Positions 1 to 64,000 of a stretch of 64,000 nt of DNA are shown here, piece by piece (the stretch's first letter is position 1; each line of letters opens with the position of its first letter). Source of the stretch: Sialis fuliginosa (taxonomy: Eukaryota; Arthropoda; Insecta; Megaloptera; Sialidae); the NCBI GenBank assembly GCA_961205875.1, contig OY540822.1:15502501-15566500 (forward strand), written 5' to 3'. The translations under genes were made by a program, and so were the position numbers. The notes under the pieces are model-generated. The model did not search any database. It was not told the origin of the DNA and was given only the letters and a program-made list of their open reading frames with translations.

Positions 1-195
1 AAATACAGGTTTTGTATTTTTTTTCAATCCATCTTTAATAAATGACGGAGTACATTGAAATTGCATTATAGAACAGAACTGAAGGCATTTTACCTCATCG
101 ATCAAAATCATTAAGATTAGTGTACATTTATTACTCAGGTATAGTTTCAACCAGTGATTTTCAAACGTTTTAATTATCTTTATACAAACAATATA

Positions 196-285
196 CTAAA
201 AATTGTCATTACTGTAATTAAATGTCACCAAATATTTGTAATTTAGTACAAATATGATCCAAGACTAGTGCCATAGTTGAAGTAA
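196..285 (-). repeat. Family A TIR element, short relic
   Basis: The stretch with 'CACCAAATATTTGTAATTTAGTAC' character followed by 'GATCCAAGACTAGTGCCA' matches the end of the family A copy at 44910-45022, in the same (reverse) orientation. Only the terminal part is recognisable and both edges are blurred. Confidence 0.5.
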
Positions 286-1044
286 TTATTTGTAACAATT
301 CACTTCCTTTCTTTCTATCCAAGTCCAACTAGCAAACTCTTAAATGTCAAAATCACAAAATAAAAAAATAAAAACTTGTTCTGCATATTTTGTTTTGTAC
401 TTTTTGTGACCTTTGCATGACGGTCAATTCCACGTCTACTACATTATTGAAAGAATTTAATGAATGTCCGTGTCCGTTCACTCACGTGTTTCTACATTCA
501 CGTTCATATTATTTGGTCGTGACCCATTAAAATTTTTATTATTTTATTTACTCTTCACCCCTAATATTTTATATGAAAAAATTAAACTACAAAAACGTCA
601 TTAATAAAAAGGATTTCAAAGATTGAAACTAAAGCAAAAAATGTAAACAAAAATTAAAGATCAAAACTAGAAAACCATTATTATTAGTTACTTTATCCTA
701 TAAATTCAGAGCTAGCTCTTTTTTCGAAATAATTTGATCCGATCAATGTTTTTACGTACATATATGTACATACATACATACTGTACATTGGTTATTGTTT
801 TAATATAACAATAGTTTAGTTAATTCCAATTACGATGTGCAGCTAACAACGGTAACTAGACTGCATCATTGTCTGCACACTCAATTATAGATGTTTCAAT
901 GGGATGACCATTTATGTATATCAATTAAAAGTTTTTATTTTATATCTACCCCTCAAAATAACAAGTTAATTAACAAGGTACGCGTTATATTGCAAATCAA
1001 CTATGTCTATAGAGCAGTAGAACGTCATATTTATTGTTGAGTGA

Positions 1045-1306
1045 ACCGGGATGCTAATTGGAAGCTTCGTTATTATTATTCGACCATATCAAGAGCTTTA
1101 AGGATGCCATGTATGTATTTTTTTCAAAATTGTGAAATAAATATATAACCTGAACAAAACATGTATATTTTATAGTTTGTTTTATTAACCGGGATGCTAA
1201 TTGGAAGCTTCGCTATTATGTATGTATTTGTATGTATTTTTTTCAAAATTATAAAATAAATATATAACCTGAACAAAACATGTATATTTCATAGTTTGTT
1301 TTATTA
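1045..1306. repeat. Imperfect tandem duplication, two units offset by 143 bp
   Basis: The phrase ACCGGGATGCTAATTGGAAG begins at 1045 and again at 1188. In both units it is followed, after a variable piece, by a matching stretch ending in CATGTATATTT and TAGTTTGTTTTATTA. The second unit lacks about 25 bp of the first. No coding potential is visible in either. Confidence 0.8.
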
Positions 1307-4300
1307 GCGATCACCGTGGAAGCCTAAGATATAATATAAGTGAGAGTAAAGAGTAAAGAGAGGGTAAATTACTCCATTAACATTCTTCGAATAGAAACAA
1401 AACGGTAAAAATTGATTGGTATACCCATAAAACTTAACAGCTATATAAAAGTTTATTACAGTCTTATCGCATGGACTCCCAATTTTTAGTATCACCTGTA
1501 TTGTATATATATATATATATTTATATATAACAGACAAACTTTGCACTGTTATTATGTCAATAAGAAATGCAGTACAGACATTTCCATTATTGACCGTGAA
1601 AATCAATTTTTCCAATGTTGTAATTTTCATAAAAATAAAATAACAATTTTTATGTCTTCGTTCAGACAGTTTTTTTTATTATACAATATTGGATATTTCA
1701 CCTTTTTTAACATTCATACAATTGATTGCCCTTAACTCTTTATATTTTTATATTATTATACTAATTGTCGTTATATTCTTGAGATAAATATAAGATTGCA
1801 AAAAGTGCAGATTGGGCGTTCTGAGATTTTGTTTATTTCATATGCATGTATTCAGTGTACAAATGTACATTGTACATGATTTGAAAGGGAATTGTTTGTG
1901 TAGAGGTTGAAGACAAGCGTCATTTGGTATTTTTACATCATAATTCCAGACACGTTACAAAGATAGTATTATTGATTTTGATATGTCCGAATCACACATA
2001 TGCTTGTAAAAATTTAGCTGCTAACAAAAAGTGATTCTTTTTTATATTTTATCTGATCTTGACTTTTTATTCAATTGAAAAATTACTTATTAACATCTAT
2101 TTTTACGTTTTATCTAACAAAACGGATTTTAAAATATGTATATAATATTCCCCTTTATTTTTTAGATTTCATTAAAATATATATCAAAACCTAAAATCTG
2201 TAATGGAAAGGGTAGAAATAGAAATGTTATTAAATGCACAAATTTCAATTGAAATTGAAAACCACAAACAATTTTGTTTAGATTACATAAATTGATAGTA
2301 AAATAAATGAAATATTCTCTTACACACTCGCAAACACACACACACACACTGTATTGTACATATGTGATTGACATTATTTTCTGTTATTTGAATTTATACA
2401 TGTTTTTATGTTAAATATGTTTTTTTTTTTTTTACAAAATACCAATTTTAATTTCCGACATACATACGTTTAAATTGATGAATTTTAATTTAAATAAAAG
2501 TTAAAAAATGAAAATATTCTGGTGCTCAAAATAAAACATTACGACTATGCTGTTTACAGGAAAACTTTTTATTTTCAACATGCCAGTCTTAAATGGAAAT
2601 ACCTGTTTATTTAATACACATAATAATAAAATTGATTTGAAATAGTTAAAAGTCTGAAAATATCCAGTATATTTGTAGATAAAATGTGCGAAGAAATGAA
2701 AATTTATTGTATGTGCTAAAGTATTTGGTAATGTTAAAATTAAGAAAAACGACTATATTTTAGATGTAAAATATATGATGTGAAGTAGAATAATTCTTAC
2801 TAAATTCTTAGTTATAGTTAGTTAGAAGTTTCAAAGATCTGTTTCTATACTTTATGTACGTATAGATTTCACCTAACTAGAACCGAGTTTCCATAGTGTT
2901 TACTAAAACAAGATAGCTATGGAAAAGTTAGTGAAAAGCGAGATAGACTTACACGTTAACTAGCAGTACTGAAACTTTGTATTAATGAAATGCAATGAAT
3001 GCCGACTTATCAAGGTAAATAATAGGTACGACGTTTTATGTAATTTCAAAAGTAACTTAAAATTACAACAAGAATACGTCGAAATATTTGCATATTTATG
3101 GATTAAACGAGTAATGGAATTTATTACAAGTATTGTTTGAAGACCACTGTTTAATATATTTTCCTTTAGTTTGAACCCCTCTTTTGTGAAGTTAGAAATA
3201 ACATTTGGTGTTGTTATCCCCTTCGTTCTTGAGACTTATTCAAATTTCTATGAAATTTCTATCAAAATCGTGTTTTATTTTCAAAATAAGATTATTCTCG
3301 TATATTCGTACTGGATTGTGGGAAAGCATTAAGGAAACTTTGGAAAAGTTTTCATTGAGTATAATCAATTGAAATTGATTTGCATATAGATATACGTAAT
3401 TGTTACACATGAGCGAATCTTTTTAAAAATTATAACCTCTTCCTTAAAAATCATCTAGAACTTTTTATAAAGGTACTACAATTCAAACTTGTTGAAAATG
3501 TGTATACTTGAATGTTAACAATATTTTATAGATTTCGGTTTATCGAAAATTTAAAGAAAAACCCTTCTCCTGACTAAATATTACTATTTGTAAACCCAAA
3601 TTTGATTATTTATTACTTAAAAAAATTCATTGAATCTTGACAGAATTTATATATTTGAGATCTATTTAATTATTTTATCTTTAACATTATAAAAAAATAT
3701 ATCAATTCTATCGATAGAAGCTATTAAAAAAAAAAATTTTTTAATTCAGGAATTGAAAATTGTTATTTATGTTTATATGACAGATAGGTGTATTAATCGT
3801 TTATTGAATGTATTACAAAACAAATGAATGATTTTTAAAAAGTACTTTGTACTTTGATTTCCACTCACCTGTTGTGTAAAAACTGTGTGATATTTGCTTG
3901 CCTATGATAGAGTGCATTAATTTACTCGGCGTAATCACGTGAAAAAATCGTATATGAAATACAGTTAACGTGTTAATATTGGATTACCTTTATACGTTAT
4001 ATTGACATAGCATTCGTTCCATTTTTTGTATGAAATGCATGCATTATTACATATACATAAACATATACAGTACGCTTTTTCCACGCTTTGTAATATTCAG
4101 TAAAATGTTTGTCAAAAGAAAATAAACTGCATTGCACTACATACTCAAATCAAATATTGTCAATATGTCGCTTTTTTATTCTATGTAATAAATTTTCCAT
4201 TTTATTAATATGTATTTCATATTTGCTTTGGTATTCATTAAAGATATTATTTTTGCAGTAATTGTAGAATTTTTCAATTTTAATTATGCATGTACAGGGT

Positions 4301-4386
4301 AGGACAATAGACATAAAATTCAATTTTTATTTTATATTACTGTGCCTGCAGCTTTGCTCACTTAATTTTATTATTTATTTATTGTT

Positions 4387-4590
4387 ATTATATTGTTCAA
4401 TATTTAACTGTTTAGGCAGCGTATTGCAAACGAACGCGCTGGCGGCAAACTTTTTTCCGTTTTGATTTACTATTACCGTTACTGCGTATATATTAATATG
4501 ACATATCTATGAATTAAAAGTTATAAGTTATAAATATAATATAAGTACACTAACAGACAGACAGACAGACAGACGTTGCGTTTTATAATA
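4387..4590 (+). repeat. Interspersed repeat family F, copy 1, with GACA-rich tail
   Basis: The sequence from TTATATTGTTCAATATTTAAC through a (GACA)n run to GACGTTGCGTTTTATAATAT is shared with 47597-47790, with scattered mismatches and small indels. The order of blocks is the same in both: the opening phrase, ACTTTTTTCCG, ATTACCGT, CTATGAATTAAA and the GACA run. It is an old interspersed element of unknown class. No ORF is preserved. Confidence 0.7.
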
Positions 4591-6588
4591 TGTAATTTTT
4601 CAAAAGCATCGATTTTTTCAAATTGTTTTTTTAAATTAAATATGGTGGAAATAAATGGGTCATTCCATTTTTCAAGATCGTACTGTGTATTTCAATACAA
4701 TTTTCTACTCTATGAATGGTACCTATTATATGGGTATTTCTACTTGGAGACAGAATTCAATTTTTCAATGATATTATATTTCAAAAAGATCAGAGATATT
4801 GAAGTAGTAATACGAAATACTCAGTTTGTATTTTACTCTATTTTTTTTTTCAGTAAAATGTTTGAAATGAGGCTTTTATACGAATGCTGCAAATTATATA
4901 CATATATCGAAAGAGATCCGGATAAATGGAACTATTTCATTTTAATTTAAAAATGTACCTTTTATATTTCTGTCAATAGACAGATGCACAAATGTACTTC
5001 CTGTGTTTTTAATTATGTAGTTAATAGAAAATATCGTTATCAACGATATGTAAATATGGTTACATACAAAAGAGAATGAATATTTGATTTAATATCAATA
5101 TATTTGCTTTATCTATTATTATTTGAACGCAATATATACAAAATACACATTTAAGCGCAAGTTAAAATTAGATAATGTTAATTTTGTTATATTGATTAAC
5201 CCTTTAAGTAGAAGATAATAGTTTTTGTTTTGGAACAGTCTGTAGTTGAATGCACTATCGATGTTGTAGTTTAGTTTGCCTCGGGGTCAAACGACGCCAC
5301 AAAAACAGTTCCCACACTATTATTATCGGTTCTGTGAGGTATACATCACCGCGCTATGTAAAAAGGGTGACAAAATGAGCGTGTCTGTCCGTCCACCCAT
5401 TTTGATGCCTTCTCATGACCCTGCCTACTTTTTCTTCCTTCAATCACTTCAGCTAAATTCAATGGTTATGCTTTACCGTCCGTTGTATTTATCGAACAAC
5501 TTTTTTGTATATTTACTTTACTCCCTTTTGCTTTTGCGTTTTATTTTATATTTATCGCGTTCAAGTTTTTTTTTTGTTATATTAAGATCTAATTAATTAT
5601 TTTTAATTAATTCGTTAGCGGGATTGGATATTTTATGAATTATTTTAATGAGTTTTAATTATATGATGAAATAATATTCCTTTCTTGATAAACCAATTAT
5701 TTCTATGCTCGTTTAGTGACAATGAGCTCAAGTCATTTCATTGAAAATTCGCCCGTGTTAAACTACTTACATATAATTAATACGTATCATATTGTATATG
5801 CTTTACATGTGTTGAGACACCTAACACTTTGGTACATTTTCTCCTTTACTTGTATACTATTCATAGACGTAGAGCAACTGCTAATGAGCACTAGGCCTGT
5901 AAGGTGTACTTGACACAAATACCAGTCGTTCCAAAACTTTATGTACCACGAAAAAATATAATCTTCTTTCCTTATATCTATAAGTAACACTTAAAAATTA
6001 GTTTATTTCGAATAAATTTAAATATAAAAGAAAAATACCACTAGAAAATCAACTGATATAAAAATGTTTAGAATATTTGAGAACCTCTGGTATAGTCGTT
6101 GGTGGTTGCGTGACCGACCGAGTTGGTTTGTTGTTACTTGACTGCTCAAGAGCATGAATGCACTCTAGATACCTACAAATACTGTGTTTTATAAAAAATA
6201 GCGTTCTTTTATTATTCGGTAGTAAGTTGCGGAATTTTACACATGCTTCAGAAGTCATGAGTATCAACAATTCCGTTATAATTGTTACGCTTTATGTAAG
6301 AATCGCGTTTTCAATTAGACCTCGAAATTATGTCTTACTGTTTAATTATACATACAATGCAATATGCAGCTATTAAGATCACATTAAATTAACATGCAAT
6401 AGGGGCACTGTAAATATAGTTGTAGAAATTGAAGAGTTAAACTTTTGATTTGTTGAGTATTTTTCATCCATACATTTCGTTATAAATAATAACGTCAATT
6501 TTATTCGAGTTTTTGTTTTCGGAGTAATTCTGGCATCGGAGCGAGTATATTCGTTCTTGGATCATTTAGCAGCATTATGGCCTTGCAT

Positions 6589-6614
6589 ACACACACACAC
6601 ACACACACACACAC
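6589..6614. repeat. (AC)13 microsatellite
   Basis: This is an uninterrupted AC dinucleotide run in AT-rich intron sequence. Confidence 0.95.
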
Positions 6615-7319
6615 GCCTTTATGTGAGTTAAAGTTGTTCCTCCGCAAGATGATCATCAGTTTGTTACGTAATCCATTCATTTCTTCACTTTTTTATTTAT
6701 AGTCAGCTCTCCTCTTATATACAATACCCTTTGTTGGTATTGTACTCATTGTATGGATAATATTATTATAATTCTTTTTACTATTTTAATCTTCTTTATT
6801 ATCCTGCTCAAGATGTATATGAATATCGTTTAGATTTATCACAGTTTTTATTTTCATAAAACTTTTATACTTTTGTGTCTTACAGTATAATAAATTGAAC
6901 TATTTATAATAGTCGCAACTTTCAAAATAGAGTTACTAACGCAGTTATATAATATAATATCGGTATGGAGAACCATACATGACTTCCATGTTCTTTCTAT
7001 CTTTTTAAATAATTTTTAAATATAAATTTTTTGGAAAATATTTTATTAATGTAATCTACTACTATGAATATAAATTTCGTAATACATAAAAAACATATAT
7101 GTATACTTACGACGGTTACAGCAGTTATTGCCATTTGTATATAAATATATAATGTCAAAAACATAATACACATTCGTAGAACAACTAATTTGACAATCTG
7201 AATTTAGTTGCATTTGTTTCCAAGGCAACATGAATTAATGACGTATTAATTAGTATTTAAAATTCAAATTAGTGAGATAATACTCGCAATGTTCACTTTT
7301 TAGACGAAAAAAGTTACAA

Positions 7320-7500
7320 AATTTCGAATATTTCCAAAACCCCTAATCCGATTAGCACCAAAATCAATAGGTCTGGAGTACTCACCGAGACAAACATTTT
7401 ACCCAAAAATAATTCAGATCGGTACATTTTTACAGTAGTTATCGTGAACGAAAAAAATCTACATCCTGACACACAGACACACGCACAGCCGCCATGCGGA
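7320..7500 (+). repeat. Transposon-tail relic (fossil, class uncertain)
   Basis: The stretch carries phrases such as 'AATCCGATTAGCACCAAAATC' character, GATCGGTACATTTTTACAG and an ACACAGACACACGCACAG run. These are typical of decayed 3' regions of arthropod mobile elements. It has no intact ORF and no clear ends. Confidence 0.4.
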
Positions 7501-7721
7501 AATTAACTTTTCTTTACGTTTTGAAGTTAGTACAATCAGAATTTGTCATTTTCTCGGACACGATGGTATTACAATACTTCCATTTCTTTCAGAACATGGA
7601 AGTAATAATGAGTCTTAGTTCTAGTACAATTTGAAGTGTATAGCATAGTAATATTTAGTTTATAATTGTCATACAATTGATTGTAATGGGTTTACTAATA
7701 ATGTGTGTTTGATTGTTTCAG

Positions 7722-7907
7722 AAACTGAAAAACCTCGACGAAGATTTCTGTGGACTGGATGTAAACACTCCATTGGGGGGTAAACAGCCCGCGTCAGCAG
7801 TGGCAGTTCTCCATCTTTCCGAACAGCACTTCACAGCAGTTGCAGCAACTTCCACGGGTGACTTCACTGTAGTATTCATCGGTACAGCTAAAGGACATCT
7901 CAAGAAG
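7722..7907 (+). CDS. PlexB: Plexin, internal exon 1 of window (Sema domain, C-terminal part)
   Basis: This exon encodes 62 codons of a plexin, the cell-surface receptor for semaphorins in axon guidance and cell repulsion. It is preceded by a TTGTTTCAG acceptor (AG at 7720-7721), followed by a GT donor at 7908, and is phase 0 at both ends. Residues 9-20 form the plexin block F-C-G then N-x-P-L-G-G. Residues 37-42 (FTAVAA) and 48-55 (F-T-V-V-F-I-G-T) are the Sema beta-propeller strand that in plexins is followed by a G-x-(I/L)-x-K-(V/I) turn; here it reads G-H-L-K-K. The frame continues exactly into the exon at 22775. If this intron were retained, translation would stop nine codons past the donor. 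The first upstream residue is not known, so the exon start rests on the splice site. The family call is secure. The B-type assignment is an inference from the next two exons. Confidence 0.9.
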
Positions 7908-8073
7908 GTAGTCTATATGTTATTTTCATAACTTGAAACACTACTCACGCATAACCGATGTAAAGTTACTTGTACGCATTCATCCATATTTCTCTTCCAC
8001 ATCTCCTTAGCGATTAAAACGTGTTGAATTTTAAAATATGTCGAGGCCATTCCAATTCTTCAAAAAAATTACT

Positions 8074-8473
8074 TAAATAATTAGAAATATATTTATATAA
8101 TCTATAGACACTTAACTGTAAAACAGCTTAATTTGATGACAATCGGCCAATGGTGGACATTTAAACGAATTATTAGTGTAATATATTTATTAATTATTAT
8201 ATTATCATAACATCTGTTTTACATTGTTTAAAATTTTACGATAACTTTTTTATCGTAGAATAGTACTTATCATTAACAAGTGTCCATCACTGGGTGCCCA
8301 TTGCTGGTGTAACAGACTGAAGAAAAATCATAAAATTATTAAATTGATTTAATAAAGAGGTACTTGTTTTCTTAGTAACATGAATTCATGAGAATTACAA
8401 AAAGAAGTCCCTCAATCCCAAAAAACAGTATACCTCGGTCTTAAAGTGGCCATGATTGGTGCCCGCACCTTAT
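8074..8473 (+). repeat. Family A TIR element, left-truncated copy
   Basis: The copy runs from the phrase TCTATAGACACTTAACTGTAAA through the internal blocks (CAATCGGCCAATG, ATTTATTAATTATTATATTAT, AATAAAGAGGTACTTGTTTT) to the right terminus GATTGGTGCCCGCACCTTA. It lacks the left terminus seen at 38323. No ORF is present, so this is a non-autonomous (MITE-like) element. Confidence 0.75.
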
Positions 8474-9439
8474 AGATATTAAATCGTCATTTTCGTACTT
8501 TTTAACAAATCTATAAAATGAATTACATATATTGCTTATTAAAAAACATAGTAAAACATAAAAAAGTTGCATTGTACAGACAGATTTGTATAAGTGGTAA
8601 TAAAGTAGATATCGTATGATGTCTATTGTGATATTAGTAATTACATTTTTTTTTATAAATGAAAATTCCCCGTCTCACTATATTTAATAAGAGTACAGAA
8701 AAATGAAAATTCATGTATATTTACATTATGTTTCACTATTTCGAAATGAAAATATGTTTTTTTCATTTGTTCATTTCTATAGACTTTAATCATCAAATAA
8801 AAAAAGGTTCATTAAAATAGTACTGGTTCTTTCTATTTCTTTTGCTTGAAATTATCTAAAAATTTTCATTTACTCTATAGTAAGTACAGTTTAAAAGAAA
8901 ATATATTTGAATTTTATTAAAGCAGAACGTAGACTTTCATACATTTTAGTATTGATTAGTTTAAAATCTAGAATGTACATTATAACTGTAATTATTGTAG
9001 TAATGTAGTATAATTATTTCTATTCGAATTCTATTGTCTTTGATTAGTTCATCTAAATTTAGTCTAATTGTGTTGCATATTTGAAATATACATACAAAGC
9101 AACTGAGATTATTAACGTGTATTTACTTGGAATGCGAATCCGGAGAATGGGGTTGCGATAAACAGATAAAAATTATTATTCTACAGGTGTCCCGTAAATC
9201 AGGACATATACATAACATATCATTTTGTATGTAATATTTTAAATAGAGCTCTTTAAAGGAAACTACAACAAAAATTTAAAATGCGATTAGTTTAATTACA
9301 CTAATTTACAAGGTTTTATACCCAAAGGTTTAAAAGGATTTTCAAACGGATTCAGATTTAGAATGGGTGTCATGGGACTTTCTTATAAATAAATTAGAGA
9401 TATTAAAATTCTCACTGTTTCAAAAATAAACAACAGTAA

Positions 9440-9560
9440 AAATTCTTTCCATCTGTAAGAATGTTTTCAAAAGTTCACCTTTCTATCTCTCTTTTCCAAA
9501 TTTCATTAAGATCGGTTCAGCAGTTTAGCCATGAAAAGGTAACAGACAGACGGACAGACA
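9440..9560 (+). repeat. Transposon tail with GACA/GACGGACA run
   Basis: The stretch contains 'CAAATTTCATTAAGATCGGTTCAGCAGTTTAGCC' character followed by AACAGACAGACGGACAGACA. This is the generic 3' tail found in many arthropod interspersed repeats and is related in style to 14535-14720 and 32920-33020. No ORF or target duplication is seen. Confidence 0.55.
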
Positions 9561-10709
9561 TATATAATATTTGGTATATAATATGGGTAGTGTTTAATTA
9601 CATAATTTACAACAATGCACGCGAGATCCTGTTGAATAGATATCTCAGTTTATTTACGAATAGATTTGAATTTTTCTTTAATTAAATTTTAAAAGCACAT
9701 TAATGCTGGAAACACCTAAGATACAATTAACTTTGTATAGAAGACGCTTAGAGGACGGCAAAGATGTAATTGGCCGCATTAAACTTGTTGTTCTGCAAAG
9801 AGATTGTAGTTCACAGCTACCCTTGGCGCAACCCCCAATAATGCATCAAGTAAATAATCCACATATATCACGAGGCAGCCTCTACCCTCCCCCCCTCCCC
9901 CTCCACTCCCTTCTCCCTTCACGCCCTTGTTAAGATCAGTACGACCATGTTAACGCTCTCTACTCTTATCACGGGCCAGTACAGTAAGGTAACATTCTAG
10001 ATTCTAGAGACTACAAACAAAACACAAAATCACCTTATTTAAACATTAATTAGTTTATGTAAACAAAATGGTCGTCCGAAATCAAATAAAAAATTATGTC
10101 TTGAATTCATTGACCTACCCTAATTAGCATCCGGTAGAATAATGCATGGGGGAAAGGTAGAAAAAAAACTACTTAAGGAAAAAGAAACATTTTAAATTTC
10201 TCCTGCAGACATTATATTCTTAAAATGTTTTTAATGTATTTACTTATTTTTACATTAATTCAATTCATGTGGGATTTTAAAATGTAAATTATCGATTTTA
10301 TCATATTTTACATTTTCCTGGAAAATCATTTTATTTTAAATGACGAATAAATTAACCTGAAATTACGGACATTAAATTTTATGTATATATTTTAAATTAT
10401 AAATATTTTTACTAGAATTTGATTTTAATTTTCTGGGGATTTAAAAGTAAAAGTCCCATCTAAATCGGTTTAGTATTTTCGTGTACTGATTTATAAAAAG
10501 TTAAAGTACAATTCAAATTAAATTTAGCCTAGTAACTGTAAATTCTGATAATAGAGTTTGACGTAGTCTGTTAGTTTTTTTTAGTTTTATTTTGTTTCAA
10601 CAACACTTGCCAATATTATTGAAACATTAGAAGAACAATTTGGAGCAACATTGTTAAATTTGTCACATACGTATACATATGTTCGTATGTAGGTATATAT
10701 TATAAGTAC

Positions 10710-11093
10710 CAGCGACGGCTTTAGAGGGGGGGGGGGTGACCGCCCGGGGTGCCAGGCCAGGTGGGGCGTAAGTCTTAATCACGCCAAGCTGCTATATTAA
10801 CTATTCAACTTATTTGTTAATTTATCAATTTTAATTTGTTAATAATAGGGGATGGGGGTCTCGACGGTCTTAGGACATTTGATAGCCTTAAAGTTAATGA
10901 TGTAAGCTATATTTAAAAAAAAGAGGGAGTCTGTAGGATCGCGCCAAGCTGAGATATTAACTATTCAACTTATTTGTTAATTTATCAATTTTAATTGATA
11001 TTTTCGGTGATTTTTTTTAGGGAGAGAGAGAGGGCGGAAAATAAATTTCGCCCAGGGCGCCAGACTAGCTAAGGCCCGCTCTGATAAGTACAT
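10710..11093 (+). mobile_element. Non-autonomous hAT-like element (family D), 384 bp, exact 8-bp TSD
   Basis: The element starts CAGCGACGGCTTTAG and ends CTAAGGCCCGCTCTG. These are imperfect inverted copies of each other (about 11 of 15 match), and CAG...CTG ends are usual for hAT transposons. It is flanked by an exact 8-bp direct repeat ATAAGTAC (10702-10709 and 11094-11101), the target-duplication length of hAT. Just inside each end are G/C-rich subterminal stretches (GACCGCCCGGGGTGCCAG, CGCCCAGGGCGCCAG) that are also roughly inverted. The inside holds two diverged copies of a sequence containing CGCCAAGCTG, ATATTAACTATTCAACTTATTTGTTAA and GTAAGCTATATTT. This sequence is the same family as the 161-bp unit arrayed at 27904-29467. 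No transposase is encoded. Confidence 0.9.
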
Positions 11094-12399
11094 ATATGTA
11101 TGTATTCGTGTGTGAAATTTCCTATAGTATATAACTTGGTTCACCCTAGCTAGTTTTAACTCATAGTAAGGGTATTATTACTTATCTATTGTGTTTATTT
11201 CATAGATAAAATCAGTAGCGGGTAAAATTCTATGCATACGTATTATTCATTTATTGATGATGTTATAAAAATATTTGAGAAAATAATAACAGTTATAGTT
11301 ATTAGTTTTTGAGTTAATTAACAAAATCATGACTTCCGTATTAATTTAAATTTAATTATCAGTTTATTTGAAAATATAATAGGCTACGCTTATGGATCTT
11401 TTATCTACTATAAACTATTATTTTTATCAGTTAATCAACCATAAATATTTAAAATGGTGCGTCACTGATTTTTAATGTGTATTTTATTTCTACTTAAGTG
11501 GCACGCCTATGATCGTTTTTTTCCTTTCAGAATACCTACCCCAATATTTTCATCTACTATTTTGTGTCGGGTTGTTTCATTTTTAATTTAATCGAATCTG
11601 TTTCCCTGTACGCCACACCCTGTACCTTTTTGCACCCTAAACATCTGTTACTTGCAAGTGAATATATATATTTAAATTCAACGACCTTACCGAAAACTGT
11701 GTACGACATATTTTCGCGAATGATTATTTGGGAAATACCGCTATTTCTGTTCATCAGTTTGTGTAAAAATAACTTGAATTTTCACTCGAAATTCTTATTC
11801 ATTTCACACTTTTGTCTCTTATGTACTCTGCAAATTAATTATATAATGTAAATATATTTTAATCCCTTTTTCAGTATGGTGTCCATCTGTCTGTCTGACA
11901 ATAATTTGACAAACAGTAAAATTAATATTTATATTTTATACGTGACTATACAATTTTCAGTAAACTTGTTGAATGGAAATGTGCAAATAAAAAGTAACAT
12001 AGATAGATAAATGTACAAAAAACAGTAATATATAACGTAACGTAACATTCGTATACGCATTACGTAAGCATGTGTACACATATATTAATTTTTGTGTCAT
12101 GTTTCAAAATTAAGTCCTGCATAGTGTATATTAAATAAATATAAAGAGGGAGATAGCGAACGGTTTGTTTGGGGTACAAGGAAGACAGATAGATACGAGT
12201 ATTGGGGTTGCGAATTTTTAGAGGAGAAAAATAATAGCACACACATATAAAAAAAGTATATGAGTAAATTTCATTCAGTGAATCTGTCAGATTCATGAAC
12301 TTTAGGCATGTTATATACGGGCTATTTTTATCTGAGAATTAACATTGAGTATTTTTAAAGAGGTTTTGTGATGTTTGGTATAAATATTAGTCGGTTTGG

Positions 12400-12560
12400 C
12401 ATCGGAACGTGGAATTTTGTTGGTTGAACATTTCGTGGCGGCGACCCTATTGCTTTTCCCTGCCCTCCCTTCGGCGTGCACTTCCCTTTTGTAGTAAATC
12501 ATGTCTGCGGCAGAGGCCTTCCGTATTTACTCGGGGATGGATAGGGAGGCTCTCATCAGA
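12400..12560. other. GC-richer island of unknown nature
   Basis: This stretch of about 160 bp stands out from the AT-rich surroundings (CGTGGCGGCGACCC, CCTGCCCTCCCTTCGGCGTGC, GTCTGCGGCAGAGGCC). Short open frames exist on both strands, but neither product resembles a family I know and neither has convincing splice sites. It could be a decayed coding piece of a transposon or a conserved non-coding element. Confidence 0.3.
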
Positions 12561-14534
12561 ATGTGTTGAAGTCTACATAAATGCACTATATAATACAAAT
12601 TATAAGAAATATATCTGCTTTATCGTTTGTCAAATGTCAAAACATTTCTAATTACTTTTTATTGCGTTTCCTCTATGGATTTTTATTTTTGATATGTCAT
12701 ATTGACACTTTTCTAATTATCTCCTCTGAATATGATATTTATTATTTAGTGTTGTATCTCGTGACACTTTGATTCTTAAAAAAAGCTACGAAACGTCAGT
12801 TTTCATTAAATTCAAATCTTTTAAAATGCTATTTATTTTTGATGTGTGAAAATATAACTACACAGTACATTTATGACAGATTTTTTAAATGTAAGTAATC
12901 AGACGATCAGGAAGTCCGTATAGTGGTCAAGTTCACCTGTTAAACATGCCACAACAATGTGCTGTGTTAAACATTTATATACATGCAAGCCAGACATACA
13001 TAATCTTCGATTAATTTTCATATAACATGTCTACAACCAGTTATTTTGGCACGTACGTTTTTTATGTTTTCCGAGCACCTTCGTGTATATTTTTTGCAAT
13101 ATACATCCCTTAAAAGCTGTTGCTATGAACGTTGGTCTTTACCAGCTAGGGGTGAAACCGTGGGGTGGAAAAAATAATTATTTTTGTTAGGTATTGTGGA
13201 AGTATTTGCACTTGGCATCGGATTTACTTGTAGCTGTAGGGGAGACCGGTCTAAATTAAGTACTGGGCTAAATTGTTTACTTGTTTGTCCACCAGATAAC
13301 GCTGTGTTCGAATGTGATAATGTTCGACACCTACTCGCAGTGTTGCCACTTTTTATAGATAATTGATTTATCCCAAACTTTTATGTTTATTACTGGTACT
13401 GTAATTGTTTTTCAGGAAACCTTTTTACATCAATGTTCAGTTGATTTTTATCCAATTTTCTCACATCTAAAGCAGAGCTTTTATCCCACGTTATTCATAA
13501 AACAATATTATGTTACAGCGTAAAGCACTACTATAGAATTTATATATCAGATACTATTTTTATTATTTGTTTTACGTATTTACAAAAACCGGAGGAGGGT
13601 AAATAGCACCGAAATCACAATTATTTTCATTTCTACGTTACCGTGTATAAATTTAACAGCAATCAAATTAATTGATGGAGCGTCAATTTAGCTTTTGTTT
13701 TTATCCACTAATGTACCAAAAAAAACTACACCCCCTTTTACCCATCTATTAGCCCCCACTTTTACCTCATTGTATAACCAAACCTCCTCCAATCTAATCG
13801 AGATCGGCCAAATCATGAGTTTTTTTTTACATCAGTTTCAAGATTTTTTTTTAAATTTATGTTTGAATCGTTTTATATAGTTGATTGTTTTTATTAAAAA
13901 TACAATTTGATCGGGATTTATATTTATTGAAAATTTAGAGAGAAAGAATATAATAATATATTATACCTCTATTTTTTATAATAAACGATTTTCACATGCA
14001 AAACTAGATGGTGAAATATGTCTTAAAATGTTAGGTTGTATGTATATATTTTTTCCTTAATAGATTTTTTAATTAAGATTTAAAACAGCGATTCCACGCT
14101 GTGATTTGATTTTTGCTTTTAATATGTAAAACCTAATTAAAATTCCAATTAAACAATATTTTTTATTATCGTCTATGAATCCTTTAAAAAATAAAAATAT
14201 GAACTTAATAGATGACAAAATAACAAGTCAAGTTATGTTTTTAAATCTATATCCTTCAAATGCTGTACTGACATAAAATATACGATACATATTATTAAAA
14301 ATAAATTGCTAGCAAACAAATCTTTTGCGATGTATATCTTGGTAAAATCCATAGATAACATATCAATCGAACTAGTGACAACTTATTAAAGATTTTAATT
14401 TGTTTTGCAATTTATTTATAATACCAAACAAAATTAGATTATTATTTTAATAACAATAGAACATTATATGCAGTCAAAAATGTTTGTTCTGATTTTCTTC
14501 ATTTTGAAAAAACCTTCAATCCATTCTAACATGA

Positions 14535-14720
14535 TAAATGCGAAAATATGTCTGTTTGTTTGTTATCTTTTCACGTATAAATCTATGAAACGATCTTAAT
14601 GAAATTTGGCAGAGAGATAGCTTGCATCCTACTTTATATCCAGAAATCTGTATTACCTAACCTTCTTCTTCATGAGTGACAGATTTCACCTAACCTAAAT
14701 TCCACGCGAACTATACAGGC
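14535..14720 (+). repeat. Transposon tail of the 'AATTTGGCAGAGAGATAGC' type
   Basis: The stretch carries ATAAATGCGAAAATATGTCTG, TGTTATCTTTTCACG and TTAATGAAATTTGGCAGAGA, then GCTTGCATCCT. The same order of phrases recurs at 26556-26740, 32920-33020 and 52892-53030. A matching end piece, GACGCGAAGGAAGTCGCGGG then TAACAGCTATAA, lies downstream at 15003-15035 and a related one at about 60925-60958. The class is uncertain. It is likely a non-LTR or SINE-like 3' end. Confidence 0.6.
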
Positions 14721-16889
14721 TGGTCTGGTTTGAGATACAGATATTTTAAGAGCTGATTCTTTGGTTCATTGTGAGTAAAAATTTGTACGGGAAGGTGGGG
14801 TTTATCTTCAGCACCCTCTGAGCTACAGAGTGTTTAATAATTTACTTCAGAATAGTACTTACAAACAAAGATTATCTCATAACTTCTTAAGTAACGTAAC
14901 TAGAGCAACCACTATGAGTTAGATTCATGGATAATTAATTAACGTATTTTTCAGTATTAGCGTTATATATGTACATACATACATCTTATTATATTTATAT
15001 GACGCGAAGGAAGTCGCGGGTAACAGCTATAATGATAATATAAAAGTAGTGACGTTAAATATAAATAAAAACAAACTTGTTTGTCTAAACGTCAAAATTT
15101 ATTCAAGAAAAGGTAATTGCAAGCTTTCGATTCACAGAATCATCGTCAGGCATATATTTAGTTATTGATATTCAAATAGTTAATTTGAACGAATTATTGA
15201 GATTGTTTTAAAATCGAGAGTTGAAAATAATCGTTTTACGTAAACAAAAAAATAAGTTTATAATAATAAAAATAAAGAAATAATAATAATTGGTCTGGAT
15301 TGGAAACCTTCGGTAAGTGAGTAGTCATAATATGGGTAATTTAACTGGATACTCTTCTTTTTGTCCAACGAACAATATCATCCTTTCAAAAATTATCACT
15401 TCTATTTTTATTTCCTTTCAGTGGAATAATCTTTTGTTAAGGGACAATTTATAACACTGCTATTATAGTAGACTCTTGTATGTCGTTTAATAAAATGATA
15501 TTCCGTTGAAATTGCCTGCTCGGAATTCGTCAAGATAAGCCAAGTGGTACAGTGCTTATTGCCTCTGCCATTCACTTGAATCTTGTTTTGGGTCAGAAAT
15601 TTTATTTACAGTATCATTAATTTTTGTTTACTACCGAAAAGGAACCAGAAAAAAAACTGTTATTATTGATCTCGACCAGTGATATTAAATATGTGCTATG
15701 ATTCTTAACAAAAACCGAATTAACAGATATTTCTTATACGACAATATTTATGAAATAAATATAATATATTAATGTTTCTCAACATGGAAATTTAACAAGT
15801 AATACAATTTTAAAGCAGGTATATAAATAACATTTAACAATGCTATCATTGGAGTAAGGGTGGGGAATATAAACGCTTTGGTACACTTTTTTATTGTAGA
15901 AAAAAACATTTATTTGTAAAATTTACTTTAAATTGGTGTCCCAAGTATATTTTAACCATCCACGAACTGGTACGTCAACACTGAACTAAGCAATATCTTT
16001 GTTGACAAACATTCATGGGTAAAAGTAAATTAATATTAAATTACCATAAACCGAGATACTTTGACAAAAAATAATAGTATATGTCTTATCAAATAGTTAT
16101 TTAAGTGTTAACGAAACATGGTAATAAATTTATACATATACGAGTATGTACAATGCACATATAAGGATATTTTGAAGTATAAAACATGTTATTTTATATT
16201 TTAACTTAATTATTGATTTTTTTAAAGATTAATAAAAAAACATATGCCATATATATACGTACGTATTTTGTAAATTTAAAGAATTGTGACACAAATTACT
16301 AAATACGATAATCATATAACTTTGATAATTGTTTTTTTTTTATTTGACGTGAAAAGTTTTTTTAAAGAATATTATTTCTATATAAATTTTATCTAATATT
16401 TAAAAAAAAAATGGCTTCGAATTTTTTTATATTTATTATATATAAAAGCGGGTAAGTCAACATTAAAAATAATATATGTATATAAATACATATAGATTTA
16501 ATATTTAATATAAAATGAAAATCAGCTTATGTATTATCCAACCGAAGTATAACGGAAAGGTGATTATATATTGTAAGGTACTACTAAATAAATAAAAAAG
16601 CCATAAATGTATTATGTATTGTCCTTCGACGTTAAAAATATATATACCATTAAGCTTACCAGCTCCTTTATCATATATCAAAAGATTTCGTAGCGGGTTC
16701 AATTCTTAATACTCTAATCGCCACTATATTAAATCTCAAACTAATATACTAACCTATGTGGTGGAAGTATAAATGTTTTTATTTATTTATCTTTAATAAT
16801 ATTTAATATATATTTACAAATGCGTGTCTCAATCACGCAAAAATTACAAATCGGATTAACTTATCCTTTTGTATCAGGATAGTAGTATT

Positions 16890-17412
16890 TTGCTTCCTCG
16901 CAATATCGAAGATACGAGAAGCTATGTGATCGTTTTAGATTGAGACAAAAAAAAGTTCTCCAATTTCAAAATTTTAAATTGATTTATCCAAGAAAATTTT
17001 ATAGAATATTTTTTGTAGAACATTAAATTTCCTATAATAAAAAAAAACTACGTTTGTTGTAAAATATTCTCTTACAAAGATTTATCTCAATTTATTTTAA
17101 AAATTCGTGTTTTGTTTTTCTAAATTGATATTTGATTGGATATATTAAATGTCATTTTGACGTTTTAAATGTCATTTTGGCGTTTTAAATGTCACTTTGA
17201 CGTTTTAAATGTCATTTTGACATTTGCATAAATTTAGATTTAGATTGAAATTGTCAAAAAATTAAAAATATATGAAAAAATATTCAGGTGCGTTTTAAGA
17301 AAAATTTCGAACTAAGATTTTTTAGTAAAATTTGTATAAAAATTAAATTGTTAACCAATGCCAGGCAATTTATCTGAACACACAATCACAAAGCTTCTCG
17401 TATCTATATCGC
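16890..17412 (-). mobile_element. Family B TIR element, reverse-oriented copy, about 520 bp
   Basis: The left end TTGCTTCCTCGCAATATCGA through GATACGAGAAGCTATGTG is matched in inverted form by CACAAAGCTTCTCGTATCTATATCGC at the right end, giving long imperfect terminal inverted repeats. The internal part matches the 37143-37811 copy in reverse (for example AAATTCGTGTTTTGTTTTTC and GGCAATTTATCTGAACAC). It has no ORF. Inside are four tandem 20-bp units (17149-17228). It lacks the GACGGAC-rich block of the other copies. Confidence 0.8.
17149..17228. repeat. Tandem 20-bp repeat, four units, inside a family B element
   Basis: The unit ATGTCATTTTGACGTTTTAA occurs four times head to tail, with single-base changes in units 2 and 3 and a different end in unit 4. 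The copies at 27590 and 37320 hold only about two units and one unit, so the number varies between copies of the same transposon. Confidence 0.9.
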
Positions 17413-18806
17413 TAGTCTAAATTTAAAATAAAGTAAGATAATTGAATTAACTTGAAGACTCTATGAGTGGTATGTAAAGAAGTGAAGTGAAAATATAGTG
17501 GTATTTCTTTCCCTCTTATAACACAGCATAGGCCATAGAATATCTATAGTTTATAACCTGAGTTTGTCGATATACTGTATGTAGTAATATTTTGCTGATT
17601 CCGGAGCTACATGTAATTGAAAGATTATCGTCAGTCCCAATAAATTTAAGGATATCAGGGGTTTCCCTGATAAGCCTCGAAGGATGTTGACTTTTAATTT
17701 ATCGGATACTATATTATAGAACCGTATTGATCAAAGTTGTATTCCGCGGTATGTTGGTTTTTAAAATTAATCTAAATTGAAATTTGGTAGAAAATATTAT
17801 CCTTTGTAATTGATATTATATATTTAACCTGAAACAAATATGTTTAGTATAAGAAGGGTTACCATTTGTCAAATAAAAAATAACTGCGAAATTTGGGAAT
17901 CTGATTCGGTTTCAGTATGCCAAAAACTCAGGTAAAACTGAGGTTGACCTATGAAGTTTGGTTATTAGACATTTATTAAATACGTATTGTCATTATATAC
18001 AGGATATTGTTATAAACTGTATATGTTCTGGAACATTTGCTTAATGCATAGATAATTGTTGACAGTGTATTGTATATACAAAGAATAAATATGCATATCA
18101 AGTACGTTACTTTATTATAGTGATGTTATGGAAAATACTCTCACAAAAAACCCGATATGAATTTTTTATAGGACAGTCATTTTAATGTCTGCACAACTCT
18201 ATAAGGATCATTAACTATTTGGGACGAATTTTGCATCGTAATTGTAGAGAAAAATTCACAGTCAAAATGTAACATTGAATTTTATTTTATATTGAATTGT
18301 TATTTGTTTATATTAAAGTATTGTCTGAAAGTCCCTCTCTATATAAATCCTATTTTATAGGAACCCTAAAATTCATATACAAAAAAAAATCCATTCGGTA
18401 TAAGTTACGAATATTTTTTCCACTTCTAGCTATGAATAGGTTAATAAATTAGAAAAACTCACGCACACACTTACACACATTCGCAGACATATACATAGTC
18501 GAGTTTGAGAGTATGCAAACAAAAAGGGGTAAAACCATTTTCCAACCCTTGACGGCAATCGGTTTGTAAATTTTAGAATACATAGACAAACATGAACAGA
18601 ATTCATTGCTACAGTGTGGAAAAATACCATCACTGAATTAAAAATAAAATAAATACGAGCACACTCTCATATTATCAGAGATTTACATTTTTTTGCAATA
18701 TAAATTATTAGCATCATAGAGCTTAGTTGATTTAGGTTCGTATTTTCGCTGAATATCATTTAAATTTTTATAATTGTAATTTAATGTGCAGATATTATGT
18801 TATAAA

Positions 18807-20363
18807 TTACTGGCACCAGTCTTGGATCATACTTCAATATTGAATTCTTGTTTAATTAAATGTACTAAATTAGAAATATTTTTATATATTTGATTATATA
18901 CTGCCATAATCTATAGACACTTTAACTCTAAAGCAGCTTAATTTAATGACAATCGCCCAATGGGTGTTAATCCAGTGGCGAGGCGTGAAATTTTTAAAGG
19001 AAGCATATTTTGTTAATCCTCCCCCTCCTATTAACAAAAAAAAACTAGTTATGAAACACCTTAAGTTCAAGCTTTTACTTTTTAAAATAAATTCTTATAT
19101 ATTTATATAGTAACTAAAGATTCTACGTCTTATTTTTTTGTATTTTAGTCGATATTTGTATGACGAGTTGAAGTTCACTGCAGGAAATATAACTAAAAAA
19201 TTTCGAATTTTTGATTTTGTTAAAAGTATGTTTATTGTATAGAAAATGACGTGAAAAGTTGTTTGTTTCAAACCGCAGGTCTGTATCTCAAAACGTTCTC
19301 GAGATATAGCGTCTTAAAGTTTTAGTTTTTTCAAATTTTTGGAGAAAAAAGGCCATAACTTTTGAACGTGTGGTCGGAATTGATTTTAGTTGACGGATTT
19401 GGAATCAGCGTGTCAAAATCTATATAATGACATGTATAATACTTTAAAATCAGACAAAAAAATTTTGGCCAAATATCGACATATTTTTAAGGTATACCCC
19501 TTTGAATTTTTTCGATTTTTCGCGAAATTTTTTTTTTTCGAGTTTTAAGGTATTATACATGTCATTATATAGATTTTGACACGCTGATTCCAAATCCGTC
19601 AACTAAAATCAATTCCGACCACGCGTTCAAAAGTTATGGCCTTTTTTCTCCAAAAATTTGAAAAAACTGAAACTTTGAGAGGCTATATCTCGAGAACGGT
19701 TTGAGATACAGACCTGCGGTTTGAAACAAACAACTTTTCACGTCATTTTCTATACAATAAACATACTTTTAACAAAATAAAAAATTCAAAAATTTTTAGT
19801 GAAATTTCCTGCAGTGAATTTCAACTCGTCATACAAATATCGACTAAAATACAAGAAAATAAGATGTAGAGGTATTATAGTTTTATAATTGAACGTGTAT
19901 ATTAATATTAAATGCTATTTTTGGTTTAAATATTTGGGTTGCGCATAAAGATGAATATTCTAATAATATTTTAAAACTATTTATTAACTGAAAACACAGA
20001 TTTGTATTAATTTACCCATAAAGAAAGGGAAGCACTACTTCCATGGACGCTTCGCCACTGTATCAATCTATTCATTAATTATTATATTATTATAGCATCT
20101 GCTTTACATTGTTTTTAATTTTATGATTTTTTCTTATAAAACTTTTGTGTCGTAGTACTAATCACTAGGCGTTTATTACTGGAAAAAATACATAAACAAA
20201 ATAAAAGGGTATAGTTAAAAAATATATATTCGCGGATTTTGGTAATTAAATTGATTTTATAAAGAGGTACTTGTTTTATTTGTAACACGAGTTTTGTGGA
20301 ATTACCAAAAAAAAACTGTAAACCTTGGTCTAAAAAGCGACCAAGAGTGGTGCCAGTACCTTA
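18807..20363 (+). repeat. Family A TIR element, near full length, split by a hAT insertion
   Basis: The left terminus TACTGGCACCAGTCTTGGATCAT and the body to CCAATGGGTGT (18807-18966), then the rest from about 20069 to the right terminus AGAGTGGTGCCAGTACCTTA (20363), form one family A element. The 1,088-bp hAT element 18973-20060 sits between the halves. Without the insertion the element is about 460 bp, with termini reading TAAGGTACTGGCACCA in inverted orientation. It has no coding capacity. Confidence 0.85.
18973..20060. mobile_element. Palindromic non-autonomous hAT element (family C), copy 1, nested
   Basis: The ends CAGTGGCGAGGCGT and ACGCTTCGCCACTG are inverted repeats of hAT type. The flanking 8-bp words TGTTAATC and TATCAATC agree at 6 of 8 positions, as expected for an aged target duplication. 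The inside contains two long inverted arms, about 19122-19449 and 19543-19870, roughly 328 bp each and highly similar, around a loop of about 93 bp. The outer parts are not palindromic. It shares its sequence, in the opposite orientation, with 62425-63423. No transposase ORF is seen. The element interrupts a family A element and is therefore younger than it. Confidence 0.9.
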
Positions 20364-20922
20364 CATATTAATATTTAATTAATTGCACGCCAACTCTGAT
20401 ACTTTTCAAGTACATATTAATAGAACAATATATGTACTCGAAACGATATAAATAAATAAACTTTCGAAAATAAACAAAAAAAGATACATTGTATTTATTT
20501 TAATATTAATAATTATACATTTAAATTGTAACTGTAAAACATATTTCATTCAATATGTTTTTTTTAATACTAAAATAAAATTTTGATACACTATTGAATT
20601 AATTATAATAGATTAAAATTACGTAATTTGCAATAAATAATTTAAACATAAATTGTAACATGTATGAACAAGAATTACATCAATAATGTATTTGTAGTGG
20701 ACATGTATAGAATTTTAAAGTGTTGTGGTGACTTAAATAGGCTTTGGTGGTGTTCATTCGCTTCATGTATGTATTATCTTCAGTAATTTTGATCAGTTTA
20801 TGTATTCTTTACTTAAGAAGGTCAATATTTTCGGTTTATTTAATATATTTTAATCGTTTACTAGATATGTAAAATTATATATTATATTGACTACAAAATA
20901 CTGAGTTTTTTTTATTTTGTAT

Positions 20923-21071
20923 CATAATCTGTAGACACTTAACTGCAAAACAGCGTAATTTAATGACAATCGGCCAAAGGGTGTCAAAATTGTGAATATT
21001 TAAACTAATTATATGTGTAATTTATTTATTAATTATTATATTATTATTATTTTAACATTTGCTTTACATAG
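20923..21071 (+). repeat. Family A TIR element, internal fragment
   Basis: The phrases ATCATAATCTGTAGACACTTAACTG, GACAATCGGCCAAAGGGTGTC and ATTTATTAATTATTATATTAT match the centre of family A. Both termini are missing. Confidence 0.75.
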
Positions 21072-22774
21072 AATTGAGAATGATAATTATTTTGATAAAT
21101 ATGCATTGATAATTACAGTGGAAATTCGAAAAGTCTGTTACATTTTTAACCTCTATAATGCGAAGTGTTGGAAAAACCTTTTTACCTCGAATTTTTTAGT
21201 GTTTCCTTTGAACTTTGAGTTTTAGAGGTTCTACTGTATCTTGATAAAAATTTGTCATTTAACATTAAATATTTATATTAGTTTACTTTTTAAATTATGA
21301 CTGAATCACATTTAGGTGTAGTTTGATCATATACACTCTCCCTATAGCTAGAATTTAAATGTTCGACTTTTTATATAAAAAATATTCCCGTCGTTGTTTA
21401 GAAAAATTGGAAAAATATACAAAAGAAATATGCATTTTATATTTGAAACCAGTATACATACGTTGTTTTTTTTATCTTTGAAACGTTGAAAGGAAAGAAA
21501 AACCTCAATACATTTTCAGAAAAAAAGGTTGCTAGAAAATTTGTGATAAATCCAGTGGACTAAAAGGGTAAGGTTAGATAATTTTTTATTTGTCCTATGT
21601 GTAAAGAAGACCGTCTTTATCGATACGAAAGACGAGAAATTCATTTTTTTCATGCAAATTGAGTTAGGTATATCTAAAACTTTATGTTTTAACATCCGTT
21701 GTCCCAAAGTCCCAACTCTAATATGGCTAAACGCACACTAGCAAATGCAACCTGTAAATTCATCTAATATATATTATAATTAATATGCGATGTCCGGAGG
21801 TCTCGCGTTCGTAAGACGAATGTATAATGTTATTATCTCTATCTTACTGCTGCGCTGATTTCAGTGGTTATTTTAACACACCCCTCCCTCCTGAATTGAC
21901 ACAACAAACTCAATTCACAGGCCAAAAATGCTAACTTTACTGTTTTCTATTTATATATAAATATCGTTTCAGATAGTAAAACTTATTCGGAATTCCGGAA
22001 AGTACAAAATGTAAAAAAGTTGTACAATTTAATCTCTATTTTCGAAACGCCGGAGTTTATAGAAACATCAAGTAAACTTCACAAGTGATAACTAAAAAAA
22101 ATCGTCAAAGTTACTGATGGAAAGAAATTTTCTATTTACAAAACAGTTTCAGAGTAAAGAAATTTATCATGAAGTTATTTTACTTAAATATACTTTTATT
22201 TTCGAAATATCGTTCTTTTTATACTATTACTACCAATGATATAAATAAATAATTTTTGTAAATACATTAAAGAAATCTTTACGCTATTTGTATCCGTATT
22301 TCCTAGAATATTGTATCGTAATATAAATTGGGGAAAAACAACATCTGTACTATGTAAAAAAAAAAACAAGAGATATTTTTCTGATGTTTGTATGTGTTTC
22401 TTTCTTTCCCTTTTTGACCTCACCTAAGGTTATTTTTATCCCATTAAGAGATTCGCTAAATTTAGTAAACATATTTTATTTATTTGTCATTTCGAACAAA
22501 GAAAATCTAATTACCATCATGTTTGTAGCGTCTTTCTTTCATTTTATTCTTTAACACGTTTATCGTATAACTCTATATTATTTATTGATTTTATCAAATA
22601 TTCATAACAACGTTATATTATAACATTACATTAGAATTAAAGTTTGAGTTGAAATTATCTTGAATTGCGTCTAGTTTGATTATTCCCGAGTTAGTTTTTA
22701 TTAGCAATAAAATCCAGATGTTTTAAATCGTATATGGTAGAAGCACAACTAAATTGGTGTACATTTTGTTTCAG

Positions 22775-22903
22775 GTGGTGGTAGAAAGTCAGGACGCAGC
22801 CCAGGAGTATGACGACATTACAGTGGATGAAGGCTCCCAAGTGAATCCTGATCTCCATTTCGACTCCAAGTTGATGCACTTGTACGTGATGACTGAAAAA
22901 CGG
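22775..22903 (+). CDS. PlexB: Plexin, internal exon 2 of window (end of Sema domain)
   Basis: This exon encodes 43 codons closing the Sema beta-propeller of the semaphorin receptor. It has a TTTTGTTTCAG acceptor ending at 22774 and a GTATGT donor from 22904, with phase 0 at both ends. Joined to the exon at 7722 it reads on from the lysine pair into V-V-V-E-S. Residues 10-20 (QEYDDITVDEG) and 25-29 (P-D-L-H-F), then H-L-Y-V-M-T at 35-40, follow the plexin pattern of an acidic strand, a D-L block and the L-Y-(A/V)-M-T strand just before the PSI domain. The E-Y-D-x-I-x-V stretch resembles B-type more than A-type plexins, which usually have A-Y-E there (known family pattern, recalled and not aligned here). 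Confidence 0.9.
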
Positions 22904-23138
22904 GTATGTAATCGATTTTTATAAGAATGTATACTAATGCCAAAAATTCACCTCCACCAATCAATATTCACTATTTCAAAAACGATAATTTATGTCTCAT
23001 TATTCGTATCAATTAACCAGATTGAGTAGGAGTAATTTTGTAGCAGTCATAATAGTAACAGTAGAAGTCTCTTCAAAATCGGTTCAGTAGTTTTCAAGTT
23101 AATTCAAAACAAACAAGAAATATATACAAGTTTCGTGG

Positions 23139-23286
23139 CTTGATATGTGTAAGCTGCGTCGATTCGATCGTGTTATCGGCCAACGTTTCGTCACACATTG
23201 CAGTGGACATCTTCTAAAAGTGTGACGAAACGTTGGTCGATAACACGATCAAATCGACGCGGCTTCCACCCAGAATCCAAGATCCA
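23139..23286 (-). mobile_element. Hairpin element family E, copy 1
   Basis: The left arm, ending GGCCAACGTTTCGTCACAC at 23196, and the right arm, starting GTGTGACGAAACGTTGGTCG at 23220, pair over about 48 bp with few mismatches around a loop of about 23 bp. The loop contains ATTGCAGTGGACATCTTC, which is the reverse complement of the loop in the 54173-54337 copy, so the two copies are in opposite orientation. There is no ORF of note. The class is uncertain. The 'TGAAGATG...GACGAAACG' style is like sequences near the ends of Penelope-like elements. Confidence 0.75.
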
Positions 23287-23880
23287 TAACTTAATATATT
23301 TCCGAAAAAATGATCTTTAGTTCGGAAATACAGTTTTAAAAATGTATAAGATTTGAAATGAAATAATTTAAGTTGTTAAGAAGCCTTTGAAAGATGGGAA
23401 AATTCAATTCTGATTTAAAATTTCCACAACCCAATTTTGATGGAAACTTTTTGGTACAAAGTTTTTGTTTGCGTTTTTAAATTGATTGATCTTTTGAATT
23501 TAATAACTGATTGTGATTTTCTTTTGCCGTGAAAATGTAGACTGTTAAATGTTAGTTCCCCGTATTTCATCATTTTTTCCTCGAACCTTTTTTGCCCGGG
23601 TTTTTCAATTTAGTTAAATTGATTGATATTCTAAAATAAACTTTTTGTTTTCGAATATATATAACTTTTAGGATTTAATCCATTTTTAGCTATCTAATTT
23701 TAGTCTAGACTTCAAATTAAATTAATTTCAGTAGAAAATACTTATCAGTTTCATTTTAATTACCTTTTAACTTTTTATTATTATTTTTGCCTCCACTTCT
23801 TAAAAGTATTTTATTTTATAAGAAAATTAGTGTAAAATACAATTATTTTAAACTAATAGATATGATTAATTAATAATTAC

Positions 23881-24128
23881 AATTGTAGTAATAGCACATA
23901 CATATATAATTTCACATTTAATTGAAACATTTATCCGAAATGTTAATCAAAAAATGATTTATTAATTATAATAATTGTAGTAATAGCACATACATATATG
24001 ATTACACATACATTTAAAACATTTATACAAAACTTTAACCAAAAAATGATTTATTATTTACAATATTATTAGTAATAGAACTCATATAAATTAATAAACA
24101 TTTATCCGATGTTTTAATCAAAATACAA
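23881..24128. repeat. Three diverged tandem units of about 90 bp
   Basis: The phrase AATTGTAGTAATAGCACATA begins at 23881 and 23972, and a diverged version (ATTATTAGTAATAGAACTCATA) is near 24062. Each is followed by a stretch ending ACATTTAT(C/A)C and then TTAA(T/C)CAAAAAATGATTTATTA. The spacing is about 90-91 bp. The third unit is the most decayed. Confidence 0.75.
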
Positions 24129-24860
24129 GTTCCATTTTGAGATGAGGAAATAAATATCATTCTTTAATAATTAATTAAATATTATATTATATCAATTTTC
24201 TGGCTCTGTTTTCAAATATCTGCATATTTTTAATTTTTTTATTGTGTCAAGGTTTCCAGTTATTATAAATATTAATTTTTAAGTAATTGTATTTAATGAA
24301 CTCAGACTTTATTGTAAAACGTGAATAGTATATTTTATTACTTATTTATTAGAAATAGAACAGTTTTGTCTGCTTTTGATTGATATTGACAGGTATAGTA
24401 ATAAGTATAATAATAATGTAAAAATGTTGTTTATATCGATGCCGTGGTTACTGATATGTAGAGGTATTATATGGTATGTAATGTATTATATATAAAAATC
24501 GTTAGCCAATAGCACATTTCAGCAACGAGGTAAAATAGTTTTCCCATTTAGAAACGTGAGGTAAAATTCAGATTGCAATATATTACGAATGAAATACATT
24601 AAGCCAATCTAACAACTCTGTAGGTGAAGTGAAATACTTGTAAAAAGCCGGCCATTATGGGGCAATAATGGAACCATTATACCATACAACGATAGTTTTA
24701 TTTTTATAATGTTTCGCCTGACTTTTTCTGTATCGTGATTCGGCGGGTAAAAGGTTAAACACCTCGCACAATATGCCATTAACAATAAACCGCGTCATGT
24801 AAGGGTTAATTGATGTTTTGGCAACTTGTGCACGCATACCACCTCCCCACCCGCCACACA

Positions 24861-24861
<1 letters not shown>

Positions 24862-24893
<32 letters not shown>
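24862..24893. repeat. (AC)16 microsatellite
   Basis: This is an uninterrupted AC run following a C-rich stretch (CCACCTCCCCACCCGCC). Confidence 0.95.
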
Positions 24894-24896
<3 letters not shown>

Positions 24897-26246
24897 CACT
24901 TACAAATGAATTGGGCACGTATGGTATAAAGATGTTTCTCTTTCGTTAATGAAGATGTAGACAAAGAACTTCGACTTTTACTTTTATATTATTTAATTTC
25001 AACGTTTTAATATTGTATTGTTCTACGACAAGGGACAATACAAAACTCAACCATTTGAAAAACATTAACAAATTAACCATACATATTAGTTTTATAATAT
25101 CCTAATGTCAATAACGTATAATACACATTTGTAGAATAACTAATCTGAAAATTTGAATTTAATTGCATTTTAGACGCGGAAATTAACTTTTTTACGTTTT
25201 GAAGGTAGTACAATCAGATTACAATACTTCCATTCCAGAGTCTAAAAAATAATGTGAATTTGGTTGATTAATGTTAAGATTTTTCTTTGATGATACTAGG
25301 ACAGTTGGTTATCCTTTATGTAATCTTTGTTTAAAATTTAATCGAGACACTAGGTGTATTAAGCTATAATAACAAAATGTAAATAAAAAGCAAACTTCGA
25401 TGTAGTTAAGTCTGAGAAGATACTGCTGGCTTTTACGATTAGTACCAGAATGTTAAGGTGGTAGTTATAGTAGCTCATACTTGGAAACAAGTTTGTGTTT
25501 AGTCTATGGCATGCTTTAGAAAACTAAATTAGATGTTAAATATAGAACCGAGTTCATTAATAATAATTGGTTTCCTAAAGTTTTACTAATTATTTATTAA
25601 CTTATTACCCACATTCTATTCTACAAAATAATAATAGAGAAGTAAAAGTACTACATGAAATATTTCTTTACTGCAACCCCATTTTTTTAATGTTGCGACG
25701 GCATATATTATTATATAATATAGATTTTATCATTGGGTTTTCCATATTCTTTGTGTGGGAGTACCAACTTGAAAATAGATATCGAAAAAAATAACTATAT
25801 ATCACAACAGTTTACAAAATAGATTTTATGTATTATACTATTTATCTTGATAAAGTTGCGAGAATACATTTATCAATTTGTCCTATATATTGGACATTCG
25901 GGTTTTAAATTCTAATACTATTATACTTTTGGTTTCTTTTTCTTTTTACATATAACCAATTTTCTATAAAAATATCACTTGTTTTTCTCAGAAAATAATC
26001 ATGAAATTGAATAAAAATAAATGTATACGAGGATTTTTATATTTTATTAGATTATTTTTATCAAAACATAATTTCTTTTCTTAATATATAGGTAAATACA
26101 TTTTAAACAAAAATAAATTGCGTCCGGTATATAAGACGTTCGGCCATGAAACATTAATAATATCTAACACCTTAAGGAGTTGCGGTAAAAATAAAAAAAC
26201 GAACACATTAATTTGTTATTACGTATAAGTTAGAAGGAATAGAGAA

Positions 26247-26420
26247 GTGCTATACCGGCGCGGCGCGGCGTCCGCCCGACTAGAACTGTTGGGAACGCAA
26301 CAGCCAGAGAGGCGTTATCGATCTGGAAAGTACAGAGCTTACGTGTGTGCACTGAGCTTTACAGCACGGTTAAGAAGCTTTCTTCCACGTTTGCAGTGGC
26401 GGCTTACGTGGGAGACAAGA
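26247..26420. other. GC-rich island, possible decayed coding or promoter-like sequence
   Basis: The stretch is strongly enriched in G+C and CpG compared with its surroundings (ACCGGCGCGGCGCGGCGTCC, then a mixed stretch to about 26420). A 65-codon open frame covers it on the + strand, but its product matches no family I recognise and is arginine-rich in a way expected from GC-rich DNA. I saw no transposon ends on either side. It could be an alternative promoter or first exon inside the plexin intron, or a foreign fragment. Confidence 0.3.
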
Positions 26421-26555
26421 AAAAAAAACTCAAACGTTCTGTGAGATGCGATTTAAATTAATAATTAACAAGACATTCAATTAAACAAAGAGTGTGGGAT
26501 ATTTTTTAAACATATCCAATAAGGGGTGAAAAGAACTCGTTTATTTACTATACCA

Positions 26556-26740
26556 ATATTATAAATGCGAAAGTAAATCTTTCTGTTTGTTACCTTTTAT
26601 TGACTAAACCACTGTCTCGATCTAAATAAAATTTAGCAGGGGATTAGCTTGCATGCTGAGGAAAGATGTATCCCGAAAAAAATTGATTAAATAAAAAAAT
26701 AGTTCGCAGACGAACTCGTGGTTACAGTTAGTATTGTAAT
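26556..26740 (+). repeat. Transposon tail, same family as 14535-14720
   Basis: The phrases ATTATAAATGCGAAAGTAA, TGTTTGTTACCTTTTATTGAC, AAATTTAGCAGGGGATTAGC, TTGCATGCTGAGGAAAGATG and GACGAACTCGTGGTTACAG occur in the order expected of this repeat. It is the most complete copy in the window. Its 5' part and boundaries are not visible. Confidence 0.65.
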
Positions 26741-27371
26741 AAATAAGTTAATCTTCTTTCTTTAAGTACTTTTATATTAGATTTGTTTTCTATACATATT
26801 TTCCGTACGCCAATGTAAGTATGTTTGTAAATGTATGTACATCTAGACATGCTACTATTTTGTGATATAGTTTGAAAACAATGCGAATTATATTGTTATA
26901 AACATTGTTTGCAGTCGAAATTTGCATGCATATGTACATATATAGTTTGTGTCTGCTACTATATTTACAGAATAGTTTTTCTTGTTTGAAATTCGAACAT
27001 CCTATACATCGTACACATGCTTCAACTTTGTTTGTCTTTTTTTTTTAGTAAATAAATTCTATTATGATTTACTTTTAATTTTAATTAAAATTAAATATGT
27101 ACAACAAAATTTTAACTATGATTTTTTTCCTAATGTCTACTAAAAAACTTTTTTGAAAAAGAATAAGTTTATAATAATTAAATTTAACAGTTTTTAATGT
27201 AGGTGAAAGCCAATAAATAAAGAAAACGGACTTCAAAAACTGTTAAGTTAAATTATTTTATTTTTTTCAAATTTTTTACTATACTTTTATCTGCATAAGA
27301 TAAAAATTACTCCAGACTAACAGTGTTAGATTTTATAAATAGTTAAAAAACATCTGCCAAGTAAATGCACA

Positions 27372-30013
27372 TTGCTTCCTCGTGCTAAATTCACCAAAGG
27401 TAGTTAATTATTCAATAATTAAAAAAAAAACGATAGTGTTTATATAAATTGCCTGGAATTGGTTAACCATTTAATTTTTATACAATTTTACTAAAAAATA
27501 TTAGTTAGAAATTTTTCTTAAAACGCACATGATTATTTTTTCATAATTTTTAATTTTTTGGAAATTTCAATCTAAATCTAAATTCATGCAAATGTCAAAA
27601 TGACATTTAAAACGTCAAAATGACATTTAATACTATATATCCAAGCAATATCAATTAAGAAAAACAAAACACGAATTTTTAAAATAAATTGAGATAAATC
27701 TTTGTAAGGGAATATTTTACAACAAACGTTGTAGACCCATATTATAGGAAATTTAATGCTCTACAAAAAATATTCTATAAAATTTTCACGTAACGTGTCG
27801 TTCTTAAGATATCTTGAAAAAATAAATATTTTGGCATGTCACCCCTCTCCATTACACACGATTTTGAAATGGGGCTAGGATAGGAGCTATATTTAAAAAA
27901 AAACTGGAGTCTCCTCGATCGCGCCAAGCTGACATATTAACTATTCAACTTTTTTTTTTTAATAGCCGAAACTGGAGTCTCCTCGATCGCCCCAAGCTGA
28001 GATATTAACTATTCAACTTATTTGTTAAATTTTCAATTTAAATTTCTTAATAATAGCCGAAGGAGCATACGAAGGTCTTCGGGCATTAGATAGTCTTAAA
28101 GATAATGGTGTAAGCTATATTTTAAAAAAAAACTGGAGTCTCTTCGATCGCGCCAAGCTGACATATTAACTATTCAACTTATTTGTTAAATTTTCAATTT
28201 AAATTTCTTAATAATAGCCGAAGGAGCATACGAAGGTCTTCGGGCATTAGATAGTCTTAAAGATAATGGTGTAAGCTATATTTAAAAAAAAAACTGGAGT
28301 CTCTTCGATCGCGCCAAGCTGACATATTAACTATTCAACTTATTTGTTAAATTTTTAATTTAAATTTCTTAATAATAGCCGAAGGAGCATACGAAGGTCT
28401 TCGGGCATTAGATAGTCTTAAAGATAATGGTGTAAGCTATATTTTAAAAAAAAACTGGAGTCTCTTCGATCGCGCCAAGCTGACATATTAACTATTCAAC
28501 TTATTTGTTAAATTTTCAATTTAAATTTCTTAATAATAGCCGAAGGAGCATACGAAGGTCTTCGGGCATTAGATAGTCTTAAAGATAATGGTGTAAGCTA
28601 TATTTTAAAAAAAAACTGGAGTCTCTTCGATCGCGCCAAGCTGACATATTAACTATTCAACTTATTTGTTAAATTTTCAATTTAAATTTCTTAATAATAG
28701 CCGAAGGAGCATACGAAGGTCTTCGGGCATTAGATAGTCTTAAAGATAATGGTGTAAGCTATATTTTAAAAAAAAACTGGAGTCTCTTCGATCGCGCCAA
28801 GCTGACATATTAACTATTCAACTTATTTGTTAAATTTTCAATTTAAATTTCGTAATAATAGCCGAAGGAGCATACGAAGGTCTTCGGGCATTAGATAGTC
28901 TTAAAGATAATGGTGTAAGCTATATTTCAAAAAAAAACTGGAGTCTTCGATCGCGCCAAGCTGACATATTAACTATTCAACTTATTTGTTAAATTTTCAA
29001 TTTAAATTTCTTAATAATAGCCGAAGGAGCATACGAAGGTCTTCGGGCATTAGATAGTCTTAAAGATAATGGTGTAAGCTATATTTAAAAAAAAAACTGG
29101 AGTCTCTTCGATCGCGCCAAGCTGACATATTAACTATTCAACTTATTTGTTAAATTTTCAATTTAAATTTCTTAATAATAGCCGAAGGAGCATACGAAGG
29201 TCTTCGGGCATTAGATAGTCTTAAAGATAATGGTGTAAGCTATATTTAAAAAAAAAACTGGAGTCTCTTCGATCGCGCCAAGCTGACATATTAACTATTC
29301 AACTTATTTGTTAAATTTTCAATTTAAATTTCTTAATAATAGCCGAAGGAGCATACGAAGGTCTACGGGCATTAGATAGTCTTAAAGATAATGGTGTAAG
29401 CAATATTTAAAAAAAAAACTGGAGTCTCTTCGATCGCACCAAGCTGACATATTAACTATTCAACTTATTTTTCAAAATAACATTTAAAACGTCAAAATGA
29501 CATTTAATATATCAATTTAGAAAAACAAAACACGAATTTTTAAAATAAATTGAGATAAGTCTTTGTAAGGGAATATTTTACAACAAACGTAGTAGACCTA
29601 TATTATAGGAAATTTAATGCTCTTCAAAAAATATTCTATAAAATTATCTCGTAAAATGTGTCGTTCTTGAGATATCTTGAAAAAAGAAATATTTTGGGGT
29701 GCCACCCCTCTCCCTTACACACGATTTTGATGATTTTGAAATGGGACCGTCCTCAAACCAAACCCAACCATCCGACCAAGTTTCAATAATATCGGTTCAC
29801 TGGTTCATGAGTTATGCGTGTGACAAGGATTCAGGGGACAGACGGACGGACGGACGGACACACGGACAGACAGACAGACACGGAACGAAAAGTGTTTGTC
29901 TTGACGTGAAACGGATAAATCAATTTAAAATTTTGAAATTGGAGAACTTTTTTTTTGTCTCAATCTGAAACGATCACATAGCTTCTCGTATCTTCGATAT
30001 TGCGAGGAAGCAA
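27372..30013 (+). mobile_element. Family B TIR element, enlarged copy carrying a 161-bp satellite array
   Basis: The left edge TTGCTTCCTCGTGCTAAATTCACC and the right edge ending CTTCGATATTGCGAGGAAGCAA are inverted at their outermost 11 bp. The same parts flank the shorter copy 37143-37811. Family B sequence runs from 27372 to about 27872, then the 161-bp array, then family B again from about 29471. The segment 27597-27872 and the segment 29471-29745 are copies of one another, so the array lies between duplicated pieces of its host. The right part holds a GACGGACGGACGGAC run (about 29839-29880) and an open frame across it that is not conserved. No target duplication could be recognised, and the left limit may extend further left. 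Confidence 0.75.
27904..29467 (+). repeat. Tandem array of a 161-bp unit, nine full periods plus partial ends
   Basis: The word CTGGAGTCT begins units at 27972, 28133, 28294, 28455, 28616, 28777, 28938, 29097, 29258 and 29419. Spacing is 161 bp each time except one of 159 bp, where TC is missing. A truncated unit (68 bp) precedes them and about 49 bp of another follows. Each unit contains TCGATCGCGCCAAGCTGACA, CTATTCAACTTATTTGTTAA, AGCCGAAGGAGCATACGAAG and GGTGTAAGCTATATT plus an A run. Units are nearly identical, which indicates recent amplification or homogenisation. Related sequence occurs twice inside the hAT element at 10710-11093. Confidence 0.95.
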
Positions 30014-32116
30014 AAAACGCGTGCGAACCGCTTATATTATTAAACTGCAAGAGTCCATTTTTTATTGTTTAAAATCCGATTTAATAAATGTTTACTTGGC
30101 TTACGAGGGCGGGAAATAGGGTAGGGAGTTGGGGATGTACTAAAAAACTGGACTCTGTACATTACATACAATCATCCATATGTTTCTATTCGTAATATGT
30201 TTTTCTCTATTTTGGTTCTCTATATATGGAAAGATCTGTTCCCCCTTCTCCCACTCATTGGATGAAGTGCATACGTTCGTTGATTTATTGTTTGCATCGG
30301 TGCTTTTAAAACTTTTTTTTCCACTGGTTTTCTGCTCTTGTATTTTGTACCATAGCGTGTAATCTTTTTCTTATTTTCGTTGTATTTTGTGATAAATTAT
30401 TACTTTATTTTTATTGTGTTTGAAAATTATATGTAACAATGTTGAATATTTATATTTAAATATGCAAATAACTTTTTTAAATGCGGTTTTATAATTTATT
30501 TCCTTGTTTGTTTGCTTTTTTTCACGAACTTTAAATACAGTTTAAAATTTTATTGTATCAGATCATAAATACAATTATTTTTTTATATTACAATACACAA
30601 TATACTGTAATCTCTCCATTTACGCGGTTAATTAGTTCCATAAAAACAGCGCATAAAATAAAAACTTTTTCAGAAAGGCAGAACGATTTACTCCTTAAAT
30701 AAAAATATACTTAAAGGGGCATTCTTAGTCGAATTATAAAACGTCAATTATATATATCGATAATGGGGATATGACCGTATTTTTAAAATCATTCATGAAT
30801 ATAATTAAATGGCTTCATTAAAAACGGGTTTAATTAAAAAAATATGAAATATGTACAACATTCCGCGCAAAAACTTACAAATATGTACACATGAAAAAAA
30901 CTTTTTATGCTATAAAATATTATCTTATAAAGAATTATAATTCAATACATTGTAATTATATTGTGATGCTCTTTATATAAAATTAATTTTAACAAAAGTA
31001 CAGTTATACGTCTAATAAACTAAAATAAATAGCACCTAACTTATTTATTTATAAACAATACTTTGTTTTCCTTATAACAGGTTTCTGTTGAATTCTTACA
31101 TTGTATTTATTTATCTCATTAAAAACTTATAACTACTTACAACAATTTTAATTTAAATGATATTTAAACTCATTTATCGATGTATTGAACTTAATACTTA
31201 TAATTAAAGTGAAAAATTAAAAAAAAGTATATAAACTAACAAAAAAATCTATATCTGAAATATAGAATATTTTTTTATAATTAATCACAACAATTTATTG
31301 TATTGTATAGTAATTTTTGAAGACACTGGTCAAGTATAGTACATTTTGTTGGAATTGTTCGCTTTTAAGCACTTATGGTCGAGCTTTTATAGTCAGGGTA
31401 TTTCTTCGATCAAACCCTTCATCAAATTGGTTCATTTTTAATGACTCTAGGGAAAGGGAAGGCGAACTTACCGTAAAAACTTGGGAATTATGTATCGCTA
31501 GAATAATAGCTTGTTGTCAGGTGTGGAAAATTTAGCTTGATTATGTTGAATATTTAATGTTTTTATGCGGGAACGTTTTACTTATTTGTAAGGCTTTTTA
31601 TTAATTATTTTCTTTTACCAATATTAATTTTCCCTCTTTTTACTCTCTACGTACATGAAAATAAATTTATTTTTTCTAGTTTACGTCATTTTTATACGCA
31701 TAAAAAGTTATTTAACTTATACAAAAACCGCCTGGTATAATAATAATTATTATTTTATTTTATCATTTCCTTTCACTAATATCAGTTTCCTTTTTTTTTA
31801 AATAATAATAAGAACAAAATAAATATAGGGATAGGCAAATATTTTTGACTTCGTCCGTGTGGAATACAGATTAGGTAATGCAGATTTCTGTTAAGATAGT
31901 CGATAAAATAACCTAATCTCACGTACAGAAGTATACACACCCATTCGGGACAAATTTCATGTAGATCAGTTCAGCGGTTTGTAATATTAGTATAGATTAC
32001 TTTATAACGATTTATATATTGATCACATAACATTTATTAAATTTAGGACACAATCTTTAAAAAAATAATTATTTAAAAGTAATTGATAATTAACATTGTT
32101 AATTTTAAATTGATTT

Positions 32117-32195
32117 AAGGCGTCTATACACCATCCAATCTGCAGGAATCCTGCAGATTGGATGTCAAATTGGGTGGTGTATAGAGACCTTTAGC
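32117..32195. repeat. Small imperfect palindrome with a perfect core
   Basis: The core ATCCAATCTGCAGG-AAT-CCTGCAGATTGGAT is a perfect inverted repeat. The outer parts (GGCGTCTATACACCA and TGGTGTATAGAGACC) continue the pairing with small differences and a few unpaired bases. It could be a tiny foldback element or a hairpin-forming transcript segment. No target duplication was identified. Confidence 0.7.
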
Positions 32196-32344
32196 CTACT
32201 AATCAACGAAAATGAAAAAATAAATATAGTTTTCGTGTGAAATGATTCGACTGTATTTTGTAATATATCGCACAAATACATATGTAGTTTATCATCGATA
32301 TTCGAGAAGGAAGGAAGCTCTAATACCGAATGAGACAAGTATAA

Positions 32345-32590
32345 TTAATTACATGTAACTATGACATATCCGTGTAAACGTGCTTCTGTAATCATCCTGT
32401 AGACGGATATTGGGATGTTAAGGAATGACGCACTGTTGCCAACTAAAGCACGTAAAACGGCCGCGTCGGGACTCGCGCATATGTCGCCCTTCTGTTGTTG
32501 ATCTGTTTTTAATAGTTTTAAAATCCACGTGCCTGTAAGATTTTCGATTAAAAAACACGTAAAGGCACTTGTACTAACTTTCGTGCACAT
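32345..32590 (-). other. GC-richer open frame of unknown nature
   Basis: An 81-codon frame on the minus strand lies in a stretch with more G+C than the neighbouring DNA (CGGCCGCGTCGGGACTCGCG on the + strand). I recognise no domain. It has no signal peptide, and splice sites of quality are not evident. It may be a fragment of a mobile element's coding region or chance. Confidence 0.2.
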
Positions 32591-32919
32591 ATTCTTTACT
32601 GCAAATTCGAATTTAAATACTTTTTCATAAGATACAGCTTTATTTACCTTCCTTCTTTCTATTCACTTTGTTTTTGTCTTTATTGATAAATAAGTTATAC
32701 GATATTTGTCATTTGTAGACGCTCACAAGGAGGGTTATGATTTTGACACTCTCTATATGCCCGTGTTTCATCATTTTTGGAAAATTCAAAATGGCAGTCG
32801 TCATAACAATATTATTATTTCAGATACCTACATATATTTATTTGCTTGTAAATAATGGCCTTAAATAAAAATAATCCTTTTAAAGACAACTTTTTTACTT
32901 GATAGTCGGGTTTTAGTTT

Positions 32920-33020
32920 TTTGAACTTTGTTTGTTACCTTTTCACGACAAAACTGTTGAACCGATTTTGATGAAATTTGGCAGGGAGATATATTTCATC
33001 CTCTGAAAAACTTATTAGAT
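32920..33020 (+). repeat. Transposon tail, same family as 14535-14720
   Basis: The stretch TTTGTTACCTTTTCACGACA, ACCGATTTTGATGAAATTTG, GCAGGGAGATA, CATCCTCTGAAAAAC is the consensus-like core of this repeat. Only the core remains. Confidence 0.6.
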
Positions 33021-34188
33021 TAAAACATACAAATTCCAGTTGTTATTTTTATTTAGAATACAAATAAAATAATTCAATTTTGAGCCGTAACTCCGAAGCA
33101 GACAGTGTACTCAAATGCGTGTTCGAACATATTTGGCTTTTAAAAGCATTTACGAGTAAATACATACATTTGGTTAATTCTATGCTGTCTTTTTATAAAT
33201 AATTTGATTGATGTTTATATAAATTTATTGGACGCGAAACGGTTCCTTTGTTCACGTTCATTTTTTAAAAGAATATTGAGTATTTGATGTATTGAAATAT
33301 CAGATGAGCATTCTCAGAATTATATAAGTATTTTTGCGTAAAAAAAACGTTATTTTACACCCATCATATTTCATTTGATTTGTTTATGAAATGGAATTTT
33401 GTATTGAATATTATTTTTCTTGTCTTTACCTTTTGTGTTGTTATATAAGCCAAACTAACTCGTTGTCCTTTTTCGTGAGATTTAAATTTTCTTTTATAAT
33501 AATCTTCATGTAAGGTAGCGTATGGATATAATACATTGTAACTCTTGAAGAAAATTGATATTCTTCAAACGATACCGTGTATGTATTTTAATAATATATG
33601 AACAAGATAATAGACGAAAAAAGTAAATTAAAACCTTATATGTACGATAATTTAGACGTTCGGATTTGAAGGGTTCATTCAGTAGAGATATATATAATAA
33701 AACGTATTAAACTTTTAACGATTTTTCTCGGAGCGGCGCTGTTTTTAAACCCAATAATAAATATGTGCAAGCCCTAACTTGGAAAGTTAATCCATATCGT
33801 TAATAAAAAAACGAAAACAGCTAATCCATAATTTTAAGTGCTTACGGTAAAATGTTGGAATTAGAATTTAGCGCTTGTGTTTATACACACAAAGGGTCTG
33901 AATGCTTTAGGATTAAACTTTCTAATGAAAATATATGTTTGAAAAATATTTAGTGCTCTGAAAATATTTGTCTGGTGGCTTACGATGGTCATTGGCTGAT
34001 TTTAAACTTGAAATCATATTTGTTCTATTCGTTAAATGAACCACTGCTACCACGAGACTTTCTTATACTATGGGACATAAATTATAAATAATAATGTATA
34101 AATTACACAGGAGGTTTTCTTTGCCATATCTATTTTATATATATATATGATCGTACAAGAAAGTTATTAACAAGTTTTATTGTTGCAG

Positions 34189-34289
34189 GTATCGAAAGTG
34201 AAAGTTCAAGAATGTAGCGTCTACACAACTTGCTGGGAATGCTTGGGGGCAAAGGACCCTTACTGCGGATGGTGTTCCTTAGAAAACAA
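34189..34289 (+). CDS. PlexB: Plexin, internal exon 3 of window (start of PSI domain)
   Basis: This exon has 33 full codons plus two bases and encodes the linker after the Sema domain and the first part of the cysteine-rich PSI domain of a plexin. The acceptor is TATTGTTGCAG, ending at 34188. The donor is GTAAGTG, starting at 34290, so the intron that follows is phase 2. Residues 1-8 (VSKVKVQE) lead to cysteines 9, 15, 18, 26 and 29. The spacing C-x5-C-x2-C-x7-C-x2-C, with D-P-Y-C-G-W-C at 23-29, is the hallmark of PSI modules in plexins and semaphorins. Vertebrate A-type plexins have D-P-H-C-G-W-C here and B-types D-P-Y-C-G-W-C, which with V-Q-E-C favours PlexB. The remaining PSI cysteines must be encoded further downstream. 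Confidence 0.95.
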
Positions 34290-36779
34290 GTAAGTGTCTC
34301 GTCCTCGTCCTCGTATATATCATATCATATATAATAAACACATATATTCTATATGTCAAACAGCTTTCTCAATTAAATCTTACGTAACACAATCTTGATT
34401 TTCAAATGAAAATGCAAAGTGTTAATTCTATGTTGTTAACCAATCCCAAAATTTCCATTAGTGAATTTTCTCATCTGATTATTTGATAGTTCTTGGTACT
34501 TGAAATGTGTACCCCCCTTTTCCCCACCACACACAAACCCCTTTCGCTTTAATCAGTAAGTCTGCTTCATTCCATTTTCAATTTAACCACCCTTCTGCCA
34601 TATTGCTGTTGTTTCATATCTTCTTCGGATAAGAACAAAGACAGAGATGCAAAGCAGAGAAGGAGACGAAAATTAAATTAGATAAAACATTTGGACAATT
34701 TATATCGACTTAAAATATTTACTGGAATTTGAATTTTCCTGCGAAAATTCCTCTTTTCCATTTCTATTAAGGAATTGTCCATTCGTTTGATATTTAAGAA
34801 ATTTTTAGTTAACCCTTTTGTAGCTCGACCGTAAAATTGCATTATTTATACTACTTTAACATTGGATAACAGGGAAAACTTTAATTTGAAAACTTTTCAA
34901 TGTACCTACTATGTTATTTCTTGTCTGCTTTTTTATTATCCTAGTTTTTGTAAGGTGGTTATTTCATTAATAAAAACATTAAAATTACCTACATATTACA
35001 CACACACGCACACAATAAAGGCAGTGTTTTTTTAGTTTAACAATAAGCATGAAATATTTATCGATCTATAAGTTTTTTTGCTCAGCAATGCCTTGTCGTG
35101 CTTGTAAATTCCACAATGATAATAAAAGGTGTGCGAGAAAAGTGTATAAACGAATCGTTTCGAAAGGTATTTGATGTCTTAGTGGTATGACGGTATGCGG
35201 TAATAATCATTCTTCCCGACATTTTTCCTGCTAAATGAAGATGATATTAATTTTTACCCACCACTATACGATTTTCTATAAAACCAATACACACACATGA
35301 ATATCAATCAAACTAAATATTGAATAAGTATGTGGTATACATATAGTCTTTCCTCCCGAGAATTCCCGGGATATTTGGAGTTTTTTTTCCAATTCCCGAT
35401 GAATGAATTTTGAAACACTACATACGTACATATATAGAAACATGTATATTATCTCGTACGTATAATACATTGTCGCGTGTTTCAAACAGTACGAGACAAA
35501 TTGAATTGTTATGTAATGTAAATTGTATTAAAATGTGAAATTAATTTAAATGTGTCATTCTTGTAAATAAAGTCCAGTTAATTATAAATATATTTTAAGA
35601 ACATCACTTAATTCTAAAAATAAACTTGGGAGTAAAACTTTTTTAGACATTTCACTCTTAGAAGACTTTTTGTAACTTTGTAACTTACTAAAATTGTCGA
35701 AATAATATAACACAAAGCTCGTTTTTGTTATTAAGATGTTGCATTCCTTTTAAATATTCATTTACTATTGTACGTAGGTACAGTCTGACTTAAAAATAAT
35801 TACTGATATACATACAGTTCATTTCAAAACTTTACTACCATTTCTGAAATTCGGCATTTTAAATGTAAAATGTAAATATTTTTTACTGCCATTTTTAACA
35901 GACTCATTTCAATCAATATATATATTCGGGCATAACTCCAACAAATACGCACCGATTTGCACGTTTTTTTTTTTTGTTTGATAGAATATACTCCCTAGGT
36001 AATCCCAAATAAATTTGATCAGAATCTGACCATGGACTTATTAGATACGTCACTCGAAAGTGAAACAAAAGATCGATTTTATTTTTATTTGAAATATTTA
36101 ATCCATATATAGTTATTGAGAAATATTGAAGTGGTATGTTTTTAAATGAACACACGCTATGTATTTGAGTATATTTATCAACCAAGAAAACAAATGAGGT
36201 ACTTGGATTCGACTATAAATAAAATATATGTATATACTAAGATATAGAAAATGAGTTTACCTTTCATGAAAAATAAATAATTGGATTTAAAAAAGCAATT
36301 AGTATCGTATTAATAATTAATTTTTCTTCAAGCATTTGTGTATTTTTATTATTTGTTGTATGTTTATAAAGTTCTTCCAATGCAAGTAAGATTTTCTAAA
36401 CGGTTAATTTCAAAGAATAAATATTGAAACAGATTTAATGTATACATAAATAACATTGTACTTATTTAATTTTCAATTCCGTTTTTCTCCATTAATATCT
36501 TTTAAAAAATAACTTAATCGGAAAATAAATATTACAGTATAACATTTTCAGAATTCAAATTAACTTAATTTCTATTAATTAACATTTAAAATTTAATATT
36601 CTCGTGTTATTTATTTAAAAAATGAAATAAACAACGTTTTAATATCCTTATATTTAATTGACTGTAACCTTATCCCTTATTAAGAATCTGGAACAATAAT
36701 ATTTATTTGAAGTCGATTCAAACTAGTAAGATTACGAAATGAAAAGTAAAGTAAGGTTGGCTTGATTTATATAATCGAA

Positions 36780-36990
36780 TAGTGCCCACCCCTGTTAGGT
36801 GCAGAACACCTGTGCAATGGTTTAATTATTTCTGGAGAGTTCCCGTAGCACGTAGAACATTAACATCTCGTGGCCAAAGATAGGCGCGGGTTTGATCCGG
36901 CCATGTTATTAACAAGTTGGTAGATTCTACATGCAAATGGTGTCGCATCATAGGCCTCCAAGGCCTCGTGCAATATTCGCCATCGCGTCG
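36780..36990. other. GC-richer stretch, possible old interspersed repeat
   Basis: This stretch of about 210 bp is richer in G+C than its surroundings (TGGCCAAAGATAGGCGCGGG, TCATAGGCCTCCAAGGCCTCG). It includes GGGTTTGATCC, which recalls a pol III B box, but the flanking bases do not form a tRNA T-arm. No ORF or clear ends are seen. Confidence 0.25.
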
Positions 36991-37058
36991 TTCGATCATA
37001 CACAATTTTTATTTACACGCAGTCTATGAATTAATATACTAGGATTTTAGTTTTACAA

Positions 37059-37120
37059 TTGGTCGTGTTATCGGTCAACGTTTTGTCACACATTGCAGTG
37101 GACGCGGCTTACACCCAGAA
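37059..37120 (-). repeat. Hairpin element family E, internally deleted copy
   Basis: The sequence TTGGTCGTGTTATCGGTCAACG through CACATTGCAGTGGA and then CGCGGCTTACACCCAGAAG matches the left arm, loop part and far right end of the other family E copies. Most of the right arm is missing. It lies directly upstream of a family B element. Confidence 0.75.
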
Positions 37121-37142
37121 GAGTTAATATATTAAAAAACAT

Positions 37143-37811
37143 CTTTCCTCGTGCTAAATTCACTAAAACCGATAGTGTTCAGATAAATTACCTGGCATTG
37201 GTTAACCATTTAATTTTTATACAAATTTTACTAAAAAATCTTAGTTATAAATTTTTCTTAAAACGCACCTGAAATATTTTTAATTTTGTGACAATTTCAA
37301 TCTAAATCTAAATTTATGCAAATGTCAAAATGACATTTAATATATCCAATCAAATATCAATTTAGAAAAACAAAACACGAATTTTTAAAATAAATTGAAA
37401 TAAATCTTTGTAAGGGAATATTTTACAACAAACATAGTAGACCCATATTATAGGAAATTTAATGCTCTACAAAAAGTATTCTATAAAATTTTCTCGTAAC
37501 ATGTCGTTCTTGAGATATCTTGAAAAAATAAATATTTTGGGGTGTCACCCCTCTCCCTTACACACCGTCTTCAAACCAAACCCAACCATCCGACCAAGTT
37601 TCAATAATATTGTTTCAGTGGTTCATGAGTTATGCGTGTGACAAGGATTCAGGGGACAGACGGACGGACACACGGACAGACACGGAACGAAAAGTGTTTG
37701 TCTTGACGTGAAACGGATAAATCAATTTAAAATTTTGAAATCGGAGAACATTTTGTCTCAATCTGAAACGATCACATAGCTTCTCGTATCTTCGATATTG
37801 CGAGGAAGCAA
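37143..37811 (+). mobile_element. Family B TIR element, about 670 bp, no array
   Basis: The element runs from CTTTCCTCGTGCTAAATTCAC to TTCGATATTGCGAGGAAGCA. It matches 27372-30013 in the same orientation without the 161-bp array and without the duplicated block, so it shows the ancestral arrangement. It has one 20-bp ATGTCAAAATGACATT unit (about 37320) and a shortened GACGGACGGACACACGGAC tail block. A minus-strand open frame crosses its right part but is not preserved in the other copies. Confidence 0.8.
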
Positions 37812-38322
37812 TAGTTATTCTCGTCACAAAAATCAATTATGCTATGTATTTGAAAATGAAACGTTGAATTAGAATTAAATGGTTTATCCCACGAAGTAAC
37901 GTATATATGTATATAATAAAACATCGAGTATGTTAAATAGCATAAAATGATTAAACATCTACAATATATAATACAAACAAGCAAAGGTATTGTTTAACAA
38001 CAATGGTTAGAAATAACAAAAACGTAACCTTTGCGCCAGATACGACTATAAAATGTCGAACAACAATTTGTACAGCGTTTATATTTGCCATAATTACATC
38101 AACGGCATGTAATTCAATAAAGTTGGTACGCTATAAAGCCCTACAATACGAAACCACAAACATAGCTGCATTATCTCCAGCTATTTCTCTCCTCAAACCA
38201 TATTTCGTTGTCTTGTCCAAGCTCCATCGACTCCATATCCGTACGTCTCCACTATTGTCTATACCTATTCGATTAATTACCTGACATAATTCACTATTTG
38301 CGGTTAAAATCATGGTGAACAG

Positions 38323-38455
38323 TAAGGTACTGGCATCAGTATTGGATCATACCCCAGTATTGGATACTTGTTTAATTAAATCTACTAAATTAGATATATT
38401 TATTGATATTTGATTACATACACTTAACTCTAAAACAGCTTAATTTGATGTCATT
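38323..38455 (+). repeat. Family A TIR element, left-end fragment with intact terminus
   Basis: It begins TAAGGTACTGGCATCAGTATTGG, the best left terminus in the window. It continues through CAGTATTGGATACTTGTTTAATTAAAT and TCTAAAACAGCTTAATTTGATG, then stops matching. Confidence 0.8.
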
Positions 38456-39258
38456 GGAAAATTAGTATTTTGGTATTTTTTGATAACTTAATCGGTGAAA
38501 ATAATTATATATTTTATTATTGAGAACAACATTTCTAATTTACAGGATGTTTACGTTTTGAATAAATACACTGTTATTGAAACAATTTTCTATCATAAAC
38601 TAGGAATATATATGATAATAAATACAGACAGAATAAATTATCACCGAGCGTGCAGATTCATATTTTCCTTCTATTATTTCAATCTCTTTTATTAATATTC
38701 ACATACACATTTTAATGATTTTCCTATTCATAGCGAAGCGTAATTTTTTACAATAATTTTACAATTAGAGTGATATTACTTTTTTTATTTTTTTCCCTGG
38801 ATTTACATCAGTGATTCTTAACTGGTGTTGTAAAAATTCAAATTAATCTAACACAATTTTTTTAAATCATTGAAGGTTAAAAGAAACATATTTTTTAATT
38901 CATATAAATTTTTGAATTTTTTTTTGAAATGGTGTGAATAATAAGAAAGTCCGGTGGTACTTTTTGACTGTACCATAATAATATTCGAGTTGGCTTATTG
39001 CTACTATATAGACAGTTTACTATTTGGTCGTACTGTACATATATATTAGTGAAGTATACTGTATATGGGGGCATTGTAGTTGGCAACATTGCTAATACCT
39101 AGTGTGCTTTGGTATTTACATTAGTGTGAAAGTTTCTGAGCCCCCATTACCGAGTCAGGTCTTCGGTCAAATCCTTTTCAATGTTAAAACCGTATTGATG
39201 TTGTTACAAACTGAATTTAAGGGATTCAGTAAAAATACATTACTTATTATGTAAAAAA

Positions 39259-39756
39259 TTATGCAGGTGTTGTTATCAGATAAGAATATTGAAACAATAT
39301 CTTGACGAGCACCAGTTGATGGCTTACTATTACGCACATGTTTACTCTGCAATGAGGTATGGTATCCTTCTGTGGGGAAGTACTTCAGAGGCTGGAAGAG
39401 TGTTTGTTATACAGAAAAAAATTTTAAGACTAATTTTTAATTATGATCAAAAAAAATCGCTTAGAGGTATTTTTAAAACTAACAATTTATTAACTATTTA
39501 TGGTATATATGCAACAGAATTATTAAAAAATATCAAAAGCAAAAAAGAAGAAAGGAAAATTGCAAATTATGACTTTAGAGGTAGAATTCAAGAGATATAC
39601 CATAAAACTACCTTTTATGAAAGATCTCCAGATTATATGTATAACAAACTTATAAACACTCTTCCTGGCATATTAAAAACCTCAAAAACATACAAAATAC
39701 ATTTAAAGCAGTACTTCATAATGAAGGAACCATACAGCATTGCTGAGTGCTATTAG
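39259..39756 (+). pseudogene. LINE (non-LTR retrotransposon) reverse transcriptase, 3' fragment
   Basis: This is the last part of an ORF2-type polyprotein of a non-LTR retrotransposon. The readable frame covers about 165 codons ending at TAG (39754-39756), with no ATG start. The first residues (C-Y-x-I-R-I-L-K-x-Y-L) lead into A-Y-Y-Y-A-H-V-Y-S-x-M-R-Y-G-I-L-L-W-G and then R-V-F-V-I-Q-K-K-I-L-R-L-I-F. This is the conserved post-palm (thumb) region of CR1/Jockey-like reverse transcriptases: tyrosine-rich helix, RYGIxxWG, QKKxxR. The catalytic palm and the endonuclease are absent, as expected from 5' truncation on insertion. The frame is still open, so the insertion is fairly young. The exact clade cannot be decided from this piece. 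Confidence 0.85.
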
Positions 39757-39895
39757 CTTAATTATTTTATATTGCAGTAAAAAAAAATAAAAAAGAAGTT
39801 ATATATTATGTATATATTTTTATTTATTTATGTATATTGTATACCACATATTGACGTTTTGTATACCTAACCAATGGTCGAACATAACAAATAAA

Positions 39896-39940
<45 letters not shown>
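39757..39940 (+). repeat. LINE 3' UTR and (TTA)n tail
   Basis: Following the stop codon of the reverse-transcriptase relic, about 140 bp of AT-rich UTR ends in AATAAAATTTA and an uninterrupted TTA run from 39897 to 39940. A simple-repeat tail directly after the 3' UTR is usual for several LINE clades and marks the 3' end of the insertion. Confidence 0.8.
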
Positions 39941-39941
<1 letters not shown>

Positions 39942-42900
39942 AAATATCACAACATTTTTGGTGTTTCATAAATTTTATATTATTATTATTTTTTTCAAAA
40001 TTACGAATTACGATTCGTTGGCGTGTGTAATTTAACAAAAAAATAAAAAATATATGACGGTGATTTGATCTGGTATTTTCTGGAAACCAAGAGAAAAACA
40101 ATTAAAATGATAAAAGTTTGGTTAGTCTAGAAACGGATTTGAAGAAGCATTGATTTAATTCCAATATCCTTTATTTAAAGTTTATCCTTTGATTTGAGAA
40201 AATCGTGGGAACCGAGTTAAAACAAAAAATCGTTCGAATGGCAATATTAGCGGCGAACTGAGAAACGAATAAGTAAATTCATTAAGAGCAACTTTCTTTT
40301 TAAACACTATTAAAAGTGTCGAAGAACCAACTGGTGGGGATCTAATAAAAGCCTCTTTGCAGTCGACAAACAAAACGCATTTTTCCTAAAGATATCTAAT
40401 AATTACCAATTCTCCCGCTTACGATTTTATCATCAAACATTTCTACTTTTAACACCAAAACCGCATTACTTGTTTGAAATTCTACTAACTTTTACCGGTT
40501 CGTTTTTTTCCCTTTTTCTATTTCACTGCACACCTCCTTTATTTTTCAATGCCTTCATCCACCCACCACTCAGATATGAGCAAAGAAAATAAAGGTTAAT
40601 ATTGAATTACATCATATTATTATATTATCTTTCGTGGAATCACCCACTTATTTTGCTATATATGATTGAATTTTAAAACCACCTAATAAATAAATTCAAA
40701 TTAAAATTATTAATTTCGTAAAATTAGTTACTGAGTTATATTAGCTATGTTTTCACACTGTCAAAAATAATTTAACTGTTTCAAATTGGTTATTAACTTT
40801 GCTAAAATTCGTAATGATCATTACAAATGCAATTCTAAAATATAAAATAACGGAATAGAGTTTAACGTACGGGGCATTAGAGCGCTCGTACTTTTTTGAA
40901 AAACAAAAATGTCCTGTAAATGTTTGAAAAGCGTCTGTATTGACAATATATGTATAATAGTTTCATTTACGTTCAAATGTATTCATTTATTTACATTTGA
41001 ACACATTGTTTAGAACTGATACCCCAAACGCCAGGAGCGTGTTTGTTAAAATAAAAACTACAACCTAAAGTAAAATTTCAACTTGTATGTAATTGTATTT
41101 TCCACTTTTTATTGTGAATTTTAGATTGGCTGCATTAACTTTGTATGTTTATAATAGTTTATAAAATTCTGTTTACATTAATCAATACAAATGATGATTT
41201 AAATTTAAATTTATACCTACCAATTGTATTGATACCCGATATATATTTCACCGTGGATTATTATAATTGAAATACTGTTTAGATAATATTCTATTTATTT
41301 TTGAAACATATAATTTACTTGTGTCAACATTATCTCATCAAAATACATACCTATGACAAACATGGCTAGTAATAATTTAATATTAACTGTACATAGGCAT
41401 CACTGCATTTTCCTATCACATATTTACATCTTTACAAGTACGAAAACGACGTCTTTCGAGTTAGGTAACATTCCGACATCCATCCGAAAAATAATAAATA
41501 TTTTTAGTTGAACTTGATTTTTATAATATTTTGTATTGTATATTCTTATCGTACAATATTCAAATTTTGATTAGAATGTTTATTTTGGAGCATACAGTGT
41601 TAAATTATTTTTTATCTTTAAACATAACTGAAAATGAGTTTTACCAGGAGTTAACAATAACATGTTCTCATAGAATATAAGGAAATAAGCAGTACATAAT
41701 AATCTTCATTTCTTTTTCAAATAATGTCGCGAAACGTTCAAGTCACAAAGATAAAACAGTGTCGGGAAGAAGTTAATAACAAATTCGTATTTGAAATTTT
41801 ACTCTTTGTGTTAGTTCTTGCACAATAAGGCGCGCTAAACTTTGGTTAAGGGTAAGAGGTAACAATAGCGTATTTTGAAAGAGGGGGTGTGAGGTCGAAT
41901 TATGAATTCTTATCCAATGCATATGTTTTATAATCTTAGCAGTTGTTTGTAATGACAAAACTGTTTCAGTTAAATTTATTTGTTTTATTTAAAAATATGT
42001 TATTTTATATTTTTTAAACAAGTAAAGTCAAGACCTTTCGAATGATACTAAACATAATCTAGGAAATATAGCTGTCACAAAATTTTCCTGATTCGCTTAA
42101 ATATATAGATATACTTACATATAATACAATTTATATGAATGAATTGTACATGTATATTATATACATATATGTGATATTTTTAATCCCATATTATGTTATT
42201 AACTCCTAATTGTATTTAAATCTATGATTTACATGTATTGCTAATAAATAATAATTAATTGTAATACCGCTTTATTTTCTTTAGACCACATCAATAGTGG
42301 TTGATCTCAATTCTCGGAAAAGCTTGAATTCGCGCAAATGCGTACAGGTTCAGGGGAATTCCACCAGTGGTAGCTTCTTTTACTTTTTATTGAGAAATCG
42401 ACATTTAATATTATATTACCCCTGGCCATTTACAAATTAAATAAATGTAATATCCATATATAAAAAGAAGATATACTTTCTAATCTCGAAAACTACTAGA
42501 CCGATTTTGATGAAATTTACACCAGTAGTTTTGTAGAATTTAATTAGTTCTGCAAGTTTATATCGTTAATGTTTTTCGTGTTTTAGAGGCATTTATTTTT
42601 CAATTTTATTTTCAAACACGAAGCCGATATTTTTAAGGTACCGATGGCACCTTTAATTAACCAAAACATCAAATATCGTGTCTTTCCCCCTGAAACAGAA
42701 CGCCTATGACTCATGAATGGAATGGGACAATTCTGTATTATAATTCTATACATGTGGAGTTGTAAATGTAAAATATTGTTCAACTCAGGTACCTCGGAAT
42801 GGATCGATTGTCAACATTAGATGGACAAACTGAACTCGCAATAACTAGCTGCCTTCTCACTCTTCCTTACTTCCTGACTCCCCATCCCTCCCACTCCCAC

Positions 42901-44621
42901 ACCCGCTTTACGCGGCACACACGCTATAAATCCCCTACTAAATTACTCACATATAATATAATATATGTGTTATATATTATTATATTATATTTCGTTATAT
43001 GAAACTTCGTTGGTTGAATCAGAAATAGGTACTTACTGCGTCTTTTTAAATGAAAGGGATTTTACTTTTATGCTATCACGAATATTTAATTGTTTAAGTT
43101 TATTTATTAATATCTCAATTAATTTACATCACTTGACCCTAAATAAAAACTTGAAGAAAAACCTTTACTACCCTTTTTATTATTATTACATTGTTTTTAA
43201 ATTTAGCTCATGTACTACAGTAAAATGATTATTATTCTAAAGTGTATATCGTCAATAATGACTGCTATAATAAAATAACTATAAAAAGAGCTGTAAAATT
43301 GATCAAAAACCTCACACCGTAAAAGCAGCACATATATTTTATAAATATTACATACATAATGCATTATGATGCTTTTCTAATTTTTGCACAATCCCTATTT
43401 CGGTACATACTCGTATATGAGAAACTTTCAGGGAATATATGATTGTAAACAATATACTAGAATTTAGTACCCTTGACTTGTCAAGATAAACGAAAGGTCA
43501 ACATTGTATTATTAAATGTTCTGATAAAACACGTTCTTTATTTTATCTTAAGCAAAATGTATACTTATGTTGAATTGAGATGGAGAAATGCATACTTAAT
43601 AATAAACAAATGCTTTATAATTCCTTGTTAACCTTGATGGGTAAAGGGTAAAAAATATTTAAAGTTTCATGTGCCTATCTGAAATTGTTCAGTAAAAAAA
43701 CTATTAATTCGAATTTGAATTAGTGTAATGAAGTACTTGTTATAATTTTTGTTATGTTGGTCGTTTTGTGTTCTGAACCAGTGATATGTGGATTGTTAAA
43801 TGGTAAATAGTATGCCGAAAAGTAAATATTAGTTTAGATTGTGATGTTTTGTTGGAAATCTGAAAACAAAACGTTTGTTTTTTTATAGAACTTGTTTAAT
43901 TTTGAGTTGTTCCAATTCAGTCATTCTAAATGGCTGTTAGTCCAGTACAGTGTTTTTGCAAATGTGTGCTTTAATAATTATATAAAATTATTCAATTCTG
44001 CTTTAACTTGGTCCTTCGTGTAAGTTGTCCCTAATTTTAATCTAAATGTACAAACGTGGGCTTAAATGTTTTATTATATAGACAAAAACATGTTGTAAAA
44101 CATTTTAATTAATATAACAATTTTTAATAAACTTTCTTTACGATTCAAAAACCATATCAACTAAAAATAAAATACGTAACATAATATTGAAATTAACAAT
44201 CTTAATTCTTCGTATTAGATATCTGCATGCATAAGCGTTTTTTTATCAAGTATTTCTCATATTACAAATAAGTACATTACTTAATTGTTTTAAAACATAT
44301 ATTGCCCCTTGACATATTCCACATTGGTTTTGAATTATTAAATGTGCTTTTCCAAGTACCACGAAGTGATATTTAAACATATACCTTTATATATGAGACT
44401 CCATTTCTTATAAAAATATTTAGAATGTTGAAAACGGTATGAATTTTTAAACAATACAGCACGTCATAAAGGAAATGTATATTTAATTTTTAATATCTGT
44501 ATATTGCTTTCTTTGAAATTAACTTACGTCGTTTTGGAATTTAGAACAGTTCGAAGTAACTACTTGCAAGCTTGCAAATTTCACTAATTTCTTTACAATA
44601 CACATTTACCAATATCTTTAT

Positions 44622-45022
44622 CGGCACCAGTCTTGGCCTCTTTAAAAGAAAGGTTTAAGTACCTCTTTATAAAAATTTTATATATATTTTTTTAATTATA
44701 GACTTTTATTTTGTTTATGTTTGTTTTTCTCTAGTAAGTAAAATAAGTAATGGGCACTCAGTAATGTACTACGACACAAAAATTATAAAATAAATTTTGA
44801 AACAATGTGTTGCAGATGCTATGATAATATAATAATTAATAAATAGATTACATTAATAATTAGTTTAAATGTTGACCATTTTGACACCCACAGTTAAATG
44901 TCTATAGATTATGATTCAGTAATGGCAGTATGTAATCAAATATCAACAAATATTTGTAATTTAGTACATTAAATTAACCAAGTATCCAATAGTGGGGTAT
45001 TTTCCAAGATTGGTGCTAGTAA
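44622..45022 (-). mobile_element. Family A TIR element, near full length, reverse orientation
   Basis: It runs from CGGCACCAGTCTTGGCC to TTTCCAAGATTGGTGCTAGTA, which are inverted repeats of one another. Internal blocks match 18807-20363 in reverse: GTACCTCTTTATAAA, TGGGCACTCAGTAATG, TTTGACACCCACAG and TCTATAGATTATGATTCAG. It contains no ORF. Confidence 0.85.
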
Positions 45023-46479
45023 ATATTAGATAAATATTTAAATACGTACGTTGAACATTAGGTTTAGGTCAAACGAACAACAATACTATCTGTGTTTGAG
45101 CCTCAATGAGGCCATATAAACGTATAAAACACATTATTACCTAGCTTTTATGTTTTTCCAAAGTACGTAGAATATTGTAAAATGTAAATTGCGGGAAACA
45201 GTGAGGAAGGATGTTGCGATAACGCAAAATCGATGTCGCACTGTATATAATTGCATTAAATTTACCGTTGGAGCTTGATATTGGATTCATTGATCTACGA
45301 TGGAAAAATCAAGTAACACCGTCTATTTAATGTATATTTACCTTATAGAAACAATTACCCCCATTCAAGGGTAGTTTGGACTCCTTCCAATCACCCTGCG
45401 CCTTGTTTCACCACCACCTTTACATTGTTTACATTGTTTTGTCTAATGTAATATTGCATACGGAGAAATATTTAGAGTAGGTATAGTTTAATTACATTTT
45501 ACCCAACCTTTCTATATTTTGGTTGTATATTCTGTATTATACTCTATGTATATCTATAATGTATGTCACAGTCTTCTAACTGCCCAAAAACTGAGATTTA
45601 GCATAATTATAATAAATGGTGGAATAATCCTAAAATTTTATGTTGTTGGTGCTTTTGAATTTTTTTTATTCAATCCCGTTGAGTGGGGTATCAAATGAAA
45701 GTAAATTAAATATGTTATTATTAAAATAAATCGTTTCTTAACATTGCTAAAAGAGTAAACTATACGGTACGGGACACTAGTGCACGAGGCTCGTCTCGCA
45801 CTTTTTATATAACTAGAAACGTTGACAGTTCCAGTTAAAGTACATAAATTGTGTTGAATCGAACATCGAGGAGGGTTGCAGATAAATAATCTGCATATTT
45901 TAATATCTAATTTGTCAGTGTTTTGTCAGTTCTTTTTCCCCGTTTATTCGAATTGCGCAGCTATAAAACAGTGTACCCAATACTCTTCAATGGGAATGAA
46001 CGTTAGCTTCACAATATGCACATTTTTACCGGTTGGCCGTTACATTTAATCCCTATAGATTAATTATTTATAAATAAAACCTAATCAATCAAGCACTTTG
46101 AAAACGCTACCGGTAGCCAGGGTTAGCTCACTGTATCATAATGACCATAATTGTTGATATATCACTGTAATGAGGTACGTGTACAAAGTATTGACAAAAT
46201 ATATCATGCCATATTACATCGCAACTCCCGACTCCCAATTCTATTGTATTATTCATCTTTTATTATTATACACTCACGAAACTATTGTCAAACTAATTAT
46301 TAATATTAATTAACATGCATATATGCCAATTACTAACTATATGTAGTTTTTGCTATTGTTGAAAATATCATGTTTTACTATTTTACAATATTGTAAACAT
46401 ATCGGACGGTTAAAATAAACGTTTCATTAGATTAAGACTGGTCAATCTGCCGCCTGCGGCCACATTTCAACAAATTATA

Positions 46480-46548
46480 TTTAATCCTAGTTAGATAACA
46501 TGGTTATCTTTAATGTACCATAAAATATGGTTATCTATCTAGGATTAA
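46480..46548. repeat. Inverted repeat, about 20-bp stem
   Basis: TTAATCCTAGTTAGATAAC and GTTATCTATCTAGGATTAAT can pair with one or two mismatches around about 30 bp that itself repeats ATGGTTATCT. It could be a small foldback relic. No terminal duplication was found. Confidence 0.55.
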
Positions 46549-47596
46549 TAACGTTTTTAATAAGAAATATTGAATTTTACTTTTTACGCCGTTTATTAAT
46601 TAGAAGGGAGGATTTCGCCGTGCGGTTTTTAGCCGCCGTTCATGCATATTTATTTGTAGTAGTAGATTATATAACAAACATTATAATACTATATAGTTAC
46701 TAAGTACTATGTCGCAAAACATAATTTAAATAAAATAGTTTTTTATTTATCTCTTGATTAAGATTTTGTTTGTTTGTTTGTTTTATAATTTGCATCAAAG
46801 TATAATATTTTCTATGTAGTAAGTATTATAAACATTTCCATGACACGATTTCTACCGACAAACTAAGATTAATATCTAATATTATCTGTCTATGTATATA
46901 AAGCTTTATAGAAATATGTATATGCAAAATATACATTTTTATATCAGTATTCGTTATATAAAGCATCTTTTCATTATAATGTTGTTCACCTTTTAAACTA
47001 TCTTTCATAGAAAATATATACAAAAACATCTCTTTCAAGTTTTTTCTAAGAATAAAGTATCTTACTTATAAGTATTTCTCGAGAACACTTTCATGATTTT
47101 TCTTCATATTTCAATGCAAAAACACAATCTCTTTATTAAGGAGGTATTTTATTTATTTCATTTGAGTAGGTACCTATAACAAGATATTCATTATTCATAC
47201 CTAGATACATAATTCTATCTTTGATCTATTAATGGATATTAAATAGAGCAAAAGTTCATTGATTTTTATATTATAAATAACTTATAAAATATAATAATTC
47301 TAGAAAATAAAACAGAATTATTGCTTTATAGTCGATAAAATAAAACTAAAGCGAATCATTTGCATTGAGTAAAAATCGTAAAAAAAACAACAATATATAG
47401 TATTGTGTAGTAAATTAGATACTATTGCATATTTAAACTTTACTTTATTACCCTTAAAACGATTTTACACCATATTTAAATCTATCTAAAGAAGGGCTGT
47501 ACAGTCTACAAATAATTGTTTTAAGATTTATACATATAATATTAGCTGTTAGGATTTTTGAAAAATATAGTTTATTTTACACAAATCTTTACTACA

Positions 47597-47790
47597 TTAT
47601 ATTGTTCAATATTTAACGGTTACACAGCGTAAACTTTTTTCCGACTTGATTGACCATTACCGTCACTGCTTAGTCTTTATATTACCTAACGTAACAAAAT
47701 ATATACTAAAATCTATGAATTAAAAAAAACACGAGTGATATGCGTACTAACGGACAGACAGACAGAGAGACGTTATGTTTTATAATATAT
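47597..47790 (+). repeat. Interspersed repeat family F, copy 2
   Basis: It shares TTATATTGTTCAATATTTAAC, AAACTTTTTTCCG, ATTACCGTCACTGC and a GACAGACAGACAG run followed by GACGTTATGTTTTATAATAT with 4387-4590. It is diverged by substitutions and small indels and encodes nothing. Confidence 0.7.
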
Positions 47791-48038
47791 ATATGTACCA
47801 TGGCATCGGTATAAACAACACGATTATATATATTTTATAAGATGGTGCTCTACCGGTCATAAGTGAGTAACATTGATTTCTAGGATATTATAACCTAACC
47901 ATCTCTTTTCCATGTTGATTTGCTGCATGAAACTCTCAGATAAATAGCTTTTATTCGCTCACTGAGAACTAAATTACATGGAAAATGATCAGATAAGTAG
48001 AGAGCACACAAGTGAAACAGAGAGAGCACGATTCACAG

Positions 48039-48480
48039 GTTTATTGTCATAATTAACTAACAGATAGTAGGACTATATGTCCTCTGAATGCAATGTCTTT
48101 CGTTTATATAGCACATTTATTATACATTGAAGATACAGTGTAGCTTACAATAAATTACAAAATAACACACCCAAATGATTGCATTTTTTTACACTTCATT
48201 TGTGCTGAAAATTGCCTATTTCAATAGAAAATTTGATTTTTCTAACTTTTGTCATTTCACTAAACGAATCTTACTTTTATAAAAACTTAAAGAGTACCAA
48301 TTAAAAACACGATAATGTAATCTTGGAACCCAAGTAACCGTGTTAAACGAGACATACCTGTAGTGAATTACTGCCGGGACAGTAAGTAATAAGTTAAGAC
48401 TATAAAGGCCAGGGTAATGTAACGGACTGTAAACTTTTGCTGGTTTATTGTCATAATTAACTATCAGTTAGTTGGACCGC
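48039..48480. repeat. Direct repeat of about 40 bp, two copies about 400 bp apart
   Basis: GGTTTATTGTCATAATTAAC followed by TA, CAG, TAG and TGGACC-like sequence occurs near 48039 and again near 48440. The intervening 400 bp has no recognised content. The pair could be edges of a decayed element or a remnant tandem unit. Confidence 0.5.
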
Positions 48481-51400
48481 TTGCGTTCGGGCATTTCTTG
48501 CTCTGTACAACCCAATACCCACTGACATTAATTATTCATAGATCTAGCACTCCCTCAGTGAGTTATAGAATACGCCAGACCAATATGCGTTTTATGGAGT
48601 AGACGTAGTGTCACATGCAAGTATACGACCTAAAATGTAATCAATTGTATTGCCGGGTATTACGTACCCAACATTAATACAATCTCTAAATAGTGAATGT
48701 TGAAACAAACTAAATATTATGGTATTCATTTGATACCGATTCAATATTTGATTGTTATGTAATTAAAAAATGTCAAATACATACGACAAAAAGTACTTAA
48801 GTACCCAAAACATGGTAGAAATGATATAAATAATAACTGAAAACTTCTTTTCAACAAGATCATGATGAAGTAATATTTTTTGCTAACTTTATATTTTGTT
48901 AAGTTTGTTTTAAGTTTATTGTTTTATTTCCAGGTTTTTTTCTTTTTAGTTTCTTTGGTAATTATTTTATTTATGTTGTTTTTATTTCCTCTTTGTGACA
49001 TTTATAAGAAATAGATTCAAATTATTTATTAACTTTTTCTTCTTTTCAAGCTAGACAAAATTGTAAGTCTTCCGCGGTATTGTAAATCAAGTTTATTTTT
49101 ATAATACAATTGTACATTAATTTAAAAATATATAATCGAGCAAATATTTTTAACTTTAAAATGTAATTTTGCTTCCATACATGTTTTTTTTAATGTAAAC
49201 TATAGTGAACCCTTGGCCAATATAGTTTTTAGCAAAGTTTTTTTCTCCGTGGCATGGCAGGTTGAAATAAAAGTGATAAGAAAGACTTTTCCCCCTTTAA
49301 GAATTTCCCAGACGAATATCTGCTCTATGGATCTTTGCACATAGACTATTATCGTCCCTCACAAGTAATGATCAGGAACAGCTGTTATTTTGACAGATTG
49401 ATCATTTGTTATTTGGTTAGTTCACACGTGGTTTGAGAAATGTTCTTTCTTCTCGTTCTAACACTTGTGCCTTATCATGATTCTCTATTAATATCGAATC
49501 ATTCTTTATCCTTTTCAGAAACCAAAGCGACCAATTCAACAATAAATTATAAAAATACGTTTCAAATGTTAATTTTCTTTTCTAGAATATACTTTTTTGT
49601 TTTAACCCTTTGGACGCGAAAATTAACAAAAGTCGGTTGTATTTTTTCCTTTCCGCGCGAAAAACACCGGAGTAATTAAAATAATATTAGAAATTTTACT
49701 ATGCTACATTGTAAAAATTATACTTAACTATATTTTCATATAAAAGATCTACCCTTCAATTACTAAACTAATGTAGTACTTTTTATTATACAACTGTACT
49801 TTATTTTACAATATTTATAGAAAATTATTTTTTTAAATCAATAAGAAATGATGCAAAAACAAAAAAACCTGTCTATACGTAAATATTTATATAATATATA
49901 AGATGAGTATACTTTTTTTAAAGGCTGAAAATACATACATGTTTTTCAGTGACCAAGTAAAGTCTGGCTGATATATTGTCTGAAATGCAATATAAAAAGA
50001 AGGAACGTTTATTGTAGAAATTTATTTTTAAAGGAATAGTACTCTGGAGGAAGATATTTGTGGAAAACATTTTGTCTACTTTCTTAAATGGTAGAGCAAT
50101 ATTCCAGTTCACTGGAGCACCATAGACTAAAAACTAGTGCCGCATTTATCTTTCCAAAACTAAAAATGACCAACGCAACACTGTAAGCATTTTTTCGCAT
50201 TCATTTATCGTTAAAAATTAAATATTTCTTATAACACGATTTTCTTAAATAAATAAAGTATTTTTTGTTTAGGTATATAGAAAAAATCCACACATACGAT
50301 GTTTTCTTGTTATAATCCGTAAGGCATTTTGGGTGGTGGGTTGGGTACTGTTTATATTTGAACACAATCCCTAGTGAGAACATTACACTGTATTGGATTC
50401 TGAAAATAAGATGCTTAACTATAGTATTTCTGCTCTTTTGACTTTGATATACCCACTGTCTGTTTTTCTTGTTAATTCGTTCTTATCGATAATCTGTTTG
50501 TTATTATTCTCGTTTTCTATAATTAGAAGAGCTAAACTAATAACTAGTCCTTTATCAATTTATGCGTCACTTTTATTTTATAATAATTGTGAATTATAGA
50601 AATTAAATAAATAGTTTATACGCGAGACGTGACTATAACTTGATATTAAATATAATAATATTTTTGTTTTAGTTACTTTTGTTTAATCATAATTCGATAA
50701 TGCAAATGGCCTTCGCAGGCTTACGTGTTTATTATTTTTTAGTTTGTGATTCTGAGAACAGTGGTAGCACACAGTAGACCAGGAGATTCGATTATATGGT
50801 CAAAATTTCAAACAAAAATGTAAATGTAAATTTAATTAAAATTTTGTTAAATCGAAAAATGAAATAAAATAAAATAGAGAAACTATTTAGTTAAAGCAAA
50901 CACATTTGTGTTACGTCTATTCTAAATATAAACATGAAAGTTTATTTTTGTTGAATCAACAAACATACAAATGTAATCGTTCTTTGTACACTGTATTTTT
51001 GATAAAATTTATCTAGAAACTGTCATCCGCTGCTCTAAACGAAATAACAATAACTCTGTTTGCTTAAATTAACTCAGCATTTGTGACTAAATGTCGTCGT
51101 CTTCTTCTTTTCCACTACTTGAATCTAGATTATCCCATACTCGATTTATTTTTAAAACATTTCACAAAGAGACTAACCACTTTTCCATTTAAATTCATAC
51201 GTATAAATAAAAATATCGATTTACATTAGTTCTGGACTGTCCATTTAGTGTTGTCGACCCATTGCTGACACAACAGGATACTTGAAATTGAGATAATTCC
51301 TTCATATCATCGTTTTTGATACGTGCATATATGTATGTATAGATAGGAACAAATAGATAACACTATGCAAAAAATAAACTGTTTTTATTACAATTTGTTA

Positions 51401-52891
51401 CATTTTCCTTTATAATATCATATTTATTTTAATTTTACTGTCTAACTTAATTATTTAGTATAAATGTACAGTCGCCTGCAGAACTCGTCTGGCACCCTAA
51501 AGGCTAGAATCGCTTACAACAGATTCCAAATTTAAAGACAAACATCATCGGTTATCTTTTTCTATCAAGTTTAATATATATATTTAAATACTAAAATTCG
51601 GAATATCAAATATTTATTGCCAGAAAATTTACGTATACAATTTTCAATAGATTACATAATAATTTAATTGCACAAATATATATAAGTACTATAAACGAAG
51701 AGTAGTTCTTTATCTAGCAAATGAATTTCAAAATATCTTTCTTTGTTTGATACATAGAGAAATGATTTAAATATTATAATAATCAATTGGGAGGAGCCTA
51801 CTAAGTTTGTGATAAACGAAAATGAATACAAACTGCAAGACCATTAATGCAGGTGACTGTACATACGTATTTCTCAGATAAAATGTTTTAGAATCACAGT
51901 TCTAAAGTCTTGAACTGATTTAAAAGTGAGTGAGTATGGTCTTTATTATAAATAACAAATAATATATGTTGCATAATTTTGGTTAAGCCATTGAAAAAAA
52001 TACAAAAATATCCATTTTTAATATTATATATTTTTTATTTTATGATTAAAATTTTGATCACGTATTCTTTAAAAAAACGTTATCATGATCCTTAGCGTTT
52101 ACTGCATTTTTTGTTTTTCATTTCTTGGATGTTTTTCTTCAACGGTTTCTTTCTTGAGGGTATTCGGCCAGTTTTTATCATCTAACATAAAATTAAAATT
52201 TATAACATGCTGAAGATATTCGTCTTATTATATAAATGTTCCCAAAAGATTTTACAAGTGTTTCTTTTTCTTGATGTACGATTTTGTTGGGAAATTTTCG
52301 CATGTTCTATCTTATTTGCAGAATTACATTGTAACTCGAAAATACTCCCTTAACATTTCACATTCTTTTAACTTACATACAATCAAGTTTCAGGATTATT
52401 GAAAAATGTATTCTTTCTTTTATTTTGTTGGCGTTCTTTTCTTATGTTAGTAATACAGCCAAGTAAATGTATTAATAACTAAACTTGATTTAGCACAGTC
52501 TTACTATACTATTAATTAAAATTATAAACACATATTTACCCTTGTTTTCTATGAGTACTTATAAAACTAGGCTTTTGTAGAAAAGAGACAGAATATTAAC
52601 GTATCCTATGCATGTGTCCTTGTTGATCGTATTTAGTTTTTTTAATAGCCACACTATTTGATTTCCTCTTCACGCATATTGTACCTTCATTGTTAAAAAA
52701 ATATGCTAAGCAGCCGATTTAATGGCATATTGTCTACATAATGAATAAAAAATATATTTACCATACATACCAACCGCATAGAAATATTTTTCATTCATAG
52801 ATTCATATCTATTTTCAGTATTTTTTTTTTAAATAACTTCCAAATTATTGATATTTTTTTTACGTATAAACCTAACTAAAACAAATCTAAT

Positions 52892-53030
52892 ATTATAAAT
52901 GCAAAAGTAACTCTATCTTTTTACGGCTAAACTGATCTTGATGAAGAATGTATCTCGAAAAAATTAATTAGATAAAAAATACAAATTCCACGCGAACAAA
53001 TTCCCGGCAACAGTTAGTATAATACTCGTA
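52892..53030 (+). repeat. Transposon tail, same family as 14535-14720
   Basis: The phrases AATATTATAAATGCAAAAGTAAC, TTTTTACGGCTAAACTGATC, GAATGTATCTCGAAAAAATT and ACGCGAACAAATTCC, then CAACAGTTAGTATAATACTC, match the copy at 26556-26740 with a deletion of the 'TTTGGCAGGGA' block. Confidence 0.6.
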
Positions 53031-54172
53031 TAATAGGTAAGCTATTTACAATAAAAGCGTCGGTAAATACGTTTATCTGCACTATGCAATTGTTGTTTTC
53101 TTTTTTCACCGCGATTCAATGACAAATAAACAAATGATAGCTGTGAAAGTGTTGATATTATAAAACGATATGAATTCTTCATCGATGAGCTCCTTTACTT
53201 TGTATTATGGAATGAGGTATTGAGGTAGTGAATAAAGGAAAAGACGGATCATATTTCTGTTTGAATCGATATGTCTGGAATGTTCCGTGGACGTGGAAGA
53301 GCTTTCAGTGAATTTTTCATCTCGTACGATAGATGACTCTCTTGCGGGTTTAAATCTGTTTTTTAAAAAGAAATTAAAAAACGAATAAAATATATCTTAA
53401 GGTAAAAATATATCTACCTATGTATGTGTGTGTGTGTCAGAAGAAAGAAAGAAAAAACAAGTGAATTAAATACTTCACCGATTTTTTATCGCTACGTTTT
53501 TCACATTGCTTCTACATTTATTACACTTTTTGAATATTTATACATACATTCTTATATTTATCATTAATGTTTTACTAACAATTCATAAATCTCACCAAAT
53601 TTTTTCATGAAAAGGAAATTAATATTTTTTGAATGGTTAATCCAGTGTAGATCGCATCTTTGTATAATTGTCGAAAATTTGAAATGTTACATATTTGATG
53701 CACAAATATAATATGTATAATAATTTTGAACTACTTTAACACTATTGCTATAATTAACATAAAATATGAATGAGAAGTAATTATTATACAAATGTATAGG
53801 ACCACCGGTTAAATTTATTAAACGTAGTAATTGTTTTGACCTAACATATATAAATATTTATACAATTTTATCATTCACAAAATTTTATGTGTGTCGAAAT
53901 TATCATATATCATGTTTTGAATTGATAATAGCATAATATTTTATATAACCTTACTTTTACTCATATAGGATAACACAATTGTTTTCACATATACAAATAT
54001 ACCATAATTAATAATTTACTGACGGGTAAACCCGTCAAAAACGACCAAATAATTACAATAATTAGTTAGTAAATCGTATACGTTTTATTTTTGATTATTT
54101 TCGCTTTTTCAACCAAAATTCCACAAAAGCAGATTCATTATTTTGGGAAATGCATAAACAAAATTATTTTCT

Positions 54173-54337
54173 GGATCTTGACTTCTGGGTGTAAGCCGCG
54201 TCGGTTTGGTCGTGTTATCGGCCAACGTTTCGTCACACTGAGAGAAGAGCCCTGAAGATGTCCACTGCAATGTGTGACGAAACGTTGGCCGATAACACGA
54301 CCAAACCGACGCGGCTTACACCCAGAAGCCAAGATCC
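54173..54337 (+). mobile_element. Hairpin element family E, best copy: 66-bp arms, one mismatch
   Basis: The left arm 54173-54238 (from GGATCTTGACTTCTGGGTG to TTTCGTCACAC) and the right arm 54272-54337 (from GTGTGACGAAACGTTGGCC to CCAAGATCC) are exact inverted copies apart from one base. The 33-bp loop contains GAGAAGAGCCCTGAAGATGTCCACTGCAA. Related copies are at 23139-23286 and 37059-37120. A minus-strand open frame runs through it, but this follows from the palindrome rather than from a gene. The conserved 'CTGAAGATG...GACGAAACG' wording resembles terminal regions of Penelope-like retroelements. That link is an inference. Confidence 0.8.
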
Positions 54338-54960
54338 ATATCAAGATCACCGCGGAAGCCTCAAGACTTGTTTAAAATTATTTTCTATTTATGCATTTCG
54401 AAATGATTCGATTTAACGTAGTTTTACTGTGTATAAATCAAGTTAAAGAAATCCTATTACATGTCGTATTGGTACCTATACTCACAATCAGAATTTCTTT
54501 TGATCTGTAGACTTGTTATTTCTTATTGCCTGCTTATTCTACTAGAAATCAAATACGTTTCCAATACATCATGCTTAAATTTGTAAGATTAAAAAAAAGT
54601 ATCTTGTTTTATATATGTATAATAAAGATATTATTGATCAAGTATTTAGAATTTAGTTACATTTATTTTGTTGATATTAAATACCCTACAATGTTTATAT
54701 GTATTCATTAAAACAGGATTTAACTTTTAAATAAACTCATCATTAAAATTCTATATACATATATTGATAAAAGTATTTATTTTCTTACGTGTGCTTACAT
54801 ACAGTTTCTTTTATAATGAGTTTTTTAACATTGGTGCAGTTAGTGAGTCTCATTTATTTAATATGACAGAACATAGAGTCTGAAAACGTCTGAATTAAAA
54901 GCTGTCAAATTTATGATGTTTTTTATTACATATACATACTTTGAAATTCTTATACATGTT

Positions 54961-54996
54961 GGTGTGTGTGTGTGTATGGGGGTGGATGTGTGTGAT
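54961..54996. repeat. GT-rich microsatellite-like tract
   Basis: A (GT)n run is followed by ATGGGGGTGGATGTGTGTGATG, an interrupted simple repeat in AT-rich intron. Confidence 0.8.
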
Positions 54997-56757
54997 GTAT
55001 GTATGAAACACACCTATACACTTGTAATACGGAGCGAAGTCATAGCATTTCATTATAAATATTTGAGCATTTGAGAAATACATTTGCGGTTGAAGCAACT
55101 GATACTGAACACGAATATAAATGGAAAAAAAGAACATGGGTTGATACAACCTACCCATCTTTCTCTTCTACTTGTACTTACATGTTCTCTAACAAGCGAA
55201 CAGATCAAAAACAAAATTATCGAGGCGTTAACCGTGGTTATCTCAAGACAACTTCAATTGGATATTATATATATATACTTTTAAATAATTATTAATAAAT
55301 TAATCATCGTGTTGGAAACTTCAAAAACTCAACCCTTCATTTGTAAATATGAAAATAAAACTGTTTTTTTAAGCTTGTCAATAAAAATATCGATTTCAAT
55401 TGTATTTGGAAATGATAAATAATCATTTTGGTTTACTTTTTGATTTATGTATGTACCATTCTTTTTTGTTTTAAATTATGCCTCTTGATTTCTGGTTACA
55501 AATAAAAATAATACAACAAAACTATGTATCATATATTATATTTAACCGACTTCAAAATCAATGTATGTATTCATTTTTTATTTGTTCGAAAGAGTATACT
55601 TTCGAAATAGTCCCATATAAATTTTATCAGAAAGGGGAAAAATAAAAAAAACCGACCTCAAAAACGATTAAATTAAATTATTATATACTTTTCATTTCCA
55701 GTGTTTTTTATTTTTTTCTTAAAAAGTTTTTTATATAAAATATATTGATAGATTTATTTATTGTCACAAGATACGCCCCTGCCTATAAATATAATTCTAT
55801 CTCTGTCTTTTTATTGGCAATGTAATATAACACAAACAAACCAATTATGAGTTTTATTTGAGCCACGTAAATTTCGTTCATTGGTTTTTTGTACCTGAAC
55901 AAGTAGATACCTATATCTATTCGAGTTCTTTATTGGAGGTATTGTAGGAAGTGTAAAATACTGATGGGAAAGTATTGTAGTAATGAAAAAGATTGGTAGA
56001 AGGATTTTAATAGAAATACATGCCTTGAATTTCAAATTAGTTTGTATCTCATTTCCTTTCGGATATATCTTTGTGTCTAAAATATATTCCCCGACTTGAA
56101 AACGTTAATTGGGATGGATATCTGTCGGTTTCATTTTATTTTTTAAATCTAAATCAATTTAAAATATATTAATCTTGAAAATCCGAATGTCCTTCATATG
56201 GACCACAAGAAACAGACAAATTAAATATTTATTATATAAATTAGATTAGGTTAATTTCTACAAGGCAAATTGCTTTATAAGAGTTGACAAATAGCCTTAA
56301 TATTATTTCTCTTACTATGGGGCAAAGGAAATTGCAAAAAAAGTTGATCTTTCCACTCAAAAGTTTATTAAATATAATGAACTATATTTCTTACTGGGTT
56401 TCTATCCCAACTGAATTGAAGTTTTCTTTATAAAAAAGTTAGTTGTTCTTTTTTATCAGCTTCCTGGAAACAAAATAAATTTCTTTAAAATTTCAAATTT
56501 GAATTATCCTAATGGAAAGAATTTTTTTACAATTTTTAGTGCTCAATTGAATCAAAACTATGGCACATATCAAATTATATTACTGTAACACTTTCCAAGT
56601 ATTCTAGGAATACAATATACGTAATTGTCATGACAAAGACATTGTCATATCTAACTTTGAACTTTTTCAGAAAAAAATAGCATTCAATCTGTTTCTTCTT
56701 ATATTATTAAATAATATAATAATATAATCATAGCTTTTTATTTTTGTATGTTTTTTC

Positions 56758-57016
56758 TCCAATAATGGATAAAATAAAACCAGTAATGGGCACTCAGTGA
56801 TGGACACTTATATTATTAATGACTAAAAATTGAAAGTAATTAAAACACAAAAGTTATAAAATAAAAAATCGTAAAATTCGTTTAAATGTCCATCATTTTG
56901 ACACCCATTGGCCGACTGTCATCAAATTAAGCTACACTTATAGATTATGATTCAGTAATGGCAGTAAAAAAGAGTCCAACACTGGGATATGATCCAAAAC
57001 TGGTGCCAGTACCTTA
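56758..57016 (-). repeat. Family A TIR element, right-truncated reverse copy
   Basis: It runs from CTCCAATAATGG and CAGTAATGGGCACTCAGTGATGG through TTTGACACCCATTGGCCGAC, GCTACACTTATAGATTATGATTCAG and GATATGATCCAAAACTGG to GTGCCAGTACCTTA. The terminus at 57016 is intact. The opposite terminus (TAAGGTACTGGCACCAATC) is missing. Confidence 0.8.
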
Positions 57017-57150
57017 CATACATAAATTAAAAAAAGTAAAAATAATTTGTCATCGTTAGACCTATTTAATTTCTAATGAAAATCACTGACAAAAAACTGA
57101 AAAATAAAATGTGTTATATGAGATTGTTATAAATACATAGGAAGTAAAGT

Positions 57151-57429
57151 TTAAAGGTTTTTACATACGCCCCTGGAGTATATAAAAGCCACGTGGCTGT
57201 AAGAGATAAGATAAAATAATTTGAGAAGATGAATCCACGAATGATGGATGCAACAAATCAACCAGTGTCTATAATTCGGCTGTATCAGTTGAACATGCCA
57301 CATTGTAACTAATTTGTCAGTATGCCTGAATAAACCTAATCCCTCTGGTTCACCAAAATGTCGATTATCCTTCCCATTCGATGGGAGGTTATCCGTTTGC
57401 AATCGGTCTCCAAAAACACTACCTACCAA
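57151..57429 (-). other. Unidentified 92-codon open frame, possible coding relic
   Basis: A minus-strand frame from an ATG at 57429 reads through a stretch with higher complexity than its neighbours. The first 60 codons use mixed residues (D, N, G, H, R, W) rather than the K/N/I/F/Y bias of random AT-rich frames. I recognise no domain. The last 30 codons are hydrophobic and look like chance read-through. It might be part of a transposon ORF or an unrelated antisense exon. Confidence 0.25.
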
Positions 57430-60400
57430 AAAGACTTATTCTTTTTTTATACGACAGTCCATACAAATTTTTCTTTCTTTTTATAACGTTTGATCTGTTC
57501 GTCTTGCTTTATCTATGTTACAATTATGAAAAAAATAAACTTTGGTAATTCGAAATTCAAGGGGGGGGAGGCACCAATGATTTTTATTAATTTATTTAAT
57601 TAGTTATTATTGTATAATCGAACTATGATCACAGAATTTTTTTTTGAAAACTATTAACAAATTACCGAGTTATAAAATACAATTCATTATTTCCATTCAA
57701 AGGACTTTAAAAAATAGTAAAGCCACTTCGATTACGAAATATATCTATTTTTAATATTTTAATTTGAATTTTTTTGGGGATATTTTTGAATGCATACACT
57801 TCAAGAAAATTTTTTTTTAAATCGATTTTTTATTCCCTCTTAAATTATCAACACTGTATTTTCCATCGACAAAATTTTAATTTTAACACTTATTTAATCA
57901 AATTGACAAAATTTTTACTTAAAAATAAATATATCATTGTTATTTGTTACTTTAAAAAATACAGAAAATGTTCTGTAATATTGAAATTTCAAAAATAATT
58001 ATTATAATTTTCGAATTAGTTAGATTTATAGTTTAATTTTGTTTATAATGTTTCGTTGTTCCTTCTTAATAATAAATCACATTTTCGTATGCAGAGCCGT
58101 ATCTACATTTTTTCAAATTTTATTTTATGTTTTAAGAAAAAATGATTTTCGATTTAAATTATTTTAAATACCATTAATGTATAGGCTTACTGCAGAATTA
58201 AATCAATGAACTCAAATATATAAAGTTTAAGTATGTTCTAAAGGTAATGAAAGAATAGTGATTAAAGTGGTTTGAAAATTTTAGATAATGAAAATACGAT
58301 TCACATTCTGTTAGGGTCAAAGCAGACTTTTTCTATCAAAAACGCGCGATTCAGTGATTGTATTGGTACTGTATCGCGAATTGATTAAATTTAACTGCTC
58401 TTTGGCGTTGATGTAGATATTCTATAGTAGTTTCACGTGGTCTAACAATCAGAGAATTTGTTTATCAACACGTGCATTCGACATATTATGTTATACTTAT
58501 GTACTAAAAATATTTTTAAATTGTCAGTCAGTACAAGTTTATAATATAATATACATTTTTCTGGGATAATTTTAATTCTACTTCCTGTTTTTAGATTTTG
58601 TTAAAAGTACGATGATAATAAATAATGATATTTGCTGGTAACTTTTTTCTGAATTTTCGTCGAACCCCTACTTAAAACAGTGCTGCCAACGCAACGCACC
58701 AAGTGTGGTGAAAATTCCCCCACTCTGTCTGCAGTACATCTATAGTTGGTATGCAAAGTTGTCAATGTCGCTTTGTCATTTTCGAAAACCTGTATTAGCT
58801 AGGCATCAAAATCCAACAACGTACACTGTATTACAAGTTCCCCCCGCCAACGCACTGCACACTGCACCCCCTCCCCCTTCCACCGTTTTCCAAGTATTTT
58901 TGCATACCTCACTTTTATCATTCCTTAACTTATGGTTTACAGGTTACAGTTTTCGCTGTTGATATAAATGCACCGATCCATCTTTAACATTATACAATAT
59001 ATTGCCTGTTGACAATATTAATACTCCGCGAAGAACAAAAATTGTACTGTTCAATTTTACAAATGGACAAATTATTCAAATATATGTACAGTATGTTTTT
59101 GATATAGTCTTCTCTACGTATAGACGATATTATTAATATTTTCTTTATACCTGTTTTCTCAAATCGTTTGCCGTTTCCTTTCAGTAGGGTTGGGTAAATG
59201 TACAATGTACAGTAAGCCTTCGTTACTCACATCTTAGGATTGATTAATCCTCGACATACGATACGCGGTTGCGGTACTTCAACTTACGACTAGAGACGTT
59301 ATTTACTCTATATAAGCATTATGCACCACTTTGAATATAATATACAATATCATTCCTCGTAAGCTGATGAGGCAGCTAATAATCTCTGACAATGAGAATA
59401 TTCTACATATATAATAATATGGATGAGTTATAATTCTAACATAACGAAGAATACATATCTATACAATCTTGGGTATGTATAGTATTGTAAAGTTAGAATG
59501 CATATGTGCATATGATGTAACTACAAGTGCATTGTGAAATAAAAAGTCTCATTTTAAAAAGTCTCTGTATCTTTTATACACTTTGAAAGGTGGAGGAATA
59601 AAACACATTATATTGTCTTTGTCTTATGTGCATAGGGGAAGCTATTAGGGATGTCAAATAGCACCCATACCCAAGTGAGGGATGAATTTTTAATAATATT
59701 ATTCCTCATGTAAAGTCTTCTCTAGAATACGAATGGAATGTTGTATAAAAGTCCATTTACACGGTCAGATTTCACGGGATGTATTAACTTTATACTTATT
59801 TATGAATGTCAGATAAATTTACTTTTCTTCAGTTGATTTTGTTTATTTTTACCATGATGTATGTGTGTCTGTAAAAGCTGTCAGTAAATTTAAAAATGAG
59901 TTGGGTGAAATTTTTTATATTTATAAAATAACGTTCTATTCTGAAATAAATGTTTCCTAAAAAACATTATTTTCTATAATTTATATGATATCATTCATTT
60001 TTCTATCTTTTAGAAAATGATTAAAATTTAGTTAGTTACTTTGATATGTGAAAGGTTAGAGCCTTCAACTAAAAAATAAAATCGAAAACGAAAACTATAT
60101 TTGACGAAAAGAAAGAAAAGAACTAAGTTGAAATAAATATTTTGGTTTGGTTTATGTCACCCCTTGAAGCGAATTTTGTCGGGGTGTTCTCAACTGGCAG
60201 CCAGGGTTGAATTGTGTTAGAGTGGGTGAGGGAGAGTGAAAGACCCGCCCTTGCACAGATACACCGGTGCTTTAGGGTTGCCGGAAAACTTAAGGGGCGC
60301 AATACCGGGGTTTATTTATAAATGTATAGGCCATTTTTCTCTCCTTCTTTTTACGAAAACTACAATATCTACAAGGAAAACTTTCAGTTGCGGACCTGAT

Positions 60401-61740
60401 TAGATTTTTGATTAGAATATATTCAAGGATCCAGTTACCGATCAGATAGCTCCGCAGTATTATCACCGTTTATAAAATATATCTCGGGTCTAACTGAATT
60501 TTTATCTTCTCGATTAAATTTATACAGTAGACCTCGTTTATTGCGATTTTTAAATTGAACTTTGATTCTATTAAACTCTGATTTTCTTTTATCAACTTCA
60601 CAGGAATAATCCAATAATAAAACTGAACGTACAAAGTATCAAATGCTTTATTATCTATCCAATTATAAAGAAAAGAAAATTACTCTTATAACTAATAAGT
60701 AATAAATTACCATACTTTAATTACTTAGATACCTATATTAAATTGCTACTTTAATTATTATATTACTAATTACGATAATATAATTAGCAATTAAGGACAA
60801 TATATTTGTCCCAAATTTGAACCAGAATGAACGATGCGTTATTTAACAACCTTTAGCCCTAGTGTTTTTTTTGTTTTCCTAATACTATCTATAAACATAT
60901 TTTTCAAAAATCTAATTTCGTAGTCCACGCGAGCGAAGCCGCGGGTACAGCTATAGTATATACAAAAAAATAAAATGAACTTTACTCCTTTTAGTGTACA
61001 TAATCTTACAATTTCAATGAATAGTTCTTAAGATAACCTTGTCGTAATTGAAAATTATATTACAGCAATATGTCTGTACAAAAATGATCGCTGTTTTCAG
61101 TAATTATCTGAGCGTATTTCCAAGGCGACCCTTTTTGAGGTAGGCAAGGGATACTTCAAGTTAAAGGGGTGGCGGCTTTTTAATTCAATGTCCAAGTGTA
61201 CGACTGTACAGAAACGATTTCTGCAGAAGATTAACTTTATTTAATTTCTGTCTAGAGAAGTCTGGACTTTATTTATTTATTTTACAGGAAATTATGTTTT
61301 TGAAATCGTGTCGAGGATAATTTTATAACGTTTATTTTATTTACTACCACTTTATGTTTATTATATTTAAGACCGTAGAAGCCTTTAACATTGTAAACAT
61401 TCATAACAACAATTAATAAATATTTCAGCTGCTTTTTATAACGCTCTTCCTCTAGAAACAAGCCAATCCCCATTTTTATTATGAATGTCTTCCTGAACAT
61501 ACACTTCGTCAAAACTGCGTGACCGAAGAAAACAAAACAAAAATTAAACAAAAATAAAAGAGCACAATAAAGCAAATGATTTAGAGGACAATTACAACTT
61601 TACCACATCATTTTATATAAACTGAATTTTATTTTATTCCTCAGTAGCGGCGATATTACATTTTTAAAATATATTATACTTTTTAATATTGTTTTTTGAA
61701 AACGAAAATCAATAAGATACACCAATCATACTGTTTTTGA

Positions 61741-61905
61741 AATTGGTGGGCTTATTTTTTGTAATTCTCATGAACTCATGTTATTAATAAAACAAGTACC
61801 TCTTTATTAAATCAATTTAATTGCCAGAATCAATAAATAAAGTTAATTTTTATTTTGTTTATTGTCATCAAATTAATCAGTAGACACACGTACACTGAGC
61901 TACGT
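61741..61905 (-). repeat. Family A TIR element, internal fragment in reverse
   Basis: GTAATTCTCATGAACTCATG, TATTAATAAAACAAGTACC, TCTTTATTAAATCAATTTAA and the following AATTGCCAGAATC are the reverse complement of the right half of family A (compare 8340-8420). Termini are not preserved. Confidence 0.7.
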
Positions 61906-62424
61906 ATAAGAAAGTCCTATTTCATCGCGTACCAAAATGTTTTTCGTAAAAAAGTAAATGTGATTAGATGATTAGTGACATATATATAACATATTTATAA
62001 ACCAGATAATTGAATATACAGAGGTGATTGTATAACAAATAAGAATACATCACTGTCAAAAGTTACATAAAAATAACAACACCCCTCAAACAAAAAACAC
62101 AACATATCTATCTATATATATATATACTGAATTTTACCCCACCCACTTAATAAAAACCGAACTTGGAAGTTTTAATAACGGCAGATTTGACAGCCCTAAT
62201 TCAAATATATAGATGTACTGGGACATTAGTTTGGTGAGTAGACCCTTCTCTCATGGGATTTATCCTGCAGTTACCAGATGGGGCATTTTTTCACAATACC
62301 AATGTCTTTACTGTATACAGTGTAGTACTGGTACCTACTTATTTATTATGCAGTACCGTATTTAATATAAATCAGTTTAACACATACACATACACATAAA
62401 TATGTCATGTGATTGTTAGTTATG

Positions 62425-63423
62425 CAGTGGCGAAGCGTCCATTTCTTTATGGGTAAATTAATACAAATATGTGTTTTCAGTTAATAAATAATTTTAAAAT
62501 ATTATTAGAATATTCATCTTTCTGCGCAACCCAAACATTTTAATAAAAATAGCATTTAATATTACCTCTACGTCGATATTTCTATGACGAGTTGAAGTTC
62601 ACTGCAGGAAATTTCACTAAAAAATTTCGAATTTTTGATTTCGTTAAAAGTATGTTTATTGTATAGAAAATGACGTGAAAATTTGTTTGGTTCAAACCGC
62701 AGGTCTGTATCTCAAACCGTTCTCGAGATATAGCCTCTCAAAGTTTTAGTTTTTTCAAATTTTTGGAGAAAAAAGGCCATAACTTTTGAACGTGTGGTCA
62801 AAATTGATTTTAGTTGGCGGATTTGGAATCAGCGTGTCAAAATCTATATAGTGACATGTATAATTCCTTAAAATTCGAAAAAAAAAATTTCGCGAAAAAT
62901 CGAAAAAATTCAAAGGGGTATACCTTAAAAAAATGTCGATTTTTGACCAAATTTTTTTTGTTGGGTATTAAAGTATTATACATGTCATTATATAGATTTT
63001 GACACGCTGATTCCAAATCCGTCAACTAAAATCAATTCCGACTACACGTTCAAAAGTTATGGCCTTTTTTCTCCAAAAATTTGAAAAAACTAAAACTTTG
63101 AAAGGCTATATCTCGAGAACGATTTGAGATACAGACCTGCGGTTTGAACCAAACAACTTTTCACGTCATTTTCTATACAATAAACATACTTTTAACGAAA
63201 TCAAAAATTCGAAATTTTTTAGTGAAATTTCCTGCAGTGAATCGACTAAAATACAAGAAAATAAGACGTAGAATCATTTAGTTACTGTATAAACATATAA
63301 GAATTTATTTAAAAAAGTAAAAGCTTGCACTAAAGCTGTTTCATAACTAATTTTTTTTGTTAATGGGATGGGGAGGATTGACAAAATATGCTTCCCTTTT
63401 AAAAATGTCATGCCTCGCCACTG
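62425..63423. mobile_element. Palindromic non-autonomous hAT element (family C), copy 2, exact 8-bp TSD
   Basis: The element is 999 bp, with ends CAGTGGCGAAGCGT and ATGCCTCGCCACTG, flanked by the exact 8-bp repeat TAGTTATG (62417-62424 and 63424-63431). Inside, arms of roughly 280 bp (about 62592-62874 and 62967-63240) are inverted copies around a loop of about 90 bp. Matching blocks include CTGCAGGAAATTTCACT, CTCAAACCGTTCTCGAGATA and CCATAACTTTTGAACG. The whole is the reverse orientation of 18973-20060. Arm ends differ between the copies by small deletions. The overlapping open frames on both strands here are mirror images made by the palindrome. No transposase is present. Confidence 0.95.
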
Positions 63424-63431
63424 TAGTTATG

Positions 63432-64000
63432 TATGTAACATATGTGTTCGAATTCGCGTTAACTCTACCAGTGTCTTTGCTAACTACTATACCGGGTGGA
63501 TAAAAAAAAACAACAAAAATTTACAAAAACATTGAACTCACAAAATTATAGCTGTAAAATTAAAATAGTTATGATACCTATAATCAAATATAAAAAATAT
63601 ATATAAAGTTTTTTTCATCTATACTGTAAGTTATAAATTTCACAAGATAATTGAGAATCGTAATTTATTATATATATTATTATATACATTTACAAATTCC
63701 TGAATAAATATTGTTTAAATGAACTATAATTTTACATAAATATACACTTCATTAAAATAGAAAATAACAAGAGTATTTAAGTTTTATGAAGTTTATTTGC
63801 AATTTTAATTCAAAAACGTAAAGTTTCTTAACAATTTATTTCCAAGTTACCATTTTATACATTTTGTTTGAAACATTTTATCAGAACATTGATGTAATTC
63901 AGTAAACATGTACCTTCGGGACCCACAATATTAGGTCCTTATTTTTAGTTCAGATTTTACAAATTATTATTATTTTATTTTTCATGAAAATCCAATTGTT
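63432..64000. other. AT-rich intron sequence, nothing recognised
   Basis: The stretch after the hAT target duplication to the window end holds only poly-A and TATA-type simple sequence. I see no exon, repeat family or ORF. Confidence 0.6.

Follow-up and report, generated by a model that had tools for sequence, protein, structure and literature searches.

The 161-bp tandem array between 27 and 30 kb of the window (the whole analysed stretch of 64,000 nucleotides of Sialis fuliginosa DNA, C14:15502501-15566500) probably belongs to one copy of a multicopy, protein-less, non-autonomous Helentron of the HINE/DINE-1-like type. The element, assigned to family B, has the order 5'-R-D2-(161 bp)n-D1-L-3', and its founder is likely to have arisen by the fusion of two subfamilies and to have spread afterwards.

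Anatomy of the array-bearing element and its recurrence

The components of the element and the related copies in the window are listed in Table 1. The array was located by TRF at 27969-29470 (period 161, 9.3 copies, 98% matches), and a partial, internally deleted unit at 27885-27968 stands ahead of the TRF-called part. The nine full units have a mean pairwise difference of 1.4%; the first and the last depart from the majority at 3 positions each and the others at 0-2, to which one 2-bp deletion has to be added. The array starts at unit phase 144 and ends at phase 54, the latter value being read by eye where the automatic edge finder gave 73. An array composed of a whole number of units, as left by the integration of a circle, is ruled out by these edge phases.

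Table 1. Parts of the array-bearing element and related copies in the window (positions and strand of the window sequence)
Feature	Position	Strand	Remarks
Complete array-bearing family B element, HINE-like	27345..30013	-	2669 bp; 5' end 30013, 3' end 27345; aligned ends
5' subTIR TGCTTCCTCG	30003..30012	-	1-3 nt from the 5' terminus, depending on the Ts counted
Inverted repeat CGAGAAGC, complementary to the 5' subTIR	29981..29988	-	potential hairpin; DNA fold
(GTCY)n microsatellite of the 5' module (GACR on the + strand)	29837..29879	-	TRF
D2 module, second copy of the duplicated stretch	29472..29747	-	alignments, trees, diagnostic columns
Central 161-bp array	27885..29471	-	partial deleted unit, nine full, last partial; TRF, unit phases
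9-bp linker TAGGATAGG between D1 and array	27876..27884	-	also in L055 and L056
D1 module, first copy of the duplicated stretch	27597..27875	-	alignments, trees, diagnostic columns
3' subTIR	27373..27382	-	28 nt inside the 3' T-rich end
L module with 3' end	27345..27594	-	long-form L clade, 7 rows
Array-free (short-form) copy, single D	37134..37811	-	alignment
Third family B copy, short-form, internally deleted (~16.89-17.41 kb), opposite orientation	16889..17411	+	alignment
hAT-like MITE, 1.37 older units	10710..11083	.	8-bp TSD; alignment; separate element

The preliminary description had placed this array between two blocks of about 275 bp, both copies of a stretch found once in an array-free copy of the same element, and both statements were confirmed. 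The blocks align directly with each other (29472-29730 versus 27595-27867, 88% over 275 columns, E 6e-99), and the array-free copy holds a single D, with 27426-27859 matching 37165-37565 and 29487-30013 matching 37320-37811, each at about 86%. The argument that a plain insertion fails to explain a duplicated stretch of the host element is likewise upheld. The location of the array inside a mobile element also stands, whereas the bounds given for that element had to be moved, as its left end lies beyond the apparent TIR, at 27345, with an A-run plus CATCTGCCAAGTAAATG common to other copies. In the alignment of ends, 18 right-end rows align at GCAA, and 12 of the 15 left ends begin with A(n)CATCTGC or a close variant, beyond which the flanks differ; the 37-kb copy is deleted just inside its left end. 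D1 and D2 differ at 24 of 273 compared columns, edges counted, and the single D at 37 kb differs from them at 25 of 270 and 27 of 259 columns, respectively. The divergence between D1 and D2 is thus about that of either from the 37-kb D, a first hint that the duplication may be as old as the family.

The genome search covered 392 Mb in 20 contigs, nearly all of it in 14. Family B is abundant, with 1990 first-look candidates for the D stretch, 40 of which were scored. The preliminary description had called for a search for other family B copies carrying the 161-bp unit. The junction query (27835-27965), within which the 9-bp linker lies, was spanned from D1 into the unit in 40 of 40 scored loci, the window included (94-100%, best 40 of 283); at least 39 other loci therefore match both D1 and the unit, at 94-97%. 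This recurrence makes an assembly artefact at the window locus unlikely, as far as can be judged from the assembly itself. The array/D2 junction was spanned by two other loci among 40 scored of 1208 candidates.

Seven loci, L051-L057, were fetched from the D-stretch and the two junction searches. Two of them, L055 and L056, are complete copies running from A(n)CATCTGCC to GCGAGGAAGCAA in the order L-D1-(161)n-D2-R, and their flanks differ from those of the window copy. Array length varies between copies (2.4 units in L055, 3.4 in L056, about 7 in L053 and about 9.4 in L054), and the order of the parts is common to other loci. No L module was found within the fetched stretches of L053 and L054; L051 and L052 are without D1, and L057 reads array-D1-array-D2-R, with a further D1 located about 150 bases beyond its end (upstream). 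Outside the junction list there are 17 D1 loci, and all 12 of those fetched carry units beside D1, so that D1 without an array was not seen among these 12. The D1/array junction at 39 loci, the array/D2 junction at two and the module-specific bases of D1 and D2 indicate that the layout predates the spread of the family. What looks like a striking local arrangement can thus be the standard anatomy of a repeat family, which calls for caution.

Origin of the two D modules

The D set comprises 46 rows, of which 38 were counted (22 D1, 8 D2, 3 Y and 5 Z) and 8, short or unlabelled, were set aside. Y and Z are labels coined here for two groups of short forms, Z being the older ones. The first tree groups five of the six D1 in a clade (98/94) that excludes D2; the D1 fragment of L054 falls outside it. 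The nearest relative of the window D1 is the D1 of L055, and that of the window D2 is the D2 of L056. The best larger tree, whose bootstraps had not settled, has D2 and Y together on one side (68/78). Forcing D1 and D2 together costs 16.8 lnL units (p-AU 0.185), so a D1+D2 clade is not rejected, and D1 is no strict clade among its 22 rows, requiring 4 changes (p-AU for one clade 0.444). At two diagnostic columns, 20-22 of 22 D1 agree in their base with 4 of 5 Z, whereas 6-8 of 8 D2 agree with 3 of 3 Y. The indel at columns 147-150 is opposite, with D1 agreeing with 2 of 3 Y and D2 with 4 of 5 Z; the remaining columns are mixed. The 7 long-form L rows form a clade (95/96) that excludes the other 5 rows, Y and Z alike, and the long-form R mixes with Y (86/92, unstarred).

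Judged from these alignments, the two D modules are old and distinct from each other. The data favour a fusion of two subfamilies around a piece of satellite only moderately over a duplication within one element: the diagnostic columns, the grouping of D2 with Y and the affinities of L and R speak for it, whereas the contrary indel, the unrejected D1+D2 clade and the position of long-form L, which groups with neither Y nor Z, speak against it. Under the fusion reading, the founder would have arisen in a single event that joined the 5' half from one HINE subfamily to the 3' half from a second one, the joining piece presumably being a fragment of a pre-existing 161-bp satellite. Since both halves would have held the D stretch, D would now flank the array. 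Template switching is one possible route, rolling-circle read-through beyond a lost 3' end another. The composite would then have spread by transposition, and unequal exchange would add or remove units in its copies, and occasionally an entire D+array block.

The alternative founder, of which the same data allow a tentative version, is a single element in which D was copied twice, with satellite sequence filling the space between, by template switching or during staggered-break repair, before the element spread. Tandem duplications after staggered breaks are described in the cited parts of PMC5730883 and PMC7407515. Unit and D overlap by 3 bp (TGT) where the array meets D2 in L055 and L056, which fits such an event, as do the 9-bp linker on the D1 side of both copies, the unrejected D1+D2 clade and the indel at 147-150, which misfits the fusion. 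However, two columns tie D2 to Y and D1 to the older forms, and L and R differ in affinity, so that this origin is possible but doubtful.

Class of the element

By its structure the element is best read as a non-autonomous Helentron of HINE-like form. On the minus strand it successively contains TT, the subTIR TGCTTCCTCG, the complement CGAGAAGC, (GTCY)n, D2, the array, D1, a second subTIR and a T-rich end. In its cited part, PMC4067079 names as traits of HINE/DINE-1 elements subTIRs, an inverted repeat (IR) beside the 5' subTIR, T-rich ends and high copy number; the window family resembles them in all of these, and also in its microsatellite, its central repeats and the lack of a visible target-site duplication. 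The following features were found: (i) the subTIR has 4 exact matches in the window, all at the ends of family B copies, where shuffles give 0.00 expected, and an inverted repeat near the 5' end has a subterminal 3' partner; (ii) identical subTIR positions amount to 11 bp in the window copy and 10 in L055 and L056, the HINE family criterion in the cited part of PMC4067079 being 11; (iii) an IR complementary to the 5' subTIR is present, and the hairpin GCTTCCTCG...CGAGAAGC is predicted at -5.5 kcal/mol (z -1.2, with 24 of 200 shuffles equally good); (iv) the 5' ends give TT in 18 of 18 right-end rows, and intact 3' ends run into T runs; (v) a microsatellite (29837-29879) and central tandem repeats (27969-29470) are present, both common, though not universal, in HINEs according to the cited part of PMC7492417. 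Near the 3' end, L055 and L056 have only a 9-bp imperfect palindrome, GCACTGTGC, and shuffled sequences fold as well as the three 3' ends examined for a stem-loop. Visual inspection of the three window copies and of L055 and L056 revealed no target-site duplication, and a single empty-site query returned only its own two flanks.

Differences from the HINE/DINE-1 elements of PMC4067079, as described in its cited part, lie in the direct-repeat frame of about 275 bp, the weak 3' palindrome and the lack of a linked autonomous partner; the 3' subTIR is 28 nt from the end here, compared with 38-60 nt in mite families. The genome contains Helitron-like Rep domains (30 matches to PF14214). At the two best Rep loci (frames of 1675 and 1660 aa; 2 of the 30 matches), no family B end motifs were found in the 9.9 kb examined. 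The HINE-like class is accordingly given by structure, as most HINE/DINE-1 traits are present and the end motifs are absent from these two loci; the autonomous partner is unproven. The two intact Helitron-like loci with frames of these lengths, L077 and L078, are nearly identical (99.4% over 9.8 kb) and are perhaps a duplicated block.

Short satellite-like arrays are also carried by the Cg_HINE elements of the Pacific oyster (PMC7492417), where repeats of 160-180 bp dominate. The two systems are further alike in the GTCY-type microsatellite of the 5' module, in a variable repeat number and in repeats some of which also occur as classical satellite. They differ in that no direct-repeat frame is described in the cited part of that account, the comparison being one of descriptions. 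A non-exhaustive literature search found no Helentron with a central array enclosed by direct repeats of the element body.

The preliminary description regarded the element as a TIR transposon; family B would then be a MITE that captured the satellite by gap filling, as in Pack-TIRs. This is unlikely. A 10-11 bp inverted repeat does lie near both ends, a longer one is present in the 17-kb copy, and the capture of foreign sequence between element ends by template switching, to which the present case is alike, is described for Pack-TIRs in animals (PMC8277862, cited part). However, only one arm of the inverted repeat is terminal, the other lying 28 nt inside, in disagreement with a TIR/MITE, and no target-site duplication was visible. 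HINEs are the better fit for the T-rich ends, the (GTCY)n microsatellite and the IR next to one subTIR, and the family, in contrast to Pack-TIRs, has ends that are not of TIR type and is a multicopy composite.

Searches of the window against phages, IMG/VR contigs and prokaryote genomes gave no match, Rfam gave nothing at gathering scores, and Pfam nothing for five open frames of the window. The longest stop-free frame (39199-39753, 185 aa) is retrotransposon-like by eye and has no Pfam match.

Unit haplotypes, free arrays and possible exchange

The 161-bp unit has at least 239 matches in the genome (40 of 296 candidates scored), and 32 separate clusters of units are present among the matches listed. 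On the basis of the unit search, 27 array loci were fetched besides the window. In 8 of them, element sequence lies directly at an edge; in the other 19 none was found at either edge, and these are regarded as stand-alone arrays. The link between mobile element and satellite claimed earlier is therefore upheld, the same repeat being present in the element and in free arrays. A chance contact of arrays with family B was considered for four of the first 20 loci and rejected; these four would be remnants of array-bearing copies.

The preliminary description also took this locus to show how a mobile element may seed a satellite, a reading not supported in view of older unit types outside the element, 75-85% identical (the MITE at 10.7 kb, L032, L042 and L063). 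Because of these units, the 161-bp repeat family seems to predate the array-bearing form of the element. The MITE (374 bp, window 10702-11091) is flanked by the 8-bp duplication ATAAGTAC and contains 1.37 older units. Its 5' end is common to at least 39 other loci (40 of 207 candidates scored), where matches stop near base 60, before the unit; the unit as an internal part of this MITE family was rejected on these grounds. The MITE is labelled hAT-like from the 8-bp TSD and the shared end, since the alignment of its TIRs is no better than that of random pairs (431 of 500 as good).

Unit positions 95, 99 and 100 distinguish two haplotypes. All nine window units carry ATA. The 18 copies found by junction or D1 carry CCT in 50 of 65 units, and 4 of the 65 have A at position 100. 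The free arrays carry ATA in 84 of 161 units, and 123 of the 161 have A at position 100; older-type units and one from the hAT-like MITE are counted in these totals. Since likeness to the window unit was the criterion for the free set, its composition is biased, whereas the junction-chosen set is independent of unit type, and the haplotype contrast rests on the latter set for this reason. Both haplotypes occur in element-borne and in free arrays, and both kinds of unit are present within L058, which is at once a unit-search and a junction locus, and within L060. These patterns suggest that the window copy consists of a standard element frame with a free-type array, and hence that exchange between element-borne and free satellite has taken place.

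Among the matches listed, 27 of 32 unit clusters, which are the arrays most like the window unit and include the window and some element-borne arrays, lie within 5 Mb of a chromosome end, as against 13 of the 40 junction loci scored (Fisher p 1e-5). Wherever a chromosome has more than one of the clusters listed, they lie in the same half, C3 excepted. About 1.3 Mb separate the window from the end of C14.

In Drosophila, the central tandem repeats of the DINE element DINE-TR1 reportedly also form a satellite, a likeness of description. Satellite-bearing Helentrons are already known, and their exchange with free arrays has already been proposed. In the cited part of a 2025 review (PMC12628747), the oyster repeat Cg170/HindIII occurs in element-borne, one-sided and free forms, with recombination proposed as the cause. 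By analogy, the present case is of the same kind, with element-borne, one-sided and stand-alone arrays of one repeat; it differs from that account in that the commonest haplotype is not the same in element-borne and free units. The recognisable D1/D2 frame and the distinguishable unit haplotypes should make the direction and rate of exchange measurable in one chromosome-scale genome.

It may be speculated, at low confidence, that the D frame turns the array into a movable cassette. Recombination between D stretches or units would pop out or add a D+array block, D-bearing copies would serve as landing sites, and the window copy would be an exchange caught in the act. If this is true, one family carries a satellite back and forth between scattered transposon copies and the arrays near chromosome ends, and keeps both in exchange. 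The more specific version, in which D+array blocks move as circles formed by D-D recombination and integrate into other copies by D homology, is slightly less probable again. The occurrence of both haplotypes in element and free arrays accords with it, as does L057, which together with the D1 just upstream reads D1-array-D1-array-D2, but unequal crossing over explains L057 equally well. The 37-kb copy also tells against circles: it alternates D1-like and D2-like bases with no single switch point, and is thus no simple excision product of the window copy. The same alternation led to the rejection of the 37-kb copy as a product of recombination between the window D1 and D2.

That unequal exchange, slippage or the capture of a circle made the layout locally, as the preliminary description supposed, is very improbable and in effect refuted, provided that the 39 other loci are not segmental duplicates of this one. 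Only the window array, among 21 compared, has a direct repeat adjoining both edges, but the D1/array junction recurs at the 39 other loci, and the variants specific to D1 and to D2 are retained from locus to locus. The two loci read in this respect, L055 and L056, have different flanks.

Some further arrays have peculiar surroundings. Direct repeats are found at L041 too, further out from the array. At L038 the flanks of the array form an inverted repeat (48 bp, 96%), as if the array had been inserted in a palindrome. The arrays of L044 and L047 both end at phase 129, and their right flanks are alike by eye. The free arrays L032 and L034 have edge phases of 142 and 52-54, near those of the element array, and are without element flanks; the chance of this coincidence is about 3e-4, a value that assumes 26 loci although edges were measured at 20 others.
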